A stretch of DNA of 64,000 nucleotides from NCBI GenBank assembly GCA_035504415.1, contig DATJRY010000019.1, positions 62,001-126,000 of the forward strand, read 5' to 3'. The stretch's first letter is position 1, and the number at the start of each line of letters is the position of its first letter. Origin of the DNA: Candidatus Sulfotelmatobacter sp. GTDB lineage: Bacteria > Vulcanimicrobiota > Vulcanimicrobiia > Vulcanimicrobiales > Vulcanimicrobiaceae. This document shows positions 1 to 64,000 of this stretch, piece after piece. The notes beneath the pieces were generated by a model. It did not search any database. It had not been told where the DNA came from and saw only the letters and a program-made list of their open reading frames with translations. The position numbers were made by a program, and so were the translations under genes.

Positions 1-198
1 CCGCGACTTGATCTGCGAGAGCACGAAGGGCATGTGCTCGGTGAAGAACGCGAGCGGGCCGGTGACGGGCTGGACGAGTCCGATCTTGATCGTGCGCGGG
101 GCGGCGGCGAAGGCCACCTGCGGCAGTGCTGCGGCGGCCGCCCCGGCGGCGGCCGCCCCTTTGAGGAAATCAGCGCGATCGATACGGCGGTTGGTCAT
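1..198 (-). CDS. ABC transporter substrate-binding protein, branched-chain amino acid type (N-terminus only)
   Basis: Only the first 66 codons are inside the window; the rest lies beyond base 1. The product starts with a basic stretch (NRRIDRADFLKG), an alanine-rich hydrophobic segment and a likely cleavage site after AFAA, an export signal that resembles a loose Tat signal. The mature start, IKIGLVQPVTGPLAFF, is the typical opening of periplasmic binding proteins of the Leu/Ile/Val family, which in many soil bacteria carry aromatic acids. The ATG at 198 is preceded by a perfect AGGAGGT (206-212). It lies downstream of the SDR and GntR genes on the same strand, so uptake of the substrate of this catabolic module is a reasonable guess. 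Confidence 0.75.
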   Translation of the reverse strand, partial: MTNRRIDRADFLKGAAAAGAAAAALPQVAFAAAPRTIKIGLVQPVTGPLAFFTEHMPFVLSQIKSR

Positions 199-232
199 CG
201 AGGCGACCTCCTGAAGAACGCGAGATGATTGC

Positions 233-257
233 TCCGTATACGGAATACCTGTATCCC
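233..257. promoter_or_regulatory. Overlapping palindromes, candidate GntR operator
   Basis: The 99-base gap between the SDR stop and the binding-protein start holds the perfect palindrome TCCGTATACGGA (233-244), followed at once by the imperfect one GGAATACCTGTATCCC (242-257). Both carry GTAT/ATAC half-sites of the kind bound by FCD-type GntR repressors, and such a repressor is encoded about 0.9 kb away. Binding here is inferred from position and symmetry only. Confidence 0.35.
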
Positions 258-297
258 GAATCCGGGTTTGGCAGAATGTTCCACCGCCCCTTCCGGC

Positions 298-1056
298 TCA
301 CGCGCTCATCCCGCCGTCGACCATCAGCAGGCTACCGGTGGTGAAGCTGCTCTGCTCCGAGGCCAGGTACAGGGCCGAGCGCGCGATCTCGACCGGGCGG
401 GCGTGGCGTCCCAGCGGGATGATCTCGTCGAAGAACTCGGTCGCGTTGCGGCCCAGGATCGGCGTCAGGCTGGACTCGACGCCACGCTGGAAGCTGTTCT
501 CGACCGGGCCAGGGTGTAGGGTGTTGACCCGGATCCCACGCGGGGCCATCTCCTTGGCCAGGCACCGCATCAGCCCGACCTGGGCGTGCTTGGCGGTGAT
601 GTAGCCGTAGACGCCGGCGTCGCCGCGCACGCCCGCGACGCTCGAGGTGATGATCATGCTCCCGCCGTCGCGCATCCGCGGCAGGCCGTACTTCGCGCAC
701 AGGAACGCGCCGCGCACGTGCACCGCCAGCGTGTCGTCGAACGCCTCGAGCGGGTACTCGGCGATCGGCGCCATCACGCCCATCGTGCCGGCGTTGCTGA
801 ACAGCACGTCGATCGGTCCATAGGTGCGCACCGTCGATTCCATCACCCGCTCGACGTCGCGCGGCTTGCTCACGTCGGCGACTTCCCACGCCGCGAACGC
901 CTCGCCCAACTCGCCGACGACCTCGCGCAAGCGCGCTTCGGCGACGTCGACCAGCATCACGCGTGCGCCTTCGTCGACGAACAGTCGCGCGCTGGCCGCG
1001 CCGATGCTCCCGGCGCCGCCGGTGATCACGCAAACCTTTCCCTCGAGTAACCTCAT
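298..1056 (-). CDS. Short-chain dehydrogenase/reductase
   Basis: Classical SDR of 252 residues. The nucleotide-binding motif TGGAGSIG is at residues 12-19, NAG at 88-90, and the catalytic Ser139, Tyr152 and Lys156 have the normal spacing. The protein ends in the usual MVDGG. It should reduce or oxidise an alcohol/ketone with NAD(P)H; the substrate cannot be read from sequence. I chose the ATG at 1056 because a purine-rich AAAGGGGAC lies just upstream; a GTG one codon earlier (1059) is possible. It lies between the GntR regulator and the binding protein, all on the minus strand, so it probably belongs to the aromatic-acid module. Confidence 0.85.
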   Translation of the reverse strand: MRLLEGKVCVITGGAGSIGAASARLFVDEGARVMLVDVAEARLREVVGELGEAFAAWEVADVSKPRDVERVMESTVRTYGPIDVLFSNAGTMGVMAPIAEYPLEAFDDTLAVHVRGAFLCAKYGLPRMRDGGSMIITSSVAGVRGDAGVYGYITAKHAQVGLMRCLAKEMAPRGIRVNTLHPGPVENSFQRGVESSLTPILGRNATEFFDEIIPLGRHARPVEIARSALYLASEQSSFTTGSLLMVDGGMSA

Positions 1057-1147
1057 CACGGTCCCCTTTCGGGGGCGGCGATTGGCGTTGGGGGCGCGCG
1101 TTCCCGCTCCGGTGCGGCGCGTTCGGGGGTGAAGAGGGGGCCGCTGC

Positions 1148-1840
1148 TCAGGTCGGCAGTCGCATCAACACAATCGCGCGCACCGCCTCGATGACGCCTG
1201 CGACATGCCTGCGCGCCGCGGTTTCGGCCGCTTGCGGGTCGCGCGCGATCAGCGCCTCGAGGATCGCGGCGTGCTCGGCGAGCGATTCGCTCGAGCGGCC
1301 GGGCTTGAGCACGGTGCGGAACTGGTAGCGGACGGCCTGCGACTGCAGCAGCGTGAGCAGCTTCTCGCTGGCGGTGTGGCCCGCGATGCCGCGGATCGTG
1401 CGGTGAAACCGGGCGTTGAGCTCGGAGTACTCGAGGAGCTCGCCGCTCTTTTGTTTGGCCCGCATCTGAGCGATGAGAGCGGTGAGCGACTCGGCCTGCT
1501 CGCCGGTGATTCGCTCCGCCGCACGCCGAGCCACGACGCCCTCGAGCGCCTGACGCGCCTCGAGGATCTCGATCGCTTCCTCCGGGCTGATCGCCCGCAC
1601 CCGCGCGCCGCGATTGCGCTCGCGGACGACCAGGCCTTCCTGGGTGAGGACGGCCAGCGCGCCGCGGACGACGGCGCGATTCGTCCCGAGGCCGCGGGCC
1701 AGCTCTTCCTCGACCAAACGCTCATTGGGCTGGTAGCCGCCTCTGGTGATCGCGTCGCGCAGCGCCGAGACGATCTCGTCGACCGAGCGCCGAGCGGGGG
1801 AAGGAGCCCTGTCCGGGTCGGGAAACGATGGCGCCATCAT
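1148..1840 (-). CDS. GntR-family transcriptional regulator, FCD subfamily
   Basis: 230-residue regulator with an N-terminal winged helix (about residues 15-80; NERLVEEELARGLGTNRAVVRGAL is the recognition region) and an all-helical FCD ligand domain (about 90-220) with the metal/ligand histidines in FHRTI and EHAAIL. FadR/VanR-type proteins of this class are usually repressors released by an organic acid. The open frame continues upstream, but the ATG at 1840 fits the family length and avoids overlap with the divergent galB-like gene (start 1908). It is divergent from galB/galC-like genes and upstream of the SDR and transporter genes, so it likely controls both directions. Confidence 0.85.
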   Translation of the reverse strand: MMAPSFPDPDRAPSPARRSVDEIVSALRDAITRGGYQPNERLVEEELARGLGTNRAVVRGALAVLTQEGLVVRERNRGARVRAISPEEAIEILEARQALEGVVARRAAERITGEQAESLTALIAQMRAKQKSGELLEYSELNARFHRTIRGIAGHTASEKLLTLLQSQAVRYQFRTVLKPGRSSESLAEHAAILEALIARDPQAAETAARRHVAGVIEAVRAIVLMRLPT

Positions 1841-1860
1841 TGGCAGCAATCTTGGCGCCA
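1829..1860. promoter_or_regulatory. Two copies of TGGCGCCA between divergent genes
   Basis: The 8-base palindrome TGGCGCCA occurs at 1829-1836 and again at 1853-1860, starts exactly 24 bases apart, in the divergent region of the GntR and galB-like genes. The first copy overlaps the first codons of the regulator. This spacing, close to two helical turns, would suit an autoregulatory operator, but nothing beyond position and symmetry supports it. Confidence 0.3.
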
Positions 1861-1907
1861 GAGATGTCCCCAGTCCTTGCCACCCCACGTGAAGAGAGGA
1901 GCGCTCC

Positions 1908-2633
1908 TTGCCCGCTAAGGCAAATCGCACGGTTCTGGCGCTGGTCGCGCACTGCTCGGACTTCGTCTGGCGCGCGACCGGCGCGTTGGCGATCACCAGC
2001 GCGGCCGGCGGGCGCGCCATCGTCCTCGCCCTCTCGTACGGCGAGCGCGGCGAGTCCGGTGAACTGTGGAAACAGCCCAACCAGACCGTCGAGAACGTCA
2101 AGGCGATCCGGCACGCCGAAGCCTCGCGCGCGGCGCAAGCCGTCGGCGCGGAGTTCACCTGCCTGGACTATAGCGACTATCCGCTGATCATGGACCAGTC
2201 GCGGATGGAGCACGTCGTCGAGCTGGTTCGCGAGATCGCGCCGGACGTGCTGATCACGCAAACCGAGCAGGACCCGTTCAATCCCGACCACCCGGTCGCG
2301 AACGCCGTGGCGCTGACCGCGCGGCAATTGACGTCGGGCGCCGGCGTGGCCGCCGCCTTCACGATCAACAAGCCGCCCGCAATCTACTATTGCGAGCCGC
2401 ACCAGACCGAACTGAGCGGCTTCGTCCCCAACTGCTTTCTCGACATCACCGCCGTTGCCGACAAGAAGCGCGAGGCGATGCGGTCGATGGCCTCACAAGA
2501 GTACCTGCAGCGCTACTACGCGGAGCGTATGGAGCACCGTGCGAACCACGCGCGGCGCGTGAGCGGCGATCAGTCGGTGAAGTTCGCCGAAGCGTACCAC
2601 CGCGTGTTCCCCGATCTGGTGCGCGCGCTGTGA
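1908..2633 (+). CDS. galB: PIG-L family 4-oxalomesaconate hydratase-like protein
   Basis: 241-residue PIG-L/LmbE-family protein. In place of the usual AHPDDE the metal motif reads AHCSDFVWRATG, the variant I recall from Pseudomonas putida GalB, together with SYGERGES, LWKQP, NVKAIRHAEA and DPFNPDHP. GalB hydrates 4-oxalomesaconate to 4-carboxy-4-hydroxy-2-oxoadipate in gallate and protocatechuate 4,5-cleavage. The TTG start (1908) is preceded by GAGAGGAGCG. The stop overlaps the start of the GalC-like gene by four bases, so the two steps are co-translated. No ring-cleaving dioxygenase is in view. The family is certain; the exact substrate rests on motif resemblance. Confidence 0.75.
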   Translation: MPAKANRTVLALVAHCSDFVWRATGALAITSAAGGRAIVLALSYGERGESGELWKQPNQTVENVKAIRHAEASRAAQAVGAEFTCLDYSDYPLIMDQSRMEHVVELVREIAPDVLITQTEQDPFNPDHPVANAVALTARQLTSGAGVAAAFTINKPPAIYYCEPHQTELSGFVPNCFLDITAVADKKREAMRSMASQEYLQRYYAERMEHRANHARRVSGDQSVKFAEAYHRVFPDLVRAL

Positions 2634-3283
2634 CGACCAACGAAGAGCTGGCGCGGCTGGGCGTGGCGACGGTCTACGAGGCGGCGGGGCGGCAAGGGCT
2701 GATCGACGTCGAGTGGCTGCAGCTGCTCCCGGGCAGCCGCGTCGCCGGCCCGGCGCGCAACGCGCTGTGCGGCCAAGACGACAACCTGATGGTCCATGCG
2801 ATCGTCGAGCACGTGCAGCCTGGCGAGATCGTCGTGCTGGCGATGCCCGAGCCGCGGCCGGTCGCGCTCATCGGCGAGCTGCTGGTGACGCAGCTGCGCA
2901 AACGCGGCGCAGCAGGGATCCTCTGCGACGCATCGGTACGCGACGTCGAGGAGTTGCGCGAAATGGGGCTGCCCATTTGGACTCGCTACGTGCGCGTGCG
3001 CGGCGCCACTAAAACGATTCCGGGCTCGCTCAACGTGTCGGTCTCAGTCGGCGGCGCGACGATTCGTCCCGGCGATACGGTCGTGCTCGACGCCGACGGC
3101 GCGTGCGTCGTCCCAGCCGAGCGGGTCGGCGAGGTGCTCACCGCTTCGCGTAGCCGGGCCGAGAAAGAACGCGGTTCGCGCGAGCGCTACGAGCGTGGCG
3201 AGCTCTCGCTCGACATCAACAACCTGCGCGAAGCGGCGAACGCGACACCACCCGCGCCATCCGACGCCGAGATTCGCACCTAA
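2630..3283 (+). CDS. galC: RraA-family 4-carboxy-4-hydroxy-2-oxoadipate aldolase-like protein
   Basis: 217 residues of the RraA/HMG-CHA aldolase fold. The signature CDASVRDVEELREMGLPIWTR carries the Arg and Asp that bind pyruvate enolate and the divalent metal, and VGGATIRPGDTVVLDADGACVVP is the usual second half. Class II enzymes of this type split 4-carboxy-4-hydroxy-2-oxoadipate into pyruvate and oxaloacetate, the step after GalB. The GTG start at 2630 overlaps the galB-like stop (GTGA). The C-terminal 35 residues are charged and variable. RraA proteins have several functions, but the GalB neighbour favours this one. Confidence 0.75.
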   Translation: MTTNEELARLGVATVYEAAGRQGLIDVEWLQLLPGSRVAGPARNALCGQDDNLMVHAIVEHVQPGEIVVLAMPEPRPVALIGELLVTQLRKRGAAGILCDASVRDVEELREMGLPIWTRYVRVRGATKTIPGSLNVSVSVGGATIRPGDTVVLDADGACVVPAERVGEVLTASRSRAEKERGSRERYERGELSLDINNLREAANATPPAPSDAEIRT

Positions 3284-3656
3284 CCGGCGGTGGGGTCGCC
3301 GGCAGCCTTCGAGTCGATCCGTCCGTCTCGGCGTAGGCCGAGCGCAAGCGGAGCGGAGGCTGCCGACGACGCACCGTCGTCCCACGGCTACGCAGCGCAC
3401 AGGTCGGGTGGGCGAACCTGCACGCCCCGAGAGCCTGAGACGACACCCGTGATTCGCCCGCCAGCCGCCCGGTGTGCCTCGGACGGCCTCTGAATCACCG
3501 CCAGGTCAACGGAACACCGCCCCCGGCCTAAACTACCTCGCGTCCCATCACCCGAAAGACTTGGAGGCGTTCCCGGCCGAGCCGACCTGGTGTCAAAATC
3601 ATAAAACAGGCAGCCTAGCCTGCCATCATTCGAATGAATGATATCCGAAGAAAACC
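3284..3656. other. Non-coding region with strong hairpins
   Basis: No convincing gene. Starting 17 bases after the galC-like stop, CGGCAGCCT (3300-3308) pairs with AGGCTGCCG (3357-3365), enclosing CTCGGC (3327-3332)/GCCGAG (3337-3342). A third hairpin GACGAC/GTCGTC follows at 3365-3381. None has a T-run, so they may be a transcript end or a structured element. From about 3530 the base composition turns markedly more A+T-rich, and the last part contains the palindrome CATTCGAATG near 3627-3636. Confidence 0.5.
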
Positions 3657-3684
3657 CTTGGCGCTCTAAGCAAAGACCGCCAAG
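3657..3684 (-). terminator. Intrinsic terminator of the first LuxR-like gene
   Basis: CTTGGCG (3657-3663) and CGCCAAG (3678-3684) form a 7-bp stem. Read on the minus strand it is followed by GGGTTTTCTT, a good U-rich tail, and it begins 9 bases after the stop of the regulator gene. Confidence 0.75.
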
Positions 3685-3692
3685 AAAAGTTT

Positions 3693-5177
3693 TTAGGGCA
3701 TAAGGCCCAGTTCTCTAGCCCGGGTGATGGCTTGGGTACGGTTCGAGGCTCTCAGCTTGCCATAGATCGACGCGACGTGACGCGCCACGGTCGAACGTGA
3801 CCGATCAAGCTCAACGGCGATTCTAGCGAGGGATGCCCCCTCGGGCAGCATGTGGAGAATCCGAACTTCCGCTGGCGTCAGCGCAAGTGGCAAGCGTCGG
3901 CTATGCAGCACCTCGCGGACCGTGTTAATGGCACGAGCATAGCCACGCAACCGAGGGGGTGCGCTATGCTCGTCCAGCGCGCGCGCCGAGAGCTCAACAA
4001 AATAACTTCCGGGATCGAATGCGCTAGAAAGAGCCCGTCGTCCGCGCGTAACCTCGCCTACCAAAATACAAGTACATGCGGCGAGTATTCGTGCAAACGT
4101 GCGCAAGGTGCGCTGGACAACGGTCTCTGCCGAATCATAACGAGCTGTTCTTCCAATAATAATGTGCGCGATCTTCTTCGCCACTTCTGTATCTCCCGAT
4201 CCAGCGTAGCAAAGGGCAATTATCGCACTGCAAAGAGAACGCTCGGCTTCGGACAGACGGGGATCATCGGCCAAAGGTAGTACGACTTTGCGAGCAACAT
4301 CAAAACGCCGCCACCAGATATGTCCTATGGCATCGCTGACAGCGTAGTTAAGTCGCTCCCGATACTGTTCTTTGAGTGGAGTAGCCAGCAGCTGCGCTCG
4401 TAGCGAGGCGAATCGTTGCTCATCGGCGTTCTCTGTAATAAGGCCGAGCTGATATATCAAGGCGCAATGTTCTAACGCAATGTCTCCCGATCGATTGGCG
4501 CTGCTTGCCATCGACTCCGCATAATGCAGAGCAAGATCCGAATCGTAGAGCCAATCGTGGGCTAGCGCGTAAAGAAGAGAGTAGCCGACAGCGGCATTTC
4601 GAGGCGATCCGAGTTGTTCATGAGTCGTTACGGCTTGCAACGCCAATTGGTAGGCGTCGTCAAAGGCTCGCTGATAAAACGCTGCGAGCGCAACGCGATG
4701 AAGGACGCGTCCGAGGATTCGAGTGTGGCGTGGTCCCTGAACCTCGCTTAGAGATTGGCTTGCGAGCGCTTTGCTTTTCTCGAAATCACCGCGAAGGGCG
4801 GCGATAACGGCCTGGCTGGCGGATAGGGCTGGCCATTGGCTGTCGGCGCGAGTAGGCTCGTTGCTTAAAAGTCTCTCAGCACCGTCAATATCGCCGGCCG
4901 TGACCATCAGAGGCACCGCGAGATCGACAAAATAGCGGCGCTCATCTGTAGGCGCGCACAAGATCGCCCTTTCGAGACATGATATGCCGCGTGCCACGTT
5001 GCCGCTCAAAGCGACCTGCATACCACGCAAAGCTAACCTGCATGGCGTACGCTCGGGCATGTGGGCTGCCGTGCGCTCGAGTTCAAGGTCGATTTCTGAT
5101 CGCTGCGCCCGAACACAGATGGCGTATGTGTCCTTCACTGAAATTGCGTTCTTAACGCCCGTACCCGCCAACGTCAT
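3693..5177 (-). CDS. TPR-type regulator with C-terminal LuxR helix-turn-helix (paralogue 1)
   Basis: 494 residues. The C-terminal 65 residues match the LuxR/GerE DNA-binding domain (LTPAEVRIL, EGASLARIA, SRSTVARHV, IYGKLRASNRTQAI). The rest is a run of helical, TPR-like repeats with no ATPase motif, so this is not a MalT/LAL protein, and no receiver domain is present. The ligand or partner is unknown. The ATG at 5177 is one base after the stop of a deleted paralogue; a TTG at 5186 is less likely. It closely resembles the gene at 7516-8997 throughout. Base composition is visibly less G+C-rich than in the flanking genes, which suggests transfer. Confidence 0.8.
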   Translation of the reverse strand: MTLAGTGVKNAISVKDTYAICVRAQRSEIDLELERTAAHMPERTPCRLALRGMQVALSGNVARGISCLERAILCAPTDERRYFVDLAVPLMVTAGDIDGAERLLSNEPTRADSQWPALSASQAVIAALRGDFEKSKALASQSLSEVQGPRHTRILGRVLHRVALAAFYQRAFDDAYQLALQAVTTHEQLGSPRNAAVGYSLLYALAHDWLYDSDLALHYAESMASSANRSGDIALEHCALIYQLGLITENADEQRFASLRAQLLATPLKEQYRERLNYAVSDAIGHIWWRRFDVARKVVLPLADDPRLSEAERSLCSAIIALCYAGSGDTEVAKKIAHIIIGRTARYDSAETVVQRTLRTFARILAACTCILVGEVTRGRRALSSAFDPGSYFVELSARALDEHSAPPRLRGYARAINTVREVLHSRRLPLALTPAEVRILHMLPEGASLARIAVELDRSRSTVARHVASIYGKLRASNRTQAITRARELGLMP

Positions 5178-5178
5178 A

Positions 5179-5535
5179 CTAGTCAATCAGGCCAAGTGCG
5201 CGAGCGCGTTCAATAGCCTGGAGACGATTTGCCACGTCAAGTTTAGCTGCGTCAGAGAAGCGCCCGGCTGTAAACATTAGCGGGACGGCGAGGTCTATGT
5301 AGTACCTGGCCTCAGCTCTCGACGCCAGCAAGGCTGCGCGTTGCAGCAGCGAAATCCCCTGCGATATCTCGCCGGTCATAGCATCACGGAGTCCTCTAAG
5401 AACAAGGACCTTAGGGCTTTGACTTGGGAGATAATTGGACGCCTGAGGGAGGACGGACTCCAGTTCTAAGAGCTGCGCTCGAACTGCGACGTCGTAGAGG
5501 CGGTCCAATGAAGGCGCTTCCGCTGCGCAGATCAT
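5179..5535 (-). pseudogene. Internally deleted paralogue of the TPR-LuxR regulators
   Basis: Open frame of 118 codons that starts like the two full-length paralogues (APSLDRLYDVAVRAQLLELE, then RYYIDLAVPLMFTAGRF around residues 78-94) and jumps, in frame, from about residue 98 to the extreme C-terminus of the family (KLDVANRLQAIERARALGLID; compare DKLEVSNRTQAVQRARELG in the paralogue at 7516-8997). Roughly 370 codons, including most of the TPR region and the core of the DNA-binding domain, are missing. The stop is one base from the ATG of paralogue 1. It could be a decaying relic or a small protein made of the N-terminal domain. Confidence 0.75.
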
Positions 5536-5900
5536 CGTTCACCCCGAAAACGGATCGGCTAGCCGATAGGATGGACAGGCGAACTACACTTACCGCAGGC
5601 TCGGCAAACTCCTGTCGAAACTGTGCCAGAATGCCTCAAGGGGCGAGCACGAGTACAAATGTGCTGCGATGGAAGGCGTGTGGAGGGGCGGGACCCGCAT
5701 CGACGGCGCTGCGGTATGCAGCAGCGATATCGATCATGGTCTCTACACTGCCCACGTCCCGTGTGCGCGGGAGCCGAATCGGAACGTCCGCATCTACGCG
5801 CGTATGCAAATGCTCTGTAGGCCGAAAGGACGTCGAGTTACGCCGATGCGGTCATGATGCGCACGCACGACGGGACAGCTGGTCCCAGCAAATATCGCTG
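5536..5900. other. Intergenic region upstream of the deleted paralogue
   Basis: 365 bases without a convincing gene. The part nearest the remnant (TCGGCAAACTCCTGTC, about 5602-5617) resembles the region upstream of the intact paralogue (TCGGCAAAGGCAGGCG, then AAATTCCTGTC, about 9038-9063), so it is probably the remnant's old promoter region. A short inverted repeat GGGAC/GTCCC lies at 5872-5886, just past the HD-GYP gene, and could be a weak terminator. Confidence 0.4.
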
Positions 5901-6938
5901 TTAGCCGGCCAGCGAGCTTGAGGAAGTCCGCAAGGTCCCCTCGTCTCCTGGTACGGGGGCTAATGCAAGGTCAGCGTCGACAGCGCGGCTGCGGTGTACT
6001 GCCGCGACGCAGACCATCACATCAACCACGTCCGCATCCCACTGCATTCCTGCACCAGCACGAAGCGTTTCCATAGCCTGACCGACTGTCATCGCTTTCC
6101 GATAAGGTCGATCGCTGATCATAGCATGGAAGCCGTCCGCCACCGCTACAACCCGTGCTTCGATGCAGATCTCCTCACCCTGAAGCCCATATGGGTAACC
6201 CGTTCCGTCTATTCGCTCGTGGTGTGCTCGCACCACAGGAGCGTACGGAGCGAGCGAGGGAATCTCGCAGAGGATATCGGCGCCGAAGCTCGCGTGGCGC
6301 TGCATAATGGACCAGGCAGTCGCGTCGAGTGGCCCTTCTCGCATTAGGATCGAGTCTGGGACGCTGATTTTTCCAACGTCGTGCAGAATTGCGGACTTCG
6401 AGATCCGATCGATCGTTGTTGCCGGCAAGTGCATCGCTTCGCCGAGACGCCGCGCCCAAGTCGCCGTAGCTTGTGAATGCGCACAGGTAGCTTCGTCGCG
6501 CGCGCGCAGCATGGCAAGAGCGCTTGCGATGGCGACATTCTCATGGGGGTTGCCCGAATCATCGCTGAGCTGCAACTCGACCTGCACCTGCGCGAACTCA
6601 AGGAAAAGCAACAGCGCCGCGGGATCGAAATCGTGGCGCTTACCTAGGTCGCCTATTTCTGCGCAAGCGTTGGCTATCGCGCCCACCACTGTCGACCGAG
6701 GGTGTGCCCCGCGCGCTATTCGCGCCCAGTGAACGAGTATGGTGGGATCCGATTCTTCAACAGCTCGTGCCAGAGCTGCGACCAGAGTCCGAAGCATCAG
6801 GCGCGCGCCACCAAGCTTCGCGTCAGAGGTGCGCTCAGCGATTCGGTCCCCAAGGTCGACGCGATGCTGATTCAGGTACTGAGCAAGATGTACCCGAGCG
6901 CTCGCGGAGATCGATGAACTTGGCTGCTCGCTGCGCAT
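5901..6938 (-). CDS. Soluble HD-GYP domain protein, probable cyclic-di-GMP phosphodiesterase
   Basis: 345 residues without membrane segments. The second half is an HD-GYP domain: HDVGKISVPDSIL, the QRHASFGADIL histidine, HHERIDGTGYPYGL (the GYP motif) and VADGFHAMISDRPYR, where FDAM is replaced by FHAM. Such enzymes hydrolyse c-di-GMP to pGpG or GMP at a two- or three-metal site. The N-terminal ~150 residues are helical and unassigned. The start is 10 bases from the end of the small gene upstream, so the two form an operon. Within the lower-G+C island it lies between the LuxR-like paralogues, which suggests joint signalling. Confidence 0.85.
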   Translation of the reverse strand: MRSEQPSSSISASARVHLAQYLNQHRVDLGDRIAERTSDAKLGGARLMLRTLVAALARAVEESDPTILVHWARIARGAHPRSTVVGAIANACAEIGDLGKRHDFDPAALLLFLEFAQVQVELQLSDDSGNPHENVAIASALAMLRARDEATCAHSQATATWARRLGEAMHLPATTIDRISKSAILHDVGKISVPDSILMREGPLDATAWSIMQRHASFGADILCEIPSLAPYAPVVRAHHERIDGTGYPYGLQGEEICIEARVVAVADGFHAMISDRPYRKAMTVGQAMETLRAGAGMQWDADVVDVMVCVAAVHRSRAVDADLALAPVPGDEGTLRTSSSSLAG

Positions 6939-6947
6939 CTTAAAGAC

Positions 6948-7295
6948 CTATCGTACGAAGGTAGCGGTGCGCGGCAACACGCTCTGTGCGACTTCGAGCA
7001 TTCGCCGATAAGAAGAGTGAAGGGCGGCCATAGGTCCGTCCATGAACTCATCCGCAAGGCATTGCTGCGCCGCAGCAAAAGCGTCATGTAGTTCGTGATC
7101 GAGGGTCCGGGCGTGACGTACGGTGTCACGGAGCGGTTTGAGATCGTTCGCGTCTAGGGCAATGCGAAGGCCCGCAATAATGCGGTCAACAAGTGCCAAT
7201 ACGGTAGGCGTCGGTGACGTTGTGCTACACGCACTCAAGAATGAGTGCGCAGTACCGTAACTGGCCGAGCAGTCAGGCTCGTATTGCGGGTACAT
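6948..7295 (-). CDS. Small helical protein of unknown function
   Basis: 115 residues from the ATG at 7295; longer starts up to 7370 exist. Predicted all-helical from its pattern (VDRIIAGLRIALDANDLKPLRD and HARTLDHELHDAFAAAQQCLAD), with no signal peptide or membrane segment and no recognised domain. It is followed after only 9 bases by the HD-GYP gene, so it may be a partner or sensory subunit for that enzyme. Base composition is that of the island. The coding assignment rests on frame length and the tight operon spacing. Confidence 0.55.
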   Translation of the reverse strand: MYPQYEPDCSASYGTAHSFLSACSTTSPTPTVLALVDRIIAGLRIALDANDLKPLRDTVRHARTLDHELHDAFAAAQQCLADEFMDGPMAALHSSYRRMLEVAQSVLPRTATFVR

Positions 7296-7450
7296 GGCCC
7301 TAAGAATACGTCGGACTAGCTTGTGTGTAGATCGTGATGAGGTGGTACACAACCGCATAGAGAATGGCAAGCACGGCCACTTAGCCCTCCTAGGGGGTCA
7401 GAAAGAGAGACAAGTCCACTACATGGTACGCGTAGCCGCGGGTTCCATTA

Positions 7451-7466
7451 TGGGTCAAATGACCCA
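7451..7466. promoter_or_regulatory. Palindrome TGGGTCAAATGACCCA
   Basis: A perfect palindrome with 7-base arms and a 2-base centre in the 220-base gap between the second LuxR-like gene and the small gene/HD-GYP operon, about 155 bases upstream of the ATG at 7295. It may be an operator of that operon. Arms of this length occur several times by chance in 64 kb, so confidence is low. Confidence 0.3.
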
Positions 7467-7476
7467 GGTGCGAAGA

Positions 7477-7499
7477 AAAGCCCTATTCTAGCGGGCTTT
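7477..7499 (-). terminator. Intrinsic terminator of the second LuxR-like gene
   Basis: AAAGCCC (7477-7483) pairs with GGGCTTT (7493-7499) around a 9-base loop. On the minus strand the stem ends in GGGCTTTTCTTCG, a U-rich tail, 17 bases after the regulator's stop codon. Confidence 0.75.
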
Positions 7500-7515
7500 G
7501 TAGCCGAGTGTATTT

Positions 7516-8997
7516 TCATGCATTCAGCCCGAGCTCTCTCGCTCGCTGGACCGCCTGCGTTCGATTAGAGACCTCGAGCTTGTCGTAGATTGCCTCAACG
7601 TGGCGAGCAATTGTCTTGCGGGAGCGTCCGAAGCTTTGGGCGATTTGCGCCAATGTCGCGCCTTCGGGGAGTAATCGGAGAATTTGAAGTTCCGCTGGTG
7701 TGAGGCCTAAAGGAGGTTGATGGCGTAGCGCTGCTTCGCAAGCCGAGTTAATGGCCCGAGCGTATCCGCGCATGGAGGCCGGGACGTTTCGCTCATCAAG
7801 CAGCTTAGAGGTGGCAAAATTGGTAAAAATTCGTTGAGGGTCAAATGTTCGTGAGAGCGCGCGTCGACCTCGAACATTTTCACCGACGAGAATGCAAGTG
7901 CAAGCAGCAACAATGCGCGCCACTCGCCGAATTTGCCACTCGTGAAGTGGCTCTGGGCCGGATCGATGGGCGGTACGACTTAGAACTAAGTGCGACCTAC
8001 GTTTTGCATCCGCAACATCGCTTCGCGCGGCATCGCAAAGTGCAATGAGCGCCTCGCAGGTGGAACGTTCGGCAAGCGTCCGCTGCCCATCGCTAGCTAA
8101 TAACTCGAGAGCTGCTCTCGCGGACTCGAAGCGACCGGACCACATGTGGACCACCGCTTCTGAGACGACATACGGATAGCGTTCGCGATACTGCTCTTGA
8201 AGTGGGTTTGCCAGAAGTCTAGCTCGAAGGGATCCGAAACGTCGCTCGTCTGCCATTTCTACTGCAAGACCGAGTTGGCAGATCAGGCCGTAGTTCTGCA
8301 TCGCGACGTCGCCGGACCGTTCAGAGCTCATCGTGAGCCGCTCAGCATACAAGCGGGCGATTTCGGGATCGTCGAGCCAGCCCTTTGCGATAACGTAAAG
8401 TAACGAGTACGCGGTGGCGGCATTTCGAAATGAGCCGAGCTGTTCATATAGCCGAGCAGCTTCGACAGCCCGTTCTTGCGCTTCACCGAACTCCTCGCGG
8501 TGAAAGGCGGAAGCCGCACTACGCTGCAAGACTCGTGCGAGTATCGTCGGCTTCTCTTGCGCGCGCGCAATTATGAGAGCTTTCTCGGCGAGTTCACGAC
8601 TAAGATCATCTCGACCCTGTCTAGCAAGAACAACAGCTCGCAGGGCGTCAATCGCGGGAGAAAGCTCGTCGCGTTCCAAGTACTCGGTGCTCAGAAACAC
8701 ATCGGCTTCATCAAAGCGCCCTGCGCTAAGCATTAGCGGGACCGCGAGGTCGACATAGTAACGAGCCTCTCGGCCCGGCGTGAGCGAAATCGCTCGCCGG
8801 AGCAAAGCGATCCCGCCAGCCACGTCGCCGCTCAGCGCGGCCTGCATGCCTCGCAGCGCCAAGGCCCTTGGGTCGCGGAGGCGGATCGAGGGCGAGAGGC
8901 GAGCGAGTTCGGCTTCGACCTCGGAGAGGCGAGCGCGGGTCGCCACGTCATAAACGTGCTCCAACGAGGGTGAAGCCGCTGTGGTCGTCTCGCTCAC
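7516..8997 (-). CDS. TPR-type regulator with C-terminal LuxR helix-turn-helix (paralogue 2)
   Basis: 493 residues, built like the gene at 3693-5177: helical TPR-like body, then a LuxR/GerE domain (LTPAELQIL, EGATLAQIA, SRKTIARHVEAIYDKLEVSNRTQA). Shared landmarks include RYYVDLAVPLMLSAGRFDEA, ARIVAACTCILVGE and RGRRALS..FDP. I chose the GTG at 8997 because the protein then begins (SETTTAASPSLEHVYDVATRARL) at the same point as the deleted paralogue. The open frame runs on to 9480, but that part overlaps the divergent protease gene. No clear ribosome site precedes the GTG. Probably a transcription factor; signal unknown. Confidence 0.8.
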   Translation of the reverse strand: MSETTTAASPSLEHVYDVATRARLSEVEAELARLSPSIRLRDPRALALRGMQAALSGDVAGGIALLRRAISLTPGREARYYVDLAVPLMLSAGRFDEADVFLSTEYLERDELSPAIDALRAVVLARQGRDDLSRELAEKALIIARAQEKPTILARVLQRSAASAFHREEFGEAQERAVEAARLYEQLGSFRNAATAYSLLYVIAKGWLDDPEIARLYAERLTMSSERSGDVAMQNYGLICQLGLAVEMADERRFGSLRARLLANPLQEQYRERYPYVVSEAVVHMWSGRFESARAALELLASDGQRTLAERSTCEALIALCDAARSDVADAKRRSHLVLSRTAHRSGPEPLHEWQIRRVARIVAACTCILVGENVRGRRALSRTFDPQRIFTNFATSKLLDERNVPASMRGYARAINSACEAALRHQPPLGLTPAELQILRLLPEGATLAQIAQSFGRSRKTIARHVEAIYDKLEVSNRTQAVQRARELGLNA

Positions 8998-9098
8998 ATG
9001 CGTGGACCCAAATGCCGCGGAGTTATTTGTATCGAATCGGCAAAGGCAGGCGAAATTCCTGTCTTTCGACGGGACAGCTGTACGGGTAAGGGGGTTCG

Positions 9099-10286
9099 GT
9101 GAAGCGACTCGGAGGACGGATTTTGCTCGGCGTCGCGGCTGGTTTCGGCCTCGGGTACGCGCTCGTACGGACCGCGCAGGCGGGTGCAGATCGCCGGCGA
9201 CCCGCGCCGACGCTCGCCGATCGCGACCCGGGGCGTTACGCGGCGGCGCGGCGTGCGCTGATGATTGCCGGCTTGGCGCGCGGCGTCGCGTCGCAGGCGA
9301 CGGTCGCGTTCGTGCTTGCCGATCCCCTAGAGCGAGCACTCGCCCCGGTTCCGCGTGCGTTGCGCGCGCCGGTGTTCGCGCTCGCGGTTCTGTTGCTTGA
9401 CGATCTGCGCGACGTGGGCACCGAGTACATTGAGGGGCACCAGTTCGAGCGCGTCTACGGCACCTCGGATCAGTCGGCACAGAGCTGGCTCGAGGATCAC
9501 CTCAAAGGCGCGGCGGTCGCGGCCGTGATCACCGCGCTTCTGGCGCTGCTCGGCGACGCGCTCGTCCGGAGCGCGCCGCGCCGCTGGCCGTGGTTCGCGA
9601 TCGCCGGGACCCCCCCGCTGCTCGCGCTGGCGACGGTGATCGCGCCGACCTTCATCATGCCGCTCTTCAACCGCTACGAGCCGGTCACGGGCGACCTCGA
9701 AGACCGGATCCGGGCGCTGGCCGCCCGCTACGGCGTCGGCGACGCCTCGATTCTGCGCTTCGACATGAGCAAACAGACGAAAAAAGCCAACGCGTTCGTG
9801 ACCGGCGTGCTCGGCACCGAACGGATCGCGCTGGCCGATACGCTCGTGTCCGCCTTTCCCGCCGACGAGACGCTCTTCGTCGTGGCACACGAGCTCGGAC
9901 ACTACGTGCGGCGTGACCCGTGGACGGGCATCGCGCTCGGCACCGTCGGCGTCGCTGCCGCGCTGCTGGGCGCCGATGGGCTCGTCCGGGCGACGACGGG
10001 ACGCGGCATCGACGGGCCGGCACAGGGTTCGCGGCTGCTGTTCTGGGCGTCGCTGATCCAGCTCGCCGTCATGCCGGCGGCCAACGCCGCGTCGCGTGCC
10101 CTCGAGCGGCGGGCAGATCGGTTCGCCGTCGCGGCGACCGGCGATCCGACCGCCGGGGTGCGGGCCTTCCAGCGTTTGGGCGAGCAGAATCTGGCCGAGT
10201 TCGAGCCGCCACGCTGGGCCGAGGTGCTGTTCTCGTCCCATCCCTCGTTGGCTTCACGCATCTGGGCACTGCAGACAATCGTTTAA
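9099..10286 (+). CDS. M48-family membrane zinc peptidase (Ste24-like)
   Basis: 395 residues. HELGH at residues 264-268 is the HExxH zinc site, and the ERRADRFAV stretch about 80 residues later supplies the third ligand. Several hydrophobic spans (around residues 5-20, 85-105, 145-190, 285-335) place the active site at the membrane, as in Ste24/HtpX-type proteases. The N-terminal half is the peptidase M48 N domain (FERVYGTSDQS, IAPTFIMPLFNRYEPV). Such enzymes handle misfolded or modified membrane proteins; the natural substrate is unknown. The GTG start at 9099 follows AAGGGGG. G+C returns to the high background here. Confidence 0.9.
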   Translation: MKRLGGRILLGVAAGFGLGYALVRTAQAGADRRRPAPTLADRDPGRYAAARRALMIAGLARGVASQATVAFVLADPLERALAPVPRALRAPVFALAVLLLDDLRDVGTEYIEGHQFERVYGTSDQSAQSWLEDHLKGAAVAAVITALLALLGDALVRSAPRRWPWFAIAGTPPLLALATVIAPTFIMPLFNRYEPVTGDLEDRIRALAARYGVGDASILRFDMSKQTKKANAFVTGVLGTERIALADTLVSAFPADETLFVVAHELGHYVRRDPWTGIALGTVGVAAALLGADGLVRATTGRGIDGPAQGSRLLFWASLIQLAVMPAANAASRALERRADRFAVAATGDPTAGVRAFQRLGEQNLAEFEPPRWAEVLFSSHPSLASRIWALQTIV

Positions 10287-10374
10287 CGCTGGCGGCGATG
10301 GAAGCCCGCGTGCCTTGCCGAACCGAACGGTAGGGTGCAGGACTTACCACGGAAGGACGTCGGGACAGGATCGT

Positions 10375-11613
10375 ATGCACGTACGCTCGGTAGCGCACTC
10401 ACCGAGCTTTCTCGCCCGCTTCGCGATCGTGCTGTTCTTCAGCGCGGCGCTCGCGGCCGTGCTGCTGGCGTTTGCCCTCGAGACCGTCCACCGGCGCTCG
10501 GTCGAGTCCGACGAGACCCTCGACGCCCTCTCGCGGGTCGAGCAGGTCCTCACGCCGGTCGTCGACCGCTATAGCCGCGGCCGGGCGCTCGCGGCCGATG
10601 TGGCCACGGCGGCGCAGGCCGGCGAGGTCTTCGGCTACGTCACCGAGGTCCGCGTCTACGACGACCGCGGTCGCCCGATCGTCCCGGCCGGCGCGCCGCC
10701 CGACGCGGCCGCGGTGACGCAGGCGCTACACGCGGAAGACTGGTTCTCCGTCGACCGCGGCACGATGCGGATCGCGTACGCACCGCTCACCACCACCGAC
10801 GGGCGCCACACCTACGTCGTCGCGGTCGTGCTCTCGCGCGGCCAAATGGGTGCGCGCGTCAACAGCGAGGGCTGGATCGTCGCCGCGACGACCGGCGGTG
10901 CGATCCTCATCGTCTTCGTCTCGCTGTTGGCGCTCGCGATCGAGGCTTCGCGCGAGCTGCACCGGCGCCGGCGCGAGGCGCAGGCGACGTTCGTCGAGGG
11001 GCTCGCGACGTTCGCGCGGCTGCTCGACCTGCGCGACCCGTATACCGCGGGACACTCCGAGCGGGTCGCGGTCTACTCGCGCGCCCTGGCGGCGGAGATG
11101 CGCCTGCCGGCGGCCCAGGTCGACGTCATCGCCGACGCCGCGCTCTTGCACGACCTGGGCAAGATCGCGGTCCCGGATGCGATCCTCTTCAAACCGGCGC
11201 GGCTCACCGACGAGGAGCGCGGCGCGATGGAGCTGCACCCGACGGTCGGCGCCGAGATCCTTTCCGGCATCGGCACCCTCGAAGAAGTGGTGCCGTGCGT
11301 GCTGCATCACCACGAGCACGTCGACGGCAGTGGGTACCCGCAGGGGCTGCGCACCGACGAGATCCCGCTGGGCGCCCGCATCATCGCCGTCGCCGACGCA
11401 TTCGACGCGATGACGACCGACCGGCCGTATCGGCGTGCCCGCACGGCCGAAGAAGCGGTCCAGGAGTTGCACCGCTGCGTCGGCTCGCAGTTCGACGCCG
11501 CCTGCGTAACGGCGTTCGCCGCGCTGGCCGCGCGCGGCGCGGTGGTGCCGCCGCCCTCGCGCGACGAGCCGGCGTTCGGCCGCAAGATCGAGCTGCAGCA
11601 GCCCTCGGGTTAG
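10375..11613 (+). CDS. Membrane-anchored HD-GYP phosphodiesterase
   Basis: 412 residues: transmembrane helix (about 13-33), an extracytoplasmic sensor region of roughly 130 residues (YVTEVRVYDDRGRPIVP resembles a single PAS-like/CHASE fold), a second helix (about 170-190), a short linker and a complete HD-GYP domain. Motifs present are HSERVA, HDLGKIAVPDAIL, HPTVGAEIL, HHHEHVDGSGYPQGL and VADAFDAMTTDRPYRR, the full set for c-di-GMP hydrolysis. The ATG at 10375 is preceded by GGACAGGA. It lies 88 bases after the M48 gene and is probably separate from the soluble HD-GYP protein of the island. Confidence 0.9.
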   Translation: MHVRSVAHSPSFLARFAIVLFFSAALAAVLLAFALETVHRRSVESDETLDALSRVEQVLTPVVDRYSRGRALAADVATAAQAGEVFGYVTEVRVYDDRGRPIVPAGAPPDAAAVTQALHAEDWFSVDRGTMRIAYAPLTTTDGRHTYVVAVVLSRGQMGARVNSEGWIVAATTGGAILIVFVSLLALAIEASRELHRRRREAQATFVEGLATFARLLDLRDPYTAGHSERVAVYSRALAAEMRLPAAQVDVIADAALLHDLGKIAVPDAILFKPARLTDEERGAMELHPTVGAEILSGIGTLEEVVPCVLHHHEHVDGSGYPQGLRTDEIPLGARIIAVADAFDAMTTDRPYRRARTAEEAVQELHRCVGSQFDAACVTAFAALAARGAVVPPPSRDEPAFGRKIELQQPSG

Positions 11614-12125
11614 CGCACGTCGACGTCGCTGACGTGTTCGCCGCCGTCGGCGGTCCACACGTGCAGCGCATGCCGGCCGGTCCGCACGCCGTGCAGCGTC
11701 CACGCGCCGGGCGCGTCGAGGCGCGCGTACGGACCGTCGACGACGATCAGCGTCGCGTGCATGTGCCGGTGAATGTGGCAGCGGATCTCGATGACGCCGG
11801 CTTTGGTGAAGTGGACGTCCTTGCCCGGCCCGGGCGCGTAGATGCCCAGATCGAACGGATCGGCCGGCGAGACGCTGTAGACGCTGTGGTCGACGTCGTC
11901 GTCGTTGCGGAAGACGACGTCGCTGCCGGCGGTGACGACGGCCAAGGCGGGAATGAACGTGCGGTCGTGTTGGTCGACGGCGACGCCGCTCGTCGGCGCC
12001 GGCGCGGAGCCGTCGCTGACCCAAACGACGCCGGGCGCGGTCAACGTCCCCGTCAGCGTACCGGTCGCGGGGCCGGCGGCCAGCAACGCGAGCGTGCCCA
12101 ATCCCAGCAGCAGCGGCTTCACCAC
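11610..12125 (-). CDS. Secreted cupredoxin-like copper protein
   Basis: 171 residues with a signal peptide (VKPLLLGLGTLALLAAGPATG). The plastocyanin-like core shows FIPALAVVTAGSDVVFRNDDDVDHSVYS with the first copper histidine and, later, RCHIHRHM, whose Cys, His and Met are spaced C-x2-H-x2-M as in type I copper sites. It probably carries electrons or copper in the cell envelope. The start is GTG (12125 or 12122) inside the end of the DUF2461 gene, so it is translationally coupled. The stop overlaps, tail to tail, the end of the HD-GYP gene. A redox partner cannot be named. Confidence 0.8.
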   Translation of the reverse strand: MVKPLLLGLGTLALLAAGPATGTLTGTLTAPGVVWVSDGSAPAPTSGVAVDQHDRTFIPALAVVTAGSDVVFRNDDDVDHSVYSVSPADPFDLGIYAPGPGKDVHFTKAGVIEIRCHIHRHMHATLIVVDGPYARLDAPGAWTLHGVRTGRHALHVWTADGGEHVSDVDVR

Positions 12126-12850
12126 TCCTCATCCTCGGCTTCGAACACGCGCGATCCTTCGTTGGCGCGGGCATCGAGCCAGCGCACGAACGGTGCCGTG
12201 GCGCGGATCATGTCGCGCACGACCGCGAAGGCACCGCGCTGCAACAGCTCGTCGTCGGTCAGCTCGCGCTCGATCAGATAGTTGCGGGCGCGAATCAGCC
12301 CCAGCCGCGGATGCGCCTTTGGAAAGCCGCGCGGGGTGACGCGCAGCGGGTGCGTTTCGAGCGGTAGGTACGGCGCCAGCGCGCGCGCGCGCAGGATGCG
12401 GTCGAACTCGCGCGCGACCTTCCCGTCCTCGGCGAACGCCGAGCGCAGGCCGTGCAGCGCCGGCTTCGTCGGCACGTAGATGCCGGCCGAGACGTGGCTG
12501 CGATTGCCCGGCGCCAGGTGCATGTAGTAGCCCGCGTACGCGCCGTTCTTCCCGCCCGGCGACATCCACGCCGACAGCCAGGTCTTGTAGGGTGCCTTCC
12601 CGGTATGGAAGCGGGTATCGTTCGCCAGTCGGAACAAGCACGCGCGCGGGTCGACGTGGCGCAGCCGGTCGTCGGCGCGCGCGCCCTCGAGCAGCAGCAT
12701 GGTGACCAAGTCTTCGAAGCCGTGGCGGACGTGCGCGTCCCAGTCGGCACGGTGCGCGTGGAACCACGTGCGGTCGTTGTTCCGCGCCAGGCCGCGCAGG
12801 AAGCGAAAGGCGACCTTGAGGTCGAGCGGATCAGCGTTGCGTGATGACAT
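12119..12850 (-). CDS. DUF2461 family protein
   Basis: 243 residues of the DUF2461/TIGR02453 family: FLRGLARNNDRTWFHAHRADW at the start, then RLANDTRFHTGKAPYKTWLSAW and GYYMHLAPGNRSHVSAGIY. The family is widespread and uncharacterised. It overlaps the upstream glycosyltransferase gene by 20 bases and the downstream cupredoxin gene by a few, so the block from 15205 down to 11610 reads as one operon. No membrane or signal segment. Confidence 0.85.
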   Translation of the reverse strand: MSSRNADPLDLKVAFRFLRGLARNNDRTWFHAHRADWDAHVRHGFEDLVTMLLLEGARADDRLRHVDPRACLFRLANDTRFHTGKAPYKTWLSAWMSPGGKNGAYAGYYMHLAPGNRSHVSAGIYVPTKPALHGLRSAFAEDGKVAREFDRILRARALAPYLPLETHPLRVTPRGFPKAHPRLGLIRARNYLIERELTDDELLQRGAFAVVRDMIRATAPFVRWLDARANEGSRVFEAEDEEW

Positions 12851-13889
12851 CCAGCATTCGGTGGGCGATGGCGTCCCACGTTCGCGCGCGCGCGTGCTCC
12901 CTGCCGCGCGCCAAACGAACCGGCGAGGGATGGAGTGCTTCGCAGGCCGCGGCGACGAAGCCGGTCGCGTCCTGGGCGAGGTAGACGGTGTCGCCGAACT
13001 CGGCGACGACGTCGGCGATCGGCGTCGAGATCACCGGCTTCCCGGCCGCGAAGTACTCGAGCGTCTTGGTCGGCGAGATGAACTCGGTCGCGCGGTTGCG
13101 CGCGAACGGGAGCAGCGCGACGTCGAAACCGGCCAGCCACGAGGGCAGTCCGTCGTAGGGGACGCCGCCGGTGAAATGCACGTTCGCGCGGCGCGGCAAG
13201 AGGGCGGCGTCGATCTTGACGATCGGACCGACCAGGATGACGTGGCCGCCCGGCACGCCGTCGGCCAACGCTTCGATCAGCGCGACGTCGATCCGCTCGT
13301 CGATGACGCCGACGTAGCCGAACACCGGGCCAACGAGCTGCGCGGTCAACGGATGCGGCGTGACGTCGGCGGCGAAGCGCTCCAACTCGACGCCGCTGGG
13401 CTCGCAGTGTACCTTCGGGCCGGCCGCGGCGCGCGCCGCGTAGAGCGAGCGGCCACCGGTGAAGACGATGTCGGCACGCTCGACCAGCGCGCGATCGCGC
13501 GCGGCGATGCCGTCGGGCGCGAAGTCGAACTGCGCCAGCTCGTCCATCACGTCGTAGATCAGCGGCCGCGCGGCGAAGGCGTCCGCCAGCGCGTCGAGCA
13601 TCGGCGTGGAGAGCCACACGCCGTGCGGGCCGTCGCCGGCGAACCCGCGTGCCGCCGCGATCGCGGCGTCGTCGACGAACGGCGGTGCCCAGCCGCGCCG
13701 GCGCAGGGGACGCACGATCGTCACCGGCCCGTCGTGGATGACCGCGTCGCGATCCTCGTGCGCCGGGAAGGGCTCCTCGACCACCACGACCGGGATGCTG
13801 CGCGCGATGCGCGAAAGCAGCTGCTGCGGGCGTTGCCAAACGCCGTCCCAGCGCAGGTGCAGCCCGGCGACGATGGTACGCGGCGTCAC
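12831..13889 (-). CDS. Glycosyltransferase, GT4-like
   Basis: 352 residues from the GTG at 13889, which overlaps the stop of the upstream GH1-like gene (GTGA). N-terminal part begins TIVAGLHLRWDGVWQRPQQLLSRIA; the C-terminal Rossmann domain has VFGYVGVIDERID, VILVGPI, NVHFTGGVPYDGLPSWLAGFDVALLPF and SPTKTLEYFAAGKPVISTP, the donor-binding EX-type region of family 4 transferases. It likely adds a sugar to a cell-surface glycan. Adjacent GH1-like and DUF2461 genes point to a small surface-carbohydrate operon. The acceptor is unknown. Confidence 0.85.
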   Translation of the reverse strand: MTPRTIVAGLHLRWDGVWQRPQQLLSRIARSIPVVVVEEPFPAHEDRDAVIHDGPVTIVRPLRRRGWAPPFVDDAAIAAARGFAGDGPHGVWLSTPMLDALADAFAARPLIYDVMDELAQFDFAPDGIAARDRALVERADIVFTGGRSLYAARAAAGPKVHCEPSGVELERFAADVTPHPLTAQLVGPVFGYVGVIDERIDVALIEALADGVPGGHVILVGPIVKIDAALLPRRANVHFTGGVPYDGLPSWLAGFDVALLPFARNRATEFISPTKTLEYFAAGKPVISTPIADVVAEFGDTVYLAQDATGFVAAACEALHPSPVRLARGREHARARTWDAIAHRMLDVITQR

Positions 13890-15205
13890 TCCGAGCCGAT
13901 ACGCGCGCGGACCAGATGATCCCCCTCGGGCTCGCCGCGGTCGGCGGCCGCCGCGAGCGCGTCGAGCGACAACGCGCGCTCGTCGCGCTCCCACCAGCCG
14001 CGCGTACCGTCATCGGCGAGCGTCCCGCCGTGGCCGAGCGTGATCAGCGCGTGCGCGACCGCCGTCGGCCGGGGCGTCTCGCCCGGGCCGGCGAAGGTGA
14101 AGATGCCGTCCTCGCGGACCTCGTCGTCGGCGCGCAGCAGCGAGTGCCAGTCGACCATCCCGAACGCCGCCCACGCGCCGACCGCGCGTACCTCGACGCC
14201 GTCGGCGCGCAGCGCGTGCGCATCCGCGACGTGCTGCGCCAGCCAGCGGACGCGTTCGCGGTCCGGCGCGTGGACGTGGACCTCGCCCAGTGCCAGCGGC
14301 AGCCGCAACCGGTCTGCCGCCGCGCGCAGCAGGGGCGCCGCGCGCGGCGGCGGCTCGCCGGCGACGTACACCGCCGGCACGTCGCCGATGCGACCGCCAT
14401 CGCGCGTGAACAGATAGCGCTCGGAATGCGGATAGTGGTTCCAGGCGACCAAGCTCGGCACGACGGCGCCGGCACGCGCCGCCTCGAGCTCGGCCGGTGT
14501 CAGGCCGCAGCGCTCGACCAGATAGCCCGCCAGCGGGTGCGCGTCGGCGACGCGCCCCGCGAGCAGCTCGACGCTCAGGTACATCCGCTCGCGCAAGAAC
14601 GCGACGTAGTCGGCCACGGCGCCGTCGGCCGCGGTGAAGCGTTGCAGGTCTTCGGTGAGCACGAGCTGCGCGTCGGGGTTGACGGCGCGGATGCGCGCCA
14701 TCGCCTGCTGCTGCGCGAGCGTCTGGTGCAGCATCGCGCGGCCGAAGGCGTGCTCGTCGCGCAGGTTCGGATACCACACCCCGTAGAGGGTCGCGAACCG
14801 CGCCGTCGTCAGCGGCTCGTTGATCGGCGTCCAGCGGCGGACCCACGGAAACGCGCGCGCCGCCGCTTCCGCGTAGTCGGCGAAGAGCGCGGGGAAGCGC
14901 GGGTCGAGCAGGTTGGTATAGGCCGGGCCGCTGCCGTGGTGCAGCAGGGTGACGATCGGCTCGATCTTGGCGTCACGCAGCAGGCGAAGCCGGCGTGCCG
15001 CCCACCGCAGATCGATCTGCGCCGGGCTCCGCGGCGCGCTGCGTTCCCATAGCACCGGCGTGCGCGACGCGCCGACGCCCAGGCTCGCCAACCGGTTGAC
15101 GTCGCTCTCGCGCACGTCGTGGCCCGTGCGCGCCAACTCGTCGACCACGCGGGTTGCGTCGACCCGCGCGATGGTCGGCTCCGGCGACGCCCAGAGCTCG
15201 AGCAC
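13886..15205 (-). CDS. Glycoside hydrolase family 1-like protein
   Basis: 439 residues with a TIM-barrel GH1 pattern: LWASPEPTIARV at the start, HHGSGPAYTNLLDPRF, the acid/base in TPINEP, and a degenerate nucleophile region LPLALGEVHVH where GH1 enzymes have ITENG, followed by WAAFGMVDWHSLL for the WSLLDNFEW stretch. Both glutamates remain. Proteins like this commonly sit beside a UDP-sugar glycosyltransferase rather than in sugar-utilisation operons, and the glycosyltransferase gene follows with a 4-base overlap. It has no signal peptide. A hydrolase or transglycosylase of a cytoplasmic glycan intermediate is possible. Confidence 0.75.
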   Translation of the reverse strand: MLELWASPEPTIARVDATRVVDELARTGHDVRESDVNRLASLGVGASRTPVLWERSAPRSPAQIDLRWAARRLRLLRDAKIEPIVTLLHHGSGPAYTNLLDPRFPALFADYAEAAARAFPWVRRWTPINEPLTTARFATLYGVWYPNLRDEHAFGRAMLHQTLAQQQAMARIRAVNPDAQLVLTEDLQRFTAADGAVADYVAFLRERMYLSVELLAGRVADAHPLAGYLVERCGLTPAELEAARAGAVVPSLVAWNHYPHSERYLFTRDGGRIGDVPAVYVAGEPPPRAAPLLRAAADRLRLPLALGEVHVHAPDRERVRWLAQHVADAHALRADGVEVRAVGAWAAFGMVDWHSLLRADDEVREDGIFTFAGPGETPRPTAVAHALITLGHGGTLADDGTRGWWERDERALSLDALAAAADRGEPEGDHLVRARIGSE

Positions 15206-15208
15206 CGC

Positions 15209-16690
15209 CTAGAGCGAGACGACGGGTGAGGGGCCGGTGCCCAGCCAGGCGGCGAGGTCGGTCTTGCGGTCGACGTGCGTGCCGTCGCGCAGCTCGCGAC
15301 GGAACTCGCCGAACAGCCCGAACGCTTCGGCGAACGCGTCGTGCTTGTGGATCGACTCGTAGTTGATCTGACTGGCCGACACGTACGCGTCGTCGGGGAA
15401 GTCCGCGTACACGTCGAGCACGCGGGCCAGGATGCCGCGCACGACGTCCTCCACGAACTTCGGGTTGTGGTGCGCCTTGTTGACGACGAAGAACTCGTCG
15501 GGCCGCTTGAGCAGATCGTAGGTCTCGCTGGACATCGACGACTCGACGATCTCGACCAGGTCCTCGGCGCGAATCTCGTCGGCGTAGGGCGACGCGGCGC
15601 CCAGGTAGACGCCGCCGCGGCCGCGCTGGTTGTGGGTCGCGACCGGGAGCGCATCGAGCGCGCGCGAGGCGTCGGCTTCGCTGAAGCCCGCGTCGAGCAG
15701 CTCGCGCAGGCTGTGCTCGCGCACCATCAGCTGCGCGCAGGGGCAGGCCGTCATCCCTTCGGCCTCGACGCCGACGACGCGCCGCGTGCCGTGCGCGTCG
15801 GCATGCGCGATCCCGACCAGCGTGTAGGTCTCCTCGGTGCGCTTGCCGCTCACCGGCGTCCAGCGCTCGAGGCCGAACTCGGCGCGCAGCCGCACGTCGG
15901 CGCGCAACGCGCCCTGCGTGCGCACGATCTCGCCGGCGATGCGTTCGACCAGGTCTTCGATCCGGGCCGGCTGTTCGTCGCGCGCCAGCACGTCGAGCGT
16001 CGCGGCTTCGAGCAGCTCCGAGAAGCGCGACATGTGGACGCCGGCCTTGTCGGGCGCGAGGTCGGCGACCATGGTGAACTCGCCCAGGAACAGCCGCTCG
16101 CGGCCGCCGATCTGCAAGCGGATCTGGTGCTTGACCGACGAGACGCCGACCCGGTTGAGCGAGAGCCGCACGTCGGGCGCCTCTTCTTGCCGGTTGGCGA
16201 CGAAGTGGATGGCGCGCGACTTGCGCGCGATACCGTCCTGCGGCACGGCGGCGGCCAGCTGCGCGATCGTCTTGCCGCTGCGCGGCTCGACCAGCTCGGG
16301 CGCGATCTCGGCCAGCGGCACGAGGCTGAAGGCACGCTCGGCCAGATACGGGTGGGGAACCTCGAAGCGGCCGTAGTCGACGACCCGGTCGTCGACGAGC
16401 AGGATGTCGACGTCGATCGGGCGCGCGTCGAGCGGCGCGTGCGTTTGGCGACCGATCGCCGTCTCGACGCCGCGCACGAAGCGTTCGAACGCCACCGGGT
16501 CGAGCGCCGTCGTCACCCGCGCCGCGACGTTGAGAAAAGCGGGCCCCGCGACGCCGCCGGCCGGCGGCGTCTCGTAGAACGACGAGACGACCTCGACCCG
16601 CGCTTCGCGGCGCAGCCGCTGCAGCGCCGCCAGGATCGTCCCTTGGCGGTCGCCCAGGTTCGAACCGAGGCCGACGTAGACCGTGTGCAT
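15209..16690 (-). CDS. FolK-FolE2 fusion: HPPK plus type IB GTP cyclohydrolase
   Basis: 493 residues in one uninterrupted frame. Residues 1-155 are 6-hydroxymethyl-7,8-dihydropterin pyrophosphokinase (VGLGSNLGDR at 6-15; RPIDVDILLVDD at 90-101). Residues about 172-493 are GTP cyclohydrolase FolE2 (LNRVGVSSVKHQI, HMSRFSELL, EGMTACPCAQ at 311-320 with the metal cysteine, ATHNQRG). Together they would catalyse the first committed step and the pterin activation step of folate synthesis. ATG 16690 is 2 bases after the folP stop. FolE2 is the zinc-independent form used under zinc limitation. FolKE fusions with the unrelated FolE are known; fusion to FolE2 seems unusual. Confidence 0.85.
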   Translation of the reverse strand: MHTVYVGLGSNLGDRQGTILAALQRLRREARVEVVSSFYETPPAGGVAGPAFLNVAARVTTALDPVAFERFVRGVETAIGRQTHAPLDARPIDVDILLVDDRVVDYGRFEVPHPYLAERAFSLVPLAEIAPELVEPRSGKTIAQLAAAVPQDGIARKSRAIHFVANRQEEAPDVRLSLNRVGVSSVKHQIRLQIGGRERLFLGEFTMVADLAPDKAGVHMSRFSELLEAATLDVLARDEQPARIEDLVERIAGEIVRTQGALRADVRLRAEFGLERWTPVSGKRTEETYTLVGIAHADAHGTRRVVGVEAEGMTACPCAQLMVREHSLRELLDAGFSEADASRALDALPVATHNQRGRGGVYLGAASPYADEIRAEDLVEIVESSMSSETYDLLKRPDEFFVVNKAHHNPKFVEDVVRGILARVLDVYADFPDDAYVSASQINYESIHKHDAFAEAFGLFGEFRRELRDGTHVDRKTDLAAWLGTGPSPVVSL

Positions 16691-16692
16691 GC

Positions 16693-17907
16693 CTAGGGTG
16701 AGACCGCCGGCGGCGTGGCCGGGTTGCCCGCCGCCGGGGTGCCGGGCATCGCGTCGGCGATCGCCAGGCTCGCTCGACGGTTGGGCGCGACAGCCGCCAT
16801 CATGCGCGCCAGCTGCGCCGTCTCGGCGACGTCGTGGACGCGCAGGACGCGCGCGCCGGCCGCGATGCCGAGCGCCGCGGTCGCCAGCGACGGCACCAGC
16901 AGCTCCTTGGCCGGCCGACCGAAGATGCGTCCGATGAAGCTCTTGCGTGAGCTGGCGAACAGAATCGGATAGCCGAGCGCGCGCAGCTCGCCGAAGCGCT
17001 CGAGGATCTCCAGATCGGTCGCGGGTTCCTTGCCGAACTCGAGGCCCGGATCGATCGCGATCGCCTCGCGCGCGACGCCCGCCGCCACCGCACGTTCGGT
17101 GCGCTCGTGGAGAAACGCGACGATCTCGGCCAGTGCGTCGCGATAGACGTAGCGTTCGGGCTCGCGCACGTTCAGCTCGCCGCGCAGGTGCATCACCACC
17201 AGGCCCGCGCCGTGCGTGGCGACGACGCCGGGAAGGTCCGGATCGCTCAGGCCGCTGCAATCGTTGATCAGGTGCGCGCCGGCGGCCAGCGCCGCGTCCG
17301 CGACGCGGGCCTTGAAGGTGTCGATCGAGATCGCGACGTCGAGCCCGTCGGCGACGATCGCCTCGACTGCCGGCACGACGCGGGCGCGTTCTTCGTCAGC
17401 GGAGACGCGGCGGTTCCAATGCGCGTACGACTGGCCGCCGACGTCGACCAGCGCGCCGCCCGCGGCGACGATGCGCCGCGCGCTCGCCACCGCGTCCGCG
17501 ACGCCGTCGACCCGCTCGTAGAACGAGTCCGGCGTCACGTTGACGATGCCCATCACGCGCGCTTCGTCGCGTAGCGCGAGCGTGCGCCCGCGCAGCCGCC
17601 ATTCCGCCGGTGTCCCGGCGGCCCGGTCGAACGCCGAGAGCAGCGCGTCGATCGCGGGCGGCGCGGCCGCGCGTGCGGTCGACAGCTGCGTGCGCGTCGC
17701 GGCGACCAGCACGGTCGTGCCCTCGTCGGCTATGACGGCACCTGTGGCCTCGAGCGCGGCACGCGCCGCGGGCGCGAGCGCGTCGTCGACGGCCAGCAGG
17801 CGCGCTTCCGCCGCGGCGGCGAGCCGGTCGGCGAGCGCGGCGGTGAGCCCGGCGTGACGCGACCGCAACGCGCCCGCGTCCGCCGTCTCGAGAAAGCGGA
17901 CCCGCAC
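16693..17907 (-). CDS. folP: Dihydropteroate synthase with N-terminal extension
   Basis: 404 residues, about 120 longer than a standard DHPS. The catalytic TIM barrel runs from about residue 115 (VMGIVNVTPDSF) through GGALVDVGGQS, ISIDTF, INDCSG, VVMHLRG and IDPGLEFGK to SSRKSFIGRIFG; it condenses p-aminobenzoate with dihydropterin pyrophosphate. The first ~110 residues are an alanine-rich domain of unknown role. GTG start at 17907, 5 bases after the metzincin stop; FolK-FolE2 follows after 2 bases. FolB and FolC are not in the window. Confidence 0.88.
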   Translation of the reverse strand: MRVRFLETADAGALRSRHAGLTAALADRLAAAAEARLLAVDDALAPAARAALEATGAVIADEGTTVLVAATRTQLSTARAAAPPAIDALLSAFDRAAGTPAEWRLRGRTLALRDEARVMGIVNVTPDSFYERVDGVADAVASARRIVAAGGALVDVGGQSYAHWNRRVSADEERARVVPAVEAIVADGLDVAISIDTFKARVADAALAAGAHLINDCSGLSDPDLPGVVATHGAGLVVMHLRGELNVREPERYVYRDALAEIVAFLHERTERAVAAGVAREAIAIDPGLEFGKEPATDLEILERFGELRALGYPILFASSRKSFIGRIFGRPAKELLVPSLATAALGIAAGARVLRVHDVAETAQLARMMAAVAPNRRASLAIADAMPGTPAAGNPATPPAVSP

Positions 17908-17912
17908 CGGGT

Positions 17913-20744
17913 TCAGACTTGGCGAACGTTCGTCGCGTGGAGGACGCCGCGCACGCGCACCAGCAGGTCGGCGAGGTGTGCGCGCGTGCTCGGATCGCTC
18001 GTCGTGCGCTCACCGGCGGCCAGCTTCGCGGCCAGCTTGACCAGGTTGGCGCGCGCGATCGACTGCGTCTCGCGCGGCAGGTTCAACTGGTCGGCGAACG
18101 ACGAGGGCAGCGAGACGATCGCCAGCTCCAGATCGGCGAAGCGGCGTTGCAGCTCGCGGTGCGCGGGCGCGATCGACGCTTGCCCGACGTCGTCGTAGAT
18201 CGCCGCGTTGGTCCAGGCGAACAAGTCGGAGAGCGTCATCGTCTCCCCGGGGTGCGACTGCTTCACCTCCTGGTCGGCGATGCGCGCCATGGTGACCGGC
18301 GAGAAGATCTGCTCGATCATGTCGTCTTGGATCTCGGCGACGATCTCGCGGATCGGGAAGTCCGCCCGGCGCACGCCGCCGGAGTCCCAGTGCAGCCCGT
18401 AGCGCGAGGGGACGACCGCGTCGAGCAGCTCGGGCGAGAAGTTGAACGCGTGCGAGGAGAAGACCCAGCGGTCGAGCAGCGCGAAGGCGCGGCGTTCCTC
18501 GGCGCGCGAGATCGGCGTGAGCGGGAGCGGCGCGCCGGGCTGCAAACGGTGCGCGCGCGAGGTCGCGATCCCGCCGATGTACTTGGAGGCGATCGCGGCC
18601 GAGTCGAGCTCGTCGTTGAGCACCGTCACCAGCTGCGCGCGCAGGTCTTGATACGAGCGCGAGTCGCCCGGGTAGGTCCGCAGCAGCTTGCCGGCGACGT
18701 CGGCGTCGATGCGGAACTGCTCGTCGGCGTAGCGCAGCGCGTCGTTCGAGAGGTCGAACAGCTGGATGTGCGGGTCGACCGAAAAGACGGTCGCGTCCTC
18801 GTCGGTGCCGTAGGCCAAGCCCGGCTCGGTCGAGCGCGCGGCGATGCGCGAGAGCGGGATCGCCTCGTCAGCCGAGGTGTGGACGTTGGGGAAGCTGCGG
18901 TAGCCGTACTCGATCGCGAAGTAGTCGTACGGCCCGAGCTGGGTCGGGAAGTAGTCGGCTTGCCGTTCGCCGGGCGCGGCGAGGTTGGCCGGCGTGTAGT
19001 CCATCACCGAGCCGGTGGTGCCGTGCACGCGGGTGAACGCCGGATCGTGCAGCTCGTCATACGAGAACGCCTCGGAGCCCTCGAAGTTGTGGCGCAGGCC
19101 GAGCGTGTGGCCGACCTCGTGCATGACCGTGCTGTAGAGCCACTCTTGCGCGTAGCGGTCGCGGTCGGACGCGGTCGCCTTCGGGTTGCGCTCGAGCAGC
19201 ATCGTGCCCAGCGCCGCCTGTGACGCCGACGACTCTTCGAACTCGCAGGTCTCGTCGACGGAGTCGTCGTCTTGCGATGCGCTCGGGAGCGCGTCGACCG
19301 GCGGTGGGGGCGTCGTCAGCAGCGCGCGGCTGAGCGTCTCTTCGTTCTGCAGCGCCACCGCGTAGGGATCGCGGCGGGCGCGCAGCGCGGGCAGCACGCG
19401 GTCGACGTACCCCGACTTGATCGTGCGCAGCGCTTCGCCGTCGATGACGACTTCGGCGCGGATGATCTGGCCGGTGTCGGGATCGCTCACGTGCGGGCTG
19501 TACGCGCTGAAGTCCGGCACGTCCGAGGTGATCCAGCGGACCGTCGTGTAGCGCGCGTCGTCGGGATCCCAGTTGGGGTCGCTGGGCGGATCCTTGACGA
19601 CGATCGCGTTGGGATGACCGATCTTCGCGAAGGCGGCGTTCCAAGCCAGGATGCCGCGCCGCACCGTGTCGCGGTACTCCGGCGGGATCTCGTTGGTCAG
19701 GTAGAACGTGATCGGGCCGTCGTCGAGGTTCCAGCGCTCGATGAAGCGTTCGAACGGCGTCGCCGTGCCGTCGTCACCGAAGCGTTTCCGCGCGGTGATG
19801 AAGTACCCGACCCGGTCGTCGGCGTTGCGCGGCACGAAACGCGGATCGCGCTCCGGTTCGGCGACCAGGCTGTAGTGCATGACGATCGGAATGCCGCGGC
19901 CGTCGGGGACGGTGGGCAGCGCGTTGGGCGGACCGTTGAACGCCAAGTTGACGGTGATCTCGTCGTTGCGCGGAAACGCCTTGGTGGCGCCGTAGTACGA
20001 CTTGGTCGCGTCGACGGCGTAGCTCGGCCGGACCATGATGACCAGCAAGCCCGGCAGCGACGGCGGCGTCGTCGCCTTGCCGAGGTCGGCACCGATCCCC
20101 TCGAAGTCGGTCATGAAGACCGAGGGGGCGATGACGGTGTGCTCTTTCTTCGGGTCTTCGGCGACGATCGGCGTCGAGAGGATCACCGAGTCGGCGACGC
20201 TGATCGCCAGCGAGTTCGCGGCGGCCGTGCCTTTGTCGGCGACGTAGTGACTGTTCGGCGTGATCCACAAGACGCGCTTGCCGACGCGCTTGAAGGTGAC
20301 CTGGATCGGATCGTAGACGCGGCCGGCGAACGCACCGCTGCCGACGCCGCGCTCGATCGAGGGCATCAGGATGTAGGTGTGGTCGAAGTTCTCCGGGCGC
20401 AGATCGAAGTACAGCTCGTCGTCCTTGCGAACGATGTCGATGACGCCGTGCTGGGTGGTCGCGTCCTTGACGAACGCCTCGTACGTCGGCGTCGGCGGCG
20501 GGATGACCAGCGGGTGAACCGCGGCGCTGACGGTCGTGATCGGCAGGATCGGCCGCTGCGGGCCCGCCGTCGGCTCGGTCGCCGGAACGGCTGCCGGCGC
20601 GGGCGACGCGCTCGGGTTCGGCGCGGCCGCGGCCGGCGAGGGCGCCGGGGACGGGGCGGCCGAGAGGGCGGTCGTTCGCATGGAGGCCAACGAGACGGTC
20701 CCCAGCAATGCAGCGACCAGGGCGATACTAACGCGCCGGAACAT
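17913..20744 (-). CDS. Exported zinc metalloprotease (metzincin, DUF5117/DUF4953 type)
   Basis: 943 residues with a signal peptide (MFRRVSIALVAALLGTVSLA) and a long Ala/Pro/Ser linker to about residue 75. The zinc site is MHEVGHTLGLRHNF, matching HExxHxxGxxH, and SVMDY follows as the Met-turn. Upstream are the DUF5117-like beta-rich region and the DUF4953 part. Proteins of this architecture are large secreted or periplasmic peptidases in soil bacteria; substrates are unknown. ATG 20744 is used because the frame before it lacks a plausible signal. The folate genes follow within 5 bases, an unlikely functional pair but the same transcript. Confidence 0.85.
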   Translation of the reverse strand: MFRRVSIALVAALLGTVSLASMRTTALSAAPSPAPSPAAAAPNPSASPAPAAVPATEPTAGPQRPILPITTVSAAVHPLVIPPPTPTYEAFVKDATTQHGVIDIVRKDDELYFDLRPENFDHTYILMPSIERGVGSGAFAGRVYDPIQVTFKRVGKRVLWITPNSHYVADKGTAAANSLAISVADSVILSTPIVAEDPKKEHTVIAPSVFMTDFEGIGADLGKATTPPSLPGLLVIMVRPSYAVDATKSYYGATKAFPRNDEITVNLAFNGPPNALPTVPDGRGIPIVMHYSLVAEPERDPRFVPRNADDRVGYFITARKRFGDDGTATPFERFIERWNLDDGPITFYLTNEIPPEYRDTVRRGILAWNAAFAKIGHPNAIVVKDPPSDPNWDPDDARYTTVRWITSDVPDFSAYSPHVSDPDTGQIIRAEVVIDGEALRTIKSGYVDRVLPALRARRDPYAVALQNEETLSRALLTTPPPPVDALPSASQDDDSVDETCEFEESSASQAALGTMLLERNPKATASDRDRYAQEWLYSTVMHEVGHTLGLRHNFEGSEAFSYDELHDPAFTRVHGTTGSVMDYTPANLAAPGERQADYFPTQLGPYDYFAIEYGYRSFPNVHTSADEAIPLSRIAARSTEPGLAYGTDEDATVFSVDPHIQLFDLSNDALRYADEQFRIDADVAGKLLRTYPGDSRSYQDLRAQLVTVLNDELDSAAIASKYIGGIATSRAHRLQPGAPLPLTPISRAEERRAFALLDRWVFSSHAFNFSPELLDAVVPSRYGLHWDSGGVRRADFPIREIVAEIQDDMIEQIFSPVTMARIADQEVKQSHPGETMTLSDLFAWTNAAIYDDVGQASIAPAHRELQRRFADLELAIVSLPSSFADQLNLPRETQSIARANLVKLAAKLAAGERTTSDPSTRAHLADLLVRVRGVLHATNVRQV

Positions 20745-20802
20745 GCACCGGGATTCGCGAGCCCGTGGCCGACGGCCCGCCGCCGGCACGTGGTTTTACC
20801 GA

Positions 20803-22383
20803 CTACCTACGCAGTTGCCAGCGTTGCGCACCGGCGTCTTGGGTCACCAAGGTGGGCGAGAAGCCGGTCAGATCGTCGCGGATGGCCGAGATCGCGACGG
20901 GCGAGGCCAAGAACGCGATCGGCACGTCGCGCAGCAGCAGCGCTTCGACGCGCGCGTACGCCGCGCGCCGCGCCGGCTCGTCGTACGAGCGCAGCGCGTC
21001 GCGCTGCGCGGCGTCCATCGCGGCGCTGCAGTAGAACGAGTGATCGTAACCGTTGGGCGGCCGCTGGTCGCACATGAACTGGCCGCTGTCGTCGGGATCC
21101 ATGCCCGCGTACCAGCCGTAGATCGCGATGTCGTAGCGGCCGCGGCTGAGAATGCCGCCGCTCTCCGGCGGCGCGTCGTACTGGTTGCCGACGTACGGAT
21201 GGATGTGCACCTCGACGCCCAGCGCGTGCAGCTCGCTCTGCAGCGCGACCGCCTCGACCTGGTGGGTGTGGTAGTTGCCGATGATCGCAAGGTCGAGCGC
21301 GAGTGGGTGCGACGGCCCGTAGCCTGCAGCCGCAAACAGCCGGCGCGCGTCGGCGGGATCGTGGCGAATCGGCGGCAGCTGCCGATCCGCGGCCCACAGC
21401 GCGACCGGCAGGTCGGCGATCGCCGGCGCATAGAGCCCGTGCGTGACGTTGGCGCGAAAGGCGGCGGCGTCCATCGCTTCGGCGATCCCGCGCCGCACCC
21501 GCAGGTCGTTCGTCGGGGCGCGGGCGGTGTTCATCATGATCCCGTAGTACGCGTTGAGCGGTGCGGTCGCGACGTGCACGTGCGGGATGTCGGTCGCGCC
21601 GGCGGCCGCGTTGGCCGAGATGCCGATGACGGCGTCGAGCTCGCCGGTGCGCAGGCCGACCAGCTGGCTGTTCTCGTCGGGGATGAAGTGCACGCTGATG
21701 CGCGGGATCGACGGCGCACCGCCCCAATAGCGCGGGTTCGCGGCCAGCTCGAGCCGGTCGCCGCGCACCCAGCGCACCAGCCGGTACGGTCCGGTGCCGA
21801 CCGGCGCGCTGCCCAACGTCGAGCGTGTGAGCGGACCGTGCAGCAGCGCGGCCGGCGCGAGGTAGTACGGCGCGTCGCTCTCCGCGAAGACCGTGCCGAC
21901 GAACGGTGCGAACGGCCGGCGCAGGCGGAACACGACCGTGTAGGGGTCGGGCGTCTCGACGCGGACGACCTGATCGTAGCCGTGCCGCGTCTGCACCGGG
22001 TTGCGCGGGTCCATCACCGCGCGGAACGACGCCAGCACGTCGGCGGCCGTGAACGGCCGGCCGTCGCTCCAGCGCACGCCGTGCCGCAAGCGGTAGGTGA
22101 TGCGCGTGCCGTCGGCCGAGATGCCGCCGTTCTGGCGCGTCGGCACCGCGACCGCGAGCGCCGGGACCGGCCGTCCTTGCGCATCGCACGCGATCAGCGG
22201 GTCGAACACCAGACGATCGATCTCGTTGTCCTGGATCGACTCCGCCAGGATCGGATCGAGCGAGTGGGGCTCGGTCGAGATCGCCAGCCGCAGCTCGTCG
22301 GGCGGCAACGGCTGCGCGGCGCGCCCGACGCAGCCGGCGAGCGCCGCCAGCAGCATCGCTGCGAGCAGCGCGCGCGTCCGCAT
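20803..22383 (-). CDS. Peptide/nickel-type ABC substrate-binding lipoprotein
   Basis: 526 residues. The signal MRTRALLAAMLLAALAGC ends in a lipobox (LAGC), so the protein is lipid-anchored. Family 5 binding-protein landmarks: LRLAISTEPHSLDPI, YRLRHGVRWSDGRPFTAADVL, VGTGPYRLVRWVRGDRLEL, NPRYWGGAPSIPRI and the C-terminal YGWYAGMDPDDSGQFM. It should capture oligopeptides or similar solutes. No permease or ATPase gene is adjacent. The start lies 2 bases after the stop of the S9 peptidase gene, suggesting that the peptidase makes and this protein captures peptides. Confidence 0.88.
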   Translation of the reverse strand: MRTRALLAAMLLAALAGCVGRAAQPLPPDELRLAISTEPHSLDPILAESIQDNEIDRLVFDPLIACDAQGRPVPALAVAVPTRQNGGISADGTRITYRLRHGVRWSDGRPFTAADVLASFRAVMDPRNPVQTRHGYDQVVRVETPDPYTVVFRLRRPFAPFVGTVFAESDAPYYLAPAALLHGPLTRSTLGSAPVGTGPYRLVRWVRGDRLELAANPRYWGGAPSIPRISVHFIPDENSQLVGLRTGELDAVIGISANAAAGATDIPHVHVATAPLNAYYGIMMNTARAPTNDLRVRRGIAEAMDAAAFRANVTHGLYAPAIADLPVALWAADRQLPPIRHDPADARRLFAAAGYGPSHPLALDLAIIGNYHTHQVEAVALQSELHALGVEVHIHPYVGNQYDAPPESGGILSRGRYDIAIYGWYAGMDPDDSGQFMCDQRPPNGYDHSFYCSAAMDAAQRDALRSYDEPARRAAYARVEALLLRDVPIAFLASPVAISAIRDDLTGFSPTLVTQDAGAQRWQLRR

Positions 22384-22385
22384 CG

Positions 22386-25280
22386 TCAGTCCGGCTCGCC
22401 GTAGAGCGGGTGCACGTCGCGCTCGCCGCGGTGCAGGTAGTCGACGCCGTCGAACCACGCCGGCCGCGGCGCGCCTTGCAGCCAGTAGTCGAACCACTCG
22501 TCCAGATGAACGGTCCACCATTTCTGCTGCTCGCGCCCGCGCAAGTTGTGCTCCTCGCCGTCGAACGAGAACAGGTACGCGATCTTGCCCAGGCGGCGCA
22601 TCGCGGTGACGTACTCGATGCCTTGGAACTGCGGCACCGCCCCGTCCTGGTCGTTGTGGATCGTCAGATAGGGCGTGGTGACGTTGCGGATGCCGAACAG
22701 TCCGGAGTTCTCCAGGTAGAGATCGGGGCGGTCCCACGGCGTCGCGCCGATGCGCGACTGCGTGTGCTCGTACTGCGACTCGCGCACGATGCCGCTCTCG
22801 AGCCGGATTCCGCCGTAGGCGCTGAACATGTCGTCGACGGCCGCGCCGGCTTCCGCCGCCCGGAACTCGTGCGTCTTGGTGAGCAGGTAGTTGATCTGAT
22901 AGGCCGCCCACGAATGCCCGGCGATGCCGATGCGCGCCGGGTTCACGTAGCCGGTGCGCACGGCCGCGTCGACCGCCGGCAGCAGCGAGTCGACGGCGCT
23001 CTCGCCCGGATGCCCGACCCGGTAGTGGATGTCCGGCAAGAGCACGACGTAGCCGCGCGAGACGTAGCGGGTGAAGTTCGGGCTCGTCCCCGGAGCCGGC
23101 GAATAATAGCTGTGGAACATGGCGGCCCACTTCTCGTAGAAGTAGACCAGCATCGGCGCCGCGTGCGTCGGCTGGAGCCCGTCGGGCACGAGCATGACCG
23201 CGCGCAGCGGCGTCCCGTCGCGCGCGGTGAAATTGATGAGGCGCTCGGTGCCCCAACGATAGCGTGCTTGTTGCGGGTTCGCGTCGGTCACGCGCACCGG
23301 CTGCGTGAAGGCCGCGTCGGTCGCCCACCAGTTGGCCGGCTCGCGGAACGTCGCGCGCGTGAAGAGGTAGCGATCGGCGTGCCGCGCCGTCAGCGGCGGC
23401 CGCGCGAGATCGTGCAGCGGCGCCGTGAACGGCAGCCGGAAGCCGTTGACGTTGGCGTCGACCTTTAGCAGCGTCGCCGGTGTGCCGCCGTCCGCCGCCA
23501 CCCGCGCGTAGCCGCTGGCGAAGCTGCGCTCGTCGAGCAGCGAGAGCAGGATCGGCTTGGCCGGATCGTACGCGGTCGCGTCCGGATCGGGTTGCACGGG
23601 GCTGAAGACCGTGTGCGCGCGCGCGCCGGCGCCGCTGGTGAGCGAGCGGACCGCGCCGCTGTCGGGATCGGCGAGCCAGACGTCCTCGCGGTCGTAGAGC
23701 AGCACGGCGCGATCGTCGGCGAGCCAGCCGCCCCAGCCGTACGGCTGCGGCGGCAGCGGATGGTCGTCCTCGCGAAACCAGAACGTGACCGGCGAGCGCG
23801 CGCCCAGCACGACGCGATGCCCGTCGGCGGTGCGGATCGCGACCCAGTGCCGGGCGTGCTCGTCCCACGTCAGCGCGTAGCGGCCGGCGGGCGAGAGCGC
23901 GCTGCCCGGCGCGTCGCGCGCCAACAGGCGCCGCGTCCCGTCGGCGAGCGAAACCGCGTACAGGTCGCGATAGTCCTCGCCCAGCCACGACGATGCGCGC
24001 CGGTACGCGCGGTCGTCGACGCCCAGCGCCGTGGTCGGATTCTCGTTGCGCTCGACCTCGCGCAGCGTCGGCGAGGCGAGCTGCGCGAAGCGCCGGCTCG
24101 TGAGGTCGTAGACCGCCAGATAGGTGCGCTTGCGCTCGTCGTCCGCGTCGTGCTTCTGCTGCGACTGCAGGACGTCGTCGTTCCAGCTCCACTGGTCGAC
24201 CTTCATCGGCTCGGGCGTGCCCGAGGGGAGCGGCGTCGGCGCCGGCGCGGTGCCGAAGAAGACGCGGGCGCCGTCCCGCGAGAACGCGACCGTCCCATTC
24301 GTGTTGGGGGTCGTGTCGGTGGGCAGGCCCGGCGTCGCGACGTCGACCGCCCTCACCGCGACCAGCTTGGGGGCGCGCAGGTCGACGACGTAGAGCGCGT
24401 CGTGGGGGACCGCTTGCGCGTAGCTCGCGACGTCGCTGAGGAACGCGAGCGCGCTGCCGTCGCGCGCGAGCGCGAGGTTGCGGTAGCGGCCGTCGCCGGT
24501 CAGGACGTCGGACGTCGTGCCGTGCACGGCGTCGTAGACGTGCACGCCGTCGCCTTTCCCGTCCTTGGTCTGCGTCGCGTAGGCGACGAACCGGTCGTCG
24601 TCCGAGAGCGCGACGTCGGTCGCGTTCGGCACGACGACGCGCGTCCCGGCGACCAGGTCGCGGATCGTCAGCGCGGCGCCGGTGTCTTTCGTCTTGTCGG
24701 CCTTCGGCGCGGGGAGGGGCGACGGCGTCGGCGCCGGCGAGCCGCTCGCGGGCGCCGCGCTCGGGGCGCTCGCCGGCGATGGGCTGGGCGAGGGGGGCAC
24801 CTCGGCGCGGTAGGCGATGACCGGACCCTCGTCGCGCGCGACCAGGATCGTCTTGACGTCGTTGACGACCTCGGGATCGCCGGTCGCGCTCAGATCGAGG
24901 ATGCCCACGCCGTTCTTCGGCTGCTGCGCCGGCGGCTTGTGCGCTTTCTTGGCGGCGTCGACGTCGCGCGCGAGCGCGGTGTGCGTGTAGACGACGAACC
25001 GGCCACGCGCGGCGAAGGCCGGCGCCGTCCCGCGCGGCGCGCGCCGTTCGCTGGCGCTCGCCAGATCGCGCACCACCAGCGTCGGGTCGCCGTCCTCCGG
25101 CGTGAGCGCGTATGCCAACAGCCGGCCGTCGTCGTCGACGACCGGCGTGCGAATCGCGTTCCAGCCGTCGTAGGCGGTGTAGTCGAGCGGAACCGGGGCG
25201 TCGGCGCCGCCGGGCCGCGGCAACGCCGGCAAGAGCGCGCAGACGAGCGCGCACGCGAGAAGAGGACGGGCGCCGAGCAT
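22386..25280 (-). CDS. Prolyl oligopeptidase-family (S9) peptidase
   Basis: 964 residues with a signal peptide (MLGARPLLACALVCALLPAL). The N-terminal ~650 residues are a WD/beta-propeller-like region with a Pro/Ser/Ala-rich insert near residues 165-190. The C-terminal alpha/beta hydrolase domain has the nucleophile in GHSWAAY, the acid in HNDQDGAVP and the histidine in DGEEHNL. S9 enzymes cut short peptides, usually after proline or as acyl-aminopeptidases. Exported, and co-transcribed with the peptide-binding lipoprotein, it likely supports peptide scavenging. Confidence 0.9.
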   Translation of the reverse strand: MLGARPLLACALVCALLPALPRPGGADAPVPLDYTAYDGWNAIRTPVVDDDGRLLAYALTPEDGDPTLVVRDLASASERRAPRGTAPAFAARGRFVVYTHTALARDVDAAKKAHKPPAQQPKNGVGILDLSATGDPEVVNDVKTILVARDEGPVIAYRAEVPPSPSPSPASAPSAAPASGSPAPTPSPLPAPKADKTKDTGAALTIRDLVAGTRVVVPNATDVALSDDDRFVAYATQTKDGKGDGVHVYDAVHGTTSDVLTGDGRYRNLALARDGSALAFLSDVASYAQAVPHDALYVVDLRAPKLVAVRAVDVATPGLPTDTTPNTNGTVAFSRDGARVFFGTAPAPTPLPSGTPEPMKVDQWSWNDDVLQSQQKHDADDERKRTYLAVYDLTSRRFAQLASPTLREVERNENPTTALGVDDRAYRRASSWLGEDYRDLYAVSLADGTRRLLARDAPGSALSPAGRYALTWDEHARHWVAIRTADGHRVVLGARSPVTFWFREDDHPLPPQPYGWGGWLADDRAVLLYDREDVWLADPDSGAVRSLTSGAGARAHTVFSPVQPDPDATAYDPAKPILLSLLDERSFASGYARVAADGGTPATLLKVDANVNGFRLPFTAPLHDLARPPLTARHADRYLFTRATFREPANWWATDAAFTQPVRVTDANPQQARYRWGTERLINFTARDGTPLRAVMLVPDGLQPTHAAPMLVYFYEKWAAMFHSYYSPAPGTSPNFTRYVSRGYVVLLPDIHYRVGHPGESAVDSLLPAVDAAVRTGYVNPARIGIAGHSWAAYQINYLLTKTHEFRAAEAGAAVDDMFSAYGGIRLESGIVRESQYEHTQSRIGATPWDRPDLYLENSGLFGIRNVTTPYLTIHNDQDGAVPQFQGIEYVTAMRRLGKIAYLFSFDGEEHNLRGREQQKWWTVHLDEWFDYWLQGAPRPAWFDGVDYLHRGERDVHPLYGEPD

Positions 25281-25305
25281 GTCGGCGTCCGTACCCCTCA
25301 GTCGT

Positions 25306-26226
25306 CTAGGAGACCTGCGTCAGCCAAGGCCCGGGCGCTTCGCGCCGGCCCCGCACGACGTCGGTGTAGATCTCGCGCAGCCGCGCGGTGATCGGACCTT
25401 CGTCGGCCCACAGCCGCTCGTCGACCGCCGAGATCGAGACCACCTCGGCGGCGGTGCCGGTGAAGAACGCCTCGTCGGCGTCACGCAGATCGTCCATCGT
25501 CAGCGGCCGCACCCGCGAGGTGATCCCGGCTTCGCGCGCCAGCGCCAGCACGCTCGCCCGGGTGATGCCCGGCAAGATGTCGGCGTCGGCGTCGTTGGTG
25601 ATCAGCACGCCGTCGCGAATGACGAAGATGTTCTCGCCCGAGCCCTCGGCGACGTCGCCGCGGTCGTTGCGCAAGATCGTCTCGTCGTAGCCGCGGTGGT
25701 GCGCCTCGGCCAGTGCGCGAATCGAGTTCGTGTAGTGCCCGCCGGCCTTCACCGTCGAGGGCAGCGCGCGCGAGGGCGTCTTCATGTGGGGCGAGATGGT
25801 CGCGCGCAGGCGCGGCGTCTCGGTGACGCCCGCGAACAGTCCTTCGAACGGCAGCACGGCGATCATGACGTGCACCGGGCACTCGCGGCCGGGGTTCAGG
25901 CGCACGGTCTCGCCCCCGAAGAACGCCAGCGGGCGGACGTAGGCCGCGTCGCGCCCGCTGGCCTTGACCGTCTCGACGATCGCCGCCCCGAGCTGGTCGG
26001 CGTCATAGCCCAGCTCCATCCCGTAGGCGGCGGCACCGGCGACGAGCCGGTCGACGTGCTCGCGCAGCCGAAAGATCGCCGGTCCGCGCGGCGTCGGGTA
26101 GACGCGAATCCCCTCGAAGACCGAGGAGCCGTAGTGAAGCGCGTGGGTGAGCGCGTGCAGGCGGAGCTGTTCGTCGTTGAGCAGGTGGCCGTCGAGCCAC
26201 ACGGTCGTGGCGGTGCGGGTGATCAC
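25306..26226 (-). CDS. ilvE: Branched-chain amino acid aminotransferase
   Basis: 306 residues, class IV PLP aminotransferase. HALHYGSSVFEGIRVY near the start, the PLP lysine in STVKAGGHY, DETILRNDRGDVAEGSGENIFV, ILPGITRASVL and FFTGTAAEVVSI are the IlvE signature. It performs the last step of valine, leucine and isoleucine synthesis (or the first of their breakdown) using glutamate/2-oxoglutarate. The GTG start at 26226 has AGGAG 9 bases upstream. The 205-base leader holds a short ORF and a long hairpin that look like an attenuator. Confidence 0.92.
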   Translation of the reverse strand: MITRTATTVWLDGHLLNDEQLRLHALTHALHYGSSVFEGIRVYPTPRGPAIFRLREHVDRLVAGAAAYGMELGYDADQLGAAIVETVKASGRDAAYVRPLAFFGGETVRLNPGRECPVHVMIAVLPFEGLFAGVTETPRLRATISPHMKTPSRALPSTVKAGGHYTNSIRALAEAHHRGYDETILRNDRGDVAEGSGENIFVIRDGVLITNDADADILPGITRASVLALAREAGITSRVRPLTMDDLRDADEAFFTGTAAEVVSISAVDERLWADEGPITARLREIYTDVVRGRREAPGPWLTQVS

Positions 26227-26254
26227 GGGCGGGTGCTCCTGGGGCGGTCAGACG

Positions 26255-26287
26255 CGAACGCCCCGGCCGTTTGGGCCGGGGCGTTCG
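26255..26287 (-). terminator. 14-bp hairpin in the ilvE leader, probable attenuator
   Basis: CGAACGCCCCGGCC (26255-26268) and GGCCGGGGCGTTCG (26274-26287) pair perfectly over 14 bases with a 5-base loop, about 29 bases before the ilvE start. No T-run follows on either strand. Its minus-strand 5' arm can also pair with the end of the short leader ORF (26322-26338), as expected for a terminator/antiterminator switch. Confidence 0.6.
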
Positions 26288-26316
26288 TTCATCTAGCGGG
26301 TGCTTGGTGCTGGCTG

Positions 26317-26397
26317 CTACGCGAACGACGATCCGGCCGACGGGACGTACCCGACGAGAATTTTCGCTACCGGAAGACCGAATCGCGCTGCGATCAT
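26317..26397 (-). CDS. Candidate leader peptide of ilvE rich in Ile/Leu/Val
   Basis: 26 codons between the FAH-family gene and ilvE. Seven are branched-chain residues: Ile2, Leu8, Val10, the run Ile13-Leu14-Val15, and Val18. Several use codons uncommon here (CTT, GTA, ATT). The last codons contain GGCCGG and CGTTCG, which can pair with the 5' arm of the downstream hairpin. Stalling at Ile13-Val15 would free that segment and prevent the hairpin; reading to the stop would mask it. No good ribosome site is visible, and a longer start at 26415 exists, so translation is unproven. Confidence 0.5.
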   Translation of the reverse strand: MIAARFGLPVAKILVGYVPSAGSSFA

Positions 26398-26431
26398 GCC
26401 GAACGACCGTAGCATGCCGCTCGGGTGACGG

Positions 26432-27301
26432 TCAAGCGGAAGGCTCGGCGACGGCCGGGTTCTCGAGCGCGCCGATCCGCTCGATCTCGACCCGCACGCG
26501 CTCACCGGGCTTGATCCAGCGGCGCGGGTTGCGCGACATGCCGACGCCGGCCGGCGTCCCGGTCGCGACGATGTCGCCCGGCTCGAGCGTCATCACCGCC
26601 GACAGCTCGGCCACCAGCCGCGGCACGGAGAAGACCATCTGCGCCGTCGAGGAGTCCTGCAGCACCTCGCCGTCGATCGAGCACGCGATGCGCAGCGCGT
26701 TGGGATCGGGGATCTCGTCGGCGGTGACGACGTACGGGCCGCACGGGCCGTGCGTGTCCCAGACCTTGCCCATCGTCCACTGCGAGGTGCGCGCCTGGTA
26801 GTCGCGCACGCTGACGTCGTTGAAGCAGGTGTAGCCGCCGATCACCGCCAGCGCGTCGGCTTCGGCGACGTGCCGCGCGCGCGTCCCGACGACGAACGCC
26901 AGCTCGGCCTCGTAGTCGACGCGGTGCGAGGCCGCCGGGATGACGATCGGGTCGCCGTCGGCGATCAGCGTGTTCGGCCACTTCGCGAACACCGCGACGA
27001 AGCTGGGCAGCTCGAGCTTCACCTCGGCGGCATGATCGCGGTAGTTCAAGCCGATGCAGATGATCTTGGCCGGATTGGGGACCGGCGGCCGCAATTCGAT
27101 CTCGTCGCGCCGCGAGCGATAGGCGGGCCCGGCGGCATCGGCGGCGCGCGCCGCTCGGGCGAGCACCGCGGGGCCGCCGGCCAGCACGCCCGCGACGCTG
27201 TCGGGCAGGTCGGGATCCGCCGCGAGCAGGTCGACGATGCCTCGCTCGGTCCACGCGCCCACCCGGTCCGGGCCGCCGGCGCGAAAAGTGCAAAGTTTCA
27301 T
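26432..27301 (-). CDS. Fumarylacetoacetate hydrolase-family protein
   Basis: 289 residues. N-terminal cap (MKLCTFRAGGPDRVGAW), then the FAH core: PAKIICIGLNYRDHAAE, FAKWPNTLIADGDPIVIP, DYEAELAFVVGTRARHV with the metal-binding acidic residues, GYTCFNDVSVRDYQ, and GDIVATGTPAGVG. Members are acylpyruvases, fumarylpyruvate hydrolases or 2-hydroxyhepta-2,4-diene-1,7-dioate isomerases in aromatic breakdown; the exact one cannot be told. Good ATG start. It stands alone upstream of the ilvE leader and may fit with the aromatic pathways elsewhere in the window. Confidence 0.88.
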   Translation of the reverse strand: MKLCTFRAGGPDRVGAWTERGIVDLLAADPDLPDSVAGVLAGGPAVLARAARAADAAGPAYRSRRDEIELRPPVPNPAKIICIGLNYRDHAAEVKLELPSFVAVFAKWPNTLIADGDPIVIPAASHRVDYEAELAFVVGTRARHVAEADALAVIGGYTCFNDVSVRDYQARTSQWTMGKVWDTHGPCGPYVVTADEIPDPNALRIACSIDGEVLQDSSTAQMVFSVPRLVAELSAVMTLEPGDIVATGTPAGVGMSRNPRRWIKPGERVRVEIERIGALENPAVAEPSA

Positions 27302-27448
27302 TCGAACGATCAGCCTCCGGATGATGTTTGAAGGGCGTGGGCGCAGGGTATTCTTCGCGCCGAGGGGCCCGCTGCAACACTCTTCTGCCCGCCCTCACGA
27401 GTGACGGCGTCGTCTGCACCGCAACACGGTAGGCGACGCCGTTCTCGT

Positions 27449-28090
27449 TCACGAGCTCACCCGCCCGCGATCGATGTGGACCGTCGGGGCGCCGGCGAAG
27501 GCGGCGGTGTCGTGGGCGTCGTGGGTGACCAGCACGACCGGCACGTCGAGCGTGCTCAGGGTCTCCCGGACCTCGCCGCGGACGCGCGCGCGCGTCGTCG
27601 GGTCGAGCGCGGCGAACGGCTCGTCGAGCAGCAGGGCGCGCGGCGTCCAGGCCAGCGCGCGAGCGAGGGCGACGCGTTGGCGTTCGCCGCCCGAGAGCGC
27701 GCGCGGCCGCGCCGCGGCCAGCGCCGCGATCCCCAGCCGTTCGAGCCACGTGCGCGCGATCGCGTACCGTTGGCCGCCGCCCACGCCGCGCGCGGCCAAG
27801 CCGAACGCGACGTTGTCGAGCACGGTCAAGTGCGGAAAGAGGGCGTACTCCTGAAAGACGTACGCCACGTCGCGGCGATGCGCGGGTACGTGCGCGCGGC
27901 CGTCGTCGAGTACGCGGCCGTCCAGCGTGACGCGGCCGGCGTCGGGCCGGACCAGGCCCGCGATCGTGCGCAAGAGCGTCGTCTTGCCGACCCCGCTCGG
28001 ACCGGTCAGCACGGTGACGCCGCGGTCGAACGCGACGGTGGCCTGCAGCTCGAAGCTGCGCAGCCGTTTGCGGATCGCGAGCTCGATCAT
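27449..28090 (-). CDS. modC: Molybdate ABC transporter ATP-binding protein
   Basis: 213 residues with Walker A GPSGVGKTT, Q-loop FQEYALFPHL, signature LSGGERQRVALARAL, Walker B ALLLDEPFAALD and the H-loop THD. It lacks the C-terminal molybdate-binding (TOBE/Mop) domain of long ModC proteins. The ATG overlaps the modB stop (ATGA). With ModB it would import molybdate, needed here for the CO dehydrogenase molybdenum cofactor. The specificity call rests on the ModB-type permease and the short ATPase; sulfate/tungstate cannot be excluded. Confidence 0.82.
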   Translation of the reverse strand: MIELAIRKRLRSFELQATVAFDRGVTVLTGPSGVGKTTLLRTIAGLVRPDAGRVTLDGRVLDDGRAHVPAHRRDVAYVFQEYALFPHLTVLDNVAFGLAARGVGGGQRYAIARTWLERLGIAALAAARPRALSGGERQRVALARALAWTPRALLLDEPFAALDPTTRARVRGEVRETLSTLDVPVVLVTHDAHDTAAFAGAPTVHIDRGRVSS

Positions 28091-28860
28091 ACCGCGCGCT
28101 TCTCGAACACGCGCGCGGCGACGACGATGATCAGCGCGACGGTGACCAGCACGACCGCCAGCGCGCCGGACAAATCGAGGTCGCCGCTCGAGAGGCCGAG
28201 ATAGACGGCGATCGGCATCGTCTGCGTGACGCCGGGCAGGTTGCCGGCGAACATGATCGTCGCGCCGAACTCGCCGAGCGCGCGCGCCCAGGCCAACACC
28301 GCGCCGCCGGCCAGCGCGGGCAGCGCCAGCGGCACCGTCACCAGCGCGAAGGTGCGCAGCGGCCCGCTGCCCAGGGTCGCCGCCGCGTCCTCGTAGACGC
28401 GCTCGACCGACCCGAAGCCCGTGCGCGCGGCGCGAATGTAGAACGGCGCGCCGACGAACAGCTGCGCCAGCACGACCGCCGCGGTGGTGAACGCCAGCCG
28501 CACGTGCAGCGCGTCGAGCGCCGGCGCGGCCCAGCCGTGGGTGCCGAACACGAACAGCAGCGCCAAGCCCGCGACGGCGGGCGGCACCACGATCGGCAGG
28601 TCGACCGCGGCGTCGGCCAGCGTGCGCCCCGGAAAGCGTCCGCGCGCCAACACGTACGCCAGCGGCGTGCCGAGCAGCAGCGTGAGCGCCAGCGAGGCCA
28701 GCGTCGTGAGGAACGAGAGGCGCAGCGCGGCGAGCGCCGGCGGTGAGGTGACCAACGCGACGAAGCGATCCGGGCTCAGGTGCGCGTACAGCGAGCCGAG
28801 CGGTACGACGATGAACGCGAGGAAAATCGCCGAGGCGAGCACGACCGCGACTCGAAGCAT
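28087..28860 (-). CDS. modB: Molybdate ABC transporter permease
   Basis: 257 residues with about six membrane helices and the permease EAA-type loop (YEDAAATLGSGPLRTFALVTVPLALPALAGG). LPIVVPPAVAGLALLFVFG and ARALGEFGATIMFAGNLPGVTQTMPIAVY are characteristic of ModB. It starts 12 bases from the end of the SpoIIE-type phosphatase gene and overlaps modC by four bases. No modA binding-protein gene lies next to it, so the binding protein must be encoded elsewhere. Confidence 0.85.
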   Translation of the reverse strand: MLRVAVVLASAIFLAFIVVPLGSLYAHLSPDRFVALVTSPPALAALRLSFLTTLASLALTLLLGTPLAYVLARGRFPGRTLADAAVDLPIVVPPAVAGLALLFVFGTHGWAAPALDALHVRLAFTTAAVVLAQLFVGAPFYIRAARTGFGSVERVYEDAAATLGSGPLRTFALVTVPLALPALAGGAVLAWARALGEFGATIMFAGNLPGVTQTMPIAVYLGLSSGDLDLSGALAVVLVTVALIIVVAARVFEKRAV

Positions 28861-28872
28861 GCTTCGCGTCCG

Positions 28873-31719
28873 CTACGACCGCAGCGCGCCGGACCCTGTC
28901 GCCTCGAAGGTTACCGTCACCCGTGTGCCGCCCAGCGGCGTCGATTGGATCGCCAGCCCGTCGGCAATGGCGCGCACCAGCGCGAGGCCGCGGCCGCTCT
29001 CGGAGTCCGGTGCGGTCGGAGCGCTCGGCGGGGCGAAGCCGGTGCCGCGGTCCTCGACGGTCAGCTGCACGCGCCGCTCGTCGCGCCCGACGATCACGCG
29101 CACCGGTCCGGGCGCGTGACGCACGGCGTTCGCGATCAGCTCTCCGAACGCGAGCTCGCTGGAGAAGCGCGTCTCCGGACGTCCGGTCCACTCCGCGACG
29201 AGCGCGCCGACCTCGCGGCGCACCATCGTGCCGGTGCGTCCGTCCCCGCTGGTGAACGACCACGCCCGTTCGTCGCCGGCGACCGGTGCGGCCAGCCGGT
29301 CGAGCGCCACGGTCAGGATCGCGATGTCGTCGCTCGGCTCGTCGTCGCCGAGCACTTCTTTCATCAGCGCGCCGGCCAAGTGATCGAGGTTCTCGGGCAC
29401 CAGCTCGCGGATCGCCAGCTCGATGCGGCGTTCGCCTTCCTCGAGGTCGCGCGCGAACTCCATCAGGCCGTCGGTGAACATCACCAGCGTGCTGGGCGCG
29501 CTCAGCCGCAACGCGAAGTCGACGCCCTCGTCGTCGCGCAGCCCGAGCGGCAAGCCGGCCGTCGAGAGGCGTCGAACGCCGGTCTCGTCGACGAGCAGCG
29601 GCGCCGGATGTCCGGCGCTGGCGTACGCGAAGTCGCCCGTCGCCGGGTCGAGCAGACCGAAGATCGCGGTGACGAAGACGTTGCGGCCGCTGGCGACGAG
29701 CAGCTGGCTCGCGCGGTCGAGGATCGCCGCGGGTTCGGCCGACTCGAAGGCGGCGGCGCGCAGCGCTTGACGGATCTCGCCCATGATGACGGCGGCTTCG
29801 AGCCCGTGCCCGGTCACGTCGCCGATCGTCACCGCGACGCGCCCGTCGGGGATGGTGAACGCGTCGTAGAAGTCGCCGCCGACGCGCTGCGACTCGGACG
29901 CCGCCGAGTACGACGCCGAGAAGCGCACGTCGCGCAGGATCGGCAGCTGCGCGGGCAGCATCGCGCGCTGCAGCGCGTCGGCGGTGGTGCGTTCGCGTTC
30001 GTACAGGCGCGCGTGCTCGAGCGAGAGCGCGGCGCGGCGCGCGAACTCGCGTACGACCCCGACGTCGTCGGCGTCGAAGCCGCCTTCGGTGCGCGCCAGC
30101 GCCAGCACGCCCAGCGGACCTTCGGAGCCGATCAGCGGAACGATCATCGCGGCGCTCGCGCCGGTCGGATGCAGCCACGGATCCTCGAAGCGCGGCGCCG
30201 TGAGCACGACCGGATCGATGCCGGCGACGATGCGTTCGAGCGTCGCGCCGAGCGCCGGCTGGACCGGCGTGCCCAGCCAACGGCGCGCGCCCATCTCGTC
30301 GGCGAGGTCGACGCTGCCCAGGCCCGCCAACGCGTAGCGCCCCTCCTGGTTGCGCAGCGCGACCCAGGTGCGATCGGCCAATCGCGGGACGAGCAGCGTC
30401 TTGACCGCGCCGACGGTCGCGACCACGTCGAGCGAGGCGCCCAGCCGTTCGCCGGCGCGCGAGAGGAACGCCTCGCGCTCTTCGAGCCGCTTCTGCGCGT
30501 CGACGTCGGTGGAGGTGCAGATCCAGGCGACGATCGCGCCGTCGGGATTGCGCACCGGGACCGCGTTGGCGAGGAACCAACGCGCGCGACCGCCCAGCTC
30601 GCGCAACCGCACCTCGGCGGCGAACGGTTCACCGCTGCGCACGCTGCGCGACCACTGCTCGCGAATCGCGGGCTCCTGCGGCGGATCGATCGCCGCGCGC
30701 CAACCGCCGCCGCGCGCGTTCTCGAGCGGCAGCCCCGTGTACGCGACCCAGCGGTCGTTGACGTACTCGACCTCACCCTGCGCGTTGGCGGTCCAGATCA
30801 GCTGCGGGACGACGTTGGCCAGCGAGGTGTAGCGCGCTTGGCCCGCGGCGAGCGCTTCGGCGGTGGTGCGGCCACGCGCGGCCAAGCGCAGCACCAGCTC
30901 GTTGAGCTTCACCAGGAACACCGCCAACACGATCAACGTCCCCAGCAGCTCCTCGAAGCGCGCGGCGTACCAGCCGACGGAGAAGCGCGCGCCGCCCAGC
31001 TCGCCTGCGCTGATGATCGAGACGGTGCGCGAGAGCAGCACGACGGCGAGCCAGACTTCGGTGACCGTGCGCAGCCGATCGGCTACCACCGCCAGCGCGA
31101 CGATCGTCAGTACCGCGATCGCCGGCGCGACGGCCAGCGTCCAGAGCGGCTGGTAGGTGTCGCCGGCCGTCAGGTGCGGCAGCGCCGCTCCGCCGCGTAT
31201 CATCCCGACGGCGGCCGCCACGAAGAGCGCCACGATCGCCAGGCCCAGCGCGCGCACGTTCCGGCGCGAAAGCTGCCAGCGTCGCCGCGCGGCCAATCCC
31301 TCGGCGATCATCAGCAGCGCGAAGCAGACGTTGCCGGCCACGTAGCACCAGGACGCGGTCTGCGGTGCCGCGCCCAGCGCGATTCCCGGCACGAACGCGT
31401 CGGGAAAGGTCAGCAGGTAGACGATCTGCCAGCCGGTGGCGACGGCGTAGGCCAACGCCGAAAGCGCCAGCTTGAGGTCGCGCGCCGATCGGTACTGCAC
31501 GTACAGCAGCAGCGTCGTGAGCACGAGTGCGACGATGCCGGCGCCGACGACCGACGGCAAGAAGCCCGGCACCGTGGCGAGCCGCAGCGAGGCCAGCGGG
31601 ACGCTGCAGGCCAGGAGGATCAGGAACGCGAGCGCGGTGACGATCGCGAAACGCCGGTCGTTGCCGGTCGCCGGCGCGGTCGCCACGTTTTCGATCGCGC
31701 GCGTTTCGAACTGCGTCAC
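28873..31719 (-). CDS. Membrane sensor PP2C phosphatase (PAS-GAF-SpoIIE) with anti-sigma kinase domain
   Basis: 948 residues. About eight N-terminal helices (residues 25-275) form an integral membrane sensor, then a PAS domain (VVPQLIWTANAQGEVEYVNDRW), a GAF domain (about 420-560), an RsbU/SpoIIE phosphatase (GGDFYDAF, IGDVTGHGLEAAV, SAGHPAPLLV, FTDGL), and a C-terminal GHKL domain like RsbW (FGELIANAVRHAPG, VEDRGTGF, GRGLALVRAIADGL). Phosphatase and anti-sigma kinase functions on one chain suggest control of a partner-switching stress or sigma pathway. It precedes modBC on the same strand, with only 12 bases between. Confidence 0.88.
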   Translation of the reverse strand: MTQFETRAIENVATAPATGNDRRFAIVTALAFLILLACSVPLASLRLATVPGFLPSVVGAGIVALVLTTLLLYVQYRSARDLKLALSALAYAVATGWQIVYLLTFPDAFVPGIALGAAPQTASWCYVAGNVCFALLMIAEGLAARRRWQLSRRNVRALGLAIVALFVAAAVGMIRGGAALPHLTAGDTYQPLWTLAVAPAIAVLTIVALAVVADRLRTVTEVWLAVVLLSRTVSIISAGELGGARFSVGWYAARFEELLGTLIVLAVFLVKLNELVLRLAARGRTTAEALAAGQARYTSLANVVPQLIWTANAQGEVEYVNDRWVAYTGLPLENARGGGWRAAIDPPQEPAIREQWSRSVRSGEPFAAEVRLRELGGRARWFLANAVPVRNPDGAIVAWICTSTDVDAQKRLEEREAFLSRAGERLGASLDVVATVGAVKTLLVPRLADRTWVALRNQEGRYALAGLGSVDLADEMGARRWLGTPVQPALGATLERIVAGIDPVVLTAPRFEDPWLHPTGASAAMIVPLIGSEGPLGVLALARTEGGFDADDVGVVREFARRAALSLEHARLYERERTTADALQRAMLPAQLPILRDVRFSASYSAASESQRVGGDFYDAFTIPDGRVAVTIGDVTGHGLEAAVIMGEIRQALRAAAFESAEPAAILDRASQLLVASGRNVFVTAIFGLLDPATGDFAYASAGHPAPLLVDETGVRRLSTAGLPLGLRDDEGVDFALRLSAPSTLVMFTDGLMEFARDLEEGERRIELAIRELVPENLDHLAGALMKEVLGDDEPSDDIAILTVALDRLAAPVAGDERAWSFTSGDGRTGTMVRREVGALVAEWTGRPETRFSSELAFGELIANAVRHAPGPVRVIVGRDERRVQLTVEDRGTGFAPPSAPTAPDSESGRGLALVRAIADGLAIQSTPLGGTRVTVTFEATGSGALRS

Positions 31720-31771
31720 AGCACGCCGATCATACCCACGGCGGCGACGAAGTCGTCGCCGGAGAGGAGCG

Positions 31772-31808
31772 AGCCCGACCGTGCGTCCGTGGGGCGAGCG
31801 GTCGGGCT
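31772..31808 (-). terminator. Hairpin after the HU gene
   Basis: AGCCCGACCG (31772-31781) pairs perfectly with CGGTCGGGCT (31799-31808) over 10 bases with a 17-base loop, 24 bases past the HU stop on the minus strand. No clear T-run follows, so termination is likely but not textbook. Confidence 0.55.
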
Positions 31809-31832
31809 ACTCGGGCGCCGAAGCGCCGGGGA

Positions 31833-32258
31833 TCAGCGGCCGCGCTTCTTCGCGGCGACCTTGCGCGCCGGCGCCTTCTTGGCGGGGGCGGCCTTGCGCG
31901 CCGGCGCCTTCTTCGCCGCGGCCTTCTTGGCGGGAGCCTTCTTCGCGGCCGCCTTCTTCGCCGGAGCCTTGCGACCGCCGCGCGCGCTCCCGACCGCTTC
32001 CTTGAGCTCGCGACCCGCGGTGAACTTCAGCACGCGCTTCGCGGGCACGTGCACCGGCTCGCCCGTTTGCGGGTTGCGCGCGATGCGCGCGGCCCGGTCG
32101 CGGATGCGGAACACGCCGAACGGGGTCAGCGCGACCTTGTCGCCCGATTTGAGCACGGTCGTGATGCGATCGAAGAGCGCTTCGACCAGCTCGCCGACTT
32201 GCTTGCGCGGGAGCTCATGTTCTTCGGCGAGCTCGCGCACGAGTTCGGATTTCGTCAA
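31833..32258 (-). CDS. HU-family DNA-binding protein with lysine/alanine tail
   Basis: 141 residues: a normal HU domain of about 90 residues (TKSELVRELAEEHELPRKQV, GVFRIRDRAARIARNPQTGEPVHVPAKRVLKFTAG) followed by a ~50-residue tail of KAPAKKAAAKK-type repeats like the C-terminus of eukaryotic histone H1 and mycobacterial HupB. It should coat and bend DNA; the tail adds non-specific binding. The TTG start at 32258 lies after GAGAAGAAAC and gives the usual HU N-terminus; the frame upstream does not resemble HU. Single gene with a terminator-like hairpin behind it. Confidence 0.88.
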   Translation of the reverse strand: MTKSELVRELAEEHELPRKQVGELVEALFDRITTVLKSGDKVALTPFGVFRIRDRAARIARNPQTGEPVHVPAKRVLKFTAGRELKEAVGSARGGRKAPAKKAAAKKAPAKKAAAKKAPARKAAPAKKAPARKVAAKKRGR

Positions 32259-32388
32259 TGTTTCTTCTCGTTTCGATGAGGAGAGTTGCAGCTCGGAGAG
32301 CCGTTTGCGCCCTGATACTCCGCACCGGGCGTTCGCCCTGCAAAAAATGCGGAGGACAACGGCAAATTTTGCGCGCAACGACGCCCGG

Positions 32389-34065
32389 ATGCGGCTTTTC
32401 CACAGCCTGGCGGCGGCGTTGCTGCTCCTCTCCATGGGGCCGCCGCCGGCGGCGCTCGGCGCGACCGGCGGTGCGGAGCCGGCCGGACCGCGTGTCGTGG
32501 TGACGTTGCCGGCCGGCGCGCGCGGACCGCTGACCGGGCGCGTCTACGTCGCGTTCTCCCGTACCGCGTCGCCGGAACCGCGCACGGTGGCCGGCGATCT
32601 CGCCGACAGCGTCCCGTTCTTCGCCCGGGACGTGGGCGCGTGGCGAGCGGGCCAGCGCGTCGCGATCGGTGCGGACACGGCCGGCTACCCGGTCCCGGCG
32701 CTGCGCGACATGCCGCCGGGCACCTATTACGCGCAAGCGATTTTCAGCGTCTATACGCGCTATCCGCGTGCCGACGGCCACGTGATCTGGGCCCATCAGG
32801 ATCACTGGGAAGGCCAAGAATTCGGCCTGAGCCCGGGCAATCTCGTCAGCGCGGTGACGCGCGTGCGGATCGGGCCCGGCGCGCCGCCGATCGTGCTGGC
32901 GCTGACCCGCGTGCTGCCGCCGGTGCGCGTTCCGGCCGACACGCCGTGGGTCGTCCACGTGCGCATCCGCAGCGCGCTGCTCTCGCACTTCTGGGGCGTA
33001 CCGCAGTATCTGGGCGCGACGGTGCTGTTGCCGAAAGGCTACGCGCTGCACCCGCAGCGCCGCTATCCGGCCGTCTACCAGCAGACGCACTTCACGCTGC
33101 GCGCGCCGTTCGGCTTCGATCCGAGCGCCAAACCGCCGACCGCCGCGGAGCAAAACCGGCTGGCGCGCTTCGGCGGGCGCGCCAGCCGCTACGCGTTCAC
33201 GCGGGCCTGGATGCGCGGTGACGCGCCTCCGATGGTCGCGGTGACGTTCCTGCACCCGACGCCGTATTACGACGACTCCTACGCCGTCGACTCGGTCAAC
33301 GACGGACCGTACGGCACCGCGATCATGACCGAGCTGATCCCGTATCTGGAAAAGCGCTTCCATTTGATCGCCGCCGGCGACGCGCGTTTCCTGATCGGCG
33401 GTTCGACGGGCGGCTGGGAAGCGCTGGCGCTGCAGATCTACCACCCGAACGACTTCAACGGCGCGTGGGGGCTGTATCCCGATCCGGTCGATTTTCACCG
33501 CTTCCAGCTCGGCGATCTCTACACGGACGCCAACGCGTTCTACGAGCCGTATGCCGCGTGGAATCTCGCCGAGATCGGCGCGCAGCGGCGCGCCGACGGC
33601 CTCCAGGTCGAGACGATGCGTGGTGAGAGCCGGCTCGAGTACGTGCGCGGCTCACACGGGCGCTCGACGGAGCAGTTCAACGCCTGGGACGCCGCGTGGG
33701 GACCGATCGGTGCCGACGGGTATCCGCGCGAGCTGTGGGACAAGCACACCGGCCGTATCGATCGCGGCGCCGTGCTGTGGTCGCGCGCGCACGGTTACGA
33801 CTTGACCGACTACCTCGTGCGCAATTGGGCGCGCATCGGCCGATCGCTGGTCGGCAAACTGCACGTGGACGTCGGCGACGCCGACGACTACTACCTGAAC
33901 CTCGCTTGCTACCGCATGCAGCACGCGTTAGCCCACCTGACCCCCGGTCCGCAGGCGGAGTTTCGTTATGGCCGGCCGCTCGCGCCGCACGGATGGCAGA
34001 GCACCTCGGATCTGGGATTCTTGCGCGCCATGTGGGCACGCGTGCCGAGCGCGCTGCGCCCTTGA
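32389..34065 (+). CDS. Secreted alpha/beta-hydrolase (putative esterase)
   Basis: 558 residues with a signal peptide (MRLFHSLAAALLLLSMG, cleavage near ALGA). The middle shows an esterase D/enterochelin esterase-like fold: GATVLLPKGYALHPQRRYPAVY, then FLIGGSTGGWEALALQIYHP with the nucleophile serine in GGSTGG. The acid/histidine pair would lie in VDVGDADDYYLNLA and further on. Substrate unknown. An ATG at 32347 would add 14 residues before the signal; I prefer 32389. The stop codon is within the presumed promoter of the sulfite reductase leader. Confidence 0.75.
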   Translation: MRLFHSLAAALLLLSMGPPPAALGATGGAEPAGPRVVVTLPAGARGPLTGRVYVAFSRTASPEPRTVAGDLADSVPFFARDVGAWRAGQRVAIGADTAGYPVPALRDMPPGTYYAQAIFSVYTRYPRADGHVIWAHQDHWEGQEFGLSPGNLVSAVTRVRIGPGAPPIVLALTRVLPPVRVPADTPWVVHVRIRSALLSHFWGVPQYLGATVLLPKGYALHPQRRYPAVYQQTHFTLRAPFGFDPSAKPPTAAEQNRLARFGGRASRYAFTRAWMRGDAPPMVAVTFLHPTPYYDDSYAVDSVNDGPYGTAIMTELIPYLEKRFHLIAAGDARFLIGGSTGGWEALALQIYHPNDFNGAWGLYPDPVDFHRFQLGDLYTDANAFYEPYAAWNLAEIGAQRRADGLQVETMRGESRLEYVRGSHGRSTEQFNAWDAAWGPIGADGYPRELWDKHTGRIDRGAVLWSRAHGYDLTDYLVRNWARIGRSLVGKLHVDVGDADDYYLNLACYRMQHALAHLTPGPQAEFRYGRPLAPHGWQSTSDLGFLRAMWARVPSALRP

Positions 34066-34090
34066 CGCTCCCGCGGGCCTGTGATAAGGT
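34062..34090 (+). promoter_or_regulatory. Candidate promoter of the cysteine leader
   Basis: TTGACG (34062-34067) and TAAGGT (34085-34090) are 17 bases apart, a fair sigma-70 pattern. Transcription would begin about 7 bases later, at or just before the leader ATG (34099), so the leader mRNA may be almost leaderless. AAGGT at 34086-34090 could alternatively be a ribosome site if transcription starts further upstream. Confidence 0.45.
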
Positions 34091-34098
34091 CCGTGCAC

Positions 34099-34173
34099 AT
34101 GTCCTTCACCTGTTGTCTCTCGATGATGCAGTGTTCCACGGGCCTTCGGACCCGGCGGTCGGCAACGTCATGA
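34099..34173 (+). CDS. Cysteine-rich leader peptide of the sulfite/APS reductase operon
   Basis: 24 codons, too short for normal gene finders. The peptide begins MSFTCCLSMMQC: Cys5-Cys6, Met9-Met10 and Cys12, that is five sulfur residues within eight positions, all cysteines TGT. It ends in an arginine/serine-rich stretch and TGA at 34171-34173. An intrinsic terminator follows 28 bases later, before the sulfite reductase start. This is the layout of amino-acid attenuators: scarcity of Cys-tRNA stalls the ribosome and lets the operon be read. Polycysteine leader ORFs upstream of sulfur genes are known in mycobacteria. Confidence 0.75.
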   Translation: MSFTCCLSMMQCSTGLRTRRSATS

Positions 34174-34199
34174 GGCGATAACGGCATCGCAGCGACGTT
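34164..34199 (+). promoter_or_regulatory. Hairpin spanning the leader stop codon
   Basis: AACGTC (34164-34169) pairs with GACGTT (34194-34199); inside, GCGAT (34175-34179) pairs with ATCGC (34186-34190). The leader stop codon is in the left arm's bulge. A ribosome at the stop would open this structure. GGCGG at 34154-34158 can also pair with CCGCC in the terminator's 5' arm, a possible antiterminator contact. Confidence 0.4.
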
Positions 34200-34201
34200 T
34201 T

Positions 34202-34236
34202 GAGCCCCCGCCATCCGGCGGGGGCTCTTCGTTTTT
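34202..34236 (+). terminator. Intrinsic terminator (attenuator) before sulfite reductase
   Basis: GAGCCCCCGCC (34202-34212) and GGCGGGGGCTC (34217-34227) form a perfect 11-bp stem with loop ATCC, followed by TTCGTTTTT. It lies between the leader peptide and the sulfite reductase ATG (34249), where a terminator makes sense only as a regulated attenuator or as an end for the short leader RNA. Confidence 0.85.
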
Positions 34237-34248
34237 CCGGGGAGTACG

Positions 34249-35907
34249 ATGAGCAAGCTCGACGTCGAACGTGCCAAGGCGCAGAGCCGCGGCCTGCGCG
34301 GCGATATCGCCGAGGAGTTGGCGCGGCCGACGGCACGTTTCGACGAAGAATCCGCCGCGCTGCTGAAGTTTCACGGTAGCTACCAGCAAGAGAACCGCGA
34401 TCGGCGCAAGGCGGCGCGCGCGGGCGAGGCGGAGCGCGCCTACGGCTTCATGGTGCGCGTGCGCGCGAGCGGGGGCCGCGTGCCGGCGCGCTTGTGGTGC
34501 GCGGTCGACGACCTCGCCGACCGGCACGGCGACGGCACGATTCGGGTGACGACGCGCCAAGGACTGCAGCTCTACGGCGTCCCCAAGCACGACCTGCGCG
34601 CGACGATCGGCGAGGTGATCGCGAACCTGGGTACGACGCTGGCGACCTGCGGCGACGTGGTGCGCAACATCGTCGCGCCGCCGTGGCCGTACGCGCACCC
34701 GGCGTATGCGCACGTGCGCGAGATCGCCGCATCGATCGCGCGGGCGACGTTGCCGCGCACCGGCGGGTATCTGGAGATTTGGCAGGACGGCGAGCGCGTC
34801 CACGCCGAGGGAGACGAGGACGACCCGCTCTACGGCGCCGCCTATCTGCCGCGCAAGTTCAAGATCGCGGTGACGGTGCCGGGCGACAACAGCGTCGACC
34901 TCTACACCAACGACCTGGGCATCGTCCCGGTGCTCGACGCCGACGGCGCGACGATCGCCTACGATCTGACCGCGGGCGGCGGCCTCGGGCGCACGCACGG
35001 CAAGACGACGACCTTTCCGCGCCTGGCCGACGAGCTGGCGTCGGTGTCGCCCGAGCGGCTGCTCGACGCGGTGTGCGCGATCGTCGCGGTGCAGCGCGAC
35101 TTCGGCGACCGCACCGACCGGCGCCACGCGCGCCTGAAGTATCTGCTGGCCGAACGCGGCGCGGCGTGGTTCCGCGCCGAAGTCGAGCGGGTGGCGGGCT
35201 TCGCGCTCGGGCCGTGGCTGCCGCTGCCGGCGTGGAACGACGTCGCGCGCTTCGGCTGGCACGCGCAAGGCGACGGGCGCTGGTTCTACGGCCTGCACGT
35301 CGCCAGCGGCCGCGTCGCGGACACCGGCGCGGCGCAGCTCAAGCGCGCGCTGCGCGCGCTGGCCGAGCGCGGCGTCGACCTCGTCGCGACGCCGGGCCAG
35401 CAGCTGCTGCTCGTCGACGTGACGGCCGATCGGCGTGCCGCCGTCGAGGACGTGCTGCGCGCGCACGGCGTGGGCGATCCCGCGGCCGTTTCGCCCGTGC
35501 GCCGGCGTGCGCTGGCGTGCCCCGCGCTGCCGACCTGCGGCCTGGCGCTGGCGGAATCGGAGCGCGTGATGCCCGACGTGTTGAGCGCGATCGAGGACGC
35601 GCTCGCGCGGGCCGGGCTGCCGCGGGAGGCGATCGCGATTCGCATGACCGGCTGCCCCAACGGGTGCGCGCGCCCGTACCTGGCCGAGATCGGGATCGTC
35701 GGGCAGAGCCTCGATCGGTACCAGATCTATCTGGGCGGCACGGCGGCTTCGACGCGGCTGGCGCAACCGTGGCGCGACGGCGTGCGCGCCGCCGAGATCG
35801 CCGCGTCGCTCGCGCCGCTGTTCGTCGCGTTCCGCGGCGAGCGCCGCGACGGCGAGACGTTCGGCGACTGGGCGGCGCGCGCGGTGACGGCGCCGGTTCC
35901 GGCATGA
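34249..35907 (+). CDS. cysI: Assimilatory sulfite reductase hemoprotein (siroheme/4Fe-4S)
   Basis: 552 residues, two ferredoxin-like half-domains each followed by a siroheme domain. The cluster cysteines are in CPALPTCGLA and TGCPNGCARP (C-x5-C ... C-x3-C). Siroheme-binding basic residues occur in IRVTTRQGLQLYGV and RHARLKYL. It reduces sulfite to sulfide with six electrons. Nitrite reductases share the fold, but the partner APS reductase gene, overlapping by ATGA, marks this as sulfur assimilation. GGGGAG (34239-34244) is the ribosome site, just after the attenuator. Confidence 0.9.
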   Translation: MSKLDVERAKAQSRGLRGDIAEELARPTARFDEESAALLKFHGSYQQENRDRRKAARAGEAERAYGFMVRVRASGGRVPARLWCAVDDLADRHGDGTIRVTTRQGLQLYGVPKHDLRATIGEVIANLGTTLATCGDVVRNIVAPPWPYAHPAYAHVREIAASIARATLPRTGGYLEIWQDGERVHAEGDEDDPLYGAAYLPRKFKIAVTVPGDNSVDLYTNDLGIVPVLDADGATIAYDLTAGGGLGRTHGKTTTFPRLADELASVSPERLLDAVCAIVAVQRDFGDRTDRRHARLKYLLAERGAAWFRAEVERVAGFALGPWLPLPAWNDVARFGWHAQGDGRWFYGLHVASGRVADTGAAQLKRALRALAERGVDLVATPGQQLLLVDVTADRRAAVEDVLRAHGVGDPAAVSPVRRRALACPALPTCGLALAESERVMPDVLSAIEDALARAGLPREAIAIRMTGCPNGCARPYLAEIGIVGQSLDRYQIYLGGTAASTRLAQPWRDGVRAAEIAASLAPLFVAFRGERRDGETFGDWAARAVTAPVPA

Positions 35908-36614
35908 CGCCGGCCGCACGCGCGCGCGCGCTGGTGGCGCGGACGCTGGCCGCCCACCCGGGGCGCGTCGCGCTCGCGTGCTCGTTCGGTGGGCCGGCCG
36001 GGATGGTGCTGCTCGACCTCGTCGCGCGGCTCGACCGCAGCGTGCCGGTCTACTATCTCGACACCGGCCTCTTGTTCCCCGAGACCTACGAGCTGGTCGA
36101 ACGTGCGTCGCGGCGCTACGGCATCGTGCCGCAGGCGGTGCGGCCGCGGCTCTCGCTCGGTGCGCAGGCCGCCCTGCACGGCCAAGCGCTGTGGGAGCGC
36201 GATCCCGACCGCTGCTGCGCCCTGCGCAAAGTCGAACCGAACCGTGCCTTCGTCGCGGGCTACGCGGCGTGGCTGACCGGGATTCGGCGCGCGCAGACCG
36301 TGCAGCGCGCCGACGTCGTGCCGGTCGCCGACGAGGACGGTGTGCGAAAGATCAGCCCGCTGCACGATTGGAGCGACGCCGAGGTGTGGGCGTACGTCAA
36401 CGCGCACGACGTGCCGGTCAACGCGCTGCACGCCGACGGCTACCCGAGCATCGGCTGCGTGCCGTGCACGCAGCGGCCGCTCGACCCCGCCGATCCCCGC
36501 TCGGGGCGCTGGGCCGGCTTCGGCAAGACCGAGTGCGGGCTGCACCTGCCGCCGGCGGCGGCCGCACCGGCGGGAGAAGCCGTCAGTGCGAGCGCGGCGG
36601 GGGCGGCGAGCTGA
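35904..36614 (+). CDS. cysH: Phosphoadenylyl-/adenylyl-sulfate reductase, iron-sulfur type
   Basis: 236 residues. PP-loop start (RVALACSFGGPAGMVLLDL, a variant of SxSGG), YYLDTGLLFPETY, RCCALRKVEP, SIGCVPCTQRP and KTECGLH. The two cysteine pairs are those that bind a 4Fe-4S cluster in APS reductases, and ECGLH carries the catalytic cysteine. It converts APS to sulfite, which CysI then reduces. The C-terminal 25 residues are low-complexity Ala. Co-transcribed with cysI under the same leader. ATP sulfurylase genes are not in the window. Confidence 0.9.
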   Translation: MTPAARARALVARTLAAHPGRVALACSFGGPAGMVLLDLVARLDRSVPVYYLDTGLLFPETYELVERASRRYGIVPQAVRPRLSLGAQAALHGQALWERDPDRCCALRKVEPNRAFVAGYAAWLTGIRRAQTVQRADVVPVADEDGVRKISPLHDWSDAEVWAYVNAHDVPVNALHADGYPSIGCVPCTQRPLDPADPRSGRWAGFGKTECGLHLPPAAAAPAGEAVSASAAGAAS

Positions 36615-37200
36615 CGGCCGGGACGACGATCGTGTTGGCCGGATCGTTCCAGCCGGTGAAGGCCTCGCTGATGAAGCCGTTGGCGCAGGTACGCGGCAAG
36701 TACGTCGCCTTGTCGTAGGTGCAGGTCATCGCCGCCTGGATCGATTGCGGCGTCGTGCCGACCGGCGGTGCGAGCGTGATCTGGTAGACGCCCAGGACCT
36801 TGCCGTCCTCGGTCCGGTCGGGCAGCGCGCGGATGTGCGTGGCGTCGAGCATGCTCTGCACCATGCCCGGGTCGGACGAGGCGTCGGGAGCGAGATCGTG
36901 GACGCTCCACGCGCCGCCGTTCATGCGCGTGTAGACCTTGCCGTCGGCCGAGATCGACTCGCTGACGACCGTCCCGCCGGCCATGATCAGCCGCATCCGC
37001 TTCGTCGGCACCTCGACGGTCATCGTTCCGGCCACCCCGCTGCCGGTCGGACCGCTCATCTCGAGCCGGAACGACTGCACTTTGGCCAGCGCCCCCACGA
37101 TGCGCGCGCCCAGACCCGAGGGATCGTTGGCCGGCGCGGTCGCCGCGCGGGCCGCTTCCGGACCGGCCGCGAGCGCGCTCGCGGCAGCGAGGGCGGCCAC
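36583..37200 (-). CDS. Secreted LolA/LppX-like protein
   Basis: About 205 residues from the GTG at 37200. It opens with a hydrophobic, alanine-rich export signal (AALAAASALAAGPEAARAA). The mature part (VQSFRLEMSGPTGSGVAGTMTVEVPTKRMRLIMAGGTVVSESISADGKVYTRMNGGAWSVHD) resembles the half-barrel of lipoprotein carriers such as LolA or LppX. No lipobox is seen, though an upstream start cannot be ruled out. It overlaps the end of cysH on the other strand by 32 bases and diverges from the flavin oxidoreductase. Function unknown. Confidence 0.6.
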   Translation of the reverse strand: MAALAAASALAAGPEAARAATAPANDPSGLGARIVGALAKVQSFRLEMSGPTGSGVAGTMTVEVPTKRMRLIMAGGTVVSESISADGKVYTRMNGGAWSVHDLAPDASSDPGMVQSMLDATHIRALPDRTEDGKVLGVYQITLAPPVGTTPQSIQAAMTCTYDKATYLPRTCANGFISEAFTGWNDPANTIVVPAVSSPPPPRSH

Positions 37201-37236
37201 GAAACCGAGCCCGCGTCGGCGCGAGTCACAGCGGGC

Positions 37237-38340
37237 ATGTCCGCGCTGTTCGACCCCTACCAGACGCGCGAGGTTCGCGTGCGCAATCGGATCGTCGTCT
37301 CGCCGATGTGCGAGTACTCGTCGACCGACGGTTTCGCCAACGACTGGCACCTCGTGCACCTGGGGAGCCGGGCGGTCGGCGGTGCGGGCCTGGTGCTCAC
37401 CGAGGCGATCGCGGTGACGGCCGACGGGCGTATCTCGCCGCAGGACCTGGGAATTTGGCAGGACGCGCACGTCGAGAACCTTGCCCGGATCGCCCGCTTT
37501 TGCAACGAGCAGGGCGCTGTATGGGGGACACAGTTGGCCCACGCGGGCCGTAAGGGCTCGACCCTGCGCCCGTGGGAGGGGAACGGTGCGGTGCCGCCGG
37601 CCGACGGGGGCTGGACCCCGGTGGGCCCCACCGACGCGCCGTTCTCGCCGACCTATCCGATCCCGCACGCGCTCGACGAGAGTGAGATCGCGGAGATCAT
37701 CGCGGCGTTCGTCGCGGCCGCCCAGCGCACGCTGGCCGCCGGTGGCCAGGTCATCGAGCTGCACGCCGCCCACGGCTACCTGGTCCATCAGTTCCTCTCG
37801 CCGCTGGTCAACACGCGCACCGACCGCTGGGGCGGCTCGTTCGAGAACCGCACCCGGCTGGTCCGCGAGATCGCGCGCGCGGTGCGGACCGTCTGGCCCG
37901 AGCGCTTTCCGTTGTTCGTGCGCGTCTCCGCCACCGATTGGGTCGCGGGCGGCTGGGACGTCGAACAGACGATCGAGCTGGCGCGCGCCCTGCGCGGCGA
38001 GGCGGTCGACCTGATCGACGTCAGCTCGGGCGGCGCGGTTCCGGTCGCGCCCGACGCGATTCCGGTCGGGCCGCTGTACCAGACGCCGTTCGCGCAGCGC
38101 GTCCGGCACGAAGCGGGCATCGCGACCGGTACGGTCGGCATGATCGTCGAGCCGGCCGACGCCGACGCGATCGTCGCCGACGGTCGCGCCGACCTCGTGT
38201 TCCTGGCGCGCGAGCTGCTGCGCGATCCGTACTGGCCGTTGTTCGCCGCGCGCGCGCTGGGGACCGAAGTAAACTGGCCGCCGCAGTACCAGCGCGCACG
38301 TGGAGATCGTGCAAAGATGCGGGTGCCGTCGACCGTCTAG
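37237..38340 (+). CDS. Old Yellow Enzyme-family NADH:flavin oxidoreductase
   Basis: 367 residues, FMN TIM barrel of the YqjM/xenobiotic reductase class: RNRIVVSPMCEYSS, GLVLTEAIAV, GTQLAHAGRKGS, the substrate histidines in IELHAAHGYLVHQFLSP, NTRTDRWGGSFENRTRL, and FLARELLRDPYWP. It reduces activated C=C bonds of enals, enones or nitro compounds with NAD(P)H. Physiological substrate unknown. ATG at 37237. The two-component regulator gene starts 14 bases after its stop, so they may share a transcript. Confidence 0.9.
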   Translation: MSALFDPYQTREVRVRNRIVVSPMCEYSSTDGFANDWHLVHLGSRAVGGAGLVLTEAIAVTADGRISPQDLGIWQDAHVENLARIARFCNEQGAVWGTQLAHAGRKGSTLRPWEGNGAVPPADGGWTPVGPTDAPFSPTYPIPHALDESEIAEIIAAFVAAAQRTLAAGGQVIELHAAHGYLVHQFLSPLVNTRTDRWGGSFENRTRLVREIARAVRTVWPERFPLFVRVSATDWVAGGWDVEQTIELARALRGEAVDLIDVSSGGAVPVAPDAIPVGPLYQTPFAQRVRHEAGIATGTVGMIVEPADADAIVADGRADLVFLARELLRDPYWPLFAARALGTEVNWPPQYQRARGDRAKMRVPSTV

Positions 38341-38354
38341 CGGAAAAACAACGC

Positions 38355-39029
38355 GTGCGGATTCTGATCGTAGAGGATGACGAGCGCATCGCCGGTCCGG
38401 TCGCGGACGATCTGCGGCGCCAACGGCACGTCGTCGACGTGGCCGACGACGGGCGCAGCGGCCTGGACTTCGCGCGGTCGGGCGCGTACGACCTCATGCT
38501 GCTCGACATCATGGTCCCGGGGACCGACGGCTTGACGATTTGTCGACGATTGCGCGAAGGCGGGGATCACGCCATGATCCTGATGATCACCGCGCGCGAC
38601 GGCGTCGAAGACAAGGTGGCCGCGCTCGACGCCGGCGCCGACGACTATCTGGTCAAGCCGTTCGACCTGGCCGAGCTCTCGGCGCGCGTACGGGCGGTCT
38701 CGCGGCGCTCGCGTGAAGCGCGCCCGCTGCTGCTGCAGCACGGCGACCTGACCATCGACCAGCGCGCCGCGCGCGTCTCGTACGGCGGCAAGACGATCCC
38801 GCTCACGCGCACCGAGTACGCGATCCTCGAGACGCTGATGCGCAACACGCGACAGATCTTCACCCGCGCCATGCTGCACGAGCGAGTGACGACGTTCGAG
38901 AACGGCGGCGGTCCCGAGTCGATCAAGACGCACGTCGCCAACCTGCGGCGGCGTCTGCGTGAAGCCGGCTGCCCACACGATCCGATCGAAACGGTATACG
39001 GGAGCGGCTACCGGCTCGCCGACCCGTGA
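38355..39029 (+). CDS. OmpR/PhoB-family response regulator
   Basis: 224 residues. Receiver domain with VEDDERI, the phosphoryl-accepting Asp in LMLLDIMVPG, Thr in ITARDG and Lys in YLVKPFD. Then a winged-helix DNA-binding domain (LTRTEYAILETLMRN, IKTHVANLRRRL, ETVYGSGYRLA). GTG start at 38355. It overlaps the kinase gene by four bases, the usual co-translation of a pair. Confidence 0.92.
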   Translation: MRILIVEDDERIAGPVADDLRRQRHVVDVADDGRSGLDFARSGAYDLMLLDIMVPGTDGLTICRRLREGGDHAMILMITARDGVEDKVAALDAGADDYLVKPFDLAELSARVRAVSRRSREARPLLLQHGDLTIDQRAARVSYGGKTIPLTRTEYAILETLMRNTRQIFTRAMLHERVTTFENGGGPESIKTHVANLRRRLREAGCPHDPIETVYGSGYRLADP

Positions 39030-40294
39030 ACGTCGTGCGGGCGGCGGTCCCGCGCCCGCTCGAACGACGCCTGCTGATCGCGTACCTGGGCGCATTCGCG
39101 GTCGTCATCGCACTTTTCGCGCTTGCGCTGCGCTTCGTCTTCTTCGAGACGCTGCAGACGCAGATCACGGCCCGGCTCGACACGCTGGCGCGCGCCGGGA
39201 CCGCATCGGTCACCTTCACGCCGCACGGCTTCATCGTCGACCAGGAGAGCTTGGGCGGCTTCTCGGTCGTGCCGCGCACCGAAGGGCTGCAATGGTATGA
39301 CGAAACCGAGCACCTCGTCGCGACGCGTGGTCTGGTGCCGCCAGGACCGCTGGCACCGACCGAAGGCCGAGAGACGTTCCACATCGCCGGCGGCACGCTC
39401 GACACGTACACGGTCGAGCTCGAAGTGCCCGGCACCGGCCGCTCTCGCGGCTGGGTGCGCGCGAGCGAGTCGGAAGATACGCTGACGGCCTCGAGCAAAG
39501 CGCTCGACATCGCGATCGCGTCCGGTGCGCTGTTGGCGATCATCGTCGGCGCGTACGGCGGATCGCGCTTGGCGCGCGTCGCCGTCGAACGCGACGAAGC
39601 CAGCATGAGCCGGTTGCGCGAGTTCACCGCCGACGCCGCGCACGAGCTGCGCGCGCCGGTCTCCGCACTGGCCGGCACGGCCGACGTTGCGTTGCGCGAA
39701 GAGCCCGATCTGCCGCTGCGCACGCAGCGCCGGCTGCACGCGATCCACGAGATCGCCGACGACATGCGGCGCTTGGTCGACGACTTGCTGATCTTGGCGC
39801 GCGCGACGCAGTCGCTCGAGCGCGAGATCTTCGTCATCGATCTGCGCGACATGCTCGATCGATTGCAAGGCCGGTTCACCAAGCCGGCGCGCGAGCGCGA
39901 CATCGCCTTTCGCATCGCGCCGAGCGATCCGATGCGCATCTACGGCAACCCCGATCAGATCGAGCGCATCGTCGCGAACTTGGTCGACAACGCGATCAAG
40001 TATACCGAGCGGGGCGGCAGCGTCGCGATCGCCTGCGCGAGCGACGAGACGCGTTTGTGGATCACTGTGCGCGACTCCGGAATCGGGATCGCGCCCGAGC
40101 ACCGCGAGCGCGTCTTCGACCGCTTCTGGCGGGCCGATCCGGCCCGCGCGAGCGAGTCTGGGACCGGGCTGGGACTGGCGATCGCGCGAGCGCTCGCACG
40201 CAGGCACGGTGGAGACATCGCGGTAGTGAGCGAGCTGGGACGCGGCAGCACGTTCACGCTGACGTTGCCGCGCCGCCCGCCCGCGTTGTCTTGA
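39026..40294 (+). CDS. Sensor histidine kinase
   Basis: 422 residues. Helices at about 15-37 and 165-185 enclose a periplasmic sensor of ~120 residues. Then H-box FTADAAHELRAPVSAL, N-box NLVDNAIKYTE, G1 DSGIGI, F-box FDRFWRADPAR and G2 GTGLGLAIA. There is no obvious HAMP domain. Starts with GTG inside the regulator's stop. Signal and target genes cannot be deduced; the neighbouring oxidoreductase may be a target. Confidence 0.92.
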   Translation: MNVVRAAVPRPLERRLLIAYLGAFAVVIALFALALRFVFFETLQTQITARLDTLARAGTASVTFTPHGFIVDQESLGGFSVVPRTEGLQWYDETEHLVATRGLVPPGPLAPTEGRETFHIAGGTLDTYTVELEVPGTGRSRGWVRASESEDTLTASSKALDIAIASGALLAIIVGAYGGSRLARVAVERDEASMSRLREFTADAAHELRAPVSALAGTADVALREEPDLPLRTQRRLHAIHEIADDMRRLVDDLLILARATQSLEREIFVIDLRDMLDRLQGRFTKPARERDIAFRIAPSDPMRIYGNPDQIERIVANLVDNAIKYTERGGSVAIACASDETRLWITVRDSGIGIAPEHRERVFDRFWRADPARASESGTGLGLAIARALARRHGGDIAVVSELGRGSTFTLTLPRRPPALS

Positions 40295-40320
40295 CGATTT
40301 CCTGACTGGGACGCGCGAAA

Positions 40321-40515
40321 ATGGCGCAAATGACGCCCCAACCTACCGTCGTCGAAGTCAAGTCGCTCATCGACCAACTCTCGCGCACCGAGCGCACCGA
40401 GCTCACCCACTGGTTGCTCCAGCGCTACATCGCCGGCGGTTCGACCGACGCCGAGCGCGAGCAGGCGGCGCGGGCCGAAACCGCGGGCGCCGGAAGCAGT
40501 CCGCACCGCGACTGA
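40321..40515 (+). CDS. Small hypothetical protein
   Basis: 64 residues, charged and probably helical (VVEVKSLIDQLSRTERTELTHWLLQRYIAG), with a disordered acidic/Ala tail. No known domain. ATG 26 bases after the kinase gene and a strong hairpin 27 bases after its stop, so it may be the last gene of the two-component operon. Coding status rests on position and amino-acid pattern only. Confidence 0.5.
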   Translation: MAQMTPQPTVVEVKSLIDQLSRTERTELTHWLLQRYIAGGSTDAEREQAARAETAGAGSSPHRD

Positions 40516-40542
40516 CGCGCTCGTTCGTCCCGGCGTGTACCA

Positions 40543-40572
40543 CGAGCCCCGTTCCGCGCGGAACGGGGCTCG
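40543..40572. terminator. Perfect 13-bp hairpin before the cox operon
   Basis: CGAGCCCCGTTCC (40543-40555) pairs with GGAACGGGGCTCG (40560-40572) around GCGC, followed on the plus strand by TCGCTTCT. It probably ends the two-component operon and insulates coxM (start 40652). Confidence 0.65.
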
Positions 40573-40651
40573 TCGCTTCTCCGGCAGCGGAAGGCTTCTC
40601 GGGCGCCGCGCGGTATCGCTTGCTCGTGGGCCCTGCCCGGGGGAGAGAGGC

Positions 40652-41533
40652 ATGATCCCAGCCGCTTTCGAGTACCGCCGCGCGGACTCGGTTCCCGCAG
40701 CACTTTCGGCCTTGGCCGAGCTCGGCGACGACGCCCGCGTTCTGGCGGGCGGCCAGAGTCTGATTCCGGCGATGCGCTACCGGTTCGCGCGGCCGGCGGC
40801 GCTGATCGACATCAATCCGATCGCCGCGCTCGAGTTCGTGCGCGACAACGAGGACGGCTTGGTGCTCGGCGCGCTCTTGCGCGACGCCGCGCTCGAGCGC
40901 GCGCCCGGTCTGCGCAGCCGCTACCCGCTGTTGGCCGACGTCTCCCGCGTGGTCGCCGACCCGGTCGTACGCCAGATGGGGACGATCGTCGGCAGCTTGT
41001 GCCACAACGACCCCTCGGGTGATTGGCCGGTCGCGGCGCTCGCGGCGCGTGCGTCGGTCGCGGTGAGCTCGAGGGCGGGCGCGCGCGTCGTGCCGATCGA
41101 CGAGTTCCTGGTCGACACGTTTGCGACCGCGGTCGCCGCGGGCGAGATGGCGACCGAGGTACGCTTTCCGGCATCGGGCGATCGCACCGCGGGCTCGTAC
41201 CAGAAGATCGAACGCAAGGTCGGCGACTTCGCCACCGCGTCGGCCGCGGTGCAGCTGCGGCTGACCGCCGACGGGACGATCGCCGAGGCCGGCGTCGCGA
41301 TCGGCGCGGCCGGACCCACGGCCTTGCGCGTCGGCGCGGCCGAGGCGCTGCTGCGCGGCGCCGCGCCGACCCTGGACGCGATTCGCGCGGCCGCCGCGGA
41401 AGCCGAGAAATTGGCCGATCCGGTCGCCGACCAGCGCGGCTCGATCCGCTACAAGAAGGCGATGGCGGGCGTCTTGGTCGCCCGCGCGCTGACCGTCGCG
41501 CTCGAACGGCTCGGCGTGGGAGGGCTGCGATGA
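40652..41533 (+). CDS. coxM: CO dehydrogenase medium (FAD) subunit
   Basis: 293 residues. FAD-binding motifs are the AGGQSL loop (residues 32-37) and [16 protein letters not shown] (the TIGG-type region), then [20 protein letters not shown] and a CODH flavoprotein C-terminal domain. It passes electrons from the small subunit's iron-sulfur clusters to the quinone pool or other acceptors. GGGAGAGAGG is the ribosome site. It heads a tight coxMSL operon, overlapping coxS by ATGA. Confidence 0.92.
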
Positions 41534-42012
41534 CGATCTCGGTGACGGTCAACGGCACGCGCTACGAGCGCGACGTCGAGCCGCGCACGCTGCTGGCGTA
41601 CTTCTTGCGCGAGACGCTCGGCCTGACGGGGACGCACGTGGGCTGCGATTCGTCGAGCTGCGGCGTGTGCACGGTCGTGCTCGACGGCGAGAAAGCGGTC
41701 AAGTCGTGCACGATGTTCGCCGTGCAGGCCGACGGCCACGACGTCATGACGGTCGAAGGGCTGGCGCAGGGCGGCAAGCTGCACCCGCTGCAGCAAGCGT
41801 TCTGGGATTGTCACGGTCTGCAGTGCGGCTATTGCACGCCGGGGATGCTGATGACCTCGTACGCGTTTCTCGCGCGCAACCCCGACCCGAGCGATGCGGA
41901 GATCCGCGAAGGTATCTCCGGTAACCTGTGCCGCTGCACCGGGTATCAGAACATCGTCGAAGCCGTCCACCAGGCTGCCGCCGCGCGAAGCGGCGAGCCG
42001 GTGAGCGCGTAG
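41530..42012 (+). CDS. coxS: CO dehydrogenase small (2Fe-2S) subunit
   Basis: 160 residues with two [2Fe-2S] domains: the plant-ferredoxin type [16 protein letters not shown] plus a later Cys (SCTMFA), and the helical type [11 protein letters not shown] ... [16 protein letters not shown]. It relays electrons from the Mo-Cu site of CoxL to FAD in CoxM. ATG at 41530; coxL follows after 10 bases. Confidence 0.95.
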
Positions 42013-42022
42013 GAGCGAAGCG

Positions 42023-44377
<2,355 letters not shown>

Positions 44378-44395
44378 GGAGTCGCTGAGGGGCCG

Positions 44396-45391
44396 ATGGC
44401 GTTCTTCGCCCGGCTCGCCGAGCTCGAGCGCGCGCACGTCGCCTTCGCGATCGCGACCGTCGTCGGCCGGCGCGCGCCGGTCAGCGCGCACCTGGGCGAT
44501 CGCGCGTTGGTGCTGGCCGACGGGACGATGCACGGCTTCGTCGGCGGCTCGTGCTCGCGCGACCTGGTGCGGCGCGAGGCGCTGCGGGCGATTCGCGACG
44601 GGCGGCCGCGGCTGGTGCGCATCGTGCCCGACGAAGACGAGTTCGCCGGCGCCGGCGTGGAGGAACGCGAGGTCTCGGTGGTGCGCATGGGGTGCGCCTC
44701 CGAGGGGGCCGTCGAGGTCTTCGTCGAGCCGCACGTCCCGCTACGCGCGCTGGTCGTCGTCGGCGACGGTCCCGTCGCCGACGCCTTGTCGCGCTTGGCC
44801 GTGCAGGTGCGCTACGACGTGCTGCGCGTGGTGGCCGCCGACGAGTACGACGACCTCGACGCGACGCCGGGGGTGCGCGCGGTGCGGCTGGGCGATCTGG
44901 CCGACGAGCTGGCGCGCCGGGGCGCGAGCGCCTGCGCGCGGCTGACCGCCGTCGTCGCCTCGCAGGGCCACTACGACGAAGAGGCGCTGGCGACGCTGTT
45001 GGCCGTCGATCCGGCCTTCGTCGGCTTGTTGGCGAGCCGCAAGCGCGCGGCGTCCGTCGGCGCGTCGCTCGCGCTGCGCGGCGTGGCGCCCGACCGCGTG
45101 GCGCGCGTCCAGGCGCCGGTCGGTCTCGACCTGGGCGCGCGCAGCGCCGGCGACGTCGCGATCGCGATCCTCGCGCAACTGGTCGGCGTCGACCCGGGCG
45201 ACGCGCCCGGCTACGAGGCGGCGTGCGCGCCCGCGCTGCGCGATCCCGTCTGCGGGATGGAGGTGGCGTTCGACGACCGGCACCCGCGCCACGAGCACGC
45301 CGGTCAGGTCTACGCGTTCTGCTGCGAGGGTTGCCGCACGGCGTTCGCCGCCGAGCCGGAGGCGTATCTCGTCGCCGGCGGCGCGACGTGA
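44396..45391 (+). CDS. coxF: XdhC/CoxF-type maturation factor fused to a YHS domain
   Basis: 331 residues. The N-terminal XdhC/CoxI domain (ATVVGRRAPVSAHLGDRALVLADGTMHGFVGGSC) and the Rossmann XdhC_C domain (ALVVVGDGPVADALSRLA, PAFVGLLASRKRAASVG) match CoxF/XdhC proteins that equip molybdenum hydroxylases with cofactor. Residues 283-330 are a YHS metal-binding domain: DPVCGM (Cys286) and YAFCCEGC (Cys309, Cys310, Cys313). In Oligotropha, CoxE and CoxF are linked to inserting copper into CO dehydrogenase; an attached metal-binding module fits that. Ends overlapping coxD (GTGA). Confidence 0.85.
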   Translation: MAFFARLAELERAHVAFAIATVVGRRAPVSAHLGDRALVLADGTMHGFVGGSCSRDLVRREALRAIRDGRPRLVRIVPDEDEFAGAGVEEREVSVVRMGCASEGAVEVFVEPHVPLRALVVVGDGPVADALSRLAVQVRYDVLRVVAADEYDDLDATPGVRAVRLGDLADELARRGASACARLTAVVASQGHYDEEALATLLAVDPAFVGLLASRKRAASVGASLALRGVAPDRVARVQAPVGLDLGARSAGDVAIAILAQLVGVDPGDAPGYEAACAPALRDPVCGMEVAFDDRHPRHEHAGQVYAFCCEGCRTAFAAEPEAYLVAGGAT

Positions 45392-46323
45392 CCGCCGACC
45401 GCATCGCCGAACGGTTCGCCGAACGGGGCTACGTCGCCACCGACGCGGTCGCGACCGCGCTCGAGCTGGCGCTGGTGCTCGAAAAGCCGCTGCTGATCGA
45501 AGGGCCGGCCGGCGTCGGCAAGACCGAGAGCGCGAAGGTGCTCGCCGAGGTGCTCGGCACCGAGCTGATCCGGCTGCAATGCTACGAGGGGATCGATGCG
45601 GCCAGCGCGCTCTACGAGTGGAACTACCCCAAGCAGCTGCTGCGCATCCGGCTGACCGACGGAACGCACGAGTCGGCGCGCGAGCGCGAGGCGGAGATCT
45701 TCGCCCGCGACTTCTTGCTCGAACGCCCGCTCTTGCAGGCGATCACGCGCGAACGCGCGCCGGTGCTGCTGGTCGACGAGATCGACCGGGCCGACGAGGC
45801 GTTCGAGGCGTTCTTGCTCGAGCTGCTCGGCGAGTTCCAAGTCACCATCCCGGAGCTGGGCACGATTCGCGCGCGCGCCAAGCCGGCGGTGATCGTCACC
45901 TCGAACCGCACCCGCGAGCTGTCCGACGCGCTGCGCCGGCGCTGTCTGTACCTGTGGATCGACTATCCCAGCGCCGAGCACGAGCTGGCGATCTTGCGAG
46001 TTCGGCTGCCGGGCATCGACGAGCGGCTCGCCGAGCAGATCGTCGCGTTCGTCGGCTGGCTGCGCGAGCAGCCGTTCCAAAAAGTGCCGGGCGTCGCCGA
46101 GAGCCTGGACTGGGCGCTGGCGCTCACCAAGCTGCACCGCGACGCGCTCGACGAAGCGACGCTCGAACGCACGCTGGGCTGCGTGCTCAAGGTGCGCGAG
46201 GACTGGGAGCTGTTTCGCGCGCAGCAGGCCCGTTGGATGCCGCTGCTGCGGCCCGATGCCGTGCCGGTACCGGTCGCGAAATCCGACTACGGGATCGGCA
46301 GCGTGCGCGCGAACCGCGCGTGA
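45388..46323 (+). CDS. coxD: MoxR-family AAA+ ATPase, CoxD
   Basis: 311 residues. Walker A EGPAGVGKTESA, Walker B VLLVDEIDRAD, sensor VIVTSNRTRELSDALRRRC. The order after coxL and before the VWA gene is that of coxD, whose product in Oligotropha is needed to sulfurate the molybdenum. MoxR ATPases work with VWA proteins as metal-site chaperones. GTG start at 45388; four-base overlap with coxE. Confidence 0.9.
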   Translation: MTADRIAERFAERGYVATDAVATALELALVLEKPLLIEGPAGVGKTESAKVLAEVLGTELIRLQCYEGIDAASALYEWNYPKQLLRIRLTDGTHESAREREAEIFARDFLLERPLLQAITRERAPVLLVDEIDRADEAFEAFLLELLGEFQVTIPELGTIRARAKPAVIVTSNRTRELSDALRRRCLYLWIDYPSAEHELAILRVRLPGIDERLAEQIVAFVGWLREQPFQKVPGVAESLDWALALTKLHRDALDEATLERTLGCVLKVREDWELFRAQQARWMPLLRPDAVPVPVAKSDYGIGSVRANRA

Positions 46324-47441
46324 GCGCTCCCGCCGCGCTCAGCCGCGCCGTCGCCGAGTTCACCGCGCTGCTGCGCGGCGAGTACGGATTCGCCGTCGGG
46401 CAACTGGAGACGCACGAGGCGCTGCGCGCCGCGGAGCTGCTCGGGATCGGCGACGAGGTGCGCTTGCGGCACGCGTGGCGGCTGGTCTACAGCACGACGC
46501 GCGACGAGGCGGCGCGCTTCGACGAGGCGTTCGCCGCGTTCTTCCACGCGCCGCGCGGCGTGCGCCAACCGGCGCCGCGCGCGCGCCGGCCGCGCTCGCA
46601 GCCCGGCGAGAGCCGTGAGGGACGGCGGCAAACCGACGAAGGCGGTGACGCGGCCACCCGCTGGACCGAGCTGCGCGCGCGCTTCAGCCCGGGGATCGGA
46701 CGCACGCCGCCGCCACGTCTGGACGCCGAGGGGATCGAGCGGATGTTGACGGTCGCTGAACGGCTCGTCGCTCGAGCGCGGCTGGTGCAAGCACGCCGCT
46801 GGCGCGCGGACCCGCGCGGGCCGCGCGTCGACGTGCGGCGGACCGTGCGCGCCAGCCTCGCGACCGGTGGCGAACCGCTCGCGCTGCGGCGCGCGGCGCA
46901 CCCGTTGCGGCAGGCGCGCTTCGTCGTGCTGATCGACGGCAGCCGCTCGATGGCCGCGTACGCCGCGCCGATGCTGCGCTTCGCGCACGCGCTGGCGCGC
47001 CGTACCCGTCGCGCGCACGCGTTCGTGTTCTCGACCGCGCTGCGCGAGATCACCGAGCTGCTGCGCGACCCGCACCTGCCGCAGACCGGTTTGCCGATGT
47101 TGGACGACGCGTGGGGCGGCGGCACGCGCATCGGCGCGAACCTCGCCGCGTTCGCGCGCGGTCCGCACGCGCGCCGCGTGCGCGCCGACACCGTCGTGCT
47201 GATCTTCAGCGACGGGCTCGACGTCGGCAACCTCGACGCGCTCGAACGCGCGCTGCGCGCGCTGCGCGGGCGTGCGGCCGCCGTGCTGTGGCTCAACCCG
47301 CACGCCGGCGCGCCGGGCTTCGAGCCGGCTGCCGGCGGAATGCGCCGCGCGCTGCCGTACGTCGACGCGCTGCTGCCGGCGGCGAGCGACGCGGACTTCG
47401 CGGCCCTCCCGGCGGCCGTGGGGAAGCTGCTCTCGGCTTGA
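46320..47441 (+). CDS. coxE: VWA-domain protein CoxE
   Basis: 373 residues. N-terminal helical part with an Arg/Pro-rich linker (about residues 78-110), then a von Willebrand A domain with the MIDAS motif VVLIDGSRSM, TGLPMLDDAWGGGTRIGANL and VVLIFSDGLDVGN. CoxE-type proteins act with the CoxD ATPase in maturing the copper site of CO dehydrogenase. GTG start inside the coxD stop. It ends 7 bases from the convergent pcaB gene, with no terminator visible between them. Confidence 0.9.
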   Translation: MSAPAALSRAVAEFTALLRGEYGFAVGQLETHEALRAAELLGIGDEVRLRHAWRLVYSTTRDEAARFDEAFAAFFHAPRGVRQPAPRARRPRSQPGESREGRRQTDEGGDAATRWTELRARFSPGIGRTPPPRLDAEGIERMLTVAERLVARARLVQARRWRADPRGPRVDVRRTVRASLATGGEPLALRRAAHPLRQARFVVLIDGSRSMAAYAAPMLRFAHALARRTRRAHAFVFSTALREITELLRDPHLPQTGLPMLDDAWGGGTRIGANLAAFARGPHARRVRADTVVLIFSDGLDVGNLDALERALRALRGRAAAVLWLNPHAGAPGFEPAAGGMRRALPYVDALLPAASDADFAALPAAVGKLLSA

Positions 47442-47448
47442 CGGGCGG

Positions 47449-48783
47449 TTACGGTCGCGAGCGCGTCACCCGGTCCACGACGGCGCCGGCTTCGCCGAGA
47501 TAGCCGGCCGGATCCAACAGCCGCTCCAACGATGCGCGATCGAGGACGGCGGCGATCGTCGCGTCGGCGGCGAGCGCGTCGAGAAACGCGACCTGCTCGT
47601 CGAGCGCGCGGGCGGCGGCCGCCTCGACCGCCGTGTGCGCCGGGCCGGCGCCGATCTTCTCGGCGAGCGCCATGGCGACGGCTTCGCTCACGATGAGGCC
47701 GCCGGTAAGATCCAGGTTGCGCCGCATGCGCGCGGTGTCGACCGTCATGCCCTCGGTCAGCGCGCGCGCTTGCGCGAAAGCCGCCGACGCGAGCACGACC
47801 AGCTCCGGCAGCGCGATCTCCTCGCTCTGCCAGGGACCGGTCGAGCGCTGGTGGTCGCCCGGCATGGCGGCGAGAAGCGTCGGCAAGAGCGCGTCGACGC
47901 CGCGCGCCGCCGCCAGCACGTACTCGCACGCGATCGGGTTGCGTTTGTGGGGCATCGCGCTCGATCCGCCGCGGCCGGGCGCTTGGGGCTCGAAGACCTC
48001 GGCGACCTCCGTTTGCATCAGCAGCATGACGTCGGTCGCGATCGTCGCGAGGCTGCCGCACACCAGCGCGATCGCGGCGGCGAGGTCGACGATGCGGCTG
48101 CGGTCGACGTGCCACGGCGCGTCGGGCGCCGCCAGGTCGAGCTCGCGCGCCAGCGCCAGCGTCACGTCGCGGCCGCGCGTGCCCAGCGATGCCAGGGTGC
48201 CGACCGCGCCGCCGAACTGCACGACCCGCGCGCGCTCGGCTGCGGCGCGCAGTCGTTCGCGGCCGGAGAGCAGCGGCGCGAGCCAGGTCGCGCAGACGTA
48301 GCCGAACGTCACCGGCAGCGCGTGCTGGAGGTGCGTGCGCCCCACCATCAGGTCGTCGCGATGCGTCTGCGCGCGCGCGGTGAGCGCCGCGACGACGGCG
48401 CTCAGGTCGGCCTCCAGCAGCGTGACGGCGTCGCGCAGCTGCAGCACGGTCGCGGTGTCGAGCACGTCCTGCGTCGTCGCGCCCCAGTGGACGTATCCGC
48501 CCGCGTCCGTGCCCGTCAGCGCGGCGAGCTGCTTCGTCAGCGGGACGACCGGATAGCCGACGTTCTGCGCCGACGCCGCCAGCGCCGTCAGGTCGATGCG
48601 TTCCGGATCGGCGGCCGCCGCGATCGCGTCCGCCGCCGCGCCGGGAATGACCCCGGCCGCGCCCTCCGCGCGCGCCAAGGCGACCTCGAACGCGAGCATC
48701 TTCGCGACGCGGTTGCGCGCCGAAAAGATCGCGCGCATCGCCGCCGTCCCGTAGAGCTCGCCGAAGAGCTCGTCTTGGCGCAC
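47449..48783 (-). CDS. pcaB: 3-carboxy-cis,cis-muconate cycloisomerase
   Basis: 444 residues of the fumarase/aspartase superfamily: QNVGYPVVPLTKQL, HWGATTQDVLDTA, MVGRTHLQHALPVTFGY and the family signature GSSAMPHKRNP. It cyclises 3-carboxymuconate, the product of protocatechuate 3,4-dioxygenase. The GTG at 48783 lies 5 bases after the pcaG stop. Last gene of the pca operon. Confidence 0.92.
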   Translation of the reverse strand: MRQDELFGELYGTAAMRAIFSARNRVAKMLAFEVALARAEGAAGVIPGAAADAIAAAADPERIDLTALAASAQNVGYPVVPLTKQLAALTGTDAGGYVHWGATTQDVLDTATVLQLRDAVTLLEADLSAVVAALTARAQTHRDDLMVGRTHLQHALPVTFGYVCATWLAPLLSGRERLRAAAERARVVQFGGAVGTLASLGTRGRDVTLALARELDLAAPDAPWHVDRSRIVDLAAAIALVCGSLATIATDVMLLMQTEVAEVFEPQAPGRGGSSAMPHKRNPIACEYVLAAARGVDALLPTLLAAMPGDHQRSTGPWQSEEIALPELVVLASAAFAQARALTEGMTVDTARMRRNLDLTGGLIVSEAVAMALAEKIGAGPAHTAVEAAAARALDEQVAFLDALAADATIAAVLDRASLERLLDPAGYLGEAGAVVDRVTRSRP

Positions 48784-48788
48784 GCGGA

Positions 48789-49367
48789 TCAGACCGCGAG
48801 GAAGGCCGTCTCGCCCTCGCCTTGCAGCACGACGTCGAAGCGATACGTCGCCACGCCGCCGGCATCGGCGACGCGCTCGGCGATCAGCGTCGCGCGCACG
48901 CTCTCGTCGGCGATCGAGCGCAGCAGCGGGTCCGCCGCGTTGGCCTCGGCCAGGTCGCTGAAGTAGACGCGCGTCGTCAGCCGCTTGAGCAAACCGCGCG
49001 CGAACACCGAGAGGTTGACGTGCGGCGCTTGCTGCACCGCGCCCTCGCCCGGCAACGCGCCGGGCAGCACGGTGCGGAACGCGAAGCTTCCGTCGGGGCT
49101 CGTGCAGCAGCGGCCGAAGCCGCGGAAGTGCGGATCGCGCGCGCCGTTGCGATCGTCCTGCGGATCCGGATAGAAGCCGTTCGCATCGGCTTGCCACACC
49201 TCGAGCACGCCGTCCGGAACGATCTCGTGGTCGCCGTCGTAGAGGGTGCCCTCGATGCGGATCGGCGTCCCCGCCGCGCCTTCGCGCGTGAGGTCGGCCC
49301 AGGTCGGATGGTTGAGGCCTTCGCGGAAGAACGGCCCGACGGTCTGCGAGCTGGTGGGAATCGGCAC
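48789..49367 (-). CDS. pcaG: Protocatechuate 3,4-dioxygenase alpha subunit
   Basis: 192 residues: TSSQTVGPFFREGL, IRIEGTLYDGDHEIVPDGVLEVWQADANG, HVNLSVFARGLLKRLTTRVYF and VLQGEGETAFL. PcaG pairs with PcaH to form the iron enzyme that opens protocatechuate between the hydroxyls. The GTG at 49367 overlaps the last base of the pcaH stop. Confidence 0.92.
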   Translation of the reverse strand: MPIPTSSQTVGPFFREGLNHPTWADLTREGAAGTPIRIEGTLYDGDHEIVPDGVLEVWQADANGFYPDPQDDRNGARDPHFRGFGRCCTSPDGSFAFRTVLPGALPGEGAVQQAPHVNLSVFARGLLKRLTTRVYFSDLAEANAADPLLRSIADESVRATLIAERVADAGGVATYRFDVVLQGEGETAFLAV

Positions 49368-50086
49368 TACCGGTTCTCCATCGGCGTCTCGTCGCGCCCG
49401 CGCATCACGATGTCCCACCGATAGCCCATCGAGTACTCGGCTTGGCTGAGATCGGGGACGTAGGTCGAGATCATCCGTTCGCGTGCCGCTTGATCGGCCA
49501 CGCTGTGGTAGACCGGATCCCATGCCATCAGCGGATCGCCCGGGAAGTACATCTGGGTGATGAGGCGCGAGGCGAAGCCGGCGCCGAACACCGAGAAGTG
49601 GATGTGCGCGGCACGCCACGCGTTGTAGGTGTTGCGCCAAGGATATGCGCCCGGCCGAATCGTCATGAACCGCCAGCGACCCTCGTCGTCGGTGTAGGTG
49701 TGACCGACCCCGGTGAAGTTCGGATCGAGCGGCGCGTCGTGCTGATCTTCGCTGTGGTGGTAGCGGCCGGCGGCGTTGGCCTGCCAGAACTCGATCAGCG
49801 TGTTGCGCAGCGGACGGCCGTCCTCGTCGAGGACGCGGCCCTCGACGGTGATGCGCTGCCCCATCGCCTCCGGAGCGCCTTCGCGCACGCGCGTCAGGTC
49901 GACGAGCGGCGCGCCGGGCCACTGCTCGGCGAACGAGGGACCGGTGATCTCCGAGAGCGTGTGGGGAACGGCGATCAGCTCCCGCTTCGGATGCCGTTTG
50001 ATCGTGCTCGTGTAGTCCGGCCAGTCGTACGGCGGCTGCGTTCCCGGCGGTTCGGGGGCGAACCGCCGGCGTGCGGGTGCGATCAC
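49367..50086 (-). CDS. pcaH: Protocatechuate 3,4-dioxygenase beta subunit
   Basis: 239 residues. All four Fe(III) ligands can be seen: Tyr in AAGRYHHSED, Tyr in RPGAYPWRN, and the two His in AAHIHFSVFG. VEGRVLDEDGRPLRNTLIEFWQAN and TQMYFPGDPL are typical. The GTG start has AAGGAG 8 bases upstream and overlaps the pcaC stop (GTGA). It provides the catalytic site of the 3,4-dioxygenase. Confidence 0.95.
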   Translation of the reverse strand: MIAPARRRFAPEPPGTQPPYDWPDYTSTIKRHPKRELIAVPHTLSEITGPSFAEQWPGAPLVDLTRVREGAPEAMGQRITVEGRVLDEDGRPLRNTLIEFWQANAAGRYHHSEDQHDAPLDPNFTGVGHTYTDDEGRWRFMTIRPGAYPWRNTYNAWRAAHIHFSVFGAGFASRLITQMYFPGDPLMAWDPVYHSVADQAARERMISTYVPDLSQAEYSMGYRWDIVMRGRDETPMENR

Positions 50087-50475
50087 GAGGGATTCTCCTT
50101 GTCCATTTCGGCGTAGACCTCGGCGGCGTGGTGGAACGCCGAGTTGGCGGCGGGGAAGCCGGCGTAGACCGCGACCTGCATCAGCGTCTCCTTGACCTGC
50201 TCCTTGGTCGCGCCGGTGTTGCGCGTGGCCCGCAAATGCAGGCGGAACTCTTCCCAACGCCCGAGCGCGGCGGTCATCGCCAGCACCAGCAGGCTGCGCA
50301 CCGGGCGGTCGAGTCCGGGTCGCGTCCAGATGTCGGCCCACGCATGCTCGGTGACCAGCGTCTGGTAGTCGCGGTTGAAGTCGGTGGCGTTTTGCAGCGA
50401 ACGGTCGACGTGCGTCGTGCCGAGCACCTCGCGCCGGACTTCGAGACCGCGCTCGAACTTGTCGCTCGTGCTCAA
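50083..50475 (-). CDS. pcaC: 4-carboxymuconolactone decarboxylase
   Basis: 130 residues, AhpD-like/CMD family: RREVLGTTHVDRSL, DIWTRPGLDRPVRSLLVLAMTAALGRWEEFRLHLRATRNTGATKEQVKETLMQVAVYAGFPAANSAF. It decarboxylates 4-carboxymuconolactone to the 3-oxoadipate enol-lactone. The TTG start overlaps the pcaD stop by three bases; no ATG or GTG gives the expected length. It is a separate gene here, not a PcaL-type fusion with PcaD. Confidence 0.93.
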   Translation of the reverse strand: MSTSDKFERGLEVRREVLGTTHVDRSLQNATDFNRDYQTLVTEHAWADIWTRPGLDRPVRSLLVLAMTAALGRWEEFRLHLRATRNTGATKEQVKETLMQVAVYAGFPAANSAFHHAAEVYAEMDKENPS

Positions 50476-51287
50476 CGCGCGGCCTCCACCGCGCGCGTCG
50501 GCTCGGCGAGGAAGGCGTTGAGCAGCCGGTTGACCCGATCGGGCTGCTCGACGTTGAGCAAGTGACCGGCGTCGTCCACCACCACGAACTGCGAGCTGGC
50601 GATCGCGGCGTGCAGCGTCTGGCCGCGTTCGACGGGTGCGGCTTGGTCCTGCGCGCCCGAGATGATCAGCGTCGGCGTCGTGATACGCGCGTCGTCGGCG
50701 CGCAGGTCGGCGTCGCGCACGGTCTTGCAGCCGTCGATATACCCGGGCTGCGGCGTGCGCACGAGCATGTTGCGGAAGCCGGCGATCGTGTCGGCGCGGT
50801 CGCGGTGGGTCGAGGGGGCGAACCAGCGCTGCATCGTGCCGTCGGCGATCGCTTCGATGCCGCCCGCCTCGACGCTGGCGATGCGCGCGTTCCAGATCTC
50901 CGGCGTGCTGAGCTGGTTGCCGGTCGCGCACAGGACGAGCGCTTCGAGGCGCTCCGGGTGCGTCGCGGCCAGCCGTTGGCCGATCATGCCGCCGATCGAC
51001 AGCCCGACGTAACGGACGCGACCGATGCTCAGCGCTTCGAGCAGCTCGACGACGTCCTGCGTGACCGCGTCGATCGTCGGCCGCGGCGTGCCGGGCGTGA
51101 TCGAGGTGAGGCCGTGCCCGCGCATGTCCAGCCGCAGGACCCGATAGCGGTCGCAGAGTGCGCCGACGTTGTCGTCCCACAGGTCGTACGACGTGCCCAG
51201 CGAGTTGCCGAACACGATGACCGGCGCGTCGGCCGGCCCGGTGAGATCGTAGTGAACGACTAGATCGTCGACTCGAACGAAGGGCAT
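50472..51287 (-). CDS. pcaD: 3-oxoadipate enol-lactonase
   Basis: 271 residues, alpha/beta hydrolase. Oxyanion region FGNSLGTSYDLW, nucleophile Ser97 in GLSIGG, acid in SGAQDQAAP, His in DDAGHLLNVE. It hydrolyses the enol-lactone to 3-oxoadipate. The ATG at 51287 lies 28 bases inside the end of the GntR gene in another frame, so the two are tightly coupled. Confidence 0.92.
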   Translation of the reverse strand: MPFVRVDDLVVHYDLTGPADAPVIVFGNSLGTSYDLWDDNVGALCDRYRVLRLDMRGHGLTSITPGTPRPTIDAVTQDVVELLEALSIGRVRYVGLSIGGMIGQRLAATHPERLEALVLCATGNQLSTPEIWNARIASVEAGGIEAIADGTMQRWFAPSTHRDRADTIAGFRNMLVRTPQPGYIDGCKTVRDADLRADDARITTPTLIISGAQDQAAPVERGQTLHAAIASSQFVVVDDAGHLLNVEQPDRVNRLLNAFLAEPTRAVEAAR

Positions 51288-51991
51288 CCGTCGGGCTCCT
51301 CTCCTCGTAGCCAGTGGTCGGTCGCGTTGCGGACGTGTTCGCGGGCCAGCCGCTCGGCGGCCGCGGCGTCGCCGGAACGGATCGCGTCGAGGATGCGCGT
51401 GTGCTCGCTCGCGGAGACCGACAGGCGCCGTCCCTGATCTTGCATGCGCATGTAGACGACCTCGGACGACATGCGCACCAGCGGGATGAAGCCCTGCAGC
51501 CGCAGATGTCCCGTCGCCTCGACGATCTTGGTGTGGAAATCGGCGTTCGCGACCAGGTAGCTGTGCTTGTCGCGCGGCGCGATCGCCCGCATCTGCTTGG
51601 CCAGCGCCTGCAGCTCGCGGTCGACCGCGGGCGGGAGGCCGCGCTCGGCGGCCAGCCGGGCCGCGAGCCCGTCGACCATCTCGCGCACGTCCATGATCTC
51701 GCGCGCGTCGCGGTCGTCGAGCGCGACCACCGAGGCGGCGCCGCTGGCGGCGATGGTGACGAAGCCCTCTTGCTCGAGCGCCAGCAGCGCTTCGCGCAGC
51801 GGCGTCCGGCTGACGCTGAGTTGGCGAGCGAGGTGCTCTTGGCGCAGCACGGTCCCGGGCGCCAGCTTGCCTTCGAGGATCAGGCGGCGCAGTTGGTCGA
51901 CGATCCCCTCCTTCATGCGCGGCGCGCGGCTGACGGCGATCGGCGTGACGACGTCGAGCGTGCGATCGTCGTCGCTGGTCAGACGTTTCAC
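51260..51991 (-). CDS. GntR-family regulator (FCD type) of the pca operon
   Basis: 243 residues: winged helix (about 25-90; ILEGKLAPGTVLRQEHLARQLSVSRTPLREALLAL) and FCD domain (EIMDVREMVDGLAARLAA, ANADFHTKIVEATGH, EHTRILDAI) with metal-binding histidines. It likely represses the acyl-CoA ligase/pca transcript and is released by a pathway acid. The GTG at 51991 overlaps the ligase stop. An FCD regulator is unlike the IclR- or LysR-type regulators usual for pca genes. Confidence 0.88.
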   Translation of the reverse strand: MKRLTSDDDRTLDVVTPIAVSRAPRMKEGIVDQLRRLILEGKLAPGTVLRQEHLARQLSVSRTPLREALLALEQEGFVTIAASGAASVVALDDRDAREIMDVREMVDGLAARLAAERGLPPAVDRELQALAKQMRAIAPRDKHSYLVANADFHTKIVEATGHLRLQGFIPLVRMSSEVVYMRMQDQGRRLSVSASEHTRILDAIRSGDAAAAERLAREHVRNATDHWLRGEEPDGCPSFESTI

Positions 51992-53541
51992 GTCGGTGCT
52001 CCTTGGGCGAGCAACGGCAAGATCTCGGCCCGCAGACGGTCTTTCGCCACCCGCATCGTCGGGGTGAGCGGGAACGCGTCGCGAAACACGACGCGCAGCG
52101 GAACTTTGAAGGGCGCCAGCCGCTCGGCGCACCAGGCGCGCAACGTCTCCTCGTCGGCCGTGCCGTCGGGCTCGAGGATCACGCAGGCCACGACGTCCTC
52201 CTCCGAGAGACTCGAGGGCACGCCGATCACGGCGGCTTCGCGCACCGCCGGGTGCAGCTCCAACACGTCTTCGACCTCCCGCGGTGCGATGTTTTCGCCG
52301 CGGCGGCGGATCATCTCCTTATAGCGGCCGACCAGGATGACGTCGCCGTCCGGGTCGACGAAACCGGCATCCCCGGTGTGCAGCCAGCCGTCGGCCAGCG
52401 TGCGGGCGCTGATCTCGGGAGCGTTCCAATAGCCCGGCGTCATGGCGGGATTGCGGAACTGCAGCTCGCCGACCTCGCCGTTGCGCGCGACGGCTCCGGC
52501 GGGCGTCACGATGCGCAGCTCGTTCTCGATCACGCCGGTGGGATGCTGCCGCGCGCGGCCGATGCTGCCGGCTTTGTCGCGCGACGTCGCGCTCTCGATC
52601 GTGCCGAAAGTCGTCTCCGACATCCCGAAGCCGGTCACGATGCGCACGCCGAAGCGCGCCTCGAAGGCGCGGTTGGCCGGCGGCTCCAGCGCGGGCGCGG
52701 CGTAGATCGTGCGCAGCGAGCCCGGCACGAACAGATCGTCCGGCTGTTTGGCGAGGATCGCGAGCATGGCGCCGATCAGGTTGACCTCGGTGACGTCGAG
52801 CTCGGCCGCGTCACGCCAGAACGTCGAGGCGCGGAACTTCTCGCCGACGTGCATCGGGTAGCCGCTGGCGAGCGCCGTCATCAGCGAATACGCCTCGGCG
52901 TTGATGTGGAAGAAGGGCAGCACGCACCACAGGCGCTGTGGGCCTTCCAGGCGCAGCCACGTCGGCATCGACTGACCGGCGCCGGCGTACGCGAGGTGGC
53001 GAACCTGCGCGCCCTTCGGACGGCTGGTCGTGCCCGACGTATAGACGATGGCCGCGACGTCGTCGGGCGAGACTGCGGCCGGGGCGATCGGATCGGCTCC
53101 CGCGCCGATGAGCCCCAGCCCGAGCGCGGCGTCCAGACCCGCCAGCGGGATCGTCGTGCCGAGCGCGCCACCGCCGTAGCCGAGAGCGTCGTCGCCCGCG
53201 GCGAGCAGCACCATCGACGGGCGCAGATCGTCGAGCAGATACGCGAACTCGGGCTCGGTGAGGGCGGGATTGGTGGCCGCCGGGATCGCCCCGGCGTGGA
53301 TGGCGCCCAGCCACGCTTCGATGGTCGCGATCGTGTTGGCGCCGCGAATCAGGATGCGCTGGCCCGGGACGACGCCGTGGTTGCGCAACCAGCCGGCGAT
53401 GCGCGCGGTCCGGTCCGCCGTTTGCGCGAACGTACGCGCGTCGGCGGCGGTGCTCAGGAACGGCGCGGACCCGAACCGCTCGGCGGCCGCCGCCACGAGT
53501 CCGGAAACCGTGAGCGGGGCATTTTGTATCCTGGAATCCAA
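51988..53541 (-). CDS. Acyl-/aryl-CoA ligase (AMP-forming)
   Basis: 517 residues of the ANL superfamily: P-loop VYTSGTTSRPKGAQ, GFGMSETTFG, GWLHTGDAGFVDPDGDVILVGRYKEMIRRRGENIAPREVE and the C-terminal catalytic Lys region TPTMRVAKDRLR (Lys in a slightly altered motif). It activates a carboxylate with ATP and CoA. First gene of the pca transcript. Candidate substrates are an aromatic acid feeding the pathway or 3-oxoadipate, since no CoA-transferase genes (pcaIJ) are present. TTG start at 53541, within a palindrome. Confidence 0.85.
   Translation of the reverse strand: MDSRIQNAPLTVSGLVAAAAERFGSAPFLSTAADARTFAQTADRTARIAGWLRNHGVVPGQRILIRGANTIATIEAWLGAIHAGAIPAATNPALTEPEFAYLLDDLRPSMVLLAAGDDALGYGGGALGTTIPLAGLDAALGLGLIGAGADPIAPAAVSPDDVAAIVYTSGTTSRPKGAQVRHLAYAGAGQSMPTWLRLEGPQRLWCVLPFFHINAEAYSLMTALASGYPMHVGEKFRASTFWRDAAELDVTEVNLIGAMLAILAKQPDDLFVPGSLRTIYAAPALEPPANRAFEARFGVRIVTGFGMSETTFGTIESATSRDKAGSIGRARQHPTGVIENELRIVTPAGAVARNGEVGELQFRNPAMTPGYWNAPEISARTLADGWLHTGDAGFVDPDGDVILVGRYKEMIRRRGENIAPREVEDVLELHPAVREAAVIGVPSSLSEEDVVACVILEPDGTADEETLRAWCAERLAPFKVPLRVVFRDAFPLTPTMRVAKDRLRAEILPLLAQGAPT
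53524..53541. promoter_or_regulatory. Imperfect palindrome at the ligase start, candidate GntR operator
   Basis: TTGTATCCTGGAATCCAA is an 18-base imperfect palindrome (pattern TTGnATnCnnGnATnCAA) exactly covering the TTG start of the ligase gene. A repressor bound here would block the ligase-gntR-pca transcript. Position and symmetry are the only support. Confidence 0.35.
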
Positions 53542-53640
53542 GATGCCCTCGGGTTCGGCAGGGCCAGGAAGTTGACCCTCTCAACGGACGAATGCGCGGC
53601 GCCGAGGGGAAAGCCCTTGGCCCGGCGCACGGAGCCGGCG

Positions 53641-54363
53641 ATGCGAACCGTGCTGGTCGCGGGCGCCGCGGGCGGGGTCGGCGAGGGGATCGTCCGACAA
53701 GTGCTGTTGCGCTGCCCCGAGCTGGTGCTGATCGCGACGTCGCGCTCGCAAGCGCGGCTGGACGCGCTGCGCGAGCGACTGGGGCCGGTCGACCTCACGC
53801 GGCTGCGCACGCTCGTCGGCGACGTCGCCACCGCGCAGCGCGCCGAGGCGCTTGACGCACAGATCGCGCACGAGTTCGGCCCGCTCGACGTCGCGATCGC
53901 CTCGCTCGGCGGCTGGTGGGAAGGCGGGCCGTTCTTGGACGTCGATCCGCCGACGTGGGACGCGGTGATGCACGAGATGCTCGGCACGCACGTCCACTTC
54001 GCGCAGACGTTCGTGCCGCGCTTGGCACGGCGCCCGGGCAGCATGTATCTCGGCATCGGCGGCGGCGCCGCGATCACGCCGGTGCCGAATGCCGGCCTCG
54101 TCTCGATCGCCGGCGCGGCGCAGGCGATGCTCACCCGCGTGCTGGCGGCCGAGATGACGGACGTGCGGATCGTCGAGCTGATCGCGAACGGCCCGGTGCG
54201 CACCTACGAGTCTCCGCCCGACGCACCGGCGGATTGGATCAGCGCCGACGACGTCGGCGCCGTCGTGGCCGCGCTCGTCGCGGGGGACACACCGAGCTGG
54301 CCCGCGCTGCGCAAGCGGGGCCCGCTCGTGATTATGGATCCCCTCGCAGATCGTCGCCGATGA
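53641..54363 (+). CDS. SDR-fold protein lacking the catalytic Tyr/Lys
   Basis: 240 residues. The nucleotide-binding glycines are present (VLVAGAAGGVGEG) and so is the Asp in VGDVAT, but where SDRs have YxxxK this protein has VSIAG before the helix AAQAMLTRVLAAEM, and NAG is replaced by SLG. It therefore may bind NAD(P) without normal reductase activity. ATG at 53641; divergent from the ligase gene by about 100 bases. Function unknown. Confidence 0.75.
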   Translation: MRTVLVAGAAGGVGEGIVRQVLLRCPELVLIATSRSQARLDALRERLGPVDLTRLRTLVGDVATAQRAEALDAQIAHEFGPLDVAIASLGGWWEGGPFLDVDPPTWDAVMHEMLGTHVHFAQTFVPRLARRPGSMYLGIGGGAAITPVPNAGLVSIAGAAQAMLTRVLAAEMTDVRIVELIANGPVRTYESPPDAPADWISADDVGAVVAALVAGDTPSWPALRKRGPLVIMDPLADRRR

Positions 54364-54502
54364 CGGCGACGGTGGTGCGCCCGCGGAATCCGCACCGTTC
54401 CGCTCGCCGTATCGCTCTGCGGTCGACCGGACATTCGGCGTGGCGGAAGCGCCCCGACATGGGTATCTCTCACCGAGACGGCAGCTCGCCGGAGGAGGAT
54501 CC

Positions 54503-54898
54503 ATGGATCGGTCGGATGTTCAGCGTGCGGCGCAAGGGATGATGCGCGTTTCCGGGTCGATGGTGCGCGCGCAAATCGACGCACGCGCGGAGTTGTTCGG
54601 CAAACAGCTGACCGCGGTCGGCGCCGAGCTGCGGCGCGTCTCCGCGGACATGCGGCAGAATCCGAACGTGCCGGGTGGCGCCGAGCTGACGGCGCGCGGC
54701 GCCGAGCTGGCCGAACGCGCGGGCGCGTACTTCGAGGCCGCCGACAGCGAGCGGATGATCGCGGATGCCGAGCACTTCACGCGCAAGCGTCCGCTGGTCG
54801 CGGCCGCGGCGGCGGCCGCCGTCGGCTTCGCGGCCTCGCGCATCCTCAAAGCGGCCGCGACCCGCCGTTATCACGAATCGACCGAAGGAGCCCGCTGA
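54503..54898 (+). CDS. DUF883/ElaB-like membrane-anchored helical protein
   Basis: 131 residues: long amphipathic helix (QIDARAELFGKQLTAVGAELRRVSADMRQ) then a C-terminal hydrophobic, glycine/alanine-rich segment (RPLVAAAAAAAVGFAASRIL) like the anchor of DUF883 proteins. GGAGGAGG precedes the ATG. The next gene, of similar build, starts one base after its stop. Such proteins are often stress- or stationary-phase-induced and inner-membrane bound; the role here is inferred. Confidence 0.7.
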   Translation: MDRSDVQRAAQGMMRVSGSMVRAQIDARAELFGKQLTAVGAELRRVSADMRQNPNVPGGAELTARGAELAERAGAYFEAADSERMIADAEHFTRKRPLVAAAAAAAVGFAASRILKAAATRRYHESTEGAR

Positions 54899-54899
54899 C

Positions 54900-55394
54900 A
54901 TGGATGCCGAGACGCTGAAGGACGAGATCCCCGAGCAGAGCTACGCCGGGATTCGCGGACGGATCGAAACGGTGCGTGGCACGATCGTCACGGCGATGCG
55001 CGGAGCGAGCGGTACGGTGACGAGCACCGTCTCGGACGCGGGCACACGCGTCACCCGTGCGCGCGACGAAGCCTCGCAGCGCGGTCGAAAGATGGCGCAA
55101 GCCGTCGCCGAGAATCCCCTCGGCATCACGCTCGGGGCGCTGGCCATCGGGTTCCTGGTCGGCCTGCTGATCCCGGTCACGGAGATCGAACGCGAGCGGG
55201 TCGGCAAACCCGTGCGCGACGCGGCCACGCAGCGCACGCACGCGGTCATGGAGAACGCGGTCGAAGCCGCGCGCGAGATCGTGCGCGACACGCTACAAGC
55301 CGCGCGCTCGTCAGCGCAGGCGCACGGCGCGACGATGGCGCGCCAAGCGTTGGACGGCGCGCCGTTCGCCGCCGGGGACGTCAAAGAGGTCTGA
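54900..55394 (+). CDS. Membrane-anchored helical protein, partner of the preceding gene
   Basis: 164 residues. N-terminal helical region rich in Thr/Ser/Arg (RGRIETVRGTIVTAMRGASGTVTSTVSDAGTRV), then ENPLGITLGALAIGFLVGLLIPVTEIERERVGKP, a DUF3618/DUF883-like hydrophobic anchor, and a C-terminal helix. GAAGGAG is the ribosome site. Probably forms a membrane-associated pair with the gene just upstream. No enzymatic motif. Confidence 0.7.
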   Translation: MDAETLKDEIPEQSYAGIRGRIETVRGTIVTAMRGASGTVTSTVSDAGTRVTRARDEASQRGRKMAQAVAENPLGITLGALAIGFLVGLLIPVTEIERERVGKPVRDAATQRTHAVMENAVEAAREIVRDTLQAARSSAQAHGATMARQALDGAPFAAGDVKEV

Positions 55395-55397
55395 GCG

Positions 55398-55580
55398 TTA
55401 CCAGCGCTTGAAGGCGCGTTCCGCGAGCTCGCGCTCGAGTTGGTCGGTCATGACCGCGCCGGCCAGCGAGTTGTCCTCGCGGTGCGTCAGGCGCGTCCAG
55501 GCCTGGGAAACGGTGTGGGCGGCGGTGCGAAACGCGTCGCCGATCGAAGCCGTGCGATCGCGGCGAATCGTCTGTTGCAT
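55398..55580 (-). CDS. Small hypothetical protein
   Basis: 60 residues from an ATG at 55580 (RRDRTASIGDAFRTAAHTVSQAW, then LAGAVMTDQLERELAERAFKRW). It is charged and likely helical, with no membrane segment. The C-terminal pattern faintly recalls DUF3563-type small proteins. There is no ribosome site, and it ends tail to tail with the upstream gene. Coding status uncertain. Confidence 0.45.
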   Translation of the reverse strand: MQQTIRRDRTASIGDAFRTAAHTVSQAWTRLTHREDNSLAGAVMTDQLERELAERAFKRW

Positions 55581-55699
55581 GGTGCAAGCGTAGCAGGGTT
55601 CACCTGGCCGCGCAGTGAGGATAGTCGTTATCGGCCACGCCGATCAAGGACGATTCTTGCGCCCGCGACGCATCGTGGCTGAAAGCATCTGCGTGCCGA

Positions 55700-56521
55700 T
55701 CAGCCTTCGCCCAGGCTGATCCGGCCCCAGAGCTGCGCCGAGTCACCAGCCGGCGGCTTGCCCAACGTCATGTGCCGCAGACGCCGGCTCGCAGCGAACC
55801 CCCGGGCGGCCAGGAGCTCCGGGCCGGCCGCGTTCGTCGACGGGAGATGAATGCGGCGGGGCGCGCCGGATCGCAACGCCAGGGCCGCGTCGATGACGGC
55901 TTCGGCCGCTTGGGGGTTCGGGGCCGCGATCGGGCCGATCAGATCGTGGGGCCGAGCCATCGCGAACGCGCCGCCGCCTCCGACAAAAGCCACCGTTTCC
56001 GGCTCTTCGATCAAGGAAGCGAGCCGCCAGCCGCGATCGGCGCCGAACGCGCGCCGGTCGAGCGCCGTCATCGCGTCGAGGTCGGCGCTCGTCGCGCGGC
56101 GCACGGTGCCGTCGGGCGTTCCCACCGGATGCGCCTCACCGGCATATACCACCGTCTCGCCGTCGTCGACGAAGCCGAACGATGCATAGAGCGGCGCGCC
56201 CATCGCCGTCGCGTCGAGCCGCCACGGCAACCGGCGCGCTTCGCCCCACGCCAACATCGCCGCGAACAGTGCGCGCGCGATGCCACGCCGGTGCATCGCG
56301 GGATCGACGCCCATCATCGAGACGTACGCGACCGTCTCGTAGTCGATCGCGAACACGCAGCCGACCGGGGCTGCGCCGTCGTCGGCGACGAACGAGGCGA
56401 CCTGCGGCGCGCGCAGGTACGACGCCAGCCGATCGACCCACGACGAGGGACGGCCGTACGCCGCCTGCAGCACGCGGTCGAGCGGCGCGACGTCCGCCGG
56501 CCGCAGCTCGCGAATCTGCAT
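55700..56521 (-). CDS. GNAT-family N-acetyltransferase (double-domain)
   Basis: 273 residues. The N-terminal GNAT domain has the acetyl-CoA motif MGVDPAMHRRGIARALFAAML; the C-terminal half (VRRATSADLDAMTALDRRAFGADRGWRLASLIEEP) looks like a second, degenerate GNAT domain. Architecture like other YitH/Eis-related two-domain acetyltransferases. Substrate unknown. ATG at 56521, 8 bases after the Mrp gene, so co-transcribed with it. Confidence 0.85.
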   Translation of the reverse strand: MQIRELRPADVAPLDRVLQAAYGRPSSWVDRLASYLRAPQVASFVADDGAAPVGCVFAIDYETVAYVSMMGVDPAMHRRGIARALFAAMLAWGEARRLPWRLDATAMGAPLYASFGFVDDGETVVYAGEAHPVGTPDGTVRRATSADLDAMTALDRRAFGADRGWRLASLIEEPETVAFVGGGGAFAMARPHDLIGPIAAPNPQAAEAVIDAALALRSGAPRRIHLPSTNAAGPELLAARGFAASRRLRHMTLGKPPAGDSAQLWGRISLGEG

Positions 56522-56529
56522 GCGGCAGC

Positions 56530-57615
56530 TCAGATGAGCGAGATGGTTTCTTTCGGCCGCGGACGCGCCGCGATCGCCGCGTCGAGCTGCCGCGCCAAGC
56601 GATCGATGATCGGGTCGTCGATCTCCTCGACGCGGCCCGAGTCGGCCAGCGCGACCAGGTTCGGATCGATCGGCATACGCGCGAACACCGGCGCCTGCGC
56701 CAGCTCCGCGACCTGATCGGCGTACGAGGGCCCGAAGACCTCGTAGCGTTTCCCGGTGTCGGGCGCGACGAAGTACGACATGTTCTCGACCACGCCGACG
56801 ATCGGTTTCTTCAACTGGTGCACGAGGTTCGCGGCCTTGCGCACGATCATCGTCGCCAGCTTCTGCGGCATCGTGACCAGCACGATCCCGTCGACGGCCA
56901 GCGACTGCAGCACCGTCAGCGGCGCGTCCGACGTCCCCGGCGGCAGGTCGATCAGCAGATAGTCGAGATCGCTCCACAGCGCCTGCTCGTAGAACTGGCG
57001 GATCACGCCGGAGAGGATCGGGCCGCGCCAGATCATCGCCGTGTCTTCCTTGTCCGTGAGCAGGTTCGAGCTGACGACTTCGATCGCCGAGCGCGTCACG
57101 GCCGGCACCATCAACGGCTTGGGCTGCTGGCCGGGCGGCGTCGAGGGGTCGGACTCGAGCAGCAGCGGTTCGGTCAGCCCGAACAACCGCGGGATCGACG
57201 GCCCCGTTATGTCGGCATCCAGAATGCCGACTTTCTTGCCCATGCGCCGCAGGCCGACCGCGAACAGCGCCGTCGTCAGCGACTTGCCGACGCCGCCCTT
57301 GCCCGACATGACCGGGACCACCGCGCCGAACTTCGCGCGGCGGGTGAACTCCCCGGGCGCGCGCCGCTGCGGGGTGCGGTCCTCGTTGGCGATGGTCGGA
57401 ATGCGACCGGAAAGGCGGGCCTGCGTGAGCGCCGCGACGATCGGCTCGACGCGCAGCCCGTGGGCGTTCGCGCCTTGGCCGATCGTCTCGTACTTGTTGA
57501 CGCCGCAGCCCGCGCAGTGCAGGCCGAACTGCGTGAGCACGTCTTCCGCGATGGGGAAGGCCGCGACCAGCTCGCTGATGTTGGTGTTCGGGGTGATCTC
57601 GATCGATGCGGTCAT
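56530..57615 (-). CDS. Mrp/ApbC-type Fe-S cluster carrier ATPase with N-terminal DUF1858-like domain
   Basis: 361 residues. Residues 1-70 are a DUF1858-like module (ITPNTNISELVAAFPIAEDVLTQFGLHCAGCG) with a CxxC pair. The ParA/MinD-type ATPase has the deviant Walker A SGKGGVGKS, DADITGPSIPRLFG and DYLLIDLPPGTSDAPL. At the place where Mrp proteins carry the cluster-bridging CPxCG, this one reads MSYFVAPDTGKRYEVFG without cysteine, so the N-terminal CxxC may do that job. It likely stores or transfers Fe-S clusters to apo-proteins, of which this window has several. Confidence 0.85.
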   Translation of the reverse strand: MTASIEITPNTNISELVAAFPIAEDVLTQFGLHCAGCGVNKYETIGQGANAHGLRVEPIVAALTQARLSGRIPTIANEDRTPQRRAPGEFTRRAKFGAVVPVMSGKGGVGKSLTTALFAVGLRRMGKKVGILDADITGPSIPRLFGLTEPLLLESDPSTPPGQQPKPLMVPAVTRSAIEVVSSNLLTDKEDTAMIWRGPILSGVIRQFYEQALWSDLDYLLIDLPPGTSDAPLTVLQSLAVDGIVLVTMPQKLATMIVRKAANLVHQLKKPIVGVVENMSYFVAPDTGKRYEVFGPSYADQVAELAQAPVFARMPIDPNLVALADSGRVEEIDDPIIDRLARQLDAAIAARPRPKETISLI

Positions 57616-57693
57616 AGGGAAGCGGGAGGTCCAATCTCGGATGGCGGAAGCGCGAGGGAAGCTCCTCGCTCCAAGACCCGCTTGCGGAGGACG

Positions 57694-59073
57694 ATGGTTG
57701 ACGCGCTGATCGTGGGCGGCGGCCCGGCAGGCCTGGCAGCCGCCCTCTACCTCGTCGAGGCCGGCCGCAGTCCGGTCGTCTTGGAGAAGCGACCGGTTCT
57801 GGGCGGCAAGCTCTCGTCCTGGCGCGACGCCGACGGTGACGTCCTCGAGACGGGGTTGCACGCCTTCTTCGGCGGCTACGCGCGGCTCCATGCGCTGTTG
57901 GCCAAAGTCGGAATCGCCGACCGCGTCCGGTGGCAGCCGCACACGCTGACCTGGGCGATGCCGCCGCACTTCTCGCCGCGCTGGAACGGCCAGGCCGTCT
58001 ACGAGGAGTTCCGCTTCGTCGACGCGCCCTCGCCGTTCAACGGCATCGGCGCCGTGCTCAACGCGCGCTACGTCTTCAACGCGTGGGAGAAGGTGCTGTT
58101 CGCGAGCGGCACGCTGCCCGTTCTGCTGCGCGATCACCGCTACGCCGAGCGCCAGGACGATCTGAGCTACGCGCAGTGGCACCGCAAGCGCGGGATGTCC
58201 GAGCACATGCTGCGCACGTTCTTCGCGCCGATGGCCCTGGCGCTCAACTTCACCCCCGTCGAGGCGATCTCCGCGACGGCGATGCTGCGCGTCATGGCCT
58301 ACTTCGCCTCGACCCGCAACGCCAGCCGCGCGGGCTTTCTCGACGGACCGCCCGGACCGCGCTTCGTCGACCCGCTTGCCGACCACGTCCGCCGCGGCGG
58401 CGCGACCGTCGAGACCAGCGCGGGCGTGGCCGAGCTGCTGTTCTCCGGCGATCGCTGCACCGGCGTGCGCACCCGCGACGGGCGCACGATCGAGGCCGAG
58501 CAGGTCGTGCTGGCGACGCCCATCCACGACGCGCGCCGCCTACTCCCGACCGATCTGTTGCGCGCGCCCGCACTGCGCGGCGTCGCGACGCTCGAGAGCG
58601 CGCCGGTCATCAACGCGCACCTGTGGTTCGACCGGCCGGTCTCGCCGTTCACCAACCTGATGTTCGCGCCGGGAACGATTCTGAGCGTGCACGCGGACCT
58701 CGGGCAGGCCTCGCCGGGCTACGGCTGGCGCGACCGCTCCTTCATCGAAGCGTGCGTCGCGCCGGCCGACGAGCTGATCGCGCAGGACGACGAGACGGTG
58801 ATCGCGCGCGTGCTGGACGATCTGGGCAGGCTCTATCCGGCGGCGACGCGCGAGCGACTGGTCAAGGCGAAGCTCGTCCGCGTTCCGCGCAGCGTCTACC
58901 GCGCCAGTCCGGGCGCGGAACGGCTGCGGCCCGGTGTCCGCACGCCGGTGCGCAACCTGTTCCTGGCCGGCTGTTACGTCGACACCCAGTTCCCGGCCAG
59001 CGTCGAGGGCGCGGTGCGCAGCGCCCGCATGGCGGTCGACGCGTTGCTGGCGGAGTCGCATGCGCGCGCGTGA
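57694..59073 (+). CDS. Phytoene desaturase-/HpnE-like FAD oxidoreductase
   Basis: 459 residues. FAD-binding start ALIVGGGPAGLAAALYLVEAG, GGKLSSW, LETGLHAFFGGY, and the C-terminal NLFLAGCYVDTQFPASVEGAVRSARMA. It resembles plant/cyanobacterial-type phytoene desaturases (CrtP/PDS) and squalene-associated HpnE rather than bacterial CrtI. With the synthase gene overlapping its end by 14 bases, it should act on a C40 or C30 isoprenoid. GCGGAGG precedes the ATG. Confidence 0.85.
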   Translation: MVDALIVGGGPAGLAAALYLVEAGRSPVVLEKRPVLGGKLSSWRDADGDVLETGLHAFFGGYARLHALLAKVGIADRVRWQPHTLTWAMPPHFSPRWNGQAVYEEFRFVDAPSPFNGIGAVLNARYVFNAWEKVLFASGTLPVLLRDHRYAERQDDLSYAQWHRKRGMSEHMLRTFFAPMALALNFTPVEAISATAMLRVMAYFASTRNASRAGFLDGPPGPRFVDPLADHVRRGGATVETSAGVAELLFSGDRCTGVRTRDGRTIEAEQVVLATPIHDARRLLPTDLLRAPALRGVATLESAPVINAHLWFDRPVSPFTNLMFAPGTILSVHADLGQASPGYGWRDRSFIEACVAPADELIAQDDETVIARVLDDLGRLYPAATRERLVKAKLVRVPRSVYRASPGAERLRPGVRTPVRNLFLAGCYVDTQFPASVEGAVRSARMAVDALLAESHARA

Positions 59074-59911
59074 GGTCGATCCGGTCGACGCGTGCCGCGC
59101 CATCGCGCGCCGGCACTCGAAGACGTTCTACTGGAGCTCGCTGTTCCTGCCGGCCGTCCGCCGGCGCGCGGTGTGGGCCGTCTACGCGTTCTGCCGCCGG
59201 GCCGACGACATCGTCGACGACGACGCGCCGGTCGCGCAGCGCGAGGCCGCGCTCGACCGGTGGGAGCGCGCGGCGCGCGACGCCTTCGCCGGCCGACCGA
59301 ACGAAGATCCGGTCCTGATCGCGCTGGCGGGCGCGGTCGCGCGCTTCGGCGTGCCGCTGGCGCCGGCGCTGGCGCTCCTGCGCGGCGCGCGCCAGGATCT
59401 GCGCATCCAGCGCTACGCGTCCTACGAGGACTTGCGCGAGTACTGCGATCTGGTCGCCGCCACCGTCGGGCAGCTGGTGCTGCCGATCCTGGGCGCGCGC
59501 GACCCGCGTGCCGAGCGCTATGCGACGGCACTGGGACGGGCGATGCAGATGACGAACATCCTGCGCGATGTCGGTGAAGACGCCCGCCTGGGCCGCGTGT
59601 ACCTGCCCGCCGAGGACCTGCGACGGTTCGGATACTCCGAGGAGGCGATCTTCGCCCATGCGCTCGACGATCGGTTCGTCGCGCTGATGCGGTTCGAGAT
59701 CGCGCGCGTGCGCGAGCTGTACGCGCAGGCCGAGCCGGGCGTCGCGATGCTCGAGCCCTCCTCGCGCTTCACCGTCGGCGTCGCGCTCTCGCTCTACCGC
59801 GCGATCCTCGAGCGCATCGAGGCCAACGGCTACGACGTCTTCGGCCGGCGCGCCTACGTGCCGCTGCGCGGCAAGCTGCTCGGCGCGCTGAGCATCGCGC
59901 TGGCCCGATGA
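59060..59911 (+). CDS. Phytoene/squalene synthase
   Basis: 283 residues of the trans-isoprenyl head-to-head synthase family: FCRRADDIVDD (first Asp-rich motif), QDLRIQRYASYEDLREYC, NILRDVGEDARLGRVYLP (second Asp-rich motif). It joins two prenyl diphosphates. Whether the product is phytoene (C40) or squalene (C30) is not decided by these motifs; the desaturase neighbour favours a carotenoid-like product. Overlaps the next gene by four bases. Confidence 0.88.
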   Translation: MRAREVDPVDACRAIARRHSKTFYWSSLFLPAVRRRAVWAVYAFCRRADDIVDDDAPVAQREAALDRWERAARDAFAGRPNEDPVLIALAGAVARFGVPLAPALALLRGARQDLRIQRYASYEDLREYCDLVAATVGQLVLPILGARDPRAERYATALGRAMQMTNILRDVGEDARLGRVYLPAEDLRRFGYSEEAIFAHALDDRFVALMRFEIARVRELYAQAEPGVAMLEPSSRFTVGVALSLYRAILERIEANGYDVFGRRAYVPLRGKLLGALSIALAR

Positions 59912-60594
59912 GCGAACGCCCCGTGCGCGAACCGCATGCGATCCGAATCGTCGAAGACCGCTGGACGACGTTCCGCCACGTCATCGAGGCGGTCGCCATC
60001 ATCGCGGCCGGGTTGTGGGCGTTCTACACGTTCGTCTACCAAGAGAAGATCAAGCCCGCCGGCGAGCCGGCCGCGCTCGACCCCACCATCCTCGTGCAAC
60101 GGGTCGGCCACGACGCCAAGCGCGAAGTGCTCCGGGTGACCGTGCAGTGGCGCAACACCGGCCAAACGGAGATCGACATCGCCGCCGACGGGTGGAACCT
60201 GTACGGTGAGCGCTACGGCCCGCGCCCCGTTCACCATACCGTCGATCAGGACGGGAACCTGCGCGACGAGACGAACGCGCTGCCGATCGTCTCGCGAACG
60301 CTGCTGCGCGCGTACGGCCAACTGCGCGACGCCGCGGTCGGCGGGCTCACCGGCGACCATATCGTGATCGAGCCGGGGACGACGACGACGTACGACGACC
60401 CGGGCGGCGACGTGATCGTCCCGCGCGGACGCTACGACGTCATCGACGCCGAGATCATCGGCGTTCCGGTCAAGACGCCGGTTCGCCGCAAGGTGCACAT
60501 CACGATGACGCGCAGCTCGCGGGGCGGCGTCTGGTTTCGGTCCAACGAGGTGACCTCTTCGGACACGCGGTCGAGCACGTCCCTGATTCCTTAG
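59908..60594 (+). CDS. Single-pass membrane protein of unknown function
   Basis: 228 residues: about 20 cytoplasmic residues, one membrane helix (FRHVIEAVAIIAAGLWAFYTFVY), then a beta-rich extracytoplasmic domain (REVLRVTVQWRNTGQTEIDIAADGWNLYG, VIVPRGRYDVIDAEIIG). No known domain. Starts four bases inside the synthase stop. It meets the LDH-like gene tail to tail (4-base overlap). Confidence 0.7.
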   Translation: MSERPVREPHAIRIVEDRWTTFRHVIEAVAIIAAGLWAFYTFVYQEKIKPAGEPAALDPTILVQRVGHDAKREVLRVTVQWRNTGQTEIDIAADGWNLYGERYGPRPVHHTVDQDGNLRDETNALPIVSRTLLRAYGQLRDAAVGGLTGDHIVIEPGTTTTYDDPGGDVIVPRGRYDVIDAEIIGVPVKTPVRRKVHITMTRSSRGGVWFRSNEVTSSDTRSSTSLIP

Positions 60595-61223
60595 ACGGGC
60601 GAAACGGCGGCGGCGCCGCCGACCAGCGTCTCGTAGGCGGCTCGCAGCGTGGCGGCGGTGACGGCCAGACCGAGCTGTTCGTCGGCGGTTCGTTCGACCG
60701 AGTGGCGCTCGCGCACGCCGTCGCGGCCCAGCGCGCACGGGAGCTCGAGCACGACGTCGCCGACCGCGTACGATCGCGGCGCGGTGGCGCAGACCTCTTG
60801 GACCTCGCCGCGATCGCTCAGAATGGCCGCGACCACCTGCACGACCCGGTCGGCTTGGTCGCGGCGCGGGCCGCCGACACCGACGATGCGTTCGCTCGAG
60901 CGGGTGGAGACGTCGATCGCGATGCGCGTCGTCAGCGCGGCCGGCGGGGACGCGATCACCAGCACGGCGTGCGGCACCGCTTCGTCCAGGCGGCGCACCA
61001 CCCAGGCGACCGACGGCGCGTTGCGCGCGGCGGCGGCGACCAAGTTCTCGGCGTCGAGCGCGAACGATCCGGTCGCCAGCACGACGACGTCGGCGTTGAC
61101 CCGGGCGGCGTCGGCCGGCTCGACGACGGCGACCCGTATGGGGAGCGCCGCGAGGGCGGTCTGAAATGAGGCGGCGACGCAACCGTGGCCGACGACTGCG
61201 ACGCGAGCGGGCTGGGGGGTCAT
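60591..61223 (-). CDS. Shortened lactate/malate dehydrogenase-like protein without catalytic centre
   Basis: 210 residues against about 310 for LDH/MDH. The Rossmann start (VAVVGHGCVAASFQTALAAL), the HAVLVIASPPAAL region, SERIVGVGG and the C-terminus (LELPCALGRDGVRERHSVE, EEQ-like DEQLGLAVTAATLRAAYETL) align with LDH, but the block between SERIVGVGG and VVAAIL is missing. That block holds the catalytic Asp-His pair and the substrate Arg (IGEHGDS region). It is probably a non-enzymatic NAD-binding relic or a regulator. Start at ATG 61223; GTG 61241 is possible. Confidence 0.7.
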   Translation of the reverse strand: MTPQPARVAVVGHGCVAASFQTALAALPIRVAVVEPADAARVNADVVVLATGSFALDAENLVAAAARNAPSVAWVVRRLDEAVPHAVLVIASPPAALTTRIAIDVSTRSSERIVGVGGPRRDQADRVVQVVAAILSDRGEVQEVCATAPRSYAVGDVVLELPCALGRDGVRERHSVERTADEQLGLAVTAATLRAAYETLVGGAAAVSPV

Positions 61224-61259
61224 TTCACGGGAGGATCGCACGGCGCGCTGTCCGCGCGC

Positions 61260-61946
61260 TTACGAATCGGGCGATGTCTCGCGCGAGAAGGCGAACGCGA
61301 GCGCCGAGAGCGCCGCGATCGCGAGCCAACCGATCAAGCCTTCGGGGACCGGTCCGCTCGTCGCGGCCGGCACGTGTGGCGTATTCGAGTCAGTCGCGAG
61401 CTGGAAGACGTAGGCCGCCACGTCGTTGAGGTCCGCGTCGCTGAGCTGCTGGGTGGTGAAGGGCGGCATCTCGTCGGGGCCGATGCGAATCGCCTCGGCG
61501 ACCTGCGTGATGCTGGTGTGGTGCAGGTTCGGCGCCCAGTAGTCGCCGCCCAGCGGCGCGCCCTCGGCGGCGACGCCGTGGCAGTGCTCGCAGTTCTGTT
61601 CGAACAGCGTGCGGCCGCGGGTTGCATCGCCGATGACGACCTGGGGGATCGCGGGGCCGCCCGGCGCCACCGCCGCGATGTAGGCCTCGATGTGCGCGAT
61701 CGTCGCCGGCGGGAGCTGTACCCGGCGGTCGCCGATCTCGACGTTCGGATCGGCGGCCGGCATGCGCCCCGTCTGCAGCATGAAGTCGACGGTGGCCGCG
61801 CCGACGCCGACGAGCGGCGGCCCGCCGAGGCCGCCGTGGAGATCGGCACCGTGACACGACGAGCAATGTTGCGCGTACGCCAGCGCGCCGGCGGCGTCGG
61901 GCGCGGGCGTCGCGGTGGCGAGGATCGCCGCCAGCAGTAGCGTCAC
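61260..61946 (-). CDS. Membrane-anchored di-heme cytochrome c
   Basis: 228 residues: N-terminal signal (LLLAAILATATPA), two c-type heme sites CSSCH and CEHCH in two similar domains (each followed by PPLVGVG... or GGDYWAPNL and a distal Met in GRMPA / DEMPPF), and a C-terminal helix (LIGWLAIAALSALAFAFS). This is the build of QcrC, the cytochrome c subunit of actinobacterial bc complexes. It should pass electrons from the quinol oxidase b subunit to an oxidase. GTG start overlapping the ctaG-like stop. Confidence 0.85.
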   Translation of the reverse strand: MTLLLAAILATATPAPDAAGALAYAQHCSSCHGADLHGGLGGPPLVGVGAATVDFMLQTGRMPAADPNVEIGDRRVQLPPATIAHIEAYIAAVAPGGPAIPQVVIGDATRGRTLFEQNCEHCHGVAAEGAPLGGDYWAPNLHHTSITQVAEAIRIGPDEMPPFTTQQLSDADLNDVAAYVFQLATDSNTPHVPAATSGPVPEGLIGWLAIAALSALAFAFSRETSPDS

Positions 61947-62695
61947 GTCGCCAGCCGCCGTTCGCGCGCGCCCCAGTCGCCGACGCACCACAGCAGTGCC
62001 AGGAACAACGGGACCCCGCCGCCCAGCCACATCACCGTCCCGGCGTCGCGCTGGTCGGCCAGCGCGCCGGGCATCGCCGCGTAGTGCGGATACAGGACGT
62101 GGCGCGCGACGTAAAACGCGAAGCCGAGGAACGCGCAGGTCGGCATCGCGAGGAACAGCGTCATGATGCGCAGCGGGTGCGAGGGCGCGTGCGGCGCCGG
62201 CGCGACGGCCAGGATCGGCGTCCAGAACAGCAGCGCGGCGGTCAGGTAGAGCGCGTGCTCGAACGCGTGCACGTTCTCGTTCTCGAGCGCGGCCTCGTAG
62301 AGCGGCGAGAAGTGCGTGCCGTACAGCACCGCGAGGAAGAGGACCAGTGCGACGATCGGGTGCGTCAGCCAGCGCACCGGCGCGGAGCGCATCACCCGCG
62401 CCAGCGTGCTCGCCTGGCGCGCCGGCAGCGCCGCCAGCGCCAGCCGCAGCGGCGCGCCCAGCAACAGCAGCGGTGCGGCCAGGCCCGTCAGCAGCAGATG
62501 CTCGGTCATGTGCCACGAGAACGAGGCGTCGGCGAGCCGGTCGACCGGGCCCGTCAGCGCGAGCGCGATGACCACCAGACCGCTCGCGAACGCGACGATC
62601 GCCCACCGCGAGAACGACCGTCCGCGCGCGTGCGCGCGTGCCAGGCCCCAGCCGTAGAGGCACGCGGCGAGCAGCAGCAGCGCGGCGATCGTCAC
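61943..62695 (-). CDS. CtaG (caa3-type) cytochrome oxidase assembly protein
   Basis: 250 residues with about seven membrane helices and the conserved histidines of the Caa3_CtaG family: SFSWHMTEHLLLTGLAAPLLLLG, NVHAFEHALYLTAALLFWTPIL, FYVARHVLYPHYAAM. It is thought to help copper insertion into the oxidase. Starts with GTG inside the cytochrome b stop, so the b, CtaG and c genes are translated together. Oxidase subunit genes are probably beyond the window. Confidence 0.85.
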   Translation of the reverse strand: MTIAALLLLAACLYGWGLARAHARGRSFSRWAIVAFASGLVVIALALTGPVDRLADASFSWHMTEHLLLTGLAAPLLLLGAPLRLALAALPARQASTLARVMRSAPVRWLTHPIVALVLFLAVLYGTHFSPLYEAALENENVHAFEHALYLTAALLFWTPILAVAPAPHAPSHPLRIMTLFLAMPTCAFLGFAFYVARHVLYPHYAAMPGALADQRDAGTVMWLGGGVPLFLALLWCVGDWGARERRLAT

Positions 62696-64000
62696 GTCGT
62701 CTCCGGTTCGCGTTCGTCGAAGCCGCCCTGCGCGTTGCGCACCAAAGCGACGACGCGCTCGCGCTCACGACCGTACCGCGCACGCCGCGCGGCCAGCTCG
62801 CGCGCGAACGTGGCGGCCGCGACGCCGGCCAACAGGCTGCCGAACGGAAACAGGATGCGATAGAACCAGACCACCGCGACGACCGGCATGTGCAGCGCCT
62901 GCGCGAACTGGTCGTCGCTGGCGGCCAGCGTCAGCACGACGGCCGCGGCCAGGAGCGTCACGCCGACGCCGACGCGTCGCGGCGCCAGGCTGGGCGGAAC
63001 GAGCACGTCGTGTTGCGTCGCCTCGTCGTGCGTCCAGCGGCGATCGATCCACGGCCACGTGTAGAGGAAGGCGAACGCCAGCGTCGGCAGCAGGACCCCG
63101 GGCCAGAAGACCGGCGGGATCGGATGCCCGAAGATGCGCAGCTCGGTCGAGGGCCCCAAACGCAGCCCACCGTCGAGGAAGGCCGCGTACCAGTCGGGCG
63201 TGGCGGGATTCGGGACCGTCCAATCGTGATAGGGCCCGTACTGCGCGATCGGGTTGATCTCGACCAGCGTCGCCAAGAGCACGATCACGGCGACGGTGGC
63301 GGCGAACGCGGCCAGCGTGCGCAGCGCGTAGTCGGGCCAAAAGCGGCGGCCGACGACGTGCGCCGGATCGCGCACGAACTGCGTGTGCTTCTGGTAGACG
63401 AGCAGACCGAGGTGGAGCGAGAGCAGCGCCGCGATCGTCACCGGCAAGAAGTAGACGTGGATCGTGTAGAGGTGCGGGAAGAGCAGCGGTCCCGGGTAGG
63501 CGCCCCCGTTGAACACCTCGGCCACCCAGCCGCCGACGAAGGGGACCGACTCGGTGACGCTGTCGGCGATGCGCAGGCCGGTTCCGGAGAGCGCGTCGTT
63601 CGGCAACGAGTAGCCGGTGAAACCGGTCAGCGAGGCCAGCACCAGCATCGTCAGACCGATGACCCAATTGACTTCACGCGGCGCGCGGTACGCGGCGGTG
63701 AAGAAGATGCGGCCCATGTGCACGACGATCGCGGCGACGAAGACGTCGGCGCTCCAGTGGTGCACCTGGCGGATCAGGTAGCCGACCGGGGTCGCGCGCG
63801 TCAGCGCGGCGACCGAGTCGAAGGCGCGGTCGGGCGCGTCTTGATAGACGAAGGTGAGCCAGATGCCGGTCGCGACGAGCAGGATGAACGCGTAGAGCGC
63901 GAACTCGCCCAGATAGAACGACCAGTGGTCGGGATAGATCTTGGCCAGCACGAAGCGTACCGCCGCGTTGGTGCCGAAGCGGTCGTCGAAGAAGCGCGCG
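62692..64000 (-). CDS. qcrB: Cytochrome bc complex b subunit, QcrB-like (5' end beyond the window)
   Basis: At least 435 residues; the frame stays open to the window edge (FFDDRFGTNAAVRFVLAKIYPDHWSFYLGEFALY is the actinobacterial-type start region). Heme histidines occur in VHHWSADVFVAAIVVHMGR and LYTIHVYFLPVTIAALLSLH. The quinol-site motif is PDWY (in TPDWYAAFLDGG), the variant common with menaquinone, rather than PEWY. A C-terminal hydrophilic tail follows the last helix. It oxidises quinol and would receive electrons from CO dehydrogenase and other donors. The Rieske gene is not in view. Confidence 0.88.
   Translation of the reverse strand, partial: ARFFDDRFGTNAAVRFVLAKIYPDHWSFYLGEFALYAFILLVATGIWLTFVYQDAPDRAFDSVAALTRATPVGYLIRQVHHWSADVFVAAIVVHMGRIFFTAAYRAPREVNWVIGLTMLVLASLTGFTGYSLPNDALSGTGLRIADSVTESVPFVGGWVAEVFNGGAYPGPLLFPHLYTIHVYFLPVTIAALLSLHLGLLVYQKHTQFVRDPAHVVGRRFWPDYALRTLAAFAATVAVIVLLATLVEINPIAQYGPYHDWTVPNPATPDWYAAFLDGGLRLGPSTELRIFGHPIPPVFWPGVLLPTLAFAFLYTWPWIDRRWTHDEATQHDVLVPPSLAPRRVGVGVTLLAAAVVLTLAASDDQFAQALHMPVVAVVWFYRILFPFGSLLAGVAAATFARELAARRARYGRERERVVALVRNAQGGFDEREPETT

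Follow-up and report, generated by a model that had tools for sequence, protein, structure and literature searches.

Transcription attenuators of the trp, his and leu type combine a leader ORF carrying regulatory codons with a competing antiterminator and intrinsic terminator, and control the matching pathway. The element described here, located ahead of cysI and cysH within the window (the whole 64-kb stretch of DNA analysed), shares these parts, but cysteine is the regulating amino acid and the ORF, which has no Shine-Dalgarno sequence, is predicted to begin where transcription begins. Cysteine attenuators have seldom been described, and the experimentally supported ones, from mycobacteria, act on translation. 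The mycobacterial leaderless poly-Cys uORFs, attributed in PMC9031893 to Canestrari et al. 2020 (doi 10.1111/mmi.14498), with further candidates in PMC1262725 and PMC4633059, resemble the window leader in being leaderless Cys-rich short ORFs before sulfur-assimilation genes, although leaderlessness is a prediction here. Their Cys run lies close to the stop codon, with no terminator found (PMC1262725), and they are described as acting on translation. In contrast, the window leader exhibits early Cys codons (5, 6 and 12 of 24) and a strong intrinsic terminator.

With regard to predicted Cys-codon transcription attenuators with a terminator, the passage of PMC8632094 devoted to uORFC-8-2 places this element before cysS, in Rhodobacterales only, with tandem Cys usually at codons 14-15, and makes no mention of leaderlessness; the window leader, upstream of cysI and with Cys at 5, 6 and 12, does not fit that description. 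Leaderless attenuator leaders have also been reported in Streptomyces, namely trpL1, leuL2, ilvL and metL MSTTSDRTPATEATTTPGARCMCRRMCAF (PMC8079986). Some of these have intrinsic terminators and one mixes Met and Cys codons, but they belong to another phylum and to other genes, metL is without a typical terminator, and a cysI-cysH attenuator is not listed among them (PMC8079986). The mechanism class is already known, whereas a leaderless Cys attenuator that works through a terminator and serves sulfate-assimilation genes in this phylum appears to be new.

We consider it highly probable (about 0.9) that the element at 34062-34249 is a trp-type ribosome-mediated transcription attenuator of cysI-cysH, with charged tRNA-Cys as the signal it senses. 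In plain terms, the sulfur-reducing genes would very probably be on only during cysteine shortage. The predicted design acts on core sulfur-reduction genes, recurs family-wide in what is probably a little-studied phylum, and the leader set predicts multiple testable switches.

Leader, promoter and terminator of the cysI-cysH locus

The sequence itself shows the parts of the element (Table 1) and how they are conserved, as well as the codon bias and predicted folds that exclude one another. The putative leader ORF with Cys codons and the predicted intrinsic terminator that separates it from the first gene are what a trp-type attenuator calls for. The preliminary description had reported both the ORF, with its Cys and Met residues, and a perfect terminator with a T-run, and each was confirmed to the exact coordinate.

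Table 1. Features of the element and of the genes it is proposed to control (window positions).
Feature	Position	Strand	Basis or remark
-35 element TTGACG	34062-34067	+	sequence; overlaps stop codon of upstream gene
-10 element TAAGGT	34085-34090	+	17-nt spacer; 8 nt upstream of leader start codon
Leader peptide ORF, MSFTCCLSMMQCSTGLRTRRSATS then stop	34099-34173	+	24 codons, predicted leaderless; stop codon 34171-34173
Leader Cys codons Cys5, Cys6, Cys12	34111-34113, 34114-34116, 34132-34134	+	all TGT
Leader Met codons Met9, Met10	34123-34128	+	sequence
Region 1 (Cys5/Cys6/Met9/Met10 codons)	34110-34128	+	predicted to pair with region 2 in ribosome-free RNA (fold of window leader)
Antiterminator 5' strand, GGCGG-tc-GGC	34154-34163	+	GGCGG:CCGCC predicted in 6/6 genus leaders
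Hairpin within antiterminator, spanning stop codon	34164-34199	+	predicted antiterminator fold; partly conserved in genus
Region 2 (3' strand of 1:2 helix, includes stop codon)	34166-34184	+	folding and covariation
Intrinsic terminator	34202-34236	+	11-bp perfect stem 34202-34227, then TTCGTTTTT 34228-34236; kept in relatives
Shine-Dalgarno-like GGGGAG of cysI	34239-34244	+	sequence
cysI, sulfite reductase hemoprotein subunit	34249-35907	+	NF010029, 695.9 bits (cut-off 457)
cysH, phosphoadenylyl-sulfate reductase	35904-36614	+	NF002537, 219 bits (cut-off 154)

Given the background Cys frequency of the window (0.64%), finding at least three Cys among 23 codons is unlikely by chance (P = 4e-4). 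Across the cysI leaders, Cys accounts for 37 of 255 codons (14.5% versus that background), and these codons are biased to TGT, which is rare in the window background (28/37 versus 4/58). A strict scan for a promoter, a leaderless short ORF and a terminator matched this site alone in the 64-kb window, and gave 0, 0, 0, 1 and 0 matches in five shuffles. Rfam covariance models returned no family at gathering score in the window; sub-threshold matches to the leader (best score 26.3 bits, cut-off 55) were dismissed as chance. The terminator stem, GAGCCCCCGCC-ATCC-GGCGGGGGCTC, has a predicted energy of -27.3 kcal/mol (z = -5.9 versus shuffles).

The closeness of the promoter to the leader start codon had been overlooked in the preliminary description. 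No promoter was reported by a simple sigma-70 scan, TAAGGT and TTGACG together falling below its match threshold, and the predicted promoter is accepted on conservation rather than consensus. A TTGAC-type hexamer is found at the equivalent position in most cysI relatives. In addition, 11 cysI leaders, picked by CysI homology alone, had upstream sequence available; in every one a search over 0-59 nt placed the best -35/-10 pair 7-10 nt before the start codon, suggesting that the leader is leaderless or nearly so. This geometry agrees with an ORF that begins at the predicted transcription start (about 34097-34099), so that translation of the leader peptide would start right at the RNA 5' end.

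Relatives were compared through targeted genome stretches. A short Cys-containing leader ORF and a terminator are present at 15 of the 16 family cysI loci, upstream of cysI or cysH-cysI (in G052 and G068 the leader was found on examining sequence farther upstream), while the sixteenth keeps the promoter and resembles a deletion of the leader element. The preliminary description would have been refuted by relatives that keep cysI without a Cys-rich ORF or terminator, and the comparison does not refute it. Farther upstream of the promoter-ORF-terminator block the sequence is not conserved, and between genera the leader peptides differ widely except for their Cys codons. Measured in the 12 cysI leaders tabulated, the start of the terminator arm lies 90-103 nt past the leader start codon and 16-42 nt past the stop codon. 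Almost all matches in a CysI homology scan of contigs were cyanobacterial (about 45-48% identity), and as a negative control cyanobacterial sequence gave one weak leader-scanner match in 572 kb. An apparent second cysI leader copy in one genome (G010, contig C465) was rejected as what looks like a single locus split by the assembly, since the end of C465 and the start of C47 fall within one leader sequence.

Competing folds and the proposed switch

We infer transcription start, translation, termination and the cysteine response as follows. With ample cysteine, the ribosome would reach the stop codon and cover roughly 34153-34183, masking the antiterminator strand, so that the terminator would form and transcription would end before cysI. 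When Cys-tRNA is scarce, the ribosome would stall at the TGT codons, Cys5/6 or Cys12, leaving 34154-34163 free to pair with the terminator 5' arm (34204-34212) ahead of 3' arm synthesis, and the polymerase would continue into cysI-cysH. If no ribosome is present, a third fold, pairing 34110-34128 with 34166-34184, would bury the antiterminator.

The pairing of GGCGG with the terminator 5' arm, which the preliminary description had proposed, has its partner in CCGCC at 34208-34212, and is extended by GGC (34161-34163) with GCC (34204-34206); the second hairpin across the stop codon, also proposed there, forms in the predicted antiterminator fold. The alternative foldings suggested there were run, and the expected switch between a ribosome on the Cys codons and one on the stop codon was predicted in all 12 cysI leaders tested. 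This result and the 15 of 16 loci support the attenuation by Cys-tRNA originally put forward. With the ribosome on the Cys codons, the terminator 5' arm was predicted to be sequestered, by a GGCGG-type antiterminator, in 12/12 cysI leaders (mean 0.80 versus 0.39 in shuffles, sd 0.07) and across all 44 leaders gathered (0.70 versus 0.37, sd 0.03), and the sequestering upstream sequence is the part that a stop-codon ribosome would cover or disrupt. Over the leader set, the antiterminator is thus predicted to exclude the terminator and to be blocked when the stop codon is occupied by a ribosome. The antiterminator of the window leader alone is not significant (P = 0.21) whereas the leader set is, with pooled P-values that overstate independence because the relatives share ancestry.

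The 1:2 helix, a predicted protector helix that overlaps the regulatory codons, was recovered by RNAalifold in the six genus leaders with a covariation score of 0.255 versus 0.206 (2 of 500 shuffles as high, from six related sequences only). Covariation at the antiterminator neither supports nor refutes its pairs, as the core pairs are nearly invariant. In the window leader at equilibrium, the terminator still wins over the antiterminator with a stalled ribosome present (Pterm 0.996), so antitermination there must be kinetic; in G005 and G017 the antiterminator prevails at equilibrium, as it does for most stall positions in G028. Part of the untranslated window leader RNA is also predicted in the antiterminator fold. 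In G038 the stop codon is situated past the antiterminator strand, so a terminating ribosome would have to disrupt the inner hairpin.

Alternative readings and leaders of other pathways

Elsewhere in the lineage, leaders of this predicted leaderless type, each with codons that match its own pathway, stand ahead of ssuA, metY, metB, peroxiredoxin, ilv, leu, phe and hom genes. The ilv/leu leaders have I, L or V at 103 of 270 codons, and the phe/aro/trp leaders have F, Y or W at 40 of 169. In sulfur-gene leaders, internal Met takes up 64 of 665 codons, compared with 1 of 439 for the branched-chain and aromatic leaders. This enrichment makes joint sensing of Cys-tRNA and Met-tRNA plausible but unproven, and CysI-made sulfide feeds cysteine and, through MetY, methionine. 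A graded series within one genome also favours it: peroxiredoxin MCCCLC, cysI CC..MM.C, ssuA C..AMSMCC, metY REMMSMC and metB MMRMM. Nevertheless, distant cysI leaders (G028, G047 and G017) have Cys and no internal Met, and the Met codons of the genus sit in the conserved 1:2 helix (GATGGTG), where RNA pairing could account for them. The Cys and Met mix noted in the preliminary description is real as a codon bias, whereas the sensing of Met is a tentative extension that we regard as possible but somewhat doubtful.

Translational attenuation, or an additional action of the peptide or terminated RNA in trans, is improbable. The former would follow the mycobacterial leaderless Cys uORFs, which are cysteine-responsive translation attenuators (PMC9031893, PMC13236596), and the latter would resemble that of the terminated trpL RNA and its peptide in Sinorhizobium (PMC7298713). 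However, a strong intrinsic terminator precedes cysI, the cysI Shine-Dalgarno sequence lies downstream of it, and the leader peptides diverge widely between genera beyond their Cys codons. Two further readings are very improbable: a ligand-binding riboswitch or T-box with an incidental ORF, which the structured leader RNA (z = -3.9) ending in a terminator would suit, but T-box, SAM and other Rfam cis-regulatory models all score below gathering, conservation tracks codon identity across pathways and the leader ORFs begin at the promoter with constant geometry; and a hairpin that merely terminates the upstream gene (end 34065), the small ORF being a chance frame, since read-through polymerase would encounter the stem 137 nt downstream, but a predicted promoter separates the terminator from that gene, the whole block is conserved beside cysI despite differing upstream sequence, and the Cys and TGT bias would be left unexplained.

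Beyond the proposed Cys-sensing attenuator of cysI-cysH, there is slightly less than an even chance that a Vulcanimicrobiota sulfur regulon (sulfite/PAPS reduction, sulfonate uptake, MetY, MetB and a peroxiredoxin) is under leaderless transcription attenuators whose Cys/Met codon mix weights the response per tRNA, in a lineage that uses such leaderless control throughout, for its sulfur, branched-chain, aromatic and threonine pathways. The lineage using these leaders is probably Vulcanimicrobiota (Eremiobacterota). Reaction-centre genes are present in G005, which belongs to the same genus as the window.

Leader, promoter and conservation of the very probable cysI attenuator

The leader ORF, terminator, hairpin and cysI-cysH pair of the preliminary description were all found in place, the terminator hairpin lying 28 nt 3' of the leader stop codon. 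That description did not include the promoter before the leader ORF. As the -10 element ends 8 nt from the leader ATG, the RNA is predicted to start at about 34097-34099, and the ORF would thus be leaderless or have a 5' UTR of merely 1-2 nt.

Features of the two leader regions in the window
Feature	Position	Strand	Remarks
Promoter -35	34062-34067	+	TTGACG; 17-nt spacer to -10
Promoter -10	34085-34090	+	TAAGGT
Leader ORF	34099-34173	+	encodes MSFTCCLSMMQCSTGLRTRRSATS
Terminator	34202-34236	+	perfect 11-bp hairpin and T-run; -27.3 kcal/mol, z -5.9
cysI	34249-35907	+	downstream of terminator
cysH	35904-36614	+	after cysI
Second leader, leaderless	26397-26317	-	MIAARFGLPVAKILVGYVPSAGSSFA; before branched-chain aminotransferase-like gene (ilvE)
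Strong GC hairpin after second leader	about 26286-26256	-	without clear T-run

A CysI query against 148 related genomes identified 16 loci with a full CysI gene, spread over 15 genomes that all belong to the same family; two of the genes are divided between contigs. The sequence 5' of cysI was inspected at every locus, and this comparison, proposed earlier as a check, revealed a Cys-containing ORF and a terminator at 15 of the 16. The leader peptides include MSRARCLMMVCPTGFRSRRSFTS, MLLCCCLTMVCCPGPRSRWLLTS, MLLCCCLLMACPASVARRSASS, MSLFCCRMMVCPTGFLIRR and MLLARCLTMVCTHGSPVRRSVTS in the same genus, MLARACCCPGCPPARSIGTG, VIASICCPCRVWVAGVLPERADFG, MIYRCCRYACGTCAFAAHGRVVI, MTQPPFGCPRLGCCRVMRRRVMSALLP, MLSVYAMMMCCISPLRGSA and MFSAHAIMMMCCISPLRGSA in other genera, and, upstream of cysH-cysI, MSSLLGTMCRCCRNCSTGGPANSAMT (G023), MLHRRKGRGMCCCVSSFCKGAEVIAT (G052) and MFEVSARKPFMCPFPCCRTGLFRLSM (G068; translated by eye, with a weak -35). 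In every case a hairpin and a T-rich tail come after the ORF. At the remaining locus (G054, L009), leader and terminator are missing while promoter and ribosome-binding site are retained; compared with its congener G028 (L007), this is an apparent natural deletion of the attenuator. Confidence is high that the Cys attenuator before cysI-cysH is real and conserved.

In the 12 tabulated cysI leaders, 37 of 255 codons are Cys, against a share of 0.64% for the long ORFs of the window. TGT makes up 28 of these 37 Cys codons, versus 4/58 in the background. Upstream sequence is available for 11 cysI leaders, and these had been picked through protein homology, without regard to promoters. With a search range of 0-59 nt, every one of the 11 has its best -35/-10 pair 7-10 nt before the start codon.

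Two G015 cysI copies (L015, L021) have a short cysH-start-like stretch between a Cys/Met leader and cysI, which looks like a cysH remnant. In G038 (L236, minus strand, 779 onward), a second, divergent Cys leader, MQYVLCCCPCRCFGDSVGPA, lies near cysI and apparently precedes cysH. PF00124 reaction-centre genes are present in the congener G005; Vulcanimicrobium alpinum WC8-2 is a phototroph (3.50 Mbp, 68.4% GC; PMC9758169).

Predicted folds and known attenuators

Ribosome-mediated attenuation is classical, and kinetic antitermination is usual for attenuators. The six genus leaders share a helix between the Cys-codon and stop-codon regions (34110-34128 with 34166-34184 in the window), with covariation of 0.255 versus 0.206 (sd 0.016; 2 of 500 shuffles as high). 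In predicted folds with a ribosome on a Cys codon, an upstream segment, mostly near the leader ORF end, sequesters the terminator 5' arm in 12 of 12 leaders; when the ribosome is instead put on the stop codon, this segment is covered or the inner hairpin disrupted, and the terminator forms. Sequestering reached 0.80, versus 0.39 in dinucleotide shuffles, whose means had an sd of 0.075 and a maximum of 0.62. In the window, GGCGG..GGC (34154-34163) would pair with GCC.CCGCC (34204-34212), enclosing hairpin 34164-34199; this antiterminator by itself was not significant against shuffles (P = 0.21). The terminator beats it at equilibrium in the predicted folds, and antitermination there would therefore need to be kinetic.

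Mycobacterial Cys uORFs are leaderless, lack a terminator and have their Cys runs close to the stop (PMC1262725, PMC4633059); functional studies of them are cited in PMC9031893 and PMC13236596. PMC8632094 describes uORFC-8-2, a predicted Cys attenuator of Rhodobacterales cysS with a terminator. Leaderless leaders for other amino acids are known from Streptomyces (PMC8079986) and Sinorhizobium (PMC7298713). The open-licence papers searched contained no match to a leaderless, terminator-based Cys attenuator before cysI-cysH.

Leaders before other genes

A covariance model from six leaders, searched over 99 family genomes, matched cysI leaders and leaderless, attenuator-like leaders 5' of other genes (L146-L184, L128, L135 and others). 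SsuA-type sulfonate-binding protein (TIGR01728; example VSNQYCLMAMCICCLPYRDRRASA), MetY (TIGR01326; MDRRPAMMMMCCSPRGTV), a MetB-like cystathionine gamma-synthase-like gene (MIRTTAASMMRMMRTRTSGRRYFVLR), peroxiredoxin (MFETGRSAMCCCLCRPRTGRPGFSLA), leuA (LLLSGTP) and one homoserine dehydrogenase were profile-confirmed; prephenate dehydratase (pheA; AYAYWY), ilvC, ilvB, ilvA, trpD and aroF-type DAHP synthase were named by eye. ITTTMTTT is the leader motif given for homoserine dehydrogenase (hom). The window's own genome carries leaders for ssuA and metY as well as MIRTTAASMMRMMRTRTSGRRYFVLR and MFETGRSAMCCCLCRPRTGRPGFSLA. The last, of the leaderless Cys type with a terminator, lies outside the window (L167, C19:22118 onward), and thiol peroxidase may thus be under cysteine-supply control.

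The leader codons match the pathway of the gene downstream. Of 665 codons in sulfur-gene leaders, 89 are Cys and 64 are internal Met; leaders of branched-chain and aromatic genes have 8 and 1, respectively, in 439 codons (Fisher 5e-13 for Cys, 9e-14 for Met). These values are descriptive only, as the leaders are related, and non-cysI codon content is unselected except that the model derives from cysI leaders. The Cys and Met mix noted earlier is thus borne out as an enrichment, while joint sensing of both by the cysI attenuator is possible. The antiterminator signal over 44 leaders was 0.70 versus 0.37 (sd 0.03), the geometry of non-cysI leaders being partly selected, since these were collected with the model and then filtered for a promoter.

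In the window's genome, 34 sites show the leaderless promoter pattern, versus one in a reversed control, and most genomes of the order and class also have an excess of it. The cysI attenuator may be an entry point to a leaderless attenuation system spanning the lineage. The second leader in the window has the promoter TTGACC, 18 nt, TACGGT. In G028 (L144, both strands), divergent Cys leaders MSSRPLVCCSACPMHRFGVRPI and MLVRLNACVCCCRPIRRASLGVM precede a flavoprotein of fumarate reductase/aspartate oxidase type and an SsuA-like protein, respectively.
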